Shown here: positions 1 through 46,276 of the stretch, one piece after another
How the letters are laid out: each line of letters begins with the position of its first letter
How positions within the stretch are numbered: position 1 is the first letter of the stretch
DNA from: Methylosinus sporium
Lineage (GTDB): Bacteria > Pseudomonadota > Alphaproteobacteria > Rhizobiales > Beijerinckiaceae
Assembly (NCBI RefSeq): GCF_003113265.1
Contig: NZ_PUIV01000031.1
Coordinates: forward strand, 1-46,276
Length of the DNA: 46,276 bases
Direction of reading: 5' to 3'
Program-made: the position numbers and the translations under genes
The notes under the pieces: model-generated
Databases searched by the model: none
What the model saw: only the letters and a program-made list of their open reading frames with translations
Told to the model about the DNA's origin: nothing

Positions 1-152
1 GGCCCTCCGATCAGCCCATTGATCTTGCCGCTTGATCGGATATTCTCGATTGCCTCGGAGCTGCGTCAGCCAATTTCAACACGATCCGCGACGGCACCAA
101 GAACAAAAAGCCCCGACGTCGAAGCGCCAGGGCATATTCCTCGAAACCCGCA

Positions 153-176
153 TACCCGATAGCGAGCTATCAGGTA
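153..176 (-). terminator. weak hairpin 3' of tRNA-Cys
   Basis: Inverted repeat TACC-n-GATAGC / GCTATC-n-GGTA with a 2-nt loop, about 28 nt beyond the 3' end of tRNA-Cys on its strand. It has no proper T-tract. It could be a processing or termination structure, but this is weakly supported. Confidence 0.3.
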
Positions 177-203
177 ATCCCACCCATATGTGAGGATTGA
201 TGT

Positions 204-277
204 TGGAGGCCTCGGAGGGAATCGAACCCCCGTACAAGGATTTGCAGTCCTCTGCGTAGCCACTCCGCCACGAGGCC
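204..277 (-). tRNA. tRNA-Cys(GCA)
   Basis: On the minus strand this folds as a complete 74-nt tRNA. The 7-bp acceptor stem is GGCCTCG/CGAGGCC, the anticodon GCA (plus-strand 243-245) is closed by GAGGA/TCCTT, and the T arm has loop TTCGATT. The 3' CCA is encoded (204-206). Cysteine identity follows from the GCA anticodon. It is a single isolated tRNA gene with no sign of a neighbouring integrase inside the window. Confidence 0.97.
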
Positions 278-455
278 CCATACGTTGGCGCCGAAAGCTC
301 GACGTCGACGTGAGAAGGCTCGCTCATACAGGACCCGGCGGCGAACGGCAAGACTCCGTAGCGACAGTCTGGTTGCAACAGTTGGTCTCGTTGCAACAGA
401 GTTGGCGTGGCGCGCAGAACTCGGCGAGCTATTCGGTTCTACGCGCCGTGGCCGA

Positions 456-773
456 TCACCAGCGGTTCGGGACGCAGCGGCCCCACTGATTGGCATGGAA
501 GCCGGGGCCGCAACGGTAACCGGGACGCGGTCCATAGACCGGCGGCGGACGGTAGCCCGGACGCGGACCATAGGCCGGCGGCGGCGGACGGCGATGCGGG
601 ACGCAGCGTCCCCAGGGATCGACGTGCCAGCCGGGGCCGCAACGATAGCCGATAGCCTGGGTCAGCGGGGCGGCCACTCCTTCCGCCAGCGGTGCGAGGG
701 GCATGGCCATGGCGGACGAGGCCTCGACGCCGGCGAGCGCCAGAGCGGCGAGGAAAGCGAGCTTCAACTTCAT
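456..773 (-). CDS. small secreted GCG_CRPN-like repeat protein
   Basis: Encodes about 105 residues from an ATG preceded by a strong GGAGGAGA ribosome site; a longer reading from 815 lacks such a site. Residues 1-24 are a clear signal peptide (MKLKLAFLAALALAG.. ending SAMA). The mature part carries two copies of a Cys/Gly/Trp motif, YRCGPGWHVDPWGRCVP near the middle and YRCGPGFHANQWGRCVP at the C-terminus. They flank a Pro/Tyr repeat (YGPRPGY twice). Paired-Cys motifs of this type occur in small exported alphaproteobacterial proteins annotated as GCG_CRPN; their function is unknown to me. It stands alone on its strand upstream of tRNA-Cys. The low-complexity repeat argues for a structural or surface-exposed role, which is inference. 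Confidence 0.75.
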   Translation of the reverse strand: MKLKLAFLAALALAGVEASSAMAMPLAPLAEGVAAPLTQAIGYRCGPGWHVDPWGRCVPHRRPPPPAYGPRPGYRPPPVYGPRPGYRCGPGFHANQWGRCVPNRW

Positions 774-949
774 TTGTCTCCTCCTGTCGGGAATGCGAAG
801 CGAGGGCCTGAGCATCGCCCCTTGCGGGTGAACCGACGGTGAATGCGTCGCGAGATCACGGCGTTAACAGATCGTTGATCGCATTGCTAAGGCTTTGTTC
901 AACTCCGAGAGGCAAGCTGACGCCTCGTCATTGCAGCGGAGCTTCGAAG

Positions 950-2086
950 ATGAGGTCGATATTCACGCCGTTCACGCGCCTGCTCGTCGGCGGCCTGACT
1001 CTGGCTGCCGCCGCCGCACATTTCGGATGCGCCGTCGCCGAGCCGCGCCGTTCGCGCGGCGGCGGGAGCGCGCCGATCGAGGAGTTCGGCGCGCCGACCA
1101 GCAAAGGCTACGACGATATCGTCGTGCAGCTCGCGCCGCTCGTCGCTGCGAAATCTGCAAAAGCGGTCCGACCGGCGGAGCCGGCCGCGGTCGCCGCGCC
1201 GCCGCCGACCGAATCGACGAAGTCGGAGCCGGCGGCTCCCGTTTTCCTGCACGCGCCGCTTCCGCTCATCGAGAGCGCGCCTGTCGCCGAGGTCGCGACG
1301 GCCGGGGAGCCGGACCCCGTCGCGCCGCCGGCCGAGCCGGAGGCGGCCGCGGCTGCGCCGCAGAACATAGCCGCCGCGATGGAGGAGCCGGCCGAGCCTT
1401 CGCCGCGAGCCGCAGATTCGGAAGCGACCGCCGAATCCCAAAAAGGCGAGGAGCCCGTCGCCGGGGAGGCCGCGCCGCCGCTCGCCGCAGTCGAAACTCT
1501 GCCGAACCCCGCCGCGGCGGCCGCTCCCGCTCCACTCCCCGAAGAAGCGTCCGCGGAGGAGAGCGAGTCGCCGCTCGCCCTCTGGCAGGCGCTGATCGCC
1601 GCCTTCGCGCTCATCGGGCTGCTCGGCATGAAATATGTCCGGCGCCCGCCCGCCGCCCCGGCCGCGCAGGAGAAGGCCGCGCCGGCCGCCGGTCTCGCCG
1701 CGGCGATCGCCGCTATGCGCGCGAAAATCGAGCCGCTGCGCGCCAAATTCCTCGCATTGCGCGGCCGGAAGCCGGCCGAGCGAGCACTCGAAGCGCCCAC
1801 CGCCGTGGCGCCGAATGAAGCGCCGAAGAAGCCGAAATCGCTCGATTGGGCGGAAGTCGCGAATGCGCTCCGCGCGCGTTTCGGCGGCGCGAAAACCACG
1901 GGCGAGCCGGTGGCGGCCCAGCAAAATCGCTCAATCGGCCTCGTCGAGTCGGAGGGCAGGGGGCGCGTGGCCGATTCGTGGGAGACGAGCGAAGAGGATG
2001 GGCTCGAACTGCTGGAGCCGGGCGACGCCAGCGCGCGGGCGATCGTCATGAACGCCCGACGTCGGCTGCGTGCGGCGCAGAGCTGA
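950..2086 (+). CDS. Ala/Pro/Glu-rich membrane protein, unknown function
   Basis: About 378 residues from the ATG at 950, chosen because it begins a hydrophobic signal (MRSIFTPFTRLLVGG..) and GGAG lies about 8 nt upstream; the frame is open from 839. An N-terminal signal or anchor is followed by roughly 170 residues of Ala/Pro/Glu-rich low-complexity sequence. One transmembrane segment follows near residues 209-228 (LALWQALIAAFALIGLLGMKYV), then a basic, partly helical C-terminal half. I do not recognise a family. The topology suggests an extended periplasmic spacer with a cytoplasmic tail, but this is inference. It is monocistronic, and a gap of about 370 bp separates it from gyrA. Confidence 0.65.
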   Translation: MRSIFTPFTRLLVGGLTLAAAAAHFGCAVAEPRRSRGGGSAPIEEFGAPTSKGYDDIVVQLAPLVAAKSAKAVRPAEPAAVAAPPPTESTKSEPAAPVFLHAPLPLIESAPVAEVATAGEPDPVAPPAEPEAAAAAPQNIAAAMEEPAEPSPRAADSEATAESQKGEEPVAGEAAPPLAAVETLPNPAAAAAPAPLPEEASAEESESPLALWQALIAAFALIGLLGMKYVRRPPAAPAAQEKAAPAAGLAAAIAAMRAKIEPLRAKFLALRGRKPAERALEAPTAVAPNEAPKKPKSLDWAEVANALRARFGGAKTTGEPVAAQQNRSIGLVESEGRGRVADSWETSEEDGLELLEPGDASARAIVMNARRRLRAAQS

Positions 2087-2457
2087 CGCCGCCGCCAAAA
2101 TGAATCGGACGAGATTTGAGGAATTTTTCTAAACCCGTGTTTCTCCGAGCAGAACTGCGACGCCGCGCGGCGGGGCGAACTGGCGTAGCCGCCGAGAATC
2201 GCCTATAGAAAAACGGCGGTTTCGAGCGTCGTCGACGGCTGCCGCTAGGCTCGCCTCGGCGCGCTTCGCTCGAAACGTCCTGCGAGCGCGATCTCCACGT
2301 CCCGCCGCTCTCCCGAGCGGCGGACCCTGCAGCCGCCTCACCTTCGTCGGCGAGACGGGACGACGACGAGAAGCGCTCTTTCCCAGAGCCGGCGCGACTT
2401 TGCCGCGGCAGGATTTCGCCGTGGAGCGCGGGACGATCGAAGCGGATTGGCGAGCCA
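2087..2457. other. 370-bp non-coding gap before gyrA
   Basis: No convincing coding frame is seen; the long minus-strand frame here is compositional. In many alphaproteobacteria ssb lies just before gyrA, and it is absent here. The region presumably carries the gyrA promoter, but I cannot assign -35/-10 boxes with confidence. Confidence 0.5.
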
Positions 2458-5217
2458 TTGGCCGAGAACGACACAGACGACACAAAGCCTCCGACGCCCG
2501 GCTCAGACATTCGCCCGGTCTCGATCGCCGACGAGATGAAGCGCAGCTATCTCGATTACGCGATGAGCGTGATCGTGAGCCGCGCGCTGCCGGATGTGCG
2601 CGACGGGCTGAAGCCCGTGCATCGGCGCATCATGTTCTCCATGCACGAGAACGGCCATACGCCTGATAAGCCATATGTGAAATCGGCGCGCATCGTCGGC
2701 GACGTCATGGGTAAATATCACCCGCATGGCGACGCCGCGATCTATGACGCGCTGGTGCGCATGGCGCAGCCCTTCTCGATGCGGCTGCCGCTCATCGACG
2801 GCCAGGGCAATTTCGGCTCTGTCGACAACGACCCGCCGGCGGCCATGCGCTACACCGAGTCGCGCCTCGCCAAGCCGGCGCTGGCCCTGCTCGAGGACAT
2901 CGACGAAGGCACGGTCGACTTCAAGCCCAACTATGACGACAAGGAGATGGAGCCGACGGTTCTCCCGGCGCGCTTCCCCAATCTCCTCGTCAATGGCGCA
3001 GGCGGCATCGCCGTCGGCATGGCCACCAATATTCCGCCGCATAATCTCGGCGAGGTGATCGACGCCGCCATTGCGCTGATCGACCGGCCCGAGATGGGCG
3101 TCGCCGAGCTGATGGAGATCGTGCCCGGCCCGGACTTCCCCACAGCGGCGACGATTCTCGGCCGCGGCGGCATACGCAACGCCTATACGACCGGGCGCGG
3201 CTCGATCATCATGCGCGCCAAGGCCGAGATCGAGATGCTCCGCAAGGAGCGCGAGGCGATCATCTTCACCGAGATTCCCTATCAGGTGAACAAGGCCGCG
3301 CTGATCGAGCGCATCGCCGAGCTCGTCCGCGAGAAGAAGATCGAAGGCATTTCGGATCTCCGCGACGAATCCGATCGCCAAGGCATGCGCATCGTCGTCG
3401 AGCTGAAGCGCGACGCGGTGGCGGATGTGGTGCTGAACCAGCTCTGGCGCCATACGGCTCTGCAATCGAGCTTCCCGGTCAATATGATCGCGCTCAATGG
3501 CGGCCGGCCCGAGCTGCTGACGCTGAAGGACGTGCTCGTCGCCTTTGTCGACTTCCGCGAGACGGTCGTCACAAGGCGCACGAAGTTCCGCCTCGCCAAG
3601 GCGCGCGACGCCGCGCATCTGCAGGTCGGCCTCGCCATCGCCGTCGCCAATATCGACGAGGTCATTCGCCTCATCCGCACATCGGCCGACGCCGCCGCCG
3701 CGCGCGAGGCGCTGATGGAGCGCGCCTGGCCGGCCAAGGATATGGCGCCGCTGGTCGCGCTGATCGCCGATCCGCGTCATGTGCTCGCCGAGGACGGAAC
3801 CATTCGCCTCTCCGAGGCGCAGGCGCGCGCTATTCTCGAGCTGCGCCTGCAGCGCCTCACCGCGCTCGGCCGCGAGGAGATCGCCGAGGCGCTGAACAAG
3901 CTCGCCGCCGAGATCGCCGAATATCTCGAGATTCTGCGCTCGCGCGAGAAGCTTTTCGGAATCGTCAAGGACGAGATGATCGCGGTCAAGGAGGCCTATG
4001 CGACGCCTCGCCGGACGCAGATCGTCGATGGCGACGGCGATGTGGAGGACGAGGACCTCATCGCCAGAGAGGATATGGTCGTCACCGTCTCGCACGCTGG
4101 CTACATCAAGCGCGTGCCGCTCTCGACCTATCGCGCGCAAAGGCGCGGCGGCAAGGGCCGCTCGGGAATGCAGACGAAGGAAGAGGATTTCGTTCAGCGC
4201 CTCTTCGTCGCCTCGACGCATACGCCGGTGCTGTTCTTCTCCTCGCTCGGCCGCGCCTATAAGGAAAAGGTCTGGCGTCTGCCTTTGGCGGCGCCGCAGG
4301 CGCGCGGCAAGGCGCTGGTCAACATGCTGCCGCTAGAGCAGGACGAGCGCATCACCACCATCATGCCTTTGCCCGAGGACGAATCGAGCTGGGCGACGCT
4401 CGACGCCATTTTCGCGACGACGGGCGGCACGGTGCGCCGGAATAAGCTGTCGGACTTCTCCGATGTGCGGCGCTCCGGCATCATTGCCATGAAGCTCGAC
4501 GAAGGCGAGGCCATCGTCGACGTCGCCACAGCGGCGGAGCAGGAGGATATTCTGCTCACGACGCGCGAGGGACAGTGCATCCGCTTCCCCGTCAGCGACG
4601 TGCGCGTGTTCCAGGGGCGCACCTCCATGGGCGTGCGCGGAATCGCGCTCGCTGGCGACGACCGCGTGATCTCATTGTCGATCCTGCGGCATTTCGAGGC
4701 CGTCGGCGACGAGCGCGCCGCCTATCTCAAGCGCGCCGCCGCGCAGCGCCGCAATGCGGGAGCGGAAGGCGTGGAGGAGGGCGCGGCCGAGACCGAGGAG
4801 GCTTCGACGGCGATCGAGCTGACCGAGGCGCGTTATCGCGAGATGGAGCAGGCCGAGCAGACCATCCTGACCGTCTCCGAGAACGGCTACGGCAAGCGCT
4901 CTTCGTCCTTCGAATATCGCATCACCGGACGCGGCGGCAAAGGCATTGTCGCAATGGCGGTGAACGCCCGCAATGGCAAGCTCGTCGCCTCCTTCCCCGT
5001 GGGTCGTGGCGATGAGATCATGCTGGTGACGGATGGCGGCCAGCTCATCCGCTGCCCGGTCGAGGGGATACGCATAGCGAGCCGCGGCACGCAGGGCGTC
5101 ATCGTCTTCGACACGGCGGAGGGAGAGCGCGTCGTCTCGGTCGAGCATTTGGCCGACGCCGGCGAGGACGAGGCGGCCGGCGACGCGGCCGGTGACTCGG
5201 GCGGCGAGACCGCCTGA
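2458..5217 (+). CDS. gyrA: DNA gyrase subunit A
   Basis: A 919-residue GyrA, the DNA-breaking subunit of the gyrase A2B2 complex that introduces negative supercoils. The start is probably TTG, giving [18 protein letters not shown], because alphaproteobacterial GyrA proteins have this short polar lead-in; the first ATG in frame would remove conserved residues. The active-site tyrosine is Y132 in RYTE. The quinolone-pocket segment [13 protein letters not shown] is present, with Ala where E. coli has Ser83. The GyrA box QRRGGKG, which starts the DNA-wrapping C-terminal domain, is intact. An acidic insert ([15 protein letters not shown]) interrupts the C-terminal propeller. A strong terminator follows, so it is likely a single-gene unit. 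Confidence 0.97.
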
Positions 5218-5241
5218 GCCTTCGTCGCCGCCAAAAGAAGC

Positions 5242-5282
5242 GCGTTTCGCCGGGGGATTTTCGGCGAAACGCAATTTGTTTT
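5242..5282 (+). terminator. gyrA intrinsic terminator
   Basis: An 11-bp perfect stem GCGTTTCGCCG / CGGCGAAACGC (arms 5242-5252 and 5262-5272) with a 9-nt loop, followed by the T-rich tail AATTTGTTTT. It starts about 25 nt after the gyrA stop codon. Confidence 0.85.
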
Positions 5283-5408
5283 CATGAATTGCTCTCGTCG
5301 CGCGCAGCTGCGCGGCTTCGATAAACGCAACCCCACGTCAATGGCGCGCGCCTGCGCCTCGGGCTAGATTGCCGCAACGCCGAGATTGCCGAAGAAGGAG
5401 ACGAACGC

Positions 5409-6044
5409 ATGCTCACGATCTGGGGACGGCGCAACTCCTTCAATGTGCAGAAGGTCATGTGGCTCGTCGGCGAGCTCTCGCTCGATCACGCCCATGTGCC
5501 GCTCGGCGGCGCTTTCGGCGGGCTGGACGATCCGCAATTTCGCGCGAAAAATCCGCACGGCCGCATTCCGGTCATCGATGACGAGGGCGTGGTGGTGTGG
5601 GAATCTCACGCCATATTGCGCTATCTCGCCGCGCGCCATGGCGGCGAGGCTTTCTGGCCGACGGATCCGGCGACGCGCTCCTATACCGATCGCTGGATGG
5701 ATTGGGCGCAGACGACGTTGCAGCCGGCCTTCGTCGACGGCGTGTTTATGGGCTATTACCGCACGCCGGAGGAAAAGCGCGACTGGCCGGCGATCATCGC
5801 CGCCGTCGCGCGCTGCGCGCAGCATTATCGATTTCTCGACGGCTGGCTCGCGGATCGTCCTTTCCTCGCCGGCGACGAGCCGACGCTCGCCGACATTCCC
5901 GCCGGAACGACGCTGTTTCGCTATTTCTCGCTCGACATAGAGCGGCCGTCGCTCCCCAATGTCGAGGCTTGGTATGCGCGCCTCTGCGAGCGGCCGGCCT
6001 ATCGCCAGCATGTGATGGTGCCCTTCGACGATCTGAAGGGGTGA
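5409..6044 (+). CDS. glutathione S-transferase family protein
   Basis: A 211-residue cytosolic GST-fold protein. The N-terminal thioredoxin-like domain begins LTIWGRRNSFNVQKV, has the cis-proline segment GRIPVIDD near residue 55 and the glutathione-contacting ESHAILRYL near 66-74. The all-helical C-terminal domain contains PFLAGDEPTLADI, the conserved capping segment of GST C-domains. GSTs conjugate glutathione to electrophiles or act in dehalogenation and isomerisation; the substrate cannot be read from the sequence. The start ATG follows a good GAAGGAG site. It is transcribed alone after the gyrA terminator and just ahead of the Uma2 gene. Confidence 0.85.
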   Translation: MLTIWGRRNSFNVQKVMWLVGELSLDHAHVPLGGAFGGLDDPQFRAKNPHGRIPVIDDEGVVVWESHAILRYLAARHGGEAFWPTDPATRSYTDRWMDWAQTTLQPAFVDGVFMGYYRTPEEKRDWPAIIAAVARCAQHYRFLDGWLADRPFLAGDEPTLADIPAGTTLFRYFSLDIERPSLPNVEAWYARLCERPAYRQHVMVPFDDLKG

Positions 6045-6090
6045 CGCCCCGGAATGGCGCCGGATGCGCCATTCCGCTAGGATGCTCCGC

Positions 6091-6648
6091 ATGAGCGCTC
6101 TGCCGAAGACGAAAATGACCGCCGAGGAATTCGTGGTCTGGGCCGAAGGACAGCCCGGCCGACACGAGCTCGTCGATGGTGAAGTTTTCGCTCAGGCGGC
6201 GGAACGAGCCGCCCATGCGAAGGCGAAGCTCGCGGCCGCTCGCGCTCTTCAGGACGCCGCGCGCCGTGCGGATGCGCCGTGCCATGTGCTGCCGGACGGA
6301 ATGGCCGTGCGCGTCGATGCGACGACCGTCTTCGAGCCCGATGCGCAGCTCTATTGCGGACCGGAGCTGCCGCCGGACACGCTTTTCGTCGAAGCGCCTC
6401 TTATCGTCGTCGAGGTGCTGTCGCCATCCACAGGGCGCAATGACGCTCTCGGCAAGCTCGTCGGCTATTTTCGCATCGCGAGCGTCGCGCATTATCTCAT
6501 CGTCGATCCAGATTCGCCGCTGGTGATTCATCATCGTCGCGGGGAGGGGAGCGATATTCTGACGCGCGTCATTCATGACGGCGACATCACGCTCGATCCG
6601 CCCGGCCTCGTGTTTCCGCTGTCCGCGCTCTATGGCGAGACTCATTGA
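6091..6648 (+). CDS. Uma2 family (DUF820) nuclease-fold protein
   Basis: About 185 residues of the Uma2/DUF820 family, which has a PD-(D/E)XK nuclease fold. It shows MTAEEFVVWAEG and RHELVDGEV at the N-terminus, then EPDAQLYC, LIVVEVLSPST and KLVGYF, which supply the D..E-x-x core and later lysine. YLIVDPDS and a short C-terminal strand complete it. In-frame ATGs at 6064 and 6082 are alternatives; 6091 (MSALPKTKMTAEEF) fits the usual family N-terminus best. Uma2 genes are abundant in cyanobacteria and scattered in alphaproteobacteria, and their biological role is poorly known. No partner toxin, antitoxin or transposase is adjacent. Confidence 0.8.
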   Translation: MSALPKTKMTAEEFVVWAEGQPGRHELVDGEVFAQAAERAAHAKAKLAAARALQDAARRADAPCHVLPDGMAVRVDATTVFEPDAQLYCGPELPPDTLFVEAPLIVVEVLSPSTGRNDALGKLVGYFRIASVAHYLIVDPDSPLVIHHRRGEGSDILTRVIHDGDITLDPPGLVFPLSALYGETH

Positions 6649-6755
6649 AGCGCGCTCTGTGCTCGCGCGCACGGCGACGAAGGCGCGCCGCGACTAATCT
6701 CCTCTGCATCCGATCGCAATGATTTCACGCGACGGTTTCAGATAGGAGATTGAAA

Positions 6756-7091
6756 ATGTCCAAAGTGCTTTTCATCGACACCAAGACCGAGCTCACCCTC
6801 GCGCCGGGCGCGACTGTTCATGGCTGGTGGAACAACGCCTCGCCCTTCAATGCGGTGTGGGACGCGCAGGCCGTGCCTTTCGCCACCGGTAGCACGGCGA
6901 CCGGCTTCAACCAGGACACCTCGCTCGAGGTGACGCGCGTTTGGCGTCACTTCACGGTGACGGAGATCAAGCCGAACCCGCAGTCGCAGACCGTCGACAC
7001 CAAGGACGAGACCGAGATTCATTACGAGATCAAGAATATCGGCAATTCGGTCGCGAAGTTCCATGTCGTGCTGAGCGCGATCTACGAGTGA
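6756..7091 (+). CDS. conserved small protein of unknown function
   Basis: 111 residues from an ATG preceded by a good TAGGAG site. There is no signal peptide or membrane segment. The sequence has a strand-rich, beta-sandwich-like look (LTLAPGATVHGWWNN, HFTVTEIKPNPQSQ, EIHYEIKNIGNSVAKFHVVLSAIYE), and its C-terminal segment resembles a CARDB- or immunoglobulin-like strand pattern. I do not recognise the family. Codon pattern and ribosome site support a real gene. It ends at a convergent hairpin shared with the following minus-strand methyltransferase. Confidence 0.65.
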   Translation: MSKVLFIDTKTELTLAPGATVHGWWNNASPFNAVWDAQAVPFATGSTATGFNQDTSLEVTRVWRHFTVTEIKPNPQSQTVDTKDETEIHYEIKNIGNSVAKFHVVLSAIYE

Positions 7092-7102
7092 TGGCGTCGG
7101 AG

Positions 7103-7124
7103 GCGCGAGCCGAAAGGCTCGCGC
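7103..7124. terminator. convergent GAAA-loop hairpin
   Basis: A perfect 9-bp stem GCGCGAGCC / GGCTCGCGC closed by a GAAA tetraloop, lying between two convergent genes. There is no T-tract on either side, so it is either a stabilising 3' end or a weak terminator for both. Confidence 0.55.
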
Positions 7125-7130
7125 GATCCG

Positions 7131-7790
7131 TCAATCATGCGCGACGAACACGGCGGCGCAGCCGACAATGTCGATCTCGACATTGCGGAAGCGCCGCTCG
7201 AGCGCGTTGCGCAGCCCGTCGAGATCATCGTTCCTATTCGAGAACAAGCCTTTGCGATTGTAGAAGTCCATCAGCCGCCGCGCCGCGCCGGAGCGCTCGA
7301 CGCCGCCTTGCAGCAAGGTCGAGCCGAAAAAGACGGCGCCGTCATTCGTCAGCGGCTTCAGATGTTCGAAAACGACGGCCTTTTCCGCTATCGCGCCCGG
7401 CAGGCAGTGCAGCAGATAATTGACGCCGACGGAATCAAATTTCGGCGCGTCGAAAGCGATCGGCTCCAGCACATTGCGGCGATAGCTCTCCGGCGAGAAG
7501 CGCGCGATGCGGGCCGCCGCGAAGCGCAGCGCGTCCTGGTTCAAATCCATCAGCGCGACGCGCGGCGCGGCGGCGGGAAAGCGGCAATGGTCGAGATAAT
7601 AGCCCGTGCCGACGCCGACATCGAGATGATTGCCCGACACATGCGCGTCATAGAGCGCGCGCAGGCGCGGCGTCGGACATTTCCAGAAGAAGCGGTTGGA
7701 GAGGCCGAGGACCAGCAGGTCGTAGAGCCGCAGAACCGCGGGCGTGTAGACGGCTTGGCCGGCGGCGATCTCTTCGGGACTGGCGGTCAT
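7131..7790 (-). CDS. class I SAM-dependent methyltransferase
   Basis: 219 residues with a Rossmann-type methyltransferase core. Motif I HLDVGVGTGYYLD sits near residues 75-87, the acidic end of strand 2 is ALMDLNQDAL near 99-108, and the motif IV region is FDSVGVNYLLHCLPG. Substrate is unknown; general similarity is to small-molecule methyltransferases of the UbiE/methyltransf_11 type. It has no operon partner on its strand and is convergent with the small gene before it. Its start lies about 50 bp from the divergent GST-like gene at 7842, so the two may share a promoter region. Confidence 0.8.
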   Translation of the reverse strand: MTASPEEIAAGQAVYTPAVLRLYDLLVLGLSNRFFWKCPTPRLRALYDAHVSGNHLDVGVGTGYYLDHCRFPAAAPRVALMDLNQDALRFAAARIARFSPESYRRNVLEPIAFDAPKFDSVGVNYLLHCLPGAIAEKAVVFEHLKPLTNDGAVFFGSTLLQGGVERSGAARRLMDFYNRKGLFSNRNDDLDGLRNALERRFRNVEIDIVGCAAVFVAHD

Positions 7791-7841
7791 CTTCGTTACG
7801 TCCTATTGCTCGACGACGCCTTTTTCGACGTGAGGGAGCCA

Positions 7842-8435
7842 ATGCCCATTCTACGTTATTCCGCGGCTTCGCCCTACGCCCGCAAGTGCCGCATCGTCGC
7901 CGAGCTGCTCGGCTTCGGCGCGAGCGTCGAGCTCGTCGGCGCCGACACGACCAATCCCGAAGATTCGTTGCGCGCGCAAAATCCGCTCGGCAAGGTGCCG
8001 GTGCTCATCCTCGACAGCGGCGAGACCATCTATGACAGCCGCGTGATCTGCGAATATTTCGATCTTCTCGCCGGCGGCAAGCTCATTCCGCATGATCCCG
8101 CCGAACGAATCGCGGCGCTGACGCTGCAATCGCTCGGCGACGGCATGAACGACGCCGCGCTGCTGATCCGTTACGAAATCACACGGCCGGAGGCGCTGCG
8201 CTCCGCCGATTGGATCGCGCTGCAGACCGGCAAGCTCGACCGCGCTTTGTCGGCGCTCGACGCCGCGCCGCCGGCCGGCCCGGTGACGATCGGCCATGTG
8301 GCTGTCGCCGCCGCGCTCGGCTATCTCGATCTGCGCTTCGAAGGCGCCTGGCGCGCGAAATATCCCGCGCTCCTCGCCTGGCTCGACGCTTTTTCGCGCG
8401 AGGTTCCGGCCTTCGAGGCGACGCGCGTCGCCTGA
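7842..8435 (+). CDS. glutathione S-transferase-like protein
   Basis: 197 residues starting at an ATG with a GAGGGAG ribosome site; the much longer open frame from 7137 is antisense to the methyltransferase and was discarded. The N-terminal thioredoxin-like domain has YSAASPYARKCRIVAEL (Ser/Cys-bearing active helix), KVPVLIL with cis-Pro near 52, and SRVICEYFD for glutathione contact. The C-terminal helical domain is present but short. It resembles the YibF/stringent-starvation-like GST subgroup; the substrate is unknown. It is divergent from the methyltransferase and convergent with dnaB (7-bp gap). Confidence 0.82.
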   Translation: MPILRYSAASPYARKCRIVAELLGFGASVELVGADTTNPEDSLRAQNPLGKVPVLILDSGETIYDSRVICEYFDLLAGGKLIPHDPAERIAALTLQSLGDGMNDAALLIRYEITRPEALRSADWIALQTGKLDRALSALDAAPPAGPVTIGHVAVAAALGYLDLRFEGAWRAKYPALLAWLDAFSREVPAFEATRVA

Positions 8436-8442
8436 CGCCGCC

Positions 8443-9936
8443 TCACATGCGCGCCGGCAGCTTGTCCTCCTCGGCGAGATTGGAGAAGCGCGTCACTTCC
8501 GCCTCGAAGGAGAGCGTCACTGTTCCCGTGGGGCCGTGACGCTGCTTGCCGAGGATCGCCTCGGCGCGCCCATGCACGCGCTCCATCTCGTTCTGCCAGG
8601 CGATATGCTCCTCCGTGCCTTCGCGCGGCTCGCGATTGCGCAGATAATATTCCTCGCGATAGACGAACATCACCACGTCGGCGTCCTGCTCGATCGAGCC
8701 GGATTCGCGCAGGTCCGAGAGCTGCGGCCGCTTGTCGTCGCGGCTCTCGACCTGACGCGACAGCTGCGAGAGCGCGATGACCGGCACGGCCAGCTCCTTG
8801 GCCAGCGCCTTGAGGCCCGTGGTGATCTCGGTCAGCTCCTGCACGCGATTTTCGTTGCGCGACTTGGAGCCGGAGAGCAGTTGCAGATAGTCGACGACGA
8901 GCAGATCGAGCCCGCGCTGGCGCTTCAGGCGCCGCGCCCGCGCGGTGAGCTGGGCGATGGAAATGCCGCCGCTCTGATCGATGAAGAAGGGCACGCTCTG
9001 CATCTCGCGCGCCGCCTCGGCGATGCGGCGGAAATCGTCTTCGTTGATGTCGCCGCGGCGGATCTTGTAGGAGGGCACGCCGGATTGCTCGGCGATGACG
9101 CGCGTCGCCAATTGCTCGGCCGACATTTCCAGCGAGAAGAAGCCGACGATGCCGCCATTCGCAGCCTTGATCGAGCCGTCCGGCTGCTGCTCCGGCACAT
9201 AGGCTTTGGCGATATTGAAGGCGATATTGGTGGCGAGCGCCGTCTTGCCCATGCCGGGACGGCCGGCGACGATGATGAGATCTGACTTTTGCAATCCGCC
9301 CATTTTCTCGTCGAGATCGACGAGCCCGGTCGCGACGCCGGAGAGATGCCCGTCGCGCTGATAGGCGCTGCTCGCCATATCCATGGCGGTGGAGAGCGCG
9401 TCGGCGAAACGCTGAAAGCCGCCATCATAGCGGCCGGTCTCGGCCACCGCATAGAGCTTGCGCTCGGCCTCCTCTATCTGCTGGCGCGGCGCCTGATCGA
9501 CGGCTGCGTCATAGGCGGAGTTGACGATATCCTCGCCGATGACGATCAACTCCCGCCGCACCGCGAGATCATGAATTGTGCGGCCGTAATCCTCGGCGTT
9601 GATAATCGTCGTCGCCTCGCGCGCCAATCGCGCGAGATAGGCCTGCATGGTCACGCCGCCGGGCAGCTCGACATCGCCGAGATGCGTCTTCAGCGTCACC
9701 ACAGTGGCGACGCGGCCGGCGCGAATGATCTGCGACGCGACCTCGAAAATGCGCCTGTGCAGCTCCTCGGAAAAATGCTCGGAGCGCAGAAAATCGGAGA
9801 CGCGATCGAAGGCGTCATTATTGACCAATATGGCGCCGAGCAGCGCCTGCTCGGCTTCGATATTATGCGGCGGCGTTCGATAGGCGGGCTGGTCGAGCAT
9901 CTCTCTCTCGGAAGCGGGACGGAGCGGGGTCGTCAC
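8443..9936 (-). CDS. dnaB: replicative DNA helicase DnaB
   Basis: The ring helicase that unwinds the fork ahead of the replisome, about 497 residues. The N-terminal primase-interacting domain begins PPHNIEAEQALLGAIL. The RecA-like C-terminal ATPase has Walker A GRPGMGKTAL, the Walker B region LLVVDYLQLL, ALSQLSRQVE and the arginine-finger region SGSIEQDADVVMFVYREEYY. The start is uncertain: GTG at 9936 (reading MTTPLRPASE..) matches familiar alphaproteobacterial N-termini, while ATG at 9900 is the alternative. Neither has a strong ribosome site. It follows rplI on the same strand but is separated by a terminator and about 360 bp, so it has its own promoter, and a perfect palindrome sits in its leader. 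Confidence 0.95.
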   Translation of the reverse strand: MTTPLRPASEREMLDQPAYRTPPHNIEAEQALLGAILVNNDAFDRVSDFLRSEHFSEELHRRIFEVASQIIRAGRVATVVTLKTHLGDVELPGGVTMQAYLARLAREATTIINAEDYGRTIHDLAVRRELIVIGEDIVNSAYDAAVDQAPRQQIEEAERKLYAVAETGRYDGGFQRFADALSTAMDMASSAYQRDGHLSGVATGLVDLDEKMGGLQKSDLIIVAGRPGMGKTALATNIAFNIAKAYVPEQQPDGSIKAANGGIVGFFSLEMSAEQLATRVIAEQSGVPSYKIRRGDINEDDFRRIAEAAREMQSVPFFIDQSGGISIAQLTARARRLKRQRGLDLLVVDYLQLLSGSKSRNENRVQELTEITTGLKALAKELAVPVIALSQLSRQVESRDDKRPQLSDLRESGSIEQDADVVMFVYREEYYLRNREPREGTEEHIAWQNEMERVHGRAEAILGKQRHGPTGTVTLSFEAEVTRFSNLAEEDKLPARM

Positions 9937-9961
9937 GGCGCCGAGAACATCGCCAAAGGCG

Positions 9962-9995
9962 GGCGCTCGGCTCCCTCGCGAGGGAGCCGAGCGCC
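9962..9995. repeat. perfect 34-bp palindrome upstream of dnaB
   Basis: The 17-nt arm at 9962-9978 (GGCGCTCGGCTCCCTCG) is followed immediately by its exact reverse complement at 9979-9995. It starts 26 bp upstream of the likely dnaB start, inside the leader, with no T-tract. It could be a transcript hairpin controlling dnaB or a protein-binding site; its role is unknown. Confidence 0.8.
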
Positions 9996-10297
9996 ATAGG
10001 CGGCCGGGATGCGGTCGCTCCCCCAATCATGGGGACGTCCAGCCCGGCCTTTCGCCTGATTGCCTCTGATGGATGTCTTCGATGCTCGTGAACGCGTAGC
10101 GACAGGCACTCGAGAACGGTGGCGACATTGCCCGAAGGTGAGAGCGGCGCCAATGCCGAAGATCGACACAAAGATCGGCAAATGCCCACGCGGCGATCTT
10201 GTGAGTCATTTCCACATACCACAGCACAGCTTACGGTCTATCTGCGTGAAATCCTTTGAGTGTGACAATTTCGCCACGGCGAATCGGCGGCGCATGA

Positions 10298-10331
10298 AAA
10301 AAGCCGGAGACGCAGGGGTCTCCGGCTTTTT
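10298..10331 (-). terminator. rplI intrinsic terminator
   Basis: A perfect 14-bp stem AAAAAGCCGGAGAC / GTCTCCGGCTTTTT with a 6-nt loop, about 29 nt past the rplI stop. The T-run falls in the right position for minus-strand transcription, and the A/T symmetry could also let it work in the other direction. Confidence 0.9.
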
Positions 10332-10359
10332 GTAAAAAAACGAATCGCTTCGTGCGTGA

Positions 10360-10926
10360 TCAGAGCTCGACGTCGCCGGCCTCGGCCAGAGCGGCGCCGA
10401 CCTCGAGGCCGAGATCGTCGAGCGTCGTCTCCTCGCGGGCGGCGGCCGCCTCGCCGCGCGCCTGACGCTCGGCCTCTTCGGCGGAGCGGGCGACATTGAC
10501 GATGATCTTCACCTCGATCTCGGGATGCAGATGCACTGGCACATTATGCAGGCCGAGCGCCTTGATCGGATGCTGGAGATCGATCTGGCTGCGGTTCAGC
10601 GAGAAGCCGCCCGCGGTCGCCGCCTCGGCAATGTCGCGGGGCGCGACCGAGCCATAGAGATGGCCGCTCTCGCCGGCCTGACGGATGATGACGAAGGCCT
10701 GTCCCTCGAGCTTCTCGGCGACGGCCTCGGCCTCCTTGCGGGCGGTGAGATTGTGGGCCTCGATATGGGCGCGCTGCGTCTCGAAATGCTTCTTGTTGCC
10801 TTCGGTGGCGCGCAGCGCCTTGCCGCGCGGCAGCAGGAAGTTGCGCGCATAGCCGTCGCGCACGCGAACGGTGTCGCCCATCTGGCCGAGCTTGGCCACG
10901 CGCTGCAGCAGAATGACATCGACCAT
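10360..10926 (-). CDS. rplI: 50S ribosomal protein L9
   Basis: 188 residues. The start ATG gives [18 protein letters not shown] and has a strong GAGGAGAA site; the upstream extension to 11022 is not coding. The N-terminal RNA-binding domain holds the L9 signature [21 protein letters not shown]. It is followed by the long connecting helix ([15 protein letters not shown]..) and the C-terminal domain with [17 protein letters not shown]. An acidic Ala-rich C-terminal tail of about 40 residues extends beyond the E. coli length, as is common in alphaproteobacteria. It is the last gene of a two-gene minus-strand unit with the DUF2232 membrane protein. Confidence 0.97.
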
Positions 10927-10966
10927 GGGTTCTTCTCCTCGTGTCTCTCGAATTGTGTCGCGGCGC

Positions 10967-11977
10967 TCAGCCGCGCCGCGCCTGCGCCGCCTGCTTGCGG
11001 CTGCGGAACGAAAACACCGCATCGGCGACGCCGATCACAGTGAACAGGACGATCGGCCAGGCGAACAGGCCGATGACGATATAGACGATGGTGAGCGTGA
11101 CGCCGCCGACGCGCGTGCCGCGCAGCAGAGCGTGAATCACGGCGAGGCCCTGCAACGCCAGAGCGAGGCCGAGCGTCTCGGCGAAGACGAGGCCGATCGC
11201 GCCGGGAAGATTGCCGGCGAAGGCCACGGCGCTGGCGATGAGAAACAGCCCGGCGACCGTGCGCGGCAGCACGAATTCCCGCGCAATGTCGGGCCAGGGG
11301 CGCGTCGTCGCTTCGGAGGCGCGGGCGAGCAGGCCGGCGCCCCAGAGATTGAGCACATGGCTCAGCAAGGTGAGTGCGGCGAGAGTCGCGGGAAAGGCGA
11401 AGACGACGAGCGCCGAAAGCTGGCTCGGATCGAACTTGTCGCCGAGTTCCTGCGTGCGGATGAGGTCCTCGATCGCGATAAAGGCGCGCGCCTGCAGCGG
11501 ATTGAGCGCCTCGTCGAGGCCGCCGGAGCGAATCGCGGCTATGGCGACCGCTATCGATACTGCGGCCGCGACCACGCCGCCGGCGGCGAGGACTGCCCAG
11601 GCCGGCGCGTGAGCGCTCGCCAATTCGCGCCCGCGCCAGACCGCTCCGGACGCGACATAGGCGGCGGCGAGCGCCGGAAGGGCGACCAGGATAGCGTAGA
11701 CGACGCCGAAGACCGGGCTCGGCCAGATCGACAAAAGACCGGTCGCGATGAGGGCCGAGGTCGCGCCATGGCGCAGGCCGAAGCCGAGCGCGACGATCAA
11801 AATCGGCAGCGGCGCGAGAAAAGCGAAGAGAACCGCCGTCGAAGTGCCCTTGGTGATGACCGCGAACACGGCCGCGCCGGCGAGGCCTCCGCCGATGGAG
11901 GCGAAGATCTGCGACAGCGAAAAATCGCCATTGTCGGGAACGGGCAGTTTCTTGCGTTCGGGCAGAAGTTGGGGCAT
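10967..11977 (-). CDS. DUF2232 polytopic membrane protein
   Basis: About 336 residues. The ATG giving [16 protein letters not shown] was chosen over the longer frame because coding character begins there. It has roughly eight hydrophobic segments, starting [20 protein letters not shown], with a loop [22 protein letters not shown] in the middle. DUF2232/YybS-like proteins usually lie between rpsR and rplI in alphaproteobacteria and may be transporters; function is unproven. Here rplI follows by about 40 bp, as expected, but rpsF and rpsR are not upstream. Instead there are about 200 bp of non-coding DNA and then an unrelated ABC permease gene. Confidence 0.85.
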
Positions 11978-12176
11978 GGGCTCTACGCTTGTTCGAGGGC
12001 GAGCGCGATCATCTCGCGTCCAGCCCCCTGAACGCCGGCGAAGCCCGCCTTTTAAGGCGAGCGATCTCTCCCGGCAAGGGTCGGCGCGCGAAAAAGCCGC
12101 TTCCAAGCGACGAAAACATCGCCATTTTGGCGTTTTCGCCGCCTCGGCGCGAGATTCTATACGACGAGAAAGCGCT

Positions 12177-14735
12177 TTATTGACGGCGCAGCGCCGGGCC
12201 GGGCTTTTCTCCGAGCACGCGCCAGCTCCCCGCGAGGCCGAGGCCGATGGCGAAGGCGAGCCCGCCGAGCGCGGTCAGCGCCACCGGCCAGGGACGAAAG
12301 ACGAAGTCCATTTTCATCAGCGCTTCCAATATGAAGCCCGCCGCGCCGGCGCCTGCGATCACAGAGAAGAGTCCGGCGACGAGGCCGAGCAGCGCGAACT
12401 CCATTGCGAAAGCGCTCGTCAGCCAGACGCGCGTCGCGCCGAGCGTCTTCAATATAATGGCGTCGCGCTGGCGCCCGCGCTGGCTCGCCGCCACGGCGCT
12501 GCCGAGCGCCAGCGCCGCCGTGACGATGGTGAGGCCGGCGGCCGCCCGCGCGGCGAAGGTGAGTTGATTGGCGATCTTCTGCACCGCTTCGAGCGCATCC
12601 TTCACGCGCAGCGCGGCGATCTGCGGAAAGCGTGCGGCGACCTCGCGGATCAGCCGCTTGTCGCGAGCGGGATCATCGCGATCGGCGAAAGCGACGGTGA
12701 AAATCTCCGAGAAGGGCGCGTCGGCGAAAGCGTCCGGCGAAAACACCATCATAAAATTGATGCCATAGCTGCGCCAGTCGAGGCGGCGCAGATTGGCGAT
12801 GCGGGCGGCGACGTCGCGGCCGAGCACATTGACGACGATCTCGTCGCCGACGACGAGGCCGAGACCTTCGGCGACGCGCGTCTCCAGCGAGACGAGGGGA
12901 GGCCCGTCATGCCCCGCCGCCCACCATTGGCCGGCGGCGATTTCGGAGCCCTTCGGCGGCGTCGCCGAGAAGGTCACGCCACGGTCGCCGTCGAGCGCCC
13001 AGGCGATATCGTCCGGCGGCTTCAAATGCTCGGCGCGGACGCCTTTCACCGCGACGATGCGGCCGCGCATCATCGGCACATGCTCGACCTTGGCGTCCGT
13101 CGCAAAGGCGGAGAGGAAGGAGGCGAATTCGCCGGCCTGCTCCTTGGCGACATCGACGAAATAAAAGCTCGGCGTGTCGTTCTTGCGGACCTGGTGCAAT
13201 TCGGCGTGGATCGAGCCCTCGATCAGCGCCAGCGCGACCAGCAGCGTCTCAGTGACGCCGATCGAGACGATGAGAGTCGCCGCGAGGCTCTTCGGCCGGC
13301 GAATATTGCCGATCGCATGGCGCAGCCGCGCATTGGGAACATTGGAGACGCGCTGCGCTATACGCACGACCAGCGTGGCGACGCCGCGCAGCAGAGCGAA
13401 GGCTGCCGCCGTGGCGGCGATATAGGCGCCGGCCAGCCTCTTGTCGGCGGCCGAACCCAGGACGAGAGCGACGAGAAGCGCGGCGGCGGCGAGCGCCGCG
13501 AGCATAAAGATGCGGGGAGGGGCCTTCTCCTCCGCCTCGTCGCGCAACAGGCGGGCGACTGGCGTCCCATAGGCGCGGCCCAATGGCGGCAGCGCGAAGA
13601 TCAAAGCCACCAGCAGCCCATAGGCCGCGCCGACCGCGAGCGAGCGCATGTCGACAGAAGGGGAAAATGGCAGAGGCACGGAGGCGGAAAGGGCGAAATC
13701 GGCGAGATAGGGGAAGGTCGCGCCGAGCGCGAGGCCGCCGATGACGGCGAGGCCGGCGACCAGCAGCACCTCGACCAGCGCCATGGCGAAGACGCGCGAA
13801 GCCGGCGCGCCGAGCGCCTTCAAAATCGCGAAAGCGTCGCGCTTGCGGGCGACGAATCCGGAAACGGCGTTGGCGACGCCCGCGCCGCCCGCGACCAGCG
13901 CCGTCAGCGCGACCAAGGTCAGAAGCTGTGTGAAGCGCTCCTGATTGCGCGAGAATTGCGGGGAGACGGCGTCGCGCTTGCGCAAATCCCAGCCGGCCTG
14001 CGGAAAGGCCGCGGTCAGCGCCGTCGCGAAACGCTCGACCTCGGCGTCGCTCGCGACCGCGCCGCTTCCGCGCAGCGCGATTCGGGTCAGCCAGCGCACG
14101 ACCGCGCCCGGCTGCAAGAGCCCGGTCGCTTTCAGCGCCTCCTCGCTCATCACGACGCGGGCGCCGAAGCCGAAACCGCCGGCGAGCTTGTCGGGCTCGC
14201 TCGTCAGTTCGGCTGTCAAACGGAAGGAGCCGCCGCCGATCTTCACCCGATCGCCGACCGCGAGATCGAGCCGGGCGATCAGCGTCGAATCGGCGACGAG
14301 GCCGTAGATTCCGTCGCGCTGGCCGAGCGCCTCGGCGAGCGGCTGCGGGGGCGTCAGCTCGACGGCGCCGGCGTTGGGGTAGGCGGAGTCGACGGCTTTT
14401 ATCTCGACGAGCGTCGCCTCGCCGGTCGCCGAACGGGCCATGGCGCGCATCAGCGCGATTTCGCAGACGCGGCCATTGCGCTCGAAAAATTCGCGCTCCT
14501 GCGGCGATAGGTGCCGCATCGTGGTGGCGACGGAGACATCGCCGCCCAAAATCGTGCGGCCCTCGCGGGCGAGGCCTTCCGAGAGCGATTGCGACACCGC
14601 GCCGACGCCGGAAATGGCGGCGACGCCGATGACGATGCACGCGATGAAGACCGAAAAACCGCGCAGATCGCCGGTCAGATCGCGCAGAGCGAAACGCAGC
14701 GCCAGCGGCAGGCGCGAGGCGAGGCCGCGCCTCAT
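12177..14735 (-). CDS. FtsX-like ABC transporter permease, YbbP type
   Basis: 852 residues, close to the length of E. coli YbbP. The N-terminal membrane anchor LRGFSVFIACIVIGVAAISGVGAVSQSL precedes a large periplasmic domain. FtsX-type blocks of membrane helices follow near residues 255-400 (LTLVALTALVAGGAGVANAV..) and again at the C-terminus (AGLTIVTAALALGSAVAAS..). It pairs with the ATPase upstream, with a 4-bp ATGA overlap that indicates translational coupling. The ybbA-ybbP pair divergent from tesA is a classic proteobacterial arrangement. The complex is thought to act on envelope lipids or lipoproteins, but its substrate is not established. Confidence 0.9.
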   Translation of the reverse strand: MRRGLASRLPLALRFALRDLTGDLRGFSVFIACIVIGVAAISGVGAVSQSLSEGLAREGRTILGGDVSVATTMRHLSPQEREFFERNGRVCEIALMRAMARSATGEATLVEIKAVDSAYPNAGAVELTPPQPLAEALGQRDGIYGLVADSTLIARLDLAVGDRVKIGGGSFRLTAELTSEPDKLAGGFGFGARVVMSEEALKATGLLQPGAVVRWLTRIALRGSGAVASDAEVERFATALTAAFPQAGWDLRKRDAVSPQFSRNQERFTQLLTLVALTALVAGGAGVANAVSGFVARKRDAFAILKALGAPASRVFAMALVEVLLVAGLAVIGGLALGATFPYLADFALSASVPLPFSPSVDMRSLAVGAAYGLLVALIFALPPLGRAYGTPVARLLRDEAEEKAPPRIFMLAALAAAALLVALVLGSAADKRLAGAYIAATAAAFALLRGVATLVVRIAQRVSNVPNARLRHAIGNIRRPKSLAATLIVSIGVTETLLVALALIEGSIHAELHQVRKNDTPSFYFVDVAKEQAGEFASFLSAFATDAKVEHVPMMRGRIVAVKGVRAEHLKPPDDIAWALDGDRGVTFSATPPKGSEIAAGQWWAAGHDGPPLVSLETRVAEGLGLVVGDEIVVNVLGRDVAARIANLRRLDWRSYGINFMMVFSPDAFADAPFSEIFTVAFADRDDPARDKRLIREVAARFPQIAALRVKDALEAVQKIANQLTFAARAAAGLTIVTAALALGSAVAASQRGRQRDAIILKTLGATRVWLTSAFAMEFALLGLVAGLFSVIAGAGAAGFILEALMKMDFVFRPWPVALTALGGLAFAIGLGLAGSWRVLGEKPGPALRRQ

Positions 14736-15421
14736 GACGCTTTCGCCTCCTCGCCCTCTATGCGGCCGGAGCGCAGCCTAATGGCGCGGTCGCAGCGGGC
14801 GGCGAGCGAGGGGTCGTGCGTCACCAGCACCAGGGTCGCCGAGCGCCGCGCCTTTTGCGCGAAGATGAGATCGACGATGGACGCGCCGGTCTCCGAATCG
14901 AGATTGCCGGTCGGCTCGTCGGCGACCAGAATGACCGGATCGGGCGCGAGCGCGCGGGCGAGGGCGACGCGCTGCTGCTCGCCGCCGGACATTTGCGCCG
15001 GATAATGCGAGAGGCGATGGGCGAGGCCGACGGCCTCCAGCTCCTGGCTGGCGCGCGCAAAAGCGTCGGCGCGGCCGGCGAGCTCCAGCGGAACGGCGAC
15101 ATTCTCCAGCGCCGTCATCGTGGCGATGAGCTGGAAAGACTGGAAGACGACGCCTATCTTACCTCCGCGGAACCGCGCCAGCGCGTTTTCGTCGAGGCGG
15201 GCGAGATCGCTGCCGTCGACGAGCACCTTGCCGGAATCGGGCCGCTCGAGGCCGGCGAGCGTCATCAGCAATGTGGATTTCCCGGAACCCGATGGTCCGA
15301 CGAGGCCGACGGCCTCGCCGCGGGCGACCGTGAGGCTTATGTTCTTGAGCACATGGACGCGCGCCGCGCCCGATCCGAGGGTGAGATCGACGTCCTCGAG
15401 CTGGATGACCGGCCGCTGCAC
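14732..15421 (-). CDS. ABC transporter ATP-binding protein, YbbA type
   Basis: 229 residues, a MacB/LolD-class ATPase. Walker A is VGPSGSGKST (42-50), with a Q-loop at VFQSFQL, signature SGGEQQRVALARAL, and Walker B ILVADEPTGNLD with the catalytic glutamate, then the H-loop VLVTHD. It starts with GTG (MQRPVIQLEDVDL). It should energise the adjacent FtsX-like permease, with which it overlaps by 4 bp. Only 18 bp separate its start from the divergent tesA start, so the two promoters must overlap coding sequence or one another. Confidence 0.92.
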   Translation of the reverse strand: MQRPVIQLEDVDLTLGSGAARVHVLKNISLTVARGEAVGLVGPSGSGKSTLLMTLAGLERPDSGKVLVDGSDLARLDENALARFRGGKIGVVFQSFQLIATMTALENVAVPLELAGRADAFARASQELEAVGLAHRLSHYPAQMSGGEQQRVALARALAPDPVILVADEPTGNLDSETGASIVDLIFAQKARRSATLVLVTHDPSLAARCDRAIRLRSGRIEGEEAKAS

Positions 15422-15439
15422 TTTGGGGAGGTCCTACAA

Positions 15440-16234
15440 ATGGTATGCCGCTGCGCCGCCCGCCGGTCCGCCTCTCGCGTTCCGGCCCAGACGACCGCCC
15501 CGACATATGCGAAGGCGCCCCTGGTTTCCAGTCTCCGGCCGCGCTTTCGGCCGCGGGGACCGGCGGCGCTCCTGTGCGTCGCCATGCTTTTGGCGCTTTT
15601 AATGGCCTTCGCGCGCCCGGCGGCGGCCGAGCCCTTGCGCGTCATCGCATTCGGCGACAGCCTCAGCGCCGGCTTCCAATTGCCGGCCGACGCCGCTTTT
15701 CCCGCGCAGCTCGAGGCGCGGCTGAAGAAGGACGGCTATGACGTCCGCGTCATCAACGCCAGCGTCTCGGGCGACACCACCCGTGGCGGGCTCGCGCGCC
15801 TCTCCTATGCGCTGCGCGACGGCGGCGATCTGCTGATTTTGGAGCTCGGCGCCAATGACATGCTGCTCGGCTTCGATCCGGCGACGACGCGCGACAATCT
15901 CGAGAAGATCGTCACGCAGGCGCAGGCGAAAGGGCTCGACGTGGTGCTCGCCGGAATGCTGGCCAGCGCCAATTTCGGCGAGGAGCGGCAAAAGGCGTTC
16001 GACGCCATTTTCCCCGATCTTTCGGCGCGGCGCGGACTGCCGCTCTATCCGTTTTTCCTCGCTGGCGTGATCGGCGAGACCGGGACGACGCTCGTCGACG
16101 GGCTTCATCCGAGCCGGGCGGGCGTCGCCAAAATCGTCGCCGGAGTCGCCCCGCTGGTGGAAAAGAGCCTCGATTCGCTGCAATCGAAGCGGCGCGACGC
16201 CCGGGACGGCGTCGCCATCCGTCCCTCGCCCTGA
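15440..16234 (+). CDS. tesA: GDSL arylesterase / acyl-CoA thioesterase I
   Basis: About 264 residues from an ATG with a GGGGAGG site; the frame is open far upstream only as antisense to the ATPase gene. A long N-terminal basic stretch precedes a membrane signal (LLCVAMLLALLMAFARPAAA). The SGNH hydrolase core follows: block I FGDSLSAGF with the nucleophile Ser, block II Gly in NASVSGDTTRGG, block III GANDML, and block V DGLHPS with the catalytic Asp and His. TesA hydrolyses fatty acyl thioesters and esters in the periplasm and may recycle lysophospholipids. It is divergent from ybbAP, the usual context. Confidence 0.92.
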   Translation: MVCRCAARRSASRVPAQTTAPTYAKAPLVSSLRPRFRPRGPAALLCVAMLLALLMAFARPAAAEPLRVIAFGDSLSAGFQLPADAAFPAQLEARLKKDGYDVRVINASVSGDTTRGGLARLSYALRDGGDLLILELGANDMLLGFDPATTRDNLEKIVTQAQAKGLDVVLAGMLASANFGEERQKAFDAIFPDLSARRGLPLYPFFLAGVIGETGTTLVDGLHPSRAGVAKIVAGVAPLVEKSLDSLQSKRRDARDGVAIRPSP

Positions 16235-16393
16235 CTCGAGGGAGCGCGCCCGAAGCTCACCGACGCCGAAATCCTACCGGAAGCGTCGGAGAATTCGTTC
16301 ATCCAACTTGTTTTTGCGCGTCCGGCGTCCTAGGTTCCGGGGAGTTTCGGCCGGCCTCGCCGGTCCACGAAAGACGAGTGGGAGGTTCGCGCC

Positions 16394-16642
16394 ATGGGCG
16401 GTCTGTCGATCTGGCACTGGATTATCGTCGGCGGCGTGGCCTTCATCCTGTTCGGCGGGCGTTTCAAAATCTCCGATGTGATGGGCGACGTCGCCAAAGG
16501 CATAAAGGCCTTCAAGAAGGGCCTCGCCGAGGACGAGACCGAGGCGAAGACCGAGGAGCCGACGAAATCGCTGGAGCATTCGCCGCTCACGAGCCCGTCC
16601 ACGCTTCACGCCGACAAGCCGGCCGAAGCGAAAAAGGCCTGA
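16394..16642 (+). CDS. tatA: Sec-independent translocase subunit TatA
   Basis: 82 residues. A single N-terminal membrane helix ([16 protein letters not shown]) is followed by the Phe-Gly-type hinge and an amphipathic helix ([18 protein letters not shown]), then an acidic unstructured tail. This is the pore-forming Tat component, which oligomerises to let folded twin-arginine proteins cross the inner membrane. It is the first gene of tatABC; the upstream scpA/scpB genes common in relatives are absent, and tesA lies there instead. Confidence 0.95.
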
Positions 16643-16688
16643 CGTCACCCTTTTTCACGCCTGCCGCCGGCAGGCTCTCGAGAAGACC

Positions 16689-17129
16689 ATGTTCGATCTC
16701 GATCCCGGAAAGCTGATCGTCATCGGCATCGTCGCGCTCGTCGCGATTCCGACCAAGGATCTGCCGCGCGTATTGCGCCAGATCGGACAAGTGACCGGCC
16801 GAATGCGGCGCATGGCGGCCGAGTTCCAAGGCCAGTTCATGGACGCGATGCGCGAGGCGGAGATTGCCGATCTCCACAAGAATTTGAAGAGCGAGGTCGA
16901 TTCGGCCTTCGCCGGCGTCGGCAAGGACGTCGCTTTCGATCCGCTCAAGGAAGCGCGTGAGCAGATCGTCGGCGCGATCGAAGGCCCGCCGGCCCCGTTG
17001 TCCGACGATGAGGCCAAAGCCGAGGAGCCTGCGCCGGCGCTCGAAGCGCCGGCTGCGCACGAGACCCGGCAGCCGAGCGAGTCTGCGCCGTCGAGCGAGG
17101 TTTCGCCGCCCGAGAGCCTGCCGAAATGA
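16689..17129 (+). CDS. tatB: Sec-independent translocase subunit TatB
   Basis: 146 residues with a start giving MFDLDPGKLIVIGIVALVAI, a short N-out membrane helix. It continues with the P-x-K-D-L-P motif and a long amphipathic helix (LRQIGQVTGRMRRMAAEFQGQF) typical of TatB, then a Pro/Ala/Glu-rich tail. With TatC it forms the receptor for twin-arginine signal peptides. It begins 46 bp after tatA and overlaps tatC by 4 bp. Confidence 0.95.
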   Translation: MFDLDPGKLIVIGIVALVAIPTKDLPRVLRQIGQVTGRMRRMAAEFQGQFMDAMREAEIADLHKNLKSEVDSAFAGVGKDVAFDPLKEAREQIVGAIEGPPAPLSDDEAKAEEPAPALEAPAAHETRQPSESAPSSEVSPPESLPK

Positions 17130-17908
17130 GCGACGCCGACATAGACGCGACCAAGGCGCCGTTGATCGAGCATTTGATGGAGCTGCGCGAGCGGCTCATT
17201 CGCGCGCTGCTGGCTTTTCTCGGCGCCTTCATCCTCTCCTTCTTCTTCGCCAAGGATATCTATAATCTCCTGGTCGTTCCCTATACGATGGCGGCGGGGC
17301 CGGAGGCCAAGCTCATCTACACGGCGCCGCAGGAATATTTCTTCACGCAGATCAAAGTGGCGATGTTCGCCGCGGCCTTCATTTCCTGCCCGATCGTCAT
17401 CGGCCAGCTCTACGCCTTCGTCGCGCCCGGCCTCTATCGCCACGAGCGGCAGGCGTTTCGTCCCTATCTCGTCGCGACGCCGGTGTTTTTCGCGCTGGGC
17501 GCGATCGTCGTCTATTTCCTCGTCATGCCCAATCTGCTGCATTTCTTCATTTCCATGCAGCAGGCCAATGAGCCGGGAAAGGCGCAGATCGAGCTGTTGC
17601 CACGCGTGTCGGAATATCTCTCGCTCATCATGACGCTGGTGCTCGCCTTCGGCGTCGTCTTCCAGCTGCCGGTGGCGCTGACGCTGCTCGGTCAGATCGG
17701 AATCGTCTCGTCGAAGTTTCTGGCCGAGAAGCGCCGTTATGCGATCGTCCTCGTCTTCATCGTGGCGGCGGTGCTGACGCCGCCCGACGTGTTCAGCCAA
17801 CTGGCGCTCGCCATACCGGGCCTGCTGCTCTACGAGGCGTCGATCATTTCCGTGCGCTGGATCGAGAAGAAGCGGGCGGCGGCCGAGGAACAGCAAGCCG
17901 CGGGTTGA
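17126..17908 (+). CDS. tatC: Sec-independent translocase subunit TatC
   Basis: 260 residues and about six membrane helices. The N-terminus carries the family hallmark LIEHLMELRERLIRAL, followed by LIYTAPQEYFFTQIKVAMFAAAFISCPIV and, near the end, PPDVFSQLALAIPGLLLYEASI. TatC binds the twin-arginine motif of substrates. The start ATG overlaps the tatB stop (ATGA), indicating translational coupling. REP-like repeats follow within about 25 bp of the stop, so transcripts may end or be trimmed there before serS. Confidence 0.96.
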   Translation: MSDADIDATKAPLIEHLMELRERLIRALLAFLGAFILSFFFAKDIYNLLVVPYTMAAGPEAKLIYTAPQEYFFTQIKVAMFAAAFISCPIVIGQLYAFVAPGLYRHERQAFRPYLVATPVFFALGAIVVYFLVMPNLLHFFISMQQANEPGKAQIELLPRVSEYLSLIMTLVLAFGVVFQLPVALTLLGQIGIVSSKFLAEKRRYAIVLVFIVAAVLTPPDVFSQLALAIPGLLLYEASIISVRWIEKKRAAAEEQQAAG

Positions 17909-17933
17909 CCCTTCGTTCCGCTCGAGGGACAAG

Positions 17934-17989
17934 GGCCCTCATCCGACCCCGCTTCGCGGGGCCACCTTCTCCCGCGCGCGGGAGAAGGG
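17934..17989 (+). repeat. REP-like palindromic repeat, copy 1
   Basis: Begins GGGCCCTCATCCGACCCCGC and contains the hairpins CCCCGC-TTC-GCGGGG and CCTTCTCCCGCG / CGCGGGAGAAGG. It belongs to a family with copies 2-4 around serS, and lies in the tatC-serS gap in plus orientation. Confidence 0.85.
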
Positions 17990-18028
17990 AGCGGCCGAGG
18001 TTTCGCGTACACGACGTGGTGAGCGAAT

Positions 18029-19431
<1,403 letters not shown>

Positions 19432-19443
19432 CTGGGGCGTGAC

Positions 19444-19500
19444 CCTTCTCCCGCGCGCGGGAGAAGGTGGCCCTCGCGTCAGCGAGGGTCGGATGGAGGG
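19444..19500 (-). repeat. REP-like palindromic repeat, copy 3 (inverted)
   Basis: Same orientation as copy 2: CCTTCTCCCGCGCGCGGGAG.. hairpin, then CCCTCGCGTCAGCGAGGG and GTCGGATGGAGGG. It starts 13 bp past the serS stop codon, a typical 3'-UTR position. Confidence 0.85.
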
Positions 19501-19552
19501 TCCTTCTGCTTTGCGCATCGCTTCGTGTGCTTCGATTCTCTGAAGACACGAC

Positions 19553-19607
19553 GGCCCTCATCCGACCCCGCTTCGCGGGGCCACCTTCTCCCACGAGTGG
19601 GAGAAGG
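19553..19607 (+). repeat. REP-like palindromic repeat, copy 4
   Basis: Same orientation as copy 1: GGCCCTCATCCGACCCCGCT.. then the hairpin CCTTCTCCCACGAGTGGGAG... It ends 44 bp upstream of the surE ATG. Copies 3 and 4 mirror copies 1 and 2, so serS is flanked by head-to-head pairs. Confidence 0.85.
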
Positions 19608-19651
19608 AATCGCGCCCGACGATTGCTATAGTCCTTCGAGAACGAGTGACG

Positions 19652-20416
19652 ATGCGCATCCTCATCACCAATGACGACGGAATCCATGGCGCCGGCCTCG
19701 CTCTGGCCGAGCGCGTCGCGCGCAGCCTCACCGACGATGTCTTCGTCGTCGCGCCGGAGAGCGAGCAATCCGGCGTCGCGCATTCGCTCTCCATCAATGA
19801 TCCGCTGCGTCTGCGCGAAATCTCCTCGCGGCATTTCGCCGTCAAAGGCACGCCGACCGATTGCGTCATCATGGGCGTGCGCAAGCTGCTCGCCGACAGA
19901 CCGCCGGATCTCATTCTCTCCGGCGTCAATTCCGGCCAGAATCTCGCCGAGGACGTCAGCTATTCCGGCACGATCGCCGGCGCCATAGAGGGCACGCTGC
20001 TCGGCATTCCCTCCATCGCGCTCTCGCAGGTCTATGATTTCTTCGCCGGACGCCGGCATATTCACTGGGCTTGCGCGGAGGCTCATGCGGCCGACGTCAT
20101 CCGCAAGCTGGTCGCGGCCGGGATTCCGCGCGGCGTGCTGATGAATGTCAATTTTCCCAATTGCGCGCCGGAGGAGGTGAAGGGCGTCGCCGTCACCATG
20201 CAGGGCCAGCGCTCCAATGATCTGATGCATATAGAAGATCGCAAGGACGGTCGCGGCATTCCCTATTATTGGATATGCTTTCGGCGCGGCAATTTCACGC
20301 CGGGGCCGGGCACCGACCTCGAGGCGGTGGAGGCGAATAAGATTTCGGTGACGCCTCTGCGCCTCGACTTCACCGACCATCCGACCTTGACGCGGCTCTC
20401 CGCCGCTTTCGAATAG
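19652..20416 (+). CDS. surE: 5'/3'-nucleotidase SurE
   Basis: About 254 residues. The N-terminal metal-binding motif is [13 protein letters not shown] (D8, D9), followed by [12 protein letters not shown] and the active-site segment [26 protein letters not shown], whose Asn and Asp complete the divalent metal site. SurE removes phosphate from nucleoside monophosphates and can act on short polyphosphates in stationary phase. ATG at 19652 was chosen over an in-frame GTG two codons earlier because it gives the canonical [10 protein letters not shown]. The next gene, pcm, starts 7 bp after its stop, a conserved pairing. Confidence 0.95.
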
Positions 20417-20423
20417 GGGAAAA

Positions 20424-21107
20424 ATGGAGGAGAGCGCCGGCGAAGGACAGTCGATCGAGGCTCGCGCGGCGCTTCTCCTGCAATTGCGGCGCGCCGGCGT
20501 GCGCGACCTCGCCATCATGCGCGCCTTCGAGACCACTCCGCGCGCGCTCTTCGCCCCGTATCGCTTCCGCGATCTCTCCGCCCGCGACATGTCGCTGCCG
20601 ATCGGCTGCGGACAGACCATGCCGGCCGCCGCCGAGCTCGCGCGCCGGCTCGAGGCGCTGCGCATAGAGCCGCTTCATCGCGTGCTGGAAGTGGGGACGG
20701 GCTCCGGCTTCGGCGCGGCGGTGCTGTCGCGGCTCGCGCGCGAGGTGGTGACGATCGAGCGTTACGAGACTTTGGCGATAGAGGCGCGTCAGCGTCTCGC
20801 CGAGGTCGGCCGCGCCAATGTCGAGGTTCTGTTCGGCGACGGTATCGCGGCGAATGAGACGCGCGGATATTTCGATCGCATCATTCTGCACATGTCCTTT
20901 CACGAGCCGCCGCACTCTGTCCTGGCGGCGCTGACGCCGGGTGGAACGGCTTTGTTCGGCCGCATTCAGGCGCCGGCGGAAGAGGGCGAGCGGCCATTGG
21001 CTCGGCTCTGTCTCTCGCATCGCGCCGGCGATGCGATCTGGACCGATAGCGATCTTGGTCCGAGCCGGCTCGGCGCTTCGCTCGCAGGACGCGCAAAGGC
21101 TCTGTGA
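20424..21107 (+). CDS. pcm: protein-L-isoaspartate O-methyltransferase
   Basis: 227 residues. The N-terminal helix region MRAFETTPRALFAP and the PIGCGQTMPAAAELARRLEAL segment match PCMT. The SAM-binding motif I is LEVGTGSGFGAAVLSRLA near residues 89-106, followed by VVTIERYETLA. The enzyme methylates isoaspartyl residues so damaged proteins can be repaired. It sits 7 bp after surE with an AGGGGAAAA ribosome site, so the two are almost surely cotranscribed. The usual GTDGS-type post-motif segment is replaced by FGDGIAANE, suggesting a somewhat divergent member. Confidence 0.9.
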   Translation: MEESAGEGQSIEARAALLLQLRRAGVRDLAIMRAFETTPRALFAPYRFRDLSARDMSLPIGCGQTMPAAAELARRLEALRIEPLHRVLEVGTGSGFGAAVLSRLAREVVTIERYETLAIEARQRLAEVGRANVEVLFGDGIAANETRGYFDRIILHMSFHEPPHSVLAALTPGGTALFGRIQAPAEEGERPLARLCLSHRAGDAIWTDSDLGPSRLGASLAGRAKAL

Positions 21108-21229
21108 ACGCGCGCATTTACCTAAAATCGGCGAGGCGCGGCTGAACCCGCATTCATCTTAAACGCTCCCTTAACCGGCCTGTGGCTAGATGAACGCAGT
21201 GAGGTTCGCGTTCGAGTGTAGGTCGCGTC

Positions 21230-22786
21230 ATGGCAATTGAGCGTCGTATTTTTCTGTCGCGAGTCGCAAAGCGGCTCATGTTCGCAGCCGGCGCCGCCGG
21301 CCTGCTCGCCGGTTGTTCGGACGCGTCCCGCTTCGCCGATCCCTTCACCAATCCGTTCCAGGATTCCGCGCCCATGGGCCGCGTCGATCGCGTTCCGACG
21401 GGGACCAATCCCGTGCGCCGCAGCGTCGTGGAGCGGCAGCCGCTCGCCCCGCCGCCGGCGGCGATCCGCACGCCGGCGCCCGTCGCCGCGGCTCCTGCGC
21501 CCGCTCCTGTCCAAGTTGCCGCTCCTGCTCCCGCCAGGGCGGCGGGCGCCTATAATCATTGGAGCGCCGAAGGCGGCACGCCCGTCGTCGTCGCCGAGGG
21601 CGAATCGGCCGGCGTCGTCGCGACGCGCTATGGCGTGCCGCTGGATGCGCTGCTGCGCGTCAACGGCTATGGCAAGCCGGCCGAGGTGCATCCCGGCTCG
21701 CGGCTGGTGATCCCGATCTATCGCGCCTCCGCGGCTGCGGCGCCAGTCGCCGTTCCGGCGCCGGCGCGCGCCGCTCCCGTCTATGCCGCGACCGCCCATG
21801 TGGCGCAGCGGGCGGCGGATGTGCGCGACCGCAAGGCGGCCGCGCCGGTCGAGCCCAAGCGGACATCGAGCGTCGAGCCCGCTTCCGCGCCGTCGAAGCC
21901 GGTCTCGACCGAGCGGCCGCGTCCGGCCCCCGTCAAGCAGGCGCAGATCGAGGCGAGGCCCGCGCCCGTCGAGCCCAAATCGGCCGTTCTCAAGCCGGCT
22001 GTTCTCAAGCCGGCGGTCGTCGCCAAGCCGGTCGAGGCGAAGCCCGCGCCGCGGCAGATCGCCCAGGCGCCGGCGCAGCCCGCCAAAGCGGCGCAAAAGC
22101 CCGCGGAGACGCATCCTGCCCGCGCGCAGCTCGCGCAGCGGACGAAGGAGCAGGAGCCCGTCAAGGCGAAGCTCGCTCAGGCCGAGCCCGCAAAGCCGGA
22201 GGTCCGCGCCGAAAAGATCGCCAAGAAGAAGCCCGAGCCGGCGCCCGTCAAGGAGCGCGAGATCGCCCGCGCGCCGCAGGCGGAAAAGCCGCAGAGATAC
22301 GCCGAAGCCGCGCCGGCCCCGCAGCCGCAGGCTCTGCGCAGCATCGACAAGACTCCGACCGCCTCGATCCCGTCGCCGGCCCAGCCGGCCGAAGAGAAAT
22401 CGGCCTCGGCCGATGCGCGTCCCGAATTCCGCTGGCCGGCGCGCGGCCGCATCATCCAGGGCTTCGCCACGGGCGGCAATGACGGCATCAATATCGCCGT
22501 GCCCGAGGGCACGCAGGTGAAAGCGGCCGAGGGTGGCGTCGTCGCCTATGCCGGCAGCGAGCTGAAAGGCTATGGCAATCTTGTGCTGATCCGGCATCCC
22601 AATGGCTTCGTCTCCGCCTATGCCCATAATGGGGAGCTCGATGTGAAGCGCGGCGATCAGGTCAAGCGCGGCCAGACGATCGCCAAGTCCGGCCAGTCCG
22701 GCAATGTCGGCTCGCCGCAGCTGCATTTCGAGCTGCGCAAAGGGGCGACGCCGGTCGATCCGACCGGCTATCTCGCCGGACTGTGA
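21230..22786 (+). CDS. LysM/M23 lipoprotein with degenerate active site (NlpD-like)
   Basis: 518 residues. An N-terminal signal ends in the lipobox LLAGC, so the mature protein is a lipoprotein. A LysM-type peptidoglycan-binding module (VVVAEGESAGVVATRYGVPLD) lies near residues 120-160, then about 200 residues of Ala/Pro/Lys repeats (VEPKSAVLKPAVLKPAV), then a C-terminal LytM/M23 domain. In active M23 enzymes the zinc ligands are HxxxD and HxH. Here they read NDGIN and QLH, so three of four are replaced, as in NlpD/EnvC amidase activators. It probably promotes cell separation by activating an amidase rather than cutting wall itself (inference). The gene ends at a strong terminator. Confidence 0.85.
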   Translation: MAIERRIFLSRVAKRLMFAAGAAGLLAGCSDASRFADPFTNPFQDSAPMGRVDRVPTGTNPVRRSVVERQPLAPPPAAIRTPAPVAAAPAPAPVQVAAPAPARAAGAYNHWSAEGGTPVVVAEGESAGVVATRYGVPLDALLRVNGYGKPAEVHPGSRLVIPIYRASAAAAPVAVPAPARAAPVYAATAHVAQRAADVRDRKAAAPVEPKRTSSVEPASAPSKPVSTERPRPAPVKQAQIEARPAPVEPKSAVLKPAVLKPAVVAKPVEAKPAPRQIAQAPAQPAKAAQKPAETHPARAQLAQRTKEQEPVKAKLAQAEPAKPEVRAEKIAKKKPEPAPVKEREIARAPQAEKPQRYAEAAPAPQPQALRSIDKTPTASIPSPAQPAEEKSASADARPEFRWPARGRIIQGFATGGNDGINIAVPEGTQVKAAEGGVVAYAGSELKGYGNLVLIRHPNGFVSAYAHNGELDVKRGDQVKRGQTIAKSGQSGNVGSPQLHFELRKGATPVDPTGYLAGL

Positions 22787-22842
22787 GCGCAGGCTGTGAG
22801 CTGAGGAATCTCGGGCGTTCGCGAGACACTTACGCCGGAGTG

Positions 22843-22883
22843 GGGCGACGGGCCGCGCAAGCGCCCGTCGCCCGTTTTCTTTT
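22843..22883 (+). terminator. intrinsic terminator of the M23 gene
   Basis: An 11-bp perfect stem GGGCGACGGGC / GCCCGTCGCCC with a 9-nt loop, followed by GTTTTCTTTT, about 55 nt after the stop codon of the NlpD-like gene. Confidence 0.88.
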
Positions 22884-22938
22884 CACGTCGGAGCCTCTAT
22901 AGGGACGTCCGGGTCGGGCGATAAGGGAAAAATCGGCA

Positions 22939-23232
22939 GTGAAACGTCCTATGTCTCTCGCAGCGGCTCTCTTTTTCGCCACGCCGGCCTTCGCCGTCGA
23001 TTCGACGGGCATTCCGATCTGCGACGCGCTGCTGAAGCGCTATGAGGAATGTTCGGTCGAGCTGCCGCGCGCCAATATCCACGCCGCGCAGAAGGAGCTG
23101 CTCGAGGGCGCTATGAGCCTGCGCGCCAACGCCTCCAATCCGCAGCTGCGCCCGAGCCTCGAGAAATTCTGCGCCGACACTTTCGAGGCGATGAAGACCT
23201 CGAGCGAGATCAAGGCCTGCATGTCGAAGTAG
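22939..23232 (+). CDS. small secreted cysteine-containing protein
   Basis: 97 residues from a GTG start (AGGGAAAA upstream). A signal peptide (MKRPMSLAAALFFATPAFA) is followed by about 78 mature residues with four cysteines at about 28, 38, 77 and 94, suited to two disulfides in the periplasm. The rest is helix-forming (IHAAQKELLEGAMSLRANA). I do not recognise a named family. It follows the terminator of the M23 gene, so it has its own promoter. About 215 bp to the next gene hold nothing I can identify. Confidence 0.7.
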   Translation: MKRPMSLAAALFFATPAFAVDSTGIPICDALLKRYEECSVELPRANIHAAQKELLEGAMSLRANASNPQLRPSLEKFCADTFEAMKTSSEIKACMSK

Positions 23233-23448
23233 GCCTCGCGCGAGCCCTTCCGCGTAGCATCACGTATAGCTGGCTCAGCGCCGCCGACTTACCATCACCG
23301 CCGTTTCGGATGGGCCGGCGGTCTGCGTCGGACGGTTCGACATGTCTCGAGAAGCGAGCCGGAAGGCACGCGCGCCGAGCTTGCGCCGGCAGAGCGCCGC
23401 TCGAACGGATCGGGGGCGCTCTAGCGCCGAGCCCGTGGCGCGCCAAAT

Positions 23449-24021
23449 ATGATGCTCATGCGCTCCCTCTATCTGCAATGGCTGCCGAATTTCATCACCA
23501 TCGGGCGGCTCGTGCTGACGCCGGCGGCGATCGACATGATCGTCGGCGAGCATTGGCGCGCCGCTTTCGCGATTTTCGTGCTCGCCGGAGCGTCGGACGC
23601 GCTCGACGGCTGGTTGGCCAAGACCTTCGATCTGCGCACGGACCTCGGCGCCGTGCTCGATCCCATCGCCGACAAGGCGCTCATCGTCTCCATTTATGCG
23701 ACGCTGGCGATAAAAGGCGCGCTGCCGCCCTGGCTCGCGCTTCTGGTGATCTCGCGCGACGTTCTGATCGTCGGCGCCGTGTTCGTCGCTTGGCTGCTGG
23801 CCCGCCCGATGGACCTTCGCCCCTTGCCGGTCTCGAAAGCCACCACGGCGGCGCAGCTCTTGCTCGCCGCGATCGTGCTCGCGGGCGAGGCCTTCGCTTT
23901 TCCGCTCGGGGAGGCGACGAGCCTCGTCTTCGCCGTGGTGGCGGCATTGACCGTCGCTTCGGCCAGCGTCTATCTCTGGCGCTGGGTCAAGCTCATGGGG
24001 CCGGACGATGTCGGAGCGTGA
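23449..24021 (+). CDS. CDP-alcohol phosphatidyltransferase family protein
   Basis: 190 residues, integral membrane. The family motif D-x2-DG-x2-A(R)-x8-G-x3-D-x3-D is present as D50, D53-G54, A57, G67, D71, D75, all metal and nucleotide ligands, but the usual Arg58 is Lys. Five or six hydrophobic helices surround it. Such enzymes transfer a phosphatidyl group from CDP-diacylglycerol to an alcohol (PgsA-, cardiolipin- or PS-synthase-like); which alcohol is not readable here. ATG at 23449 or 23458 are both possible. It overlaps the next gene by 14 bp, giving an operon with the AI-2E permease, hdaA and perhaps ppk. Confidence 0.85.
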   Translation: MMLMRSLYLQWLPNFITIGRLVLTPAAIDMIVGEHWRAAFAIFVLAGASDALDGWLAKTFDLRTDLGAVLDPIADKALIVSIYATLAIKGALPPWLALLVISRDVLIVGAVFVAWLLARPMDLRPLPVSKATTAAQLLLAAIVLAGEAFAFPLGEATSLVFAVVAALTVASASVYLWRWVKLMGPDDVGA

Positions 24022-25162
24022 GGTGGAGGCGACGCGCGTTCCGGTCGGGCTCGGGCTCGAACGGCCGCTTGTTATGTGCGCGGGGGCGATTTTCCTCGTC
24101 TTCGCGCTGTTTTATTTTCTGAGCTCGGTTCTCGCGCCTTTCCTGGCGGGGCTCGCGCTCGGCTATCTGCTCGACCCGGTCGCCGATCGGCTGCAAACGC
24201 TCGGCCTCTCGCGCCTCGGCGCCTCTTTCGCAATTTTGACGGTGTTCGTCGTGCTGACGGCGGCGATCGTGCTGCTGGTCGCGCCGGTGCTCACGCGGCA
24301 ATTGACCGAATTCGTCGAGAGTCTGCCCGGCTATCTCACTACTCTGCAGGGGCTGCTCGCGCGCGTCAGCCGCGAGGCGACCGGCGACTTCATGCGCAGC
24401 GTCTATGAGAAGCTCGGCCTGCCGGTCTCCGACGCCTCGCTCGACACGCAGAAATATGTGAACGACATCGCCAGCGAGGCGGCGCGCATGGGCGCCGCCT
24501 TTTTGAAATCGCTGGTCTCCGGTGGGGCGGCGCTGGTCAATATGGCGTCGCTCGTGGTGATCACGCCGGTCGTCGCCTTCTACATTCTGCTCGACTGGGA
24601 CGATATGGTCGCGACGCTCGATTCGCTGACGCCGCCGCGCTATCGCGAAGATGTGCGCGCCATCGCGCGCGACATCGACAAAGCGCTCGCCGGCTTTCTG
24701 CGCGGGCAGGCGCTGGTCTGCCTGTTCCTGGGCCTCTGGTACAGCATCGGCCTGTCGCTCATCGGCCTGAATTTCGGCTTTCTCATCGGCGTCGGCGCCG
24801 GCGTGCTCAGCTTCGTGCCCTATGTCGGCTCGATCACCGCCTTCGTCCTCTCCATCATCGTCGCCACGGTTCAGGGCTGGCCGGACTGGCGGCTGCCGGC
24901 CATGGCGGTGGCGGTCGTCTCCACCGGCCTTTTTCTCGACGGCAATGTTCTGTCGCCGCGGCTCGTCGGCGGCTCCATCGGCGTGCATCCGGTGTGGCTG
25001 ATGTTCGCTCTGCTGGCGGCGGGATCGCTGTTCGGCTTCACCGGCCTGCTGCTCGCGGCGCCGGTGGCGGCGGCGCTCGGCGTCATCTTGCGTTTCGCGA
25101 CGCGGCGCTATCGGCAGAGCGCGCTGTTTCTCGGCCCCGCCGCGCCGCCGCGGGAGAGCTGA
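24008..25162 (+). CDS. AI-2E/PerM family membrane protein
   Basis: 384 residues and about eight membrane segments in the AI-2E_transport pattern. There is an N-terminal pair (MCAGAIFLVFALFYFLSSVLAPFLAGLALGYLLDP), a long cytoplasmic or periplasmic amphipathic region, and a conserved C-terminal half (GFLIGVGAGVLSFVPYVGS.., SPRLVGGSIGVHPVWLMFALL). Some family members export small molecules or ions; the substrate is not predictable here. It is translationally coupled to the phosphatidyltransferase and is followed 5 bp later by hdaA. PerM-hdaA adjacency is familiar in alphaproteobacteria. Confidence 0.9.
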   Translation: MSEREVEATRVPVGLGLERPLVMCAGAIFLVFALFYFLSSVLAPFLAGLALGYLLDPVADRLQTLGLSRLGASFAILTVFVVLTAAIVLLVAPVLTRQLTEFVESLPGYLTTLQGLLARVSREATGDFMRSVYEKLGLPVSDASLDTQKYVNDIASEAARMGAAFLKSLVSGGAALVNMASLVVITPVVAFYILLDWDDMVATLDSLTPPRYREDVRAIARDIDKALAGFLRGQALVCLFLGLWYSIGLSLIGLNFGFLIGVGAGVLSFVPYVGSITAFVLSIIVATVQGWPDWRLPAMAVAVVSTGLFLDGNVLSPRLVGGSIGVHPVWLMFALLAAGSLFGFTGLLLAAPVAAALGVILRFATRRYRQSALFLGPAAPPRES

Positions 25163-25167
25163 CTCCG

Positions 25168-25863
25168 ATGCCCGGCGCAGGCGACGCTCGCCGCGGCCCC
25201 GCCCAGCTCTTTTTCGATCTGGCGGGCGCGCCGCGCCATGGCGACGCGGATTTTTTGATCTCGCCCGCCAATCGCGCGGCTCACGAGATGATCTCGCGCT
25301 GGCCGGACTGGCCGGACAGCGCGCTGCTGCTCGTCGGCCCGCCGGGTTCCGGCAAGACCCATCTCGGGGCGATCTTCGCGCGCCGACATGACGCTCTTCT
25401 CGTCTCCCCGACCGATATTCCCGAGCCCGGCGCGCTCTGCGGAGCCTGCGCGCTGCTCGACGGGCTGGAGGCGGTGACGGATGAGACAGCTTTGTTTCAT
25501 TTGATGAATTTCATTCGCGAAAGCGGCGGGTCGCTGCTGATCTCGTCACGCCGGCCGCCGTCCGCGCTGAAAATCGCGCTTCCCGACCTATTGTCGCGTT
25601 TACGTCGTGCGCCGGTCGTAGAAATCGGCGCGCCGGACGATTCGCTGATTCGCGCCGTGCTGGAAAAGCTGTTTCGCGACCGCCAATTGGCGGTCGAGGC
25701 GACGCTGGTCGATTATGTCGCGCTTCGGCTCGAGCGTTCGCTGGATGCGGCGCGCGCCTTCGTGCGGATGCTCGACGAGGAAGCGCTCTCGCGTGGCCGT
25801 CCGGTCACGCGCGCGCTCGCGGGCGAGCTTCTCCAGCTCATCGACGCCTCTCGCGGCGCGTGA
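25168..25863 (+). CDS. hdaA: DnaA-like regulatory ATPase HdaA
   Basis: 231 residues, a short DnaA AAA+ module without the DnaA DNA-binding domain. The N-terminus [23 protein letters not shown] contains the QL-F-type clamp-binding peptide of Hda proteins. Walker A is GPPGSGKTH; the Walker B region is ALLDGLEAV with a reduced acidic cluster, as in Hda. [20 protein letters not shown] marks sensor I and the Arg-finger region. Hda with the beta clamp stimulates ATP hydrolysis by DnaA to prevent re-initiation. It sits between perM and ppk, matching the Caulobacter-type neighbourhood as I remember it. Confidence 0.85.
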
Positions 25864-25924
25864 GGGCTTTCGTATGGCGGAAAATCTGTCAGAATCGCGC
25901 CGGCGGGCGAGAGGTGGGAAAAGC

Positions 25925-28168
25925 ATGACGAAGCATATTCAGGACAATCTCGAGGCCGAGCGGACCGGAGCCGACATTCCCGTCATGGACCAGCCGGGCG
26001 AGCTTCTGGAGCATCCCGAAGAGCTCGCCGTTCTGCCGCAGCGCTTCATCAATCGCGAATTGTCCTGGCTAGAGTTCAACCGCCGCGTTCTCGAGGAGGC
26101 GTCCAACCGCAATCATCCGCTGCTGGAGCAGCTGCGCTTCCTCTCCATCTCCGCCAATAATCTCGACGAATTCTTCATGGTGCGCGTCGCCGGCCTGCGC
26201 GGTCAGGTGCGCACCGGCGTCGCCACTCTTTCGCAGGACGGGCTGACTCCGGCCGAGCAGCTGGTGAAGATCAACGAGCGCGTGGCGCTGCTCACCACGG
26301 CGCAGACGCGACGCTGGCGCGAATTGCGCCGCGAGATCGAGGATGTCGGCATCGTCATCGTGGAGCCGGGACATCTCTCCAAGGGCGACCGCGAATGGCT
26401 CGACGATCATTTCCTCTCGCGCGTCTTCCCGGTGCTGACGCCGCTCGCCATCGACCCGGCGCATCCTTTCCCCTTCATCCCCAATCTCGGCTTCACTCTG
26501 GCGCTGGAGCTAGTGCGTCCGGGCGACCGCAAGACGCTTCACGCTCTGGTGCGCCTGCCGCCCAAGATCGAGCGCTTCGTGCGCCTGCCGAGCGCGCAAG
26601 GAACGGGACATGGGACGGGGCAGGGGCGCGAGCGCTTCATGCTGCTCGAGACCTTGATCGCCATCAATGCGCAGAAGCTCTTCCCCGGCTATCAGCTCAA
26701 GGGGCAGGGGATTTTCCGCCTCATTCGCGACAGCGACCTCGAGGTGGAGGAGGAGGCGGAGGATCTCGTGCGCCTGTTCGAGACGGCGCTCAAGCGTCGC
26801 CGCCGCGGCTCGGTCATTCGCCTTGAGGTCGCCTCGGACATGCCGGAGGCGCTGCGCGCGCTGGTCGCCGAGGAGCTCGATGTCGGCGAGGACGAGACTT
26901 TCGTGGTCGATGGAATGCTGGCGCTGAACGATCTTTCCGAGGTGGTCGGGCTCGATCGGCCCGATCTCAAGTTCAAGCCCTATACGCCGCGCTTCCCCGA
27001 GCGCGTGCGCGATAATGGCGGCGATTGCTTCCTGGCCATCAAGCAGAAGGACCTCGCGGTCCATCACCCCTATGAATCCTTCGATGTCGTCGTGCAGTTC
27101 CTGCAGCAGGCGGCGCGCGATCCCAATGTGGTCGCGATCAAGCAGACGCTCTATCGCACCTCCTCCAACAGCCCCATCGTGCGTGCTCTGGTGGAGGCGG
27201 CGGAGGCCGGCAAATCGGTGACGGCGCTGGTCGAGCTGAAGGCGCGCTTCGACGAGGAGGCCAATATCCGCTGGGCGCGCGATCTCGAGCGCGCCGGCGC
27301 GCAGGTCGTGTTCGGCTTCATCGAGCTGAAGACGCATGGCAAGCTGTCGATGGTGGTGCGCCGCGAGGGCGGAAGCATCGTCACCTATTGCCATGTCGGC
27401 ACCGGCAATTATCATCCGGTGACGGCGCGCATTTATACCGACATCTCGCTCTTCACCGCCGATCCGGCGATCGGCCGCGACGTGTCGCGCATCTTCAATT
27501 TCATCACCGGCTATGCGGAGCCCGCCGGGCTCGAGCGCATGGCGGTGTCGCCCATCTCGCTCAAGACCAGGCTGCTCGAGCATATCGAGCAGGAGATCGG
27601 CTTCGCCAAGGCAGGCAAGCCGGCGGCGATCTGGGGCAAATGCAACGCCCTCGTCGATCCCGAGATCATCGATGCGCTCTATCACGCCTCGCAGGCGGGC
27701 GTGTCGATCGAATTCGTCGTGCGCGGCATATGCTGCCTGCGGCCGGGAGTGCCGGGCCTTTCCGACAATATCCGCGTCAAATCGATTGTCGGGCGCTTCC
27801 TCGAGCACGCCCGCGTCTATTGCTTCGGCGGCGGCCACGCGCTGCCGCACGCCAAGGCCCATGTCTATATTTCCTCGGCCGATCTCATGCCGCGCAATCT
27901 CGATCGCCGCGTCGAGGTCTTGATGCCGATCACCAATCCGACCGTGCATCAGCAAATTCTCGATCAGATCATGCTGGCCAATCTCATCGACAACGAACAG
28001 AGCTATCGAGTCTTGCCGGACGGCTCGTCCTTACGCATAACTCCCCCGGAGGGCGAAGAGCGGTTCAACGCCCATAAATACTTCATGACCAACCCGAGTC
28101 TCTCCGGCCGTGGCAAGTCTCTCAAGGAATGGCGTCCGCGATCGCTCCTCAAGCCGCGCGAGGAGTGA
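25925..28168 (+). CDS. ppk1: polyphosphate kinase 1
   Basis: About 747 residues from ATG 25925 with an AGGTGGG site; ATG 25874 in frame is an alternative. The N domain begins [20 protein letters not shown], then [14 protein letters not shown]. The catalytic core has [31 protein letters not shown], and [18 protein letters not shown] with the histidine that is autophosphorylated (His435 in E. coli). [12 protein letters not shown] lies near the C-terminus. The enzyme makes polyphosphate from ATP at the membrane. The downstream ppx reading frame starts inside its last 59 bp, so synthesis and breakdown of polyphosphate are tied in one transcript. Confidence 0.96.
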
Positions 28169-29690
28169 CGCGGTCGAGACCGAGGCTGGGGCGCTCTCGC
28201 GAGCGCAGCGGCCTGTCGCGATCGTCGACATCGGCTCCAATTCGGTGCGCCTCGTCGCCTATGTCGGGCTGCACCGGGCGCTGACGCCGATATTCAACGA
28301 AAAGGCCATGTGCGGTCTCGGACGCGGCGTCGTCACGACGGGCCGCCTGCCGGAGGACGCGATTCGCAAGGCGTTGCAGGCGCTGCGGCGTTTTCGCGCG
28401 CTCTGCGAGATCATGGAGATCGACGACATAGAGGTGATCGCGACAGCGGCGGCTCGCGACGCTGTCAATGGCGCCGCCTTTCTCACTGCGGCGAGCGAAG
28501 CGATCGGCCGCGAGATTTCGCTGCTGTCGGGCCGCCGCGAGGCCGAGCTTTCGGCGCTCGGCGTGATCTCCGCCATTCACGAGCCCGACGGCGTCGTCGG
28601 CGATCTCGGCGGCGGCTCGCTCGAGCTCATCGATCTGCATGGCGGCGCAATGGGCGAGGGGGTCACGCTGCCGCTCGGCGGCCTCGCGCTGATGGACGCC
28701 GCGAGCCGCTCCACCCGTCAGGCGGCGCGAATCGCTCGTAAGGCGATCGAGGATGCGCTTCCCTTGCAACGGCTCAAGGGCCGCGCCTTCTACGCCGTCG
28801 GCGGCACATGGCGCGCGCTGGCGCGGCTGCACATGCGCCAGCGCAATTATCCGCTCGACATGATGCATAACTACCGCATCCCGACCAGCGACGCGGCGGA
28901 ATTCGCCAGCCTGCTGGAGCGCGTCGACAGCGAGGCGCTGGCCGACATCGCCGCGGTCTCGACGGCGCGCCGTCCACTGCTCGCCTATGGCGCGATTGTG
29001 CTCGACGAGGTGATTCGCAAGGCGCGGCCCAAGGAGATCGTCATCTCGGCCGCGGGCGTGCGCGAGGGGCTGCTCTATGAGCGCCTCACGCCGGCCGAAC
29101 GCGCCGCCGATCCGCTGGTCGCCGCAGCGCGCGAGCTCGAGCGCGCCATGGCCCGCGCGCCCGGCTATGGAGATGATCTCATCGCCTGGACCGATGCGCT
29201 GTTTTCCTCTTCGGGCCTACAGGAGACGGAGGAGGAGGTGCGGCTGCGCCACGCCGCCTGTTTTCTCTCGGATGTCAGCTGGCGCGCCCATCCGGACTAT
29301 CGCGCCAATCAGGCGATGAATGTGATCGCCAATTCCGCCTTCGTGGCCGTCGATCATCCGGGCCGCGCCTTTCTGGCGCTGGTGGCGGTGCTGCGTCACG
29401 CAGGCCCCGATAGCGAGGGCGCTCTGCCGGTGCGCGGCCTGATGTCGCCGCGCCTGCTGGAGCGCGCCCGCGTGCTCTCGGCGGCGCTGCGCGTCGGCTA
29501 TCTGCTGAGCGCGGCCATGCCCGGCGTCTTGCCGCTCACGCCGCTCGTCGCGAGCGACGGGAGGTTGATTCTGTCTCTGCCGGGGGAATTCGCCGATCTC
29601 GTGAGCGAGCGGCTGGCCAGCCGTTGCAAGGCGCTCGGCCGTCTCATCGGAGCCGAGGCGGTGATAGAGGCGACCGCCTCCGTCGTCTGA
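28110..29690 (+). CDS. ppx: Ppx/GppA exopolyphosphatase family protein
   Basis: 526 residues. The ASKHA-fold N-terminus has the phosphate-1 motif [16 protein letters not shown], then [10 protein letters not shown], and the phosphate-2 motif [15 protein letters not shown]; a helical HD-like C-terminal domain follows. The enzyme removes terminal phosphate from polyphosphate and may also hydrolyse pppGpp. The only start codon before the core is GTG at 28110, inside ppk1, giving a 59-bp overlap; no clear ribosome site is seen there, so translational coupling is likely. The stop codon is embedded in a terminator hairpin. Confidence 0.92.
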
Positions 29691-29699
29691 CGGAGGCGG
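29674..29699. terminator. hairpin overlapping the ppx stop codon
   Basis: A perfect 11-bp stem CCGCCTCCGTC / GACGGAGGCGG with a 4-nt loop. The ppx TGA straddles the loop and right arm. It lies between two convergent genes with only a short T-rich tail (CGTTTC), so it may serve both. Confidence 0.65.
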
Positions 29700-29707
29700 C
29701 GCTCGTT

Positions 29708-30112
29708 TCAATAGGCGGCGCGCGGCGCGACACGCTCGCTCGACGTCACCGTCAGGGCGCCGGCGTCGTCCGAGCAGGCGAAGCGCAGCGTCTTGGCGAC
29801 GGCAGTGTCGAGATTGGCGGAGGAGCCGCTGGAGATCGGCACGATGAAGCGCGTCGTCGCGGTGGCCGGCGTCGCCTCCTCGAGCGTGGGCGCGTCGAAG
29901 ACGATCACCGTCAGCCGACAGGCGCCGCCGCCGCCGACGAAATAGCTCAACACATGCTTCCGACCCGCGTCGAAGCTGGCCGCAGCGAGCGGCTTCAGCG
30001 TCACCGGCGCAGCGACCGGCCCATAAGGCTCGGCGTGCAGGGCCACGCCCGCCGTGAGGCTCAGCACAGCGGCGAGGGCCAGAGCGAAGATGCGTTTGCC
30101 TGCAGTCATCAT
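29708..30112 (-). CDS. secreted protein of unknown function
   Basis: About 134 residues from ATG 30112 (GGAAGGAC upstream; starts at 30130 and 30109 also possible). A signal peptide (AGKRIFALALAAVLSLTAGVALHA) precedes a mature part rich in small residues and strands (TLKPLAAASFDAGRKHVLSYFVGGGGACRLTVIVFD). Two cysteines may pair (GACRL and FACSD). I do not recognise a family. It is convergent with ppx. Its roughly 400-bp upstream region carries repeated TTGC-N3-GCAA palindromes and larger hairpins, suggesting dedicated regulation (inference). Confidence 0.7.
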   Translation of the reverse strand: MMTAGKRIFALALAAVLSLTAGVALHAEPYGPVAAPVTLKPLAAASFDAGRKHVLSYFVGGGGACRLTVIVFDAPTLEEATPATATTRFIVPISSGSSANLDTAVAKTLRFACSDDAGALTVTSSERVAPRAAY

Positions 30113-30197
30113 GGTCTTGTCCTTCCTCATACGGCGCTGGGGAGCGCCCCTCTGCGACCTGCTCGTCCTCGAGGCGCCGAAGCCGTCCCGAGTTCAC

Positions 30198-30330
30198 GTT
30201 GCGTCGCAACATGAGCGTATGTTGCATCGCAATAGCAGAATTTCAAGGCGCGGTTTGTCGCAGGGGCGTCTCTATAGAACTATTCGATTCTACAATGAAT
30301 TCAGATCGAAAGGCGGGTTGTGCGTCGCAA
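30198..30330. promoter_or_regulatory. repeated TTGC-N3-GCAA operator-like sites
   Basis: Perfect GTTGCGTCGCAAC at 30198-30210, TTGCATCGCAA at 30222-30232 (23 bp on, about two helical turns) and a partial TGCGTCGCAA at 30321-30330. They lie upstream of the minus-strand secreted protein gene. The spacing and palindromy look like binding sites for a dimeric regulator; the regulator is unknown. Confidence 0.45.
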
Positions 30331-30340
30331 GATAGAGCGG

Positions 30341-30399
30341 GGTAGCCTATGCCGATCAGGTGGGCATAGCGCTACCCATACCCATACTAGAGGATGGGT
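30341..30399. other. tandem stem-loops downstream of rnd
   Basis: First hairpin at 30341-30376: GGTAGCCTATGCC pairs with GGCATAG-C-GCTACC, 13 bp with one bulged C. The second, at 30380-30399, pairs ACCCAT with ATGGGT. More GGGT/ACCC repeats continue to about 30445. The region is non-coding, 3' of rnd and 5' of the secreted protein gene. It may be the rnd terminator region or a regulatory RNA; no T-tract is seen. Confidence 0.45.
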
Positions 30400-30510
30400 C
30401 ATAGAATGGGTGAATGGGCGGGATTATGTCCTACCCATACGTCAGTCGGATTGAAGGGAACGGAAAGAGCGAGCCTGAAGGCGCGCCTCGCAGATCTCGC
30501 GTGGAGGGGC

Positions 30511-31689
30511 TCAGCGTCCGGCGGACTCGTCCAGCTCCTGCCAGTCGAGCGTGACGACCTTGCCCTTTTCGACCGCCAGAGCCAGCCTTCCGGCTTTCAG
30601 CTGCAGCGCTTTCTCGCCGAAAATCGCCCGCCGCCAGCCGGAGAGGGCGGGCACATCCGCCCCATCGTCGGCGGCGATGGCATCGAGGTCCTCTACGGTG
30701 GCGATCATTTTGGTGGCGACGCCCGTCTCTTCGGCGACCTGCCGCAGCAGAACCTTGAGCAGCTCGACCGTGGCTCCGCTGGAGCTGCCGCGCTTCTCCC
30801 GCTCTATGCGCGGCAATGTGGCGGGATCGCGCGCCAGCGCTCTCTCCACGGCGGCGACGATATCCGCGCCGGAGCGCGAGCGCTCGAGCCCGCGCGGGAA
30901 GGCGCGCAGATTGCCGAGCGCCTCCTGCGTGCGCGGGGCGGCGAGGGCGATCTCGATCAGCATATCGTCCTTGAGCACGCGCGAGCGCGGCACGTCACGG
31001 CCCTGCGCCTCGCTCTCGCGCCAAGCGGCGAGCTCCATCAGCACGGCGAGGTCGCGCGGCTTGCGCACGCGATGGCGCAGGCGCTCCCAGGCGTTCTCCG
31101 GGCTCTGCTCATAGGTCTCGGGCGTGGTCAAGGTGCGCATTTCGTCGGCGAGCCAGTCGAGCCGGTTGGAGCGCTCCAGCCGCGCGCGCAAATGCGTGTA
31201 GATCTGCCGCAAATGGGTGACGTCGGCGATGGCGTAATCGATCTGCGCCGTCGACAAAGGCCGCTTCGACCAATCGGTGAAACGCGAGGATTTGTCGAGG
31301 CTCTCTTTGGAGATGGCCTTCACCAGCTCGACATAGGAGACCTGATCGCCGAAGCCGCAGACCATCGCGGCGACCTGCGTGTCGAACAAGGGCGCGGGAA
31401 TCAGCCGCGCGAGCCGCCAGACGATTTCGAGATCCTGGCGGGCCGCGTGGAACACCTTGACCACGCTCTCATTGGCCATCAGCTCGAAAAAGGGCGTGAG
31501 GTCCAGGCCCTCGGACAGAGTGTCGACGGCGAAGGCCTCCTCGGGCGAGGCCAGCTGAATGACGCAGACCTTGGGCCAGAAAGTCGTTTCCCTCAAAAAC
31601 TCCGTATCGACGGTGACGAAGGGATGACGGGAGAGACGGGCGCAGGCGGCGGCGAGATCTTCGGTAGAGGTCAAGAGGCTCATCGACAT
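30511..31689 (-). CDS. rnd: ribonuclease D
   Basis: 392 residues. A DEDDy 3'-5' exonuclease domain comes first: Exo [12 protein letters not shown] (D28, E30), Exo [16 protein letters not shown], and Exo [18 protein letters not shown] with the Tyr-x3-Asp pattern. The HRDC-type helical domains follow (about residues 210-370, including [25 protein letters not shown]). RNase D trims tRNA 3' ends. It lies in the same general neighbourhood as ppk/ppx but is transcribed the other way, and is divergent from the TPR gene with about 260 bp between them. Confidence 0.94.
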
Positions 31690-31948
31690 TCAGTCTTAGA
31701 GTAATTTTTTGTGGTTCAGAAGTGTCTCAATGCATGTTTTCGACCGTTTTTCTGGCTCGGGGGGCGCTCGGAGCTGCGCCTTAGCCGCACTGCAAGGCCA
31801 AAAATCGCGGCGGCCGCGCGTCTCGAAGTCGTCGGCGCCGCCGTTTGCGTCGCTGCGGTTCCGGCGCGGGCTCGGATTTTTCCCATTGCCCTCGAAGCGT
31901 CGAAATGAAATCATAGCGGAATACTCGACAATAGGAGCCCCTGGCCAC

Positions 31949-32938
31949 ATGGCGCCTCTCGCTTTCGCCTCGACGCCGTTTCATCTTGCGGCCCGCTTCG
32001 CTCTCGCGGCGGCGCTGTTCGTCTTTTCCAACGCGGCATACGCCAAGGGCGACGCTTGGGCCGGCTGCCGCGCCGCCGATCCCGACAAGCGCATCGAGGG
32101 CTGTAGCGAGGTGATCGCCCGCGGCGACAAGGAGATAAAGCCGAACCGCGTGGCTGCTCACGTCAATCGCGGCGGCGCTTATCACGCCAAGGGCGATTAT
32201 GAGCGCGCGCTCGCCGATTACGACAAGGCGCTGGAGATCGATCCCAATTCGGCGGCGGCTCTGGCCGATCGCGCCGCCGCCTATCGCGCCAAGGGCGATT
32301 TCGACCATGCTCTCGCCGATTACGACAAGCTCGTCGCCTCACAGCCGAAATCTCCGGCCGCCTATCTCGGCCGTGGCGGCGCCTATCAGAGTAGAGGCGA
32401 TCTCGACAAGGCCATCGTCGAATACGATAAGGCGCTGGAGCTGGACAAGAAATCCGCCGCCGCGCTGAGCAATCGCGGTCGCGCCTGGCGCGCCAAGGGC
32501 GATCTCGACCGCGCGCTCGCCGATTTCGATGCGGCGGTAAAGCTCGAGCCCAAATCCGCGCAGGCCTATCTCAATCGCGCCGCGCTCTATCAGGCCAAGG
32601 GCGATCTCGACCATGCGCTGGCCGATTACGACAGAGCGATCGAGCAGGACGGAAAGCTTGCCATCGCCTACAATAATCGCGGGCTGACTTTGCACGCCAA
32701 GGGCGATTTCGACCGCGCCATCGCCGATTTCGGCAAGGCCGTCGCGATCGACGCCAAATATGCGCGCGCCTATCTCAATCGCGCCAACGCCTATCGCGGC
32801 AAGCGCGATCCCGAACACGCCAAGCCCGATCTCGAGCAGGCGCTGGCGCTCGACCCCAATCTCGCCGCGGCGAAGAAAGGGCTCGACGAGGTGACGAAGC
32901 AGCTCGCCGTCCGCGCCGCGGCTGCGCCGGCGCAATAA
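31949..32938 (+). CDS. periplasmic TPR-repeat protein
   Basis: About 329 residues from the ATG giving MAPLAFASTPFHLAARF, with AGGAG about 13 nt upstream; the frame is open from 31709 without coding character. A signal peptide ends near FSNAAYA, then a short AWAGCRAADPDKRIEGCSEVI segment with two cysteines. Seven or eight near-identical 34-residue TPR units follow (NRGGAYHAKGDYERALADYD pattern with ..KALEIDP). TPR arrays serve as protein-binding scaffolds; the partner is unknown. The DNA repeats are highly similar, suggesting recent internal duplication. It is convergent with DUF1826. Confidence 0.88.
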   Translation: MAPLAFASTPFHLAARFALAAALFVFSNAAYAKGDAWAGCRAADPDKRIEGCSEVIARGDKEIKPNRVAAHVNRGGAYHAKGDYERALADYDKALEIDPNSAAALADRAAAYRAKGDFDHALADYDKLVASQPKSPAAYLGRGGAYQSRGDLDKAIVEYDKALELDKKSAAALSNRGRAWRAKGDLDRALADFDAAVKLEPKSAQAYLNRAALYQAKGDLDHALADYDRAIEQDGKLAIAYNNRGLTLHAKGDFDRAIADFGKAVAIDAKYARAYLNRANAYRGKRDPEHAKPDLEQALALDPNLAAAKKGLDEVTKQLAVRAAAAPAQ

Positions 32939-32960
32939 TCCCGCCGATGCGCTCTCGCCG

Positions 32961-33566
32961 TCAGCGGGACGGCGCGGGCGCCTCGTCTATGGCGAGGAAG
33001 AGTCGCTCGATTCCTGTCCCGGCGATCGGCGGCGATCGATGCGGCAGGGCGCGGAGGTCGGCGCTCGCCGCCTTTTCGCCGCGCATTATCGCGACCCAGC
33101 CGCGCTCGAGCCGCCGAATCGAATTCTCCTCGACCGGATCGGCTTTCGGTCCCGGCGCGATCCATTGCGTGCCCGGGCCGCGATAGGTGGTCACGAGCCG
33201 AAAGCGCACGAAATCGACGTGAAAGAGACGGCAGGCGTCGTCCTCGATCGTCTCCAGCCGGACGCGAATCTCGCTCGCCCGCGTCGCCTCTCGATAGAGG
33301 CGCGCGAGGCGCATCACATCGCTCGTGAGCCATTGGGCGAGCCATGCTTCGAATCCCGCTTCGGCGAGTGCGGCGGCGAGCGCGCGGGGCAAAGTCTCCT
33401 CCGCTCCGGTCACCCGCATTCGCAGCGGCTGCGCGAAACGCATCGTATCTAGCGCCGCGGCGATTCGCGGCTCCAGCTCGCGCGGCAACAGACAGATCGA
33501 GCGCGATTGCATCAGCCGGCGGTAGGAGAGCCGCGACGGCGGGGCGGCGGTTTCGTCACATAGCAT
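32961..33566 (-). CDS. DUF1826 family protein, zinc-regulon associate
   Basis: About 201 residues from an ATG that lies inside the last 11 bp of cobW; the longer frame to 33755 is antisense-like overlap and was rejected. DUF1826 hallmarks include [23 protein letters not shown] with the His/Asp/Arg cluster, PHRSPPI and RLFLAID near the end. The fold and activity are unknown to me. In proteobacteria DUF1826 genes often accompany COG0523 GTPases behind Zur sites, exactly as here, which suggests a role under zinc shortage (inference from context). Confidence 0.85.
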
Positions 33567-34782
33567 CGGCGCTCTCCCAAGCGGGGAAGGGATCGCCGAG
33601 CGAGCGATAGGCGGAAGCGTCGAAGCGCTTCGGCTTTTGCGGCCCGACGAGGCAGGCGTCGAGCGCGGCGCGAATCGCGGCCTCGTCCATGCCGATTCCG
33701 ATGAAGACGAGCTCCTGCCGGCGATCGCCCCAGACCTCGTCCCAATTGCGCTCAAAATGGCGCTTCCAATCGGGATGATCGGGCCAATGCTGCTTCGGCA
33801 CGGCGATCCACCAATAGCCCATGGCCGTCACGCGGGCGATCGCGCCGGCGATCGAAAATTCGCCGACCCATTTCGGCCGGGTGGCGAGCCAGAAATGCCC
33901 TTTGGCGCGCACGAGGCCGGGCCGGGTCGCATTGATGAATGCGTTGAATTTCTCCGGATGGAACGGACGCCGCGCCCGATAGACGAAGCTCTCTATTCCA
34001 TATTGTTCCGACTCCGGCACATGGTCTTCCGGGCTGTAGAGCGCCTTGTGCCATAGCGGATGGCGCTCCGCCTTCTCCTCGTCGAAGAGGCCGGTGTCGA
34101 GAATGGCGTCCATCGGCGCCGCGCCAAAATCGGTCTCGACGATGCGCGCGTCGGCGTTCAGCGACTTCACCACTTTGCGCACCAGCGCCAGCCGTTCCGC
34201 CGACACCGCCGAGGCCTTGTTGAGCACGATGACGTCGGCGAATTCGATCTGCTCGACGAGGAGAGCGACGAGAGTGCGATCGTCGTCCTCGCCGGCGACC
34301 TCGCCGCGGTCGCGCAGAAAGTCGTTCGAGCCATAGTCCTGCAGCAGGCTGGCCGCGTCGACGACGGTGACCATGGTGTCGAGCCGCGCGAGATCCGAGA
34401 GGCTGTCGCCATTCTCGTCGCGAAAGGAGAAGGTGCTGGCGACCGGCAGCGGCTCAGCGATGCCCGTGCTCTCGATCAGCAGATAATCGAAGCGGCCTTC
34501 CTCGCCGAGGCGCCGCACCTCGGCGAGCAGATCGTCGCGCAAGGTGCAGCAGATGCAGCCATTGGTCATTTCGACGAGCTTCTCGTCGGTGCGCGACAGC
34601 TCTGCGCCGCCGTCACGGATGAGATCGGCGTCGATATTCACTTCGCTCATATCGTTCACGATGACGGCGACGCGCCGGCCCTCGCGATTATTGAGCACAT
34701 GATTGAGCAGCGTCGTCTTTCCGGCCCCGAGAAAGCCGGAGAGGACGGTGACGGGGAGGCGAGGGTCGGGGAGCTGGGCCAT
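33556..34782 (-). CDS. COG0523/CobW-type zinc GTPase metallochaperone
   Basis: 408 residues. The P-loop is [15 protein letters not shown] (16-30), the metal-binding CxCC motif is [12 protein letters not shown] (Cys76, Cys78, Cys79), ESTG lies in the switch region, and VLNKAS supplies base recognition. The C-terminal CobW_C domain has [11 protein letters not shown] and [12 protein letters not shown]. Such GTPases (ZigA/ZagA/ZNG1-like) deliver zinc to client enzymes when zinc is scarce. A Zur-type palindrome lies 16 bp before the start, overlapping the expected promoter, so repression by Zur-Zn is likely. It overlaps DUF1826 by 11 bp, forming a two-gene operon. Confidence 0.92.
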
Positions 34783-34797
34783 GGCGCGCCATATGTT

Positions 34798-34809
34798 ATG
34801 TTATAACAT
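34798..34809. promoter_or_regulatory. Zur-type operator of cobW-DUF1826
   Basis: A perfect 12-bp palindrome ATGTTATAACAT within TATGTTATGTTATAACATGTA, matching the AT-rich Zur box shape known in alphaproteobacteria (GTTATnnnATAAC core). It sits 16 bp upstream of the cobW start on an otherwise GC-rich background. Confidence 0.75.
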
Positions 34810-34903
34810 GTAGTGACGTAGCCGAGCGGGATAGCGGCGTCAAGCAGAGGCGAGGCGGCTCGAATTCCCGTGGACCGAGGAGACGCCGCGATCACTATGG
34901 CCG

Positions 34904-35848
34904 TCAAACGATAGCGGTTCGACTGCTCGACCGCAGGCCGATCACTCGAAGTAGTCTTCGTCTATCGAGTGCTTCTTCAACTCGGCATCCGACATTGTAT
35001 CGGATCATCAGCTTCGTGAGCTGATCCCCGTCGATCAATACGATGCGCTTGCTGAGAAATTGGGCCGTTTCTATCGCCGAAGCCGAAAAACGCGAGGTCG
35101 TCACGAACAGGCCTTTAGTCGCCTTGTGCCGATCGAGGCTTCCGAAAAAATCTCGGATCGCTCCCGATCCGACATTATTGCCCTCGGCGTAGCGTTTGGC
35201 CTGTATATAGACCCGATCCAGCCCGAGCGCGTCCTGATCGATCACGCCGTCTACGCCGTCATCACCGCTGCGACCTAGAGCGCGTCCGGCGTCGGCGACG
35301 GAGCCGCCGAAACCCATTCCGAGGAGCAGATTGACGAGCAGCCGCTCGAAAAATTCGGGCGGCGCGCTGCGAACGCGATCGAGCAGGTCTCGTCTCAGGG
35401 ACGCATCGATTTCGCGATGCGCCTCCCGCATGATTTCATCGGGCGTTTGCGACCGAAGCTCGATCGAAGACAGAGCGACAGGCGGAGCCTCCTCGTCTTC
35501 TTGCCGTGCGCCTTTGACGAAATCCCGGAACTCCTCGAACCGGGTCAAAAACGCGTTGTCGATACGCCCAGGATTTGACTGGAGCGCGATCTTTCCTCGA
35601 TCTGTGATCGTGAAATGGCCGCGCCGGGTGATTTCGACCAGGCCGGCCTTGTTCAGATAGGTTTTCGCCCAATGCACGCGATTGGCGAAAAGGGTTTGTC
35701 TGCCCGACGGCAGCAGTTGCGCTCGCTCCTCCGCCGTCAGAGCGAGGCTGTCCGCAACGCGCTCCACGACGTCGCCGATACGAATTTCGCCCTGCGATGC
35801 GGCTGAAAGGACCGGGAGCATCAAGGATTGATAATCGGGAATAGCCAT
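34904..35848 (-). CDS. mrr: Mrr-type restriction endonuclease
   Basis: 314 residues, matching E. coli Mrr (304) in length. The start ATG gives MAIPDYQSLMLPVLSAASQGE, the familiar N-terminal winged-helix Mrr_N domain, through about residue 95. The C-terminal Mrr_cat nuclease domain holds GMGFGGSVADAGRALGRSGD, the catalytic D200 in DDGVDG and Q216-x-K218 in VYIQAKRY, then LFVTTSRFS. Mrr proteins cut methylated DNA (type IV restriction) and can respond to stress. All catalytic residues look intact. It is a solitary gene with no methylase beside it, as expected for type IV, between cobW and the bcp-like gene. Confidence 0.9.
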   Translation of the reverse strand: MAIPDYQSLMLPVLSAASQGEIRIGDVVERVADSLALTAEERAQLLPSGRQTLFANRVHWAKTYLNKAGLVEITRRGHFTITDRGKIALQSNPGRIDNAFLTRFEEFRDFVKGARQEDEEAPPVALSSIELRSQTPDEIMREAHREIDASLRRDLLDRVRSAPPEFFERLLVNLLLGMGFGGSVADAGRALGRSGDDGVDGVIDQDALGLDRVYIQAKRYAEGNNVGSGAIRDFFGSLDRHKATKGLFVTTSRFSASAIETAQFLSKRIVLIDGDQLTKLMIRYNVGCRVEEALDRRRLLRVIGLRSSSRTAIV

Positions 35849-36023
35849 TTTCGAAGCGTATCTTCGGGACGTGCGCCGCACAACGCCCTTTGGCTGCGCT
35901 TGCGCAAATCGACCATCGAAGACGAGCCTGAAAACGGGCGTCTCGAAGGTCGACCTCGCACTTTCGGTACGCGCCTCTGGACGAAGAGGGGTTGCAGAGC
36001 CGCCTCGGGCGTGGGCGTAGGGC

Positions 36024-36509
36024 CTATTTCCCCTTCGCCGCCGCCAGCACCTCGGCCGCATGGCCCGGCACTTTCACCTTGCGCCAGATTTTCTCGATCT
36101 TCCCGTCCGGGCCGATCAGAAAAGTCGAGCGCTCCACGCCCATATATTTGCGGCCGTACATGCTCTTCTCCACCCACACCCCATAGGCGGAGAGCATTTC
36201 CTTGCTCTCGTCGGAGGCGAGCGGGAATGTCAGCTCATATTTGGCGCGGAATTTGTCGTGCTTGGCCGGCGAATCCGGCGAGACGCCGACGAGCGCGGTC
36301 TTCGCCTTGCCGAAATCGGCCTTCAAAGCGTTGAATTCGATCGCTTCCTTGGTGCAGCCGGAGGTGTCGTCCTTGGGGTAGAAATAGAGCGCCAGCTTCT
36401 TGCCGGAAAAGCCGGAAAGAGAGAGCGTCTCGCCGCCGGCGCCGGGCAGCTCGAAAGAGGGGGCGGCGTCGCCTTCGCGCAAGCCTGTGGATTTCTTCGC
36501 TTCGGTCAC
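36024..36509 (-). CDS. bcp: Bcp/PrxQ-type peroxiredoxin, single cysteine
   Basis: 161 residues from a GTG start supported by AAGGAAGG upstream; an ATG at 36530 is an alternative. AhpC/TSA fold: GDAAPSFELPGAGGETLSL, LALYFYPKDDTSGCTKEA with the peroxidatic Cys52, then GVSPDSPAKHDKFRAKY and ERSTFLIGPDGKI. The resolving Cys expected five residues after Cys52 in classic Bcp is Ile, and the protein has no other cysteine, so it must be recycled by an external thiol. It reduces hydroperoxides in the cytosol. It is monocistronic on the minus strand; 175 bp separate it from mrr. Confidence 0.92.
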   Translation of the reverse strand: MTEAKKSTGLREGDAAPSFELPGAGGETLSLSGFSGKKLALYFYPKDDTSGCTKEAIEFNALKADFGKAKTALVGVSPDSPAKHDKFRAKYELTFPLASDESKEMLSAYGVWVEKSMYGRKYMGVERSTFLIGPDGKIEKIWRKVKVPGHAAEVLAAAKGK

Positions 36510-36633
36510 TGCGCCTTCCTTTCGTCTCATCCGCCGTTACAATCGGCAGGATGCAGAGGATGGCGCGCTCCGCAAGAGATTCTGGTAGAAATCCCCAGTT
36601 GCGCGCCATTCGAGTTGTGATCTTCTCGACGAC

Positions 36634-39600
36634 GTGCAGATTCGGCGCCGGCGCGCGCGGACCCGCGCGGTGCAACCGAAGGGCTGGCGTTTGACGCAGA
36701 GGATAGACGAGAGCCCGGCGGTCGAAACGCGGGCCTCGCGCATTTTATTGGGGTTTTTCCCGCGCGGCTGCACCGCGATCCGGCTGCGCGGCTTTTGCGC
36801 GGTGCGTTGTCTTTCCGTCATGGCGGTGTCGACGCTGCTCGTCGTCGTGGTCGCCGTCGGCGCTTTTTTCGCCGCGCTCGCTCGCGGCCCCATCGCCTCC
36901 GACTGGCTCGCGCCCAAGATCGTCGAGGCGCTCGACGATCTCTATTCGCATCGCTATCAATTCGGGCTGAGCTCGGTGGCGATCGCCAGCACCGATCACG
37001 GCCTCACTTTCACGGTCAACGGCCTCGCCGTGAAGGACGGCGAGCGCACGGTTCTCGCCGCGCCGCGCGCGCAATTGTCGGTCGACCCGCGATCGCTGCT
37101 CATCGGCCGCCTGACGCCGCGCCGACTCGACGTGCTGGACCTCGAGCTGCGGCTGGAGGTGCTTCCCAACGGCGTGGTGGCGATCTCGGCGCCCGGCGCC
37201 GATCCCGTCGCCATTCCGCTGGACGCGCCGCCTCCGCAATCGGAGCCGACCGCCGAGCCGCAGGCGGCGTCCGCCGCGGCCGCGCCCGTCCCCTCGCTGC
37301 GGCAGGCCGCCGGCGCTCTGCGCGCGGTGATGAATTTCATCGTCGATCCAGAGAGCCCCGTCGCCGCCATCGACAAAATCGGCGTCTCCAACGCCCGTCT
37401 CGTCATCGACGATCGCACGCTGGACAAGACCATCGTCTATGACGATCTGGCGCTGAGCTTCGACAGGATCGTCGGCGCGCGGCGATTGCGTCTCGGCGCG
37501 ACCGGCCCTTCCGGCCATGTCGGCGCCGAAGTGGAAGCCAAGGGCGCGATGGGCGAGCGGCGCTCGCTCGACGCGCGGCTGCGCGGCCTCTCCATGGAGG
37601 AGGTCGCGCTCGCCGCCGGCGCCCGCACGCTGCCCTTCGACACCGACGCGCCCTTGTCGCTCGATCTGCATTTCGCGCTCGCCGGCGACGGCCGCGTCGT
37701 CGAAGCGAGCGGGAAATTCTCCGTCGGCGAGGGCTTTTTCCGGCTCGAAGAGCCGGACGCCGAGCCTTTCATGCTCCAGGAACTGTCCATCTCCGGCCGC
37801 TGGGACATGGAGCGCCGGCTGCTCGCCATAGAGCCGGTCGAGATCCGCACCGGCGTCGCGCGGCTGACCTTCAAAGGCGCGCTGACGCCGCCGGCGGAAG
37901 GGGCGGGGATCGTCGCGCTTTCTTTCGATCTCGTGCGGCCGGGCGTCTTTCTGCCGGAGCGTCATGGCGAGGCGCCGCTGGCGATCGAGAGCGCCGGCCT
38001 CACCGCGACGCTCGATCTCGTCGCCAAGAGATACAAGGTCGAGCGCGTCTTCCTCGATGGCCCCGAAGTGCATGCCACGGCCTCTGTGGAGGTCGATGGC
38101 GCGCAGCCGGACGGAACGCATCTCAAATATGCGATCCGCGCGACGCAGACGCCGATCCGCTCGGTGCTGCGCATCTGGCCGACGCAGGTCGCCGCGCCGA
38201 CGCGCATGTGGATGGACGAGCATATCGCGGCCGGCGTGATGCGCAGCGGAACGCTCACCGCCGATCTCGACCAGCAGGCGATGATCGCCGGGCGCTACGA
38301 ACGGCCGCCGCCGGATGCGGCGCTGCGCGGCGATTTCGATCTCGACAATGCGACGCTCGTCGACGCCGTTCCGGGCCTGTGGCCGATCAACGGGATGAAC
38401 GGCCATATCGCGCTCACCGGCCGCACAGTGTCTTTCGTCGCCTCCTCCGGCGTGATGGAGAGCGCGCCGGGCCGCAAGCTCGCCATCACGGAAGGCGTCT
38501 TCCGCGCTCCCTCGCTCGGCCCCGATCCTGCGCCCGCCTGGATCGAATTGAAGCTCGTCGGCGGCGTCGAAGCGGTCGCCGACATACTTTCCCTGAAGAG
38601 CGTCGCCCCGGCCGCCAGCCTGCCGATGGACGCCAATCAGCTCAAAGGCCAGATCGAAGGCAAATTGCGCATCGATTTCGAGCTCGGGCTGTCGGCGAAA
38701 GAAGAGCATACGCGCATCACGGTCGACGCGGAGACGACCAATCTCTCCATGGAGCGCTTCATCGGCAAGGAGCGGCTGGAGGGAGCCGCTCTGCGGCTGA
38801 TCTCGGATCGCGAGGGGCTGCGCGTCACCGGCGCGGGCCGCGTGTTCGGCGCGCCGGTGACGCTCGATCTGCGCCGCGCCGCCGGCGAGAAGGGACAGGC
38901 GCAGGCGCAATTGTCGCTGTCGCTCGACGACGCCGCGCGCCAACGCGCCGGCTATGGGTTCAACGGCGTTTCCGGCGTCGTCGGCGTGCAGGTGCAGACC
39001 AAGCTGCCGATCGAAGATTCCGAATCGCAATTCGAGATCGATTTCTCCAAAGCCGCGCTCGATCACCCTCTGCCCGGTGTGACCAAAGCGCCCGGCAAGC
39101 CCGGGCGCGCCAGCTTCACTCTGGTGAAGCGGCCGGACGGCTCGGCGCTCGAGCAATTGCAGGCGGAGGCGGGGCCGCAGCAATTTGCCGGCGTCGTCGA
39201 GCTCGCTCGCGACGGAGCGTTGCGCTCGGCCAAGCTCACCCAGGCGAAGCTCTCGCCCGGCGACGATATGCGTCTCGAGGCGACGCGCAGCGGCGAGGGG
39301 CTGAAGCTCGTCGTGCGCGGCGCCAATATCGATGCGCGGCCGCTGCTGCGTTACCTCACCCAGCCTTCGACCGAGCCGGCCGCCGCCGCGGCCGCGGGCA
39401 AGCCGCCCACGAGCGACGATTTCGATCTCGATCTCAAATCGCCGATCGTCACCGGACACGGCAAGCAGATCCTCTCGAATGTCGATCTTCGCTTCGAGCG
39501 GCGCGGCGGCAAGCCGCGGCAATTGTCGCTGACCGGCAATTTCGGCCGCGAGCCTTTCGCCGCAATGCTGACGCGCCATCCGAGCGGCGCGCCGCAGATC

Positions 39601-40221
39601 GATCTCTCGACCAGCGACGGCGGCGCCTTTCTCTCCTTCCTCGATCTCTATCATCGCATGGAGAGCGGCGCGCTGTCGGCGACCCTATTGCTCAATCCGG
39701 GCCGTTCCGACGGCACGATGCGCATTCAGGATTTCTATCTGCAGAACGAGCCGGCCATTCGCCAGCTCGTCATGCAGGGCGCAGCGCGCGTCGACGATAA
39801 GGGCGCCGCGCATTTCGACCCGGATTCGGTGAAATTCGCGCGCGTGCAAGCGGCCTTCACCTGGGCGAACGGGCGGCTCAATCTGCGCGATGCGGTGATG
39901 TCGGGAACCGACATCGGCCTCACGGTGGACGGCTATATCGACATGGCGCGTGACCGCATCGACGTGTCGGGCTCTTTCGTGCCGGCCTATGGGCTCAATA
40001 ATCTCGTGTCGAATATTCCGGTCATCGGCCTGATGCTCGCCGGCGGCCAGCACGAGGGCGTCTTCGCGGTGAGCTTTCGCGTCAGCGGCGCCTTCAGCGC
40101 GCCGGTGCTGACCGTCAATCCGCTGTCGGTGATCGCGCCGGGCCTGCTGCGCAAGGTCTTCGGCGTCATCGACGGAACCGGCACGGGCCGGCTGCCCGAG
40201 AGCGCGCCGGCGCCGCGCTGA
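36634..40221 (+). CDS. AsmA/YhdP-like envelope protein (DUF3971)
   Basis: About 1195 residues with a GTG start at 36634, uncertain because no ribosome site is visible and coding character may begin slightly later. One N-terminal membrane helix (LSVMAVSTLLVVVVAVGAFFAALA near residues 60-85) anchors a huge periplasmic part rich in beta strands. The C-terminal segment has LRDAVMSGTDIGLTVDGYIDMARDRIDVSG, PAYGLNN and NPLSVIAPGLLRKVFG, diagnostic of the AsmA_2/DUF3971 (YhdP) family. Relatives form long hydrophobic grooves that carry phospholipids toward the outer membrane. It is convergent with tyrS, only 7 bp apart. Confidence 0.88.
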   Translation: MQIRRRRARTRAVQPKGWRLTQRIDESPAVETRASRILLGFFPRGCTAIRLRGFCAVRCLSVMAVSTLLVVVVAVGAFFAALARGPIASDWLAPKIVEALDDLYSHRYQFGLSSVAIASTDHGLTFTVNGLAVKDGERTVLAAPRAQLSVDPRSLLIGRLTPRRLDVLDLELRLEVLPNGVVAISAPGADPVAIPLDAPPPQSEPTAEPQAASAAAAPVPSLRQAAGALRAVMNFIVDPESPVAAIDKIGVSNARLVIDDRTLDKTIVYDDLALSFDRIVGARRLRLGATGPSGHVGAEVEAKGAMGERRSLDARLRGLSMEEVALAAGARTLPFDTDAPLSLDLHFALAGDGRVVEASGKFSVGEGFFRLEEPDAEPFMLQELSISGRWDMERRLLAIEPVEIRTGVARLTFKGALTPPAEGAGIVALSFDLVRPGVFLPERHGEAPLAIESAGLTATLDLVAKRYKVERVFLDGPEVHATASVEVDGAQPDGTHLKYAIRATQTPIRSVLRIWPTQVAAPTRMWMDEHIAAGVMRSGTLTADLDQQAMIAGRYERPPPDAALRGDFDLDNATLVDAVPGLWPINGMNGHIALTGRTVSFVASSGVMESAPGRKLAITEGVFRAPSLGPDPAPAWIELKLVGGVEAVADILSLKSVAPAASLPMDANQLKGQIEGKLRIDFELGLSAKEEHTRITVDAETTNLSMERFIGKERLEGAALRLISDREGLRVTGAGRVFGAPVTLDLRRAAGEKGQAQAQLSLSLDDAARQRAGYGFNGVSGVVGVQVQTKLPIEDSESQFEIDFSKAALDHPLPGVTKAPGKPGRASFTLVKRPDGSALEQLQAEAGPQQFAGVVELARDGALRSAKLTQAKLSPGDDMRLEATRSGEGLKLVVRGANIDARPLLRYLTQPSTEPAAAAAAGKPPTSDDFDLDLKSPIVTGHGKQILSNVDLRFERRGGKPRQLSLTGNFGREPFAAMLTRHPSGAPQIDLSTSDGGAFLSFLDLYHRMESGALSATLLLNPGRSDGTMRIQDFYLQNEPAIRQLVMQGAARVDDKGAAHFDPDSVKFARVQAAFTWANGRLNLRDAVMSGTDIGLTVDGYIDMARDRIDVSGSFVPAYGLNNLVSNIPVIGLMLAGGQHEGVFAVSFRVSGAFSAPVLTVNPLSVIAPGLLRKVFGVIDGTGTGRLPESAPAPR

Positions 40222-40228
40222 ACGAATC

Positions 40229-41494
40229 CTATTCCTCGCCGCGCTCCAGCAGCACATGCTTCTTCTTGCCGAGCGACAATTTGACGACTCCCTCGGAGAA
40301 ATCCTTCTCCGATAGCACGGCCTTCTCGTCCGTCACCGCAGCGTCATTGAGGCGCAAGCCGCCGGCCTTGATCTGCCGCCGCGCCTCGCCCGTGGAGGCG
40401 ACGAGCCCGGCTTTCACAAAGGCGGTGAGCACGCCGATCCCCGCCGCCACTTCGCTCGCCGTCACAGCGACCTTGGGCAGAGAAAGCGCCAGCGCGCCTT
40501 CCTCGAACGTGCGGCGCGCCGTCTCGGCGGCGAGCTCGGCCGCCTCGCGCCCATGCAGAAGCGCGGTCGCCTCGGTGGCGAGAATCTTCTTCGCCTCGTT
40601 GATCTCGGCTCCGCCGAGCGCGGCGAGCTTCTCGATCTCGTCCAGAGGCAGGAAGGTGAACAGCTTCAGGAAGCGGACGACGTCCGCATCCTCCGTATTG
40701 CGCCAATATTGCCAATAATCGTAGGGCGCGAGCATAGCGGCGTCGAGCCAGACGGCGCCCGCCGCCGTCTTGCCCATTTTGGCGCCGGAGGAGGTGGTGA
40801 GCAACGGCGCGGTCAGCGCATAGAGCTGATGCGTCCCGAGCCGGCGGCCGAGATCGACGCCCATGACGATGTTGCCCCATTGATCGGAGCCGCCCATTTG
40901 CAGGCTCGCGCCATAGCGCTTGGCGATCTCGACGAAATCATAGGATTGCAGGCACATATAGTTGAACTCGATGAAGGACAGCTCCTGCTCGCGCTCGAGC
41001 CGCAGCTTCACCGAATCCATCGACAACATGCGATTGACCGAGAAATGCCGGCCGACGTCGCGCAGAAAATCGATGTAATTGAGCTTGGTCAGCCATTCGG
41101 CGTTGTCGAGCAGAATGGCGTCGGTCTTGCCGTCTCCGAAGCTGAGGAATTTCGCGAAGGTCTTCTGGATCGCCGCCTTGTTGGAGTCGATCGTCTCGAT
41201 CGAGAGCAGCTTGCGGCTCTCGTCCTTGCCGGAAGGGTCGCCGACGCGCGTGGTGCCGCCGCCGACGAGCGGCAACGGCTTGCCGCCCGTGCGCTGGAGC
41301 CAGGAGAGCAGCATGATCGACAAGAGATTGCCGATATGCAGCGAGGCCGCCGTGCAGTCGAAGCCGACATAGGAAACCAGCTCGCCGGAGCGGGCCTTTT
41401 CATCCAGCCCCTCGAAATCGGAGCATTGATGCACGAAGCCGCGCGCGATGAGCGTCGCGAGGAATTCGGATTTGGGGCGGAATGCGTCGGACAT
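40229..41494 (-). CDS. tyrS: tyrosyl-tRNA synthetase
   Basis: 421 residues of class I TyrRS. Signature 1 is SLHIGN (HIGH-type), the tyrosine pocket region is [25 protein letters not shown], and the KMSKS equivalent reads [10 protein letters not shown]. The C-terminal S4 RNA-binding domain ([21 protein letters not shown]) ends the protein. It charges tRNA-Tyr. The mmoX transcript runs toward this gene on the same strand but should be stopped by the strong terminator about 100 bp upstream of the tyrS start. Confidence 0.97.
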
Positions 41495-41596
41495 GGGGGC
41501 AGGGTGTTACGGGGAAAGGGGGCCGGGCGCAAGGGTGGGGACGCGTTCGCGACGTCGGCCCGCGGCGCCCCCGACGATTTCGCGCTCCAGCCCACG

Positions 41597-41630
41597 AAAA
41601 AAGGCCCTCTGGAGAAAATCTCCAGAGGGC
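41597..41630 (-). terminator. mmoX intrinsic terminator
   Basis: A perfect 12-bp stem GCCCTCTGGAGA / TCTCCAGAGGGC with a 3-nt loop (41604-41630). On the minus strand it is followed by CC and six T residues (A-run 41597-41602). It lies about 180 nt past the mmoX stop and ahead of tyrS, so mmoX transcription should end here. Confidence 0.92.
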
Positions 41631-41756
41631 GAGTCTGTGAGGTCGAGAGTAGCGCTCGACAAGCCGAGCAGGGCGCGCGGGATGCGCAGCCAGCCGAGCC
41701 GGCCGAAAAGGCAATTCAGATTCTGAAGTTCTCGCGGGTCCTCCTGGAGGGGCTCT

Positions 41757-41784
41757 CTTCGCCGGGCGCGAGCGTCCGGCGAAG
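41757..41784 (-). other. stem-loop in the mmoX 3' region
   Basis: A 9-bp perfect stem CTTCGCCGG / CCGGCGAAG with a 10-nt loop, 23 nt after the mmoX stop codon and without a T-tract. It may stabilise the 3' end of the message, or be the scar of a former intergenic structure. Confidence 0.5.
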
Positions 41785-41806
41785 TCTTTGTTGCGACGGA
41801 AGAGGA

Positions 41807-43390
41807 TCAGCCGAACGCCGCCAGCGGATCGTGGAAGACGCAGCCGGCGCGCTCGATATCCTCGAGCGTCCACAAATTGTCGCCGCGCACATGCGGCTGC
41901 GCGATCAGCGTCTTGCCGTCCGAGCGCACGCCATGGCCTTCGGCGATGACGTCCGAAAGCTCGCGATCGAGATATTGCTCGAACAGATTCTGGGCCTCGT
42001 AGCGCTCAGGCTCCGACAACCACTGGCGCTCGCCCCAATCATCCGTCAGCGAGTGCTTTTTGCCATTGTATTCGTGCACGCGCAGCGAGCCGGAACCCTT
42101 GGCGAGCGTCGGGATGAACGGCACTTGCGACACGCGGTCGACATAGACCTCGTGTCCGTTCTGGAGCAGCCAAGCGTAGGGGACGAAGCCGCTCTTGGGA
42201 TCCTCGTAGCCGAGCCGCTTCCACTCATTGTAGATTTTGCCGTAGTGATCGGCCCAGCCGGGATAATTCGCCTCGAACCATTCCTGATCCTGCTCGTCCG
42301 GCAGCGAGACGCGCGAGAAGCCGAGCGGCCACAGAGCGAAAGCGGCCAGCGCCAGATCGTGATGGGCCCAATAGGCGTCGCGCTTGGCGTCGCGCAGCGA
42401 AGCCGGGCTCTCGACGCCGTATTTACCGAGACGTCCGATCCAGATTCCACCCCAATCCTCATAGACCCAGCGGTTCCAGGTCTTCACCCAGGGCTCGACC
42501 TTGAACTTGGAGCCATATTCGAACAGATAGCCGAGCGCCGGCGTGAAATATTTCTGCTGCGTCCAGAAGGCGTTGTTGAGATCGGTGTTGAGATATTTGG
42601 CCGCCGCCGGATCATTGGCGATCGAGACGATCGTCTGATAGCCGTTGGCCATATGGCGCAGTTCGTCCGTCTCGATCGAGAGGAAAACCGTCGGCGTGAT
42701 CTCGTCGCCATTGGCAGCAGCCCATTCCGTCACCGCGACAATCAGCGGATTGGTGAAGCAGGCTTCGCCGACGAGCTGCAGATTGATCGAGCATTCCACG
42801 GCGTCGCCGGAGATGAATCCGTCGGAGAAGACGCGCTTCATGCCCTTCCACAGCGGGCCGATGGCGCGCGTGCGGCGCGCGTCATTATGGCCGGCCGGAT
42901 CGTGATAGTGCTTGGAATAATAGTGGTTGATGAATGCGCATTGATGCGTGTGACGAATCTCGTCGAGCACCTGCGCGAGATAGCCGTTCTTCTGCTCTGC
43001 GGCGGTGGCCGAATCCCACAGCATCGCCGAACCGGAGATCGCATTATATTCGCCGACCTCGAGGAAGTTCGAGATCACCTTCATCGTCTCGCCCCAGCGA
43101 GGATGAATCTTATTGCCGGCGCCGAGGCGCGTGAGTCCGTCGAGCAGCGTGCCGAACTGCCGCTCGTCCTTGGCCGCCTCCATGCGGGCGTATTCCTTGG
43201 CGATGACCTTGAACTGCTCCTTGGTCTGGTTCGCCATACGGTATTTGGTCGCGTATTTCGTACGATTTTGCTTGAAGTCCCAATTGAAGCTCTGCAGCCA
43301 TTTATGGACTTCCTGCGGCTCGATTCCGACCGGCGCGCGATTGACCTTCAACGCGTCGGTCGCCGCATTGGTTGCGAGACTGATAGGCAT
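41807..43390 (-). CDS. mmoX: orphan soluble methane monooxygenase alpha subunit
   Basis: 527 residues, one more than I recall for Methylosinus trichosporium MmoX. The start ATG (MPISLATNAATDALKVN) has GGAGGAATC before it; the 57-codon upstream extension is not coding. MmoX holds the diiron site of the (alpha-beta-gamma)2 hydroxylase that turns methane into methanol. Ligands fall at the classical positions: E114, E144 and H147 (LDEIRHTH), E209 (VGEACFT), E243 and H246 (ETDELRHM); C151 and T213 are also kept. No mmoY, mmoB, mmoZ, mmoD or mmoC is present; tyrS lies downstream after a terminator. A sigma-54 promoter lies upstream. Without beta and gamma partners made elsewhere it cannot form an active hydroxylase. 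The frame is intact, arguing for selection or a recent duplication. Confidence 0.97.
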   Translation of the reverse strand: MPISLATNAATDALKVNRAPVGIEPQEVHKWLQSFNWDFKQNRTKYATKYRMANQTKEQFKVIAKEYARMEAAKDERQFGTLLDGLTRLGAGNKIHPRWGETMKVISNFLEVGEYNAISGSAMLWDSATAAEQKNGYLAQVLDEIRHTHQCAFINHYYSKHYHDPAGHNDARRTRAIGPLWKGMKRVFSDGFISGDAVECSINLQLVGEACFTNPLIVAVTEWAAANGDEITPTVFLSIETDELRHMANGYQTIVSIANDPAAAKYLNTDLNNAFWTQQKYFTPALGYLFEYGSKFKVEPWVKTWNRWVYEDWGGIWIGRLGKYGVESPASLRDAKRDAYWAHHDLALAAFALWPLGFSRVSLPDEQDQEWFEANYPGWADHYGKIYNEWKRLGYEDPKSGFVPYAWLLQNGHEVYVDRVSQVPFIPTLAKGSGSLRVHEYNGKKHSLTDDWGERQWLSEPERYEAQNLFEQYLDRELSDVIAEGHGVRSDGKTLIAQPHVRGDNLWTLEDIERAGCVFHDPLAAFG

Positions 43391-43536
43391 GATTCCTCCG
43401 CTGGACTTTATCTTGTGACGTCGCTTCATTCGCGGCTGCCGCACGCGTGGCGGGCGCGCTTCGCAAAGCAAAGCGCGACACGCCGACGCTCTTGCGGTCC
43501 AAAGACCAGAAACAGTTTCGACGTCGGTTCTTTCAC

Positions 43537-43552
43537 AGCAAGGTGTGTGCCG
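43537..43552 (-). promoter_or_regulatory. sigma-54 promoter of mmoX
   Basis: The minus strand reads CGGCACACACCTTGCT: GG (-24) and GC (-12) are separated by exactly 10 nt, matching TGGCAC-N5-TTGCW at all but the first base. Predicted start is near 43526, giving a leader of about 135 nt. sMMO operons are transcribed from sigma-54 promoters just ahead of mmoX, so this fits the family. Confidence 0.85.
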
Positions 43553-43560
43553 TAATTCCA

Positions 43561-43860
43561 TGGTGACAGAAAAACGAAGCTATCATGCGGTGTCAGCAGA
43601 ATATTTGTGCTTAAATAAAAGACATTTTCGGAAACATATAATACGATAGCATAGATACAGAACGTAAAAATTCATGCATACATGAAACTATGCGATAGTT
43701 GATATTATAATCAGAGATTTAAATCAAGTCTCATATTAGAATATTTTAATATCATATTTATGCGGTTCGGCGCGCCACCACGCGACATGTGACGAATTGC
43801 TGAATTGACGCCGAATTGGCGATTCGTGGCTCGCTCGCGATCAGAGTCTCGTCGTCGCCA
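43561..43860. promoter_or_regulatory. AT-rich mmoX upstream region with enhancer-like inverted repeats
   Basis: About 200 bp, strongly AT-rich against a GC-rich genome, with no coding frame. It holds two adjacent inverted repeats: TTCATG-CATA-CATGAA (43671-43686) and AACTAT-GCG-ATAGTT (43686-43700). They lie about 120-150 bp upstream of the -24 box, the usual distance for a sigma-54 activator (MmoR in sMMO clusters). The divergent lipase promoter must also lie here or just beyond. Confidence 0.6.
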
Positions 43861-43920
43861 TGACGCGTGACGCTCTTCCTGCTAGCTTGCGGGTCACCGC
43901 GATCGACGAGGCGGGTGTCG

Positions 43921-45156
43921 ATGAAGTCGAGCTATGTCGTTTTCGTCCATGGCCTGATGGGATGGGGGCCGAATGATCTCGGCGGGCTTCCTTATTGGGG
44001 CGACGCTCCGGCGCAATTTGCGCCGCGCTTTCGCACCCATCTCGCCAAATGCGGGCCGCTCAATTCGGTCCATGATTGCGCCTGTGAGCTATTCGCGCAG
44101 ATCGTCGGCGCGCGCATCGATTATGGCGAGAGCCATAGTGCGCAGGCCGGCCATGCGCGTTTCTCGCGCGATTATGCCGGCCGCGGCTTCATCGATGGCT
44201 GGTCGGCCGACAATCCGGTGATACTGATCGGCCACAGCGCCGGCGCTCAGACTTGCCGGATGCTGCAATATCTTCTGGCTCGGGATTTCTGGGGCGTCGG
44301 CTCCAGCGCCGATTGGGTGGAGGCGATCGTCGCCATCTCCGGCCCGCTCAATGGCTCGACGCTCGCCTATCGTTATTGCGACGAAGAGCAGGGCAAGCCG
44401 AAACTGCTGCCGAGCGCGCTGGTCGCCGGCGCGCTCGCTGTCGTTTCTGCTTTGTCCAGCGTCGGGGCGTCGCGCCTCTATGATCTGCATCTCGATCATT
44501 GGGCGCATGAGCACGACAATGGCGAAGCGTTCCTGAGGCGCTTGGATGCGACCCGCTTCGTCGAGAGCGGCGACAATCTCGGCTTCGACGTCACCTTGCA
44601 CGGCGCCGCGCGCCTCAATCAGACGATGGAGACATTCGAGAATTGTCTCTATCTCGCATTGGTTTCCTCCGCGACGCGCGAGGGACGGTTTTTGAATTTG
44701 CCGTTTCTGAGCGCGCGGCATCGCCACGATCGCACCATGGATCTGACGATGCGGGACTCGGCCGCCTATATCGCGACACGGCCCGAGTTTTCGGCGCCTC
44801 CGACGCCGGATTGGGGAAGCGGCGATTTGACGATGACGCTCTGGCGAGAGAACGACGGCGTGGTCAATACGATTTCGCAGCGCTATCCGTTCATCGGCCG
44901 CGCGCATCCGGTCGGCGGCGAAGGGATATTCGGTTTCGAGGATCGCATCGAGCCCGGCCAATGGCGCTGGCATCGGCTCGACGAAATTTTCGGGCGGTCC
45001 TTCGACCACAATGACGCGATGCATGGCGCGCGCATGAAGCCTTTCGAGAAGGGCCGGAGGGAGGCGCAAAGGGAACTCTATCGAAAGATCGCCGATTTTT
45101 TTGCGGCGTTCGATGCATCGCGTGACGAAACGATCGTTCGAAGGCAAATTGTATAA
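43921..45156 (+). CDS. family I.5-like lipase (alpha/beta hydrolase)
   Basis: 411 residues from ATG 43921 (GAGGCGGG upstream). A GTG at 43867 would add 18 residues resembling a lipobox (LLAC) but has no ribosome site. It aligns by eye to Geobacillus/staphylococcal-type lipases: FVHGLMGWG, CGPLNSVHDCACE, DYGESHSAQAGHARFSR, nucleophile S106 in GHSAGAQ, YDLHLDHW, LNQTMETFEN, D312 in ENDGVVNT and H363 in FDHNDAMH. The structural zinc ligands of that family correspond to D52, H72, H78 and D192 and are all present. No signal peptide is seen with this start. It is divergent from mmoX across an AT-rich control region; a functional link is unproven. Confidence 0.85.
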   Translation: MKSSYVVFVHGLMGWGPNDLGGLPYWGDAPAQFAPRFRTHLAKCGPLNSVHDCACELFAQIVGARIDYGESHSAQAGHARFSRDYAGRGFIDGWSADNPVILIGHSAGAQTCRMLQYLLARDFWGVGSSADWVEAIVAISGPLNGSTLAYRYCDEEQGKPKLLPSALVAGALAVVSALSSVGASRLYDLHLDHWAHEHDNGEAFLRRLDATRFVESGDNLGFDVTLHGAARLNQTMETFENCLYLALVSSATREGRFLNLPFLSARHRHDRTMDLTMRDSAAYIATRPEFSAPPTPDWGSGDLTMTLWRENDGVVNTISQRYPFIGRAHPVGGEGIFGFEDRIEPGQWRWHRLDEIFGRSFDHNDAMHGARMKPFEKGRREAQRELYRKIADFFAAFDASRDETIVRRQIV

Positions 45157-45160
45157 AGAT

Positions 45161-45192
45161 GAGGATTGCCGTGACGCGGCGCGGCAATCCTC
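45161..45192. terminator. convergent hairpin after the lipase gene
   Basis: A perfect 11-bp stem GAGGATTGCCG / CGGCAATCCTC with a 10-nt loop, 4 nt beyond the lipase stop and before the end of the converging small gene. No clear T-tract is present. Confidence 0.6.
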
Positions 45193-45200
45193 TGGCGCCA

Positions 45201-45608
45201 TCAAAGCGGATTTGAAGCTCTTATGGAGGAGCCGCGCGTCGAGGCGCGGCGGGTTTCGATGATGGCGAGACGCCTTTCCAGACCTTGGATTGCTTTGACG
45301 ACGCCGCCGAGCGTCGGCGCAGCCGCAGGAAGAGAAGCGACGGCGCGGCGAAGGGCCGACACCTCCGCCCGCAACTCCTCGAACGCCGCCGCGTCGATCG
45401 GCGCGGGGCGGCGCTCCTTGTCGATCGATCCGGTCACATCTTTCGGCGCGGAAGCTCTTGCGGCGATCTCCGCCGGCGGCAGCCAAACGAGAGGATCGGA
45501 GGCCGAAGTCGACGCGGATTTCGGAGATTGTGGCGCGCCGAGCGCTTCTCTTTGCCCGACGAAGGCGAAAACGACCAAAAAAACAAGCGTGGTGAAGAAT
45601 AGCGACAT
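45201..45608 (-). CDS. small membrane-anchored coiled-coil protein
   Basis: 135 residues with a GAGGAGAGAG site just before the ATG. An N-terminal hydrophobic segment (MSLFFTTLVFLVVFAFVG) serves as anchor or signal. A Ser/Ala/Pro linker follows, then a helix with heptad spacing (FEELRAEVSALRRAVASLPAA .. VVKAIQGLERRLAIIE) likely to form a coiled coil. I do not recognise the family. It faces the lipase gene tail to tail and lies downstream of the DUF2076 gene, which has its own terminator, so it is probably transcribed alone. Confidence 0.7.
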   Translation of the reverse strand: MSLFFTTLVFLVVFAFVGQREALGAPQSPKSASTSASDPLVWLPPAEIAARASAPKDVTGSIDKERRPAPIDAAAFEELRAEVSALRRAVASLPAAAPTLGGVVKAIQGLERRLAIIETRRASTRGSSIRASNPL

Positions 45609-45710
45609 AGCTCTCTCCTCGAGAATCGATAATTCGACGAACCGGGAGACGCTGACGATTTCAACAGGGGGCAGGCTGGCGCAGCTTGGTTAACAGAGGC
45701 ACAACGACGC

Positions 45711-45743
45711 AAAAAAATCGCGGCGCGCTCGGGAGCGCGCCGC
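45711..45743 (-). terminator. terminator of the DUF2076 gene
   Basis: A 10-bp stem GCGGCGCGCT / AGCGCGCCGC with a 4-nt loop; on the minus strand it is followed by GA and seven T residues (A-run 45711-45717). It lies about 30 nt past the stop of the DUF2076 gene. Confidence 0.88.
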
Positions 45744-45772
45744 TCGAGAATTCTCGTCTCGGAGAAGGCGAC

Positions 45773-46276
45773 TCACACGTCGAAGCCGCCGTCCCCGCCG
45801 CCGTCGTCATAGCCGCCGACATCGGTGTCGTAATCGGCGCTCTGCACATCGGGGGCGCTGGGCTCCGGGCCGCCATAGCCGGCGTCGGGATAGCCGCCCT
45901 GGTCGCCGTAGTAATTGTTGATGATCGTGTCGCCGCCGCTGCTCGCGTGCTCGAAGCCCGAGCCGATGCCGAGATTGCTCCCAGCGCCGCCCATGCCGCC
46001 GCCATGGAACAGGCCGCGGATCGAATCGGCGAGCAGCACGCCGCCAGCGACGCCGGCCGCCGTGCCCAGCGCACCCTTCAAGAAGCCGCCGCCGGGGGCC
46101 ACCGCCGCCTGCTGAGGCGGATAGGCCTGCGGGGCGTAGCCGGAAGGCGGGGCCGCATAGCCCGGCGCGCTGGCCGGGGCCGCGCCCCAGGGGCCGCCCT
46201 GCTGCTGCGGGTAGCCGGGCTGCTGGCCGTAGCCCGGAGGCGGGGCGGGACGCGGCGGGGGCGGGGCCTGGCGCTG
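45773..46276 (-). CDS. DUF2076 family protein, 5' end outside window
   Basis: The reading frame runs off the right edge of the window, so the N-terminal part is missing; 167 codons are visible. The visible part begins in a Gln/Pro/Gly/Tyr-rich region (PPPGYGQQPGYPQQQGG), continues with the DUF2076 hallmark GGFLKGALGTAAGVAGGVLLADSIRGLF, and ends in a Gly/Asp-rich tail (GGYDDGGGDGGFDV). A GTG inside this stretch at 46102 is not the true start, because the Pro/Gln-rich frame upstream is continuous and typical of the family. DUF2076 proteins are described as periplasmic ligand-sensor-like; their function is poorly known. Confidence 0.85.
   Translation of the reverse strand, partial: QRQAPPPPRPAPPPGYGQQPGYPQQQGGPWGAAPASAPGYAAPPSGYAPQAYPPQQAAVAPGGGFLKGALGTAAGVAGGVLLADSIRGLFHGGGMGGAGSNLGIGSGFEHASSGGDTIINNYYGDQGGYPDAGYGGPEPSAPDVQSADYDTDVGGYDDGGGDGGFDV

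Follow-up and report, generated by a model that had tools for sequence, protein, structure and literature searches.

The soluble methane monooxygenase (sMMO) is usually regarded as one operon with a fixed set of subunits. For Methylosinus sporium a second mmoX has been described (Ali et al. 2006, Microbiology 152:2931, known here by its title as cited in an excerpt of PMC4036023). A stand-alone methane monooxygenase subunit gene is also found in M. trichosporium OB3b, where an orphan pmoC2 lies beside full operons (excerpt of PMC3615186); unlike the gene treated here it belongs to pMMO and is thus part of another enzyme and another subunit. In an excerpt of PMC12727199, Table 2c has the entry "mmoXYZ 2" for strain 5 and for 7 out of 7 isolates from rice that were placed in M. 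sporium, with the doubled gene unspecified. The literature that we searched, with the 2006 paper outside it, contained no report that we saw of an ortholog of the second mmoX or of its ancestry, and we do not claim that these are unpublished.

Here we analysed a DNA stretch of 46 kb (46,276 nucleotides, called the window), which is one entire contig (C35) of genome G000 and carries an orphan mmoX, in the following mmoX2. A preceding sequence-only reading of this DNA (the earlier note) had stated that a second mmoX outside the operon is known in M. sporium, and the 2006 title agrees with this. The orphan is very probably the copy 2 published in 2006, because the operon proteins MmoX1, MmoY and MmoD of the same genome (see below) place it in the same species, in which both are the second mmoX. 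The gene is already known; the analysis adds an ortholog, the selection acting on the gene, the conservation of its promoter region, an old split from the operon copy and a parallel in the Methylophilaceae. In the 2006 work both mmoX copies were reportedly transcribed, only copy 1 is said to be needed for sMMO activity, and horizontal transfer is said to have been discussed. We rather favor the reading that mmoX2 is a maintained, second, stand-alone alpha subunit of M. sporium which split long ago from mmoX1, has its own sigma54 promoter and assembles with MmoY and MmoZ from the operon.

An intact mmoX apart from the sMMO operon

The gene is located on the minus strand between tyrS and a gene for a lipase-like hydrolase:

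40229..41494, minus strand: tyrS, downstream neighbor (open reading frame)
41807..43390, minus strand: mmoX2, sMMO hydroxylase alpha subunit, intact, 527 aa (open reading frame, PF02332, identity to MmoX1, ligands)
43394..43399, minus strand: GGAGGA ribosome-binding site, 3 nt 5' of the ATG (read from the sequence; also in the copy of the second species)
43867..45156, plus strand: lipase-like hydrolase, divergent upstream neighbor, start perhaps at 43922 (open reading frame)

The claim of the earlier note that an intact MmoX of 527 residues with six diiron ligands is encoded here was borne out by the reading frame, the family match and the alignment. The frame (43390..41807) starts with ATG and is uninterrupted by stop codons over 527 aa. 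Its product is a member of the diiron monooxygenase family PF02332 (168.6 bits, cut-off 24.4) and contains all six ligands, E114, E144, H147, E209, E243 and H246 (numbering for MmoX from an excerpt of PMC13045389). Compared with other soluble diiron monooxygenases it stands nearer to MmoX, with 1184.6 bits to MmoX1 and 65.1 bits to the best phenol hydroxylase chain. NCBIfam had no match for either MmoX copy and was uninformative.

No other sMMO gene had been seen nearby in the first reading. A tblastn analysis of the window with mmoR, G, X, Y, B, Z, D, C and one flanking open reading frame as queries (E up to 1e-8) likewise matched mmoX alone; on the 2.9-kb side of mmoX2 the sequence stops at the end of the contig. 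At the syntenic locus (19 kb) in a second Methylosinus species (G151), the same queries again matched mmoX alone. The gene order of an sMMO operon, mmoX followed by mmoY, B, Z, D and C, is therefore not present at mmoX2. An assembly artefact is unlikely: G151 holds the same gene between the same neighbors, and the synteny of its locus speaks against a misassembly at 41.6-41.8 kb, which had been named as a possible objection.

A complete operon, mmoX-Y-B-Z-D-C, for which a search of the remaining genome had been proposed, is located on contig C7, with a second mmoX (mmoX1) as its first gene. Upstream of mmoX1 there are a GroEL-like gene and a gene for a sigma54 activator, which we take to be mmoG and mmoR. 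The genome contains one copy of mmoY, and the operon carries both mmoY and mmoZ, whose absence from the whole genome would have spoken against the first reading. MmoX1 (526/526), MmoY (395/395) and MmoD (105/105) are identical to chains of PDB entry 6d7k, and the alpha chain of 8XIW and 8YRD, both from M. sporium 5 (excerpt of PMC13045389), has the sequence of MmoX1 as well. The identity to the PDB chains indicates M. sporium as the origin of the window, either strain 5 itself or a very near strain. The MmoX2 chain is absent from all four PDB entries with the MmoX1 sequence (6d7k, 8xiw, 8yrd and 9l2i). Compared with this alpha subunit of the strain 5 hydroxylase, MmoX2 shows 93% identity over 526 aa and has the same ligands and the same MMOB-contact residues, but it differs by 37 substitutions, by the lack of mmoY to mmoC downstream and by the age of the split. 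Within the operon, mmoD (operon locus 8079-8393) evolves more rapidly than the genes mmoX, Y, B, Z and C; its omega for G000 against six further Methylosinus genomes is 0.22-0.43, and mmoR behaves similarly.

An ortholog in a second species and the conserved residues of MmoX2

The mmoX2 ortholog of G151 encodes a protein with 98% aa identity and occupies the same place between tyrS and the lipase-like gene, and positions 40242-43761 of the window align to this genome as one block. Eight of the 10 Methylosinus genomes contain mmoX, and two copies were found in two of them (G000 and G151). Among the Methylocystis genomes 7 of 39 have mmoX and none of the 39 has two copies. Judged by the identity of tyrS to that of G000, the genomes G042, G146 and G149 (95-96%) are all nearer to G000 than G151 (90%), and mmoX2 is absent from these three closer relatives, which points to losses there or to a transfer between lineages.

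The slot beside tyrS (41495-43866 of the window) varies within Methylosinus and contains mmoX2, a receptor-like open reading frame, another open reading frame or nothing. Without mmoX2 between them, the blocks of tyrS and the lipase are 44 nt apart in G105. A long receptor-like frame (named by eye) is located beside tyrS in G146 and G149, and G042 has another open reading frame there.

For the comparison of residues 93 MmoX proteins were gathered, of which 78 distinct sequences (2 MmoX2, 76 others) were retained; loci with a match of about 480 residues at most, or interrupted by a stop codon, were excluded, except for the fragment of G150 discussed below. At sites with at least 96% conservation across the 76 other MmoX, both orthologs share the changes V23I, A119S, A120G, Y351F and C466A, the second and third of which are located five and six residues past the ligand E114. 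The exchange G475D occurs only in the M. sporium protein of the two orthologs, at a site with G in 75 of 75 others. This results in six changes at conserved sites in G000 and five in G151 compared with 0-2 in the operonic MmoX of Methylosinus and Methylocystis, which suggests that MmoX2 is somewhat less constrained than its near kin, or altered; 9 of the 78 sequences exceed MmoX2 in this count.

The five shared changes could be taken as signs of a specialised alpha subunit, with a different substrate range or different kinetics, or of a decoy that titrates MmoB or MmoD. We consider such a role unlikely. A119S and A120G occur together also in fen921. Positions 110, 151, 188, 192, 213, 217 and 289 are identical to those of MmoX1, and all of these except 151 are pocket residues. 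In addition, N214, V218, E222, E240, T241 and R333, named as MMOB contacts in an excerpt of PMC13045389, are unaltered in MmoX2. The unaltered contacts favor an ordinary alpha subunit that would still dock MmoB.

Flanking elements and selection

Four elements were found in the sequences next to the gene:

41604..41630, minus strand: predicted intrinsic terminator with a 12-bp stem and T6, between mmoX2 and tyrS (hairpin scan; conserved in G151 apart from two changes in one arm)
41757..41784, no strand assigned: hairpin 3' of the mmoX2 stop codon, on the minus strand CTTCGCCGGACG-CTCG-CGCCCGGCGAAG, with one A.C mismatch (by eye)
43538..43552, minus strand: sigma54 -24/-12 type site CGGCAC-N5-TTGC, 148 nt 5' of the mmoX2 ATG (motif fit and conservation)
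43601..43800, no strand assigned: upstream AT-rich region with a GC content of 0.28 and 0.36 (per 100 nt); in part kept in G151

The sigma54-type site matches the RpoN motif YGGCR-N6-TTGC of M. sporium 5 (excerpt of PMC12403871); the RNA-seq and start-site data of that paper come from cultures with 10 uM Cu. Between G000 and G151 a block around CGGCAyrCrCCTTGCTGTGAAAGA is kept while the surroundings drift. In an alignment of eight selected upstream regions (2 of mmoX2, 2 of Methylosinus mmoX1, 4 of Methylocystis; a selection and not an exhaustive set), GG-N10-GC is aligned in all eight, which agrees with the sigma54 -24/-12 site expected for a member of the RpoN/MmoR regulon, and outside the region of the translation start the fully invariant positions are those of GG...TTGC. 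The motif as such is not rarer than chance: with up to one mismatch TGGCAC-N5-TTGC occurs once in the window, at mmoX2, compared with 2.2 sites expected by chance, and the looser RpoN motif occurs seven times compared with 4.5 expected. The identification as a sigma54 promoter is therefore derived from conservation and position and not from the rarity of the motif. The AT-rich stretch further upstream is a candidate region for the binding of an activator. By analogy with the sMMO operon, control of mmoX2 by MmoR and copper may be expected, and a sigma54 promoter of its own probably drives the gene at low copper, along with the rest of the sMMO regulon.

Downstream of the gene, the scan for terminator-like structures yielded five sites in the region compared with 2.5 expected. 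The hairpin next to the stop codon resembles, as judged by eye, the hairpins in the mmoX-mmoY spacers of two Methylocystis operons (G153 and G155), and the alignment of mmoX2 to G153 extends 47 nt beyond the stop codon. With this hairpin and the extended alignment, mmoX2 has the appearance of a fragment from the 5' end of an sMMO operon. A possible remnant of the mmoY ribosome-binding site behind mmoX2 is only faintly discernible and is not counted here.

The comparison of dN and dS suggested in the earlier note was carried out according to Nei-Gojobori. Between the mmoX2 genes of G000 and G151 dN was 0.0104, dS 0.198 and omega 0.053; the corresponding values for mmoX1 of the same two genomes were 0.0053, 0.163 and 0.033, and for mmoX1 against mmoX2 within G000 0.043, 0.509 and 0.084. 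The neighboring genes have a higher dS between G000 and G151 (tyrS 0.366, lipase 0.463), which indicates slow synonymous change in mmoX2, as in mmoX1. The codon adaptation index, calculated with 24 ribosomal and translation open reading frames as reference and a crude background list, was 0.716 for mmoX2, 0.765 for mmoX1, 0.687 for tyrS and 0.501 for the lipase.

Judged by these values mmoX2 looks like a gene in use and not like one in decay. A non-functional gene on its way to decay would be in line with the patchy presence of mmoX2, with the exchange G475D and with the genetics, in which copy 2 is reportedly dispensable. An insertion in mmoX1 might, however, be polar on mmoY to mmoC, and older mutants may then say little about mmoX2. 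The omega of 0.053 over a dS of 0.2, the intact frame in two species, the conserved elements upstream and downstream and the high codon adaptation index argue against it, and we regard decay as distinctly improbable. The assumption of the first reading that the gene is still expressed is thus supported indirectly by low omega, codon bias and the conserved sigma54-type site and terminator; expression itself is what these sequence features suggest.

Ancestry and possible role of mmoX2

Trees were calculated from 26 selected mmoX genes using nucleotides, proteins and codon positions 1+2. Both mmoX2 genes group with the single mmoX of Methylocystis G153, an operon copy, with a support of 87 (nucleotides), 95 (proteins) and 87 (codon positions 1+2). 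In general, the trees intermix operons of Methylosinus and Methylocystis, which suggests transfer of operons between the genera. A fragment from G150/FeB_33 (95% to mmoX2, residues 1-394) was considered as another orphan, but mmoG and mmoR are located upstream, which makes it part of an operon that is truncated by the contig end.

The identity of 93% to MmoX1 within the same genome and the title of 2006, which mentions a duplication, would at first sight fit a recent duplicate of mmoX1 that was retained for dosage. AU tests with nucleotides rejected a grouping of mmoX2 with five Methylosinus mmoX1 (p 5.3e-9), with all Methylosinus mmoX1 (p 6.8e-4) and separate duplications in G000 and G151 (p 2.8e-67). 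With proteins the first two groupings were not rejected (p 0.0585 and 0.148), which leaves some room for such an origin. The dS of 0.51 between mmoX1 and mmoX2 exceeds the largest value among the Methylosinus mmoX1 genes (0.375), and the split is therefore older than the divergence of these mmoX1 genes. A recent duplication is accordingly very improbable. With regard to gene conversion between mmoX1 and mmoX2, mmoX2 of G000 is overall no nearer to mmoX1 of G000 than mmoX2 of G151 is (88.5% and 89.0% nucleotide identity). The earlier note had called the gene probably a duplicate; it is indeed a second mmoX of the genome, but not a recent copy, and the nucleotide tests, though not the protein tests, reject a descent from Methylosinus mmoX1.

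Other groupings left more room. A clade of mmoX2 with all Methylosinus and three Methylocystis mmoX passed the AU test (p 0.089 for nucleotides, 0.356 for proteins), a group of mmoX2, G153 and G150 was about equal to the best tree (p 0.366 and 0.252, respectively), and a position of mmoX2 inside the wider mmoX1 clade was marginal (p 0.053). In the protein trees the G150 fragment, which is of the Methylosinus type, adjoins mmoX2 and G153. Taken together, these results and the protein AU tests weaken the case for a horizontal gain. Instead, mmoX2 might be an old paralog, or all that is left of an older sMMO operon after loss or replacement of its other genes, without having been gained horizontally itself. 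The wider clade, the position of G150 and the intermixed operons of both genera are in favor of this origin, and the absence of mmoX2 from G042, G146, G149 and G105 is consistent with losses; the support for the grouping with Methylocystis G153 argues against it. We give the old paralog a chance that is not far below even.

In our preferred reading mmoX2, which parted from mmoX1 before the compared Methylosinus mmoX1 genes diverged, is a piece of promoter, mmoX and the beginning of the mmoX-mmoY spacer that sits in the variable slot beside tyrS and would have been kept functional. As its source we prefer a horizontal gain from a Methylocystis-like organism, with about even chances in relation to the old paralog. 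MmoX2 would join MmoY and MmoZ encoded by the operon, either as a further alpha subunit or as an alternative to MmoX1.

A mmoX without an adjoining mmoY was rare among the loci on genome contigs. In 67 of 72 cases mmoY follows directly downstream, two loci are cut by the end of a contig, and the three without mmoY in this position are all located on one 2.0-Mb contig (JABFRO010000001.1) of the Methylophilaceae MAG P-RSF-NP-02. This contig carries four mmoX: two in tandem (mmoX-mmoX') that open the operon, and two orphans. The latter encode identical proteins, lie in a 2343-bp repeat (99.66%), one end of which is within a neighboring gene, and each has a sigma54-type site 137 nt upstream. They resemble mmoX2 in that mmoX stands alone with a sigma54-type site while the operon is elsewhere. 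In contrast to mmoX2, the copies of the MAG are recent (97-100% aa identity to each other) and include a tandem copy in the operon, and they represent an independent event seen in a MAG only. If the MAG contig is sound, a stand-alone mmoX with a sigma54-type site would have arisen at least twice.

A more far-reaching idea, which we regard as rather doubtful, is that a foreign alpha cassette of the Methylocystis type is interchangeable with respect to the resident beta and gamma subunits, MmoB and MmoC, resulting in mixed or alternative hydroxylases at low copper. Cassettes with only the alpha gene and a sigma54 site would then be a recurrent means, in Methylosinus and in Methylophilaceae, of diversifying or boosting sMMO.

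A second alpha subunit that is maintained would amount to a natural subunit swap in the species from which MMOH structures have been obtained. This affects the interpretation of purified M. sporium MMOH, which might contain mixed alpha subunits, that of mmoX knock-outs and that of amplicon surveys of mmoX, in which one genome gives two mmoX types. In a genome of another genus (G144) three mmoX-like genes were observed, one of them 67% identical to mmoX2.
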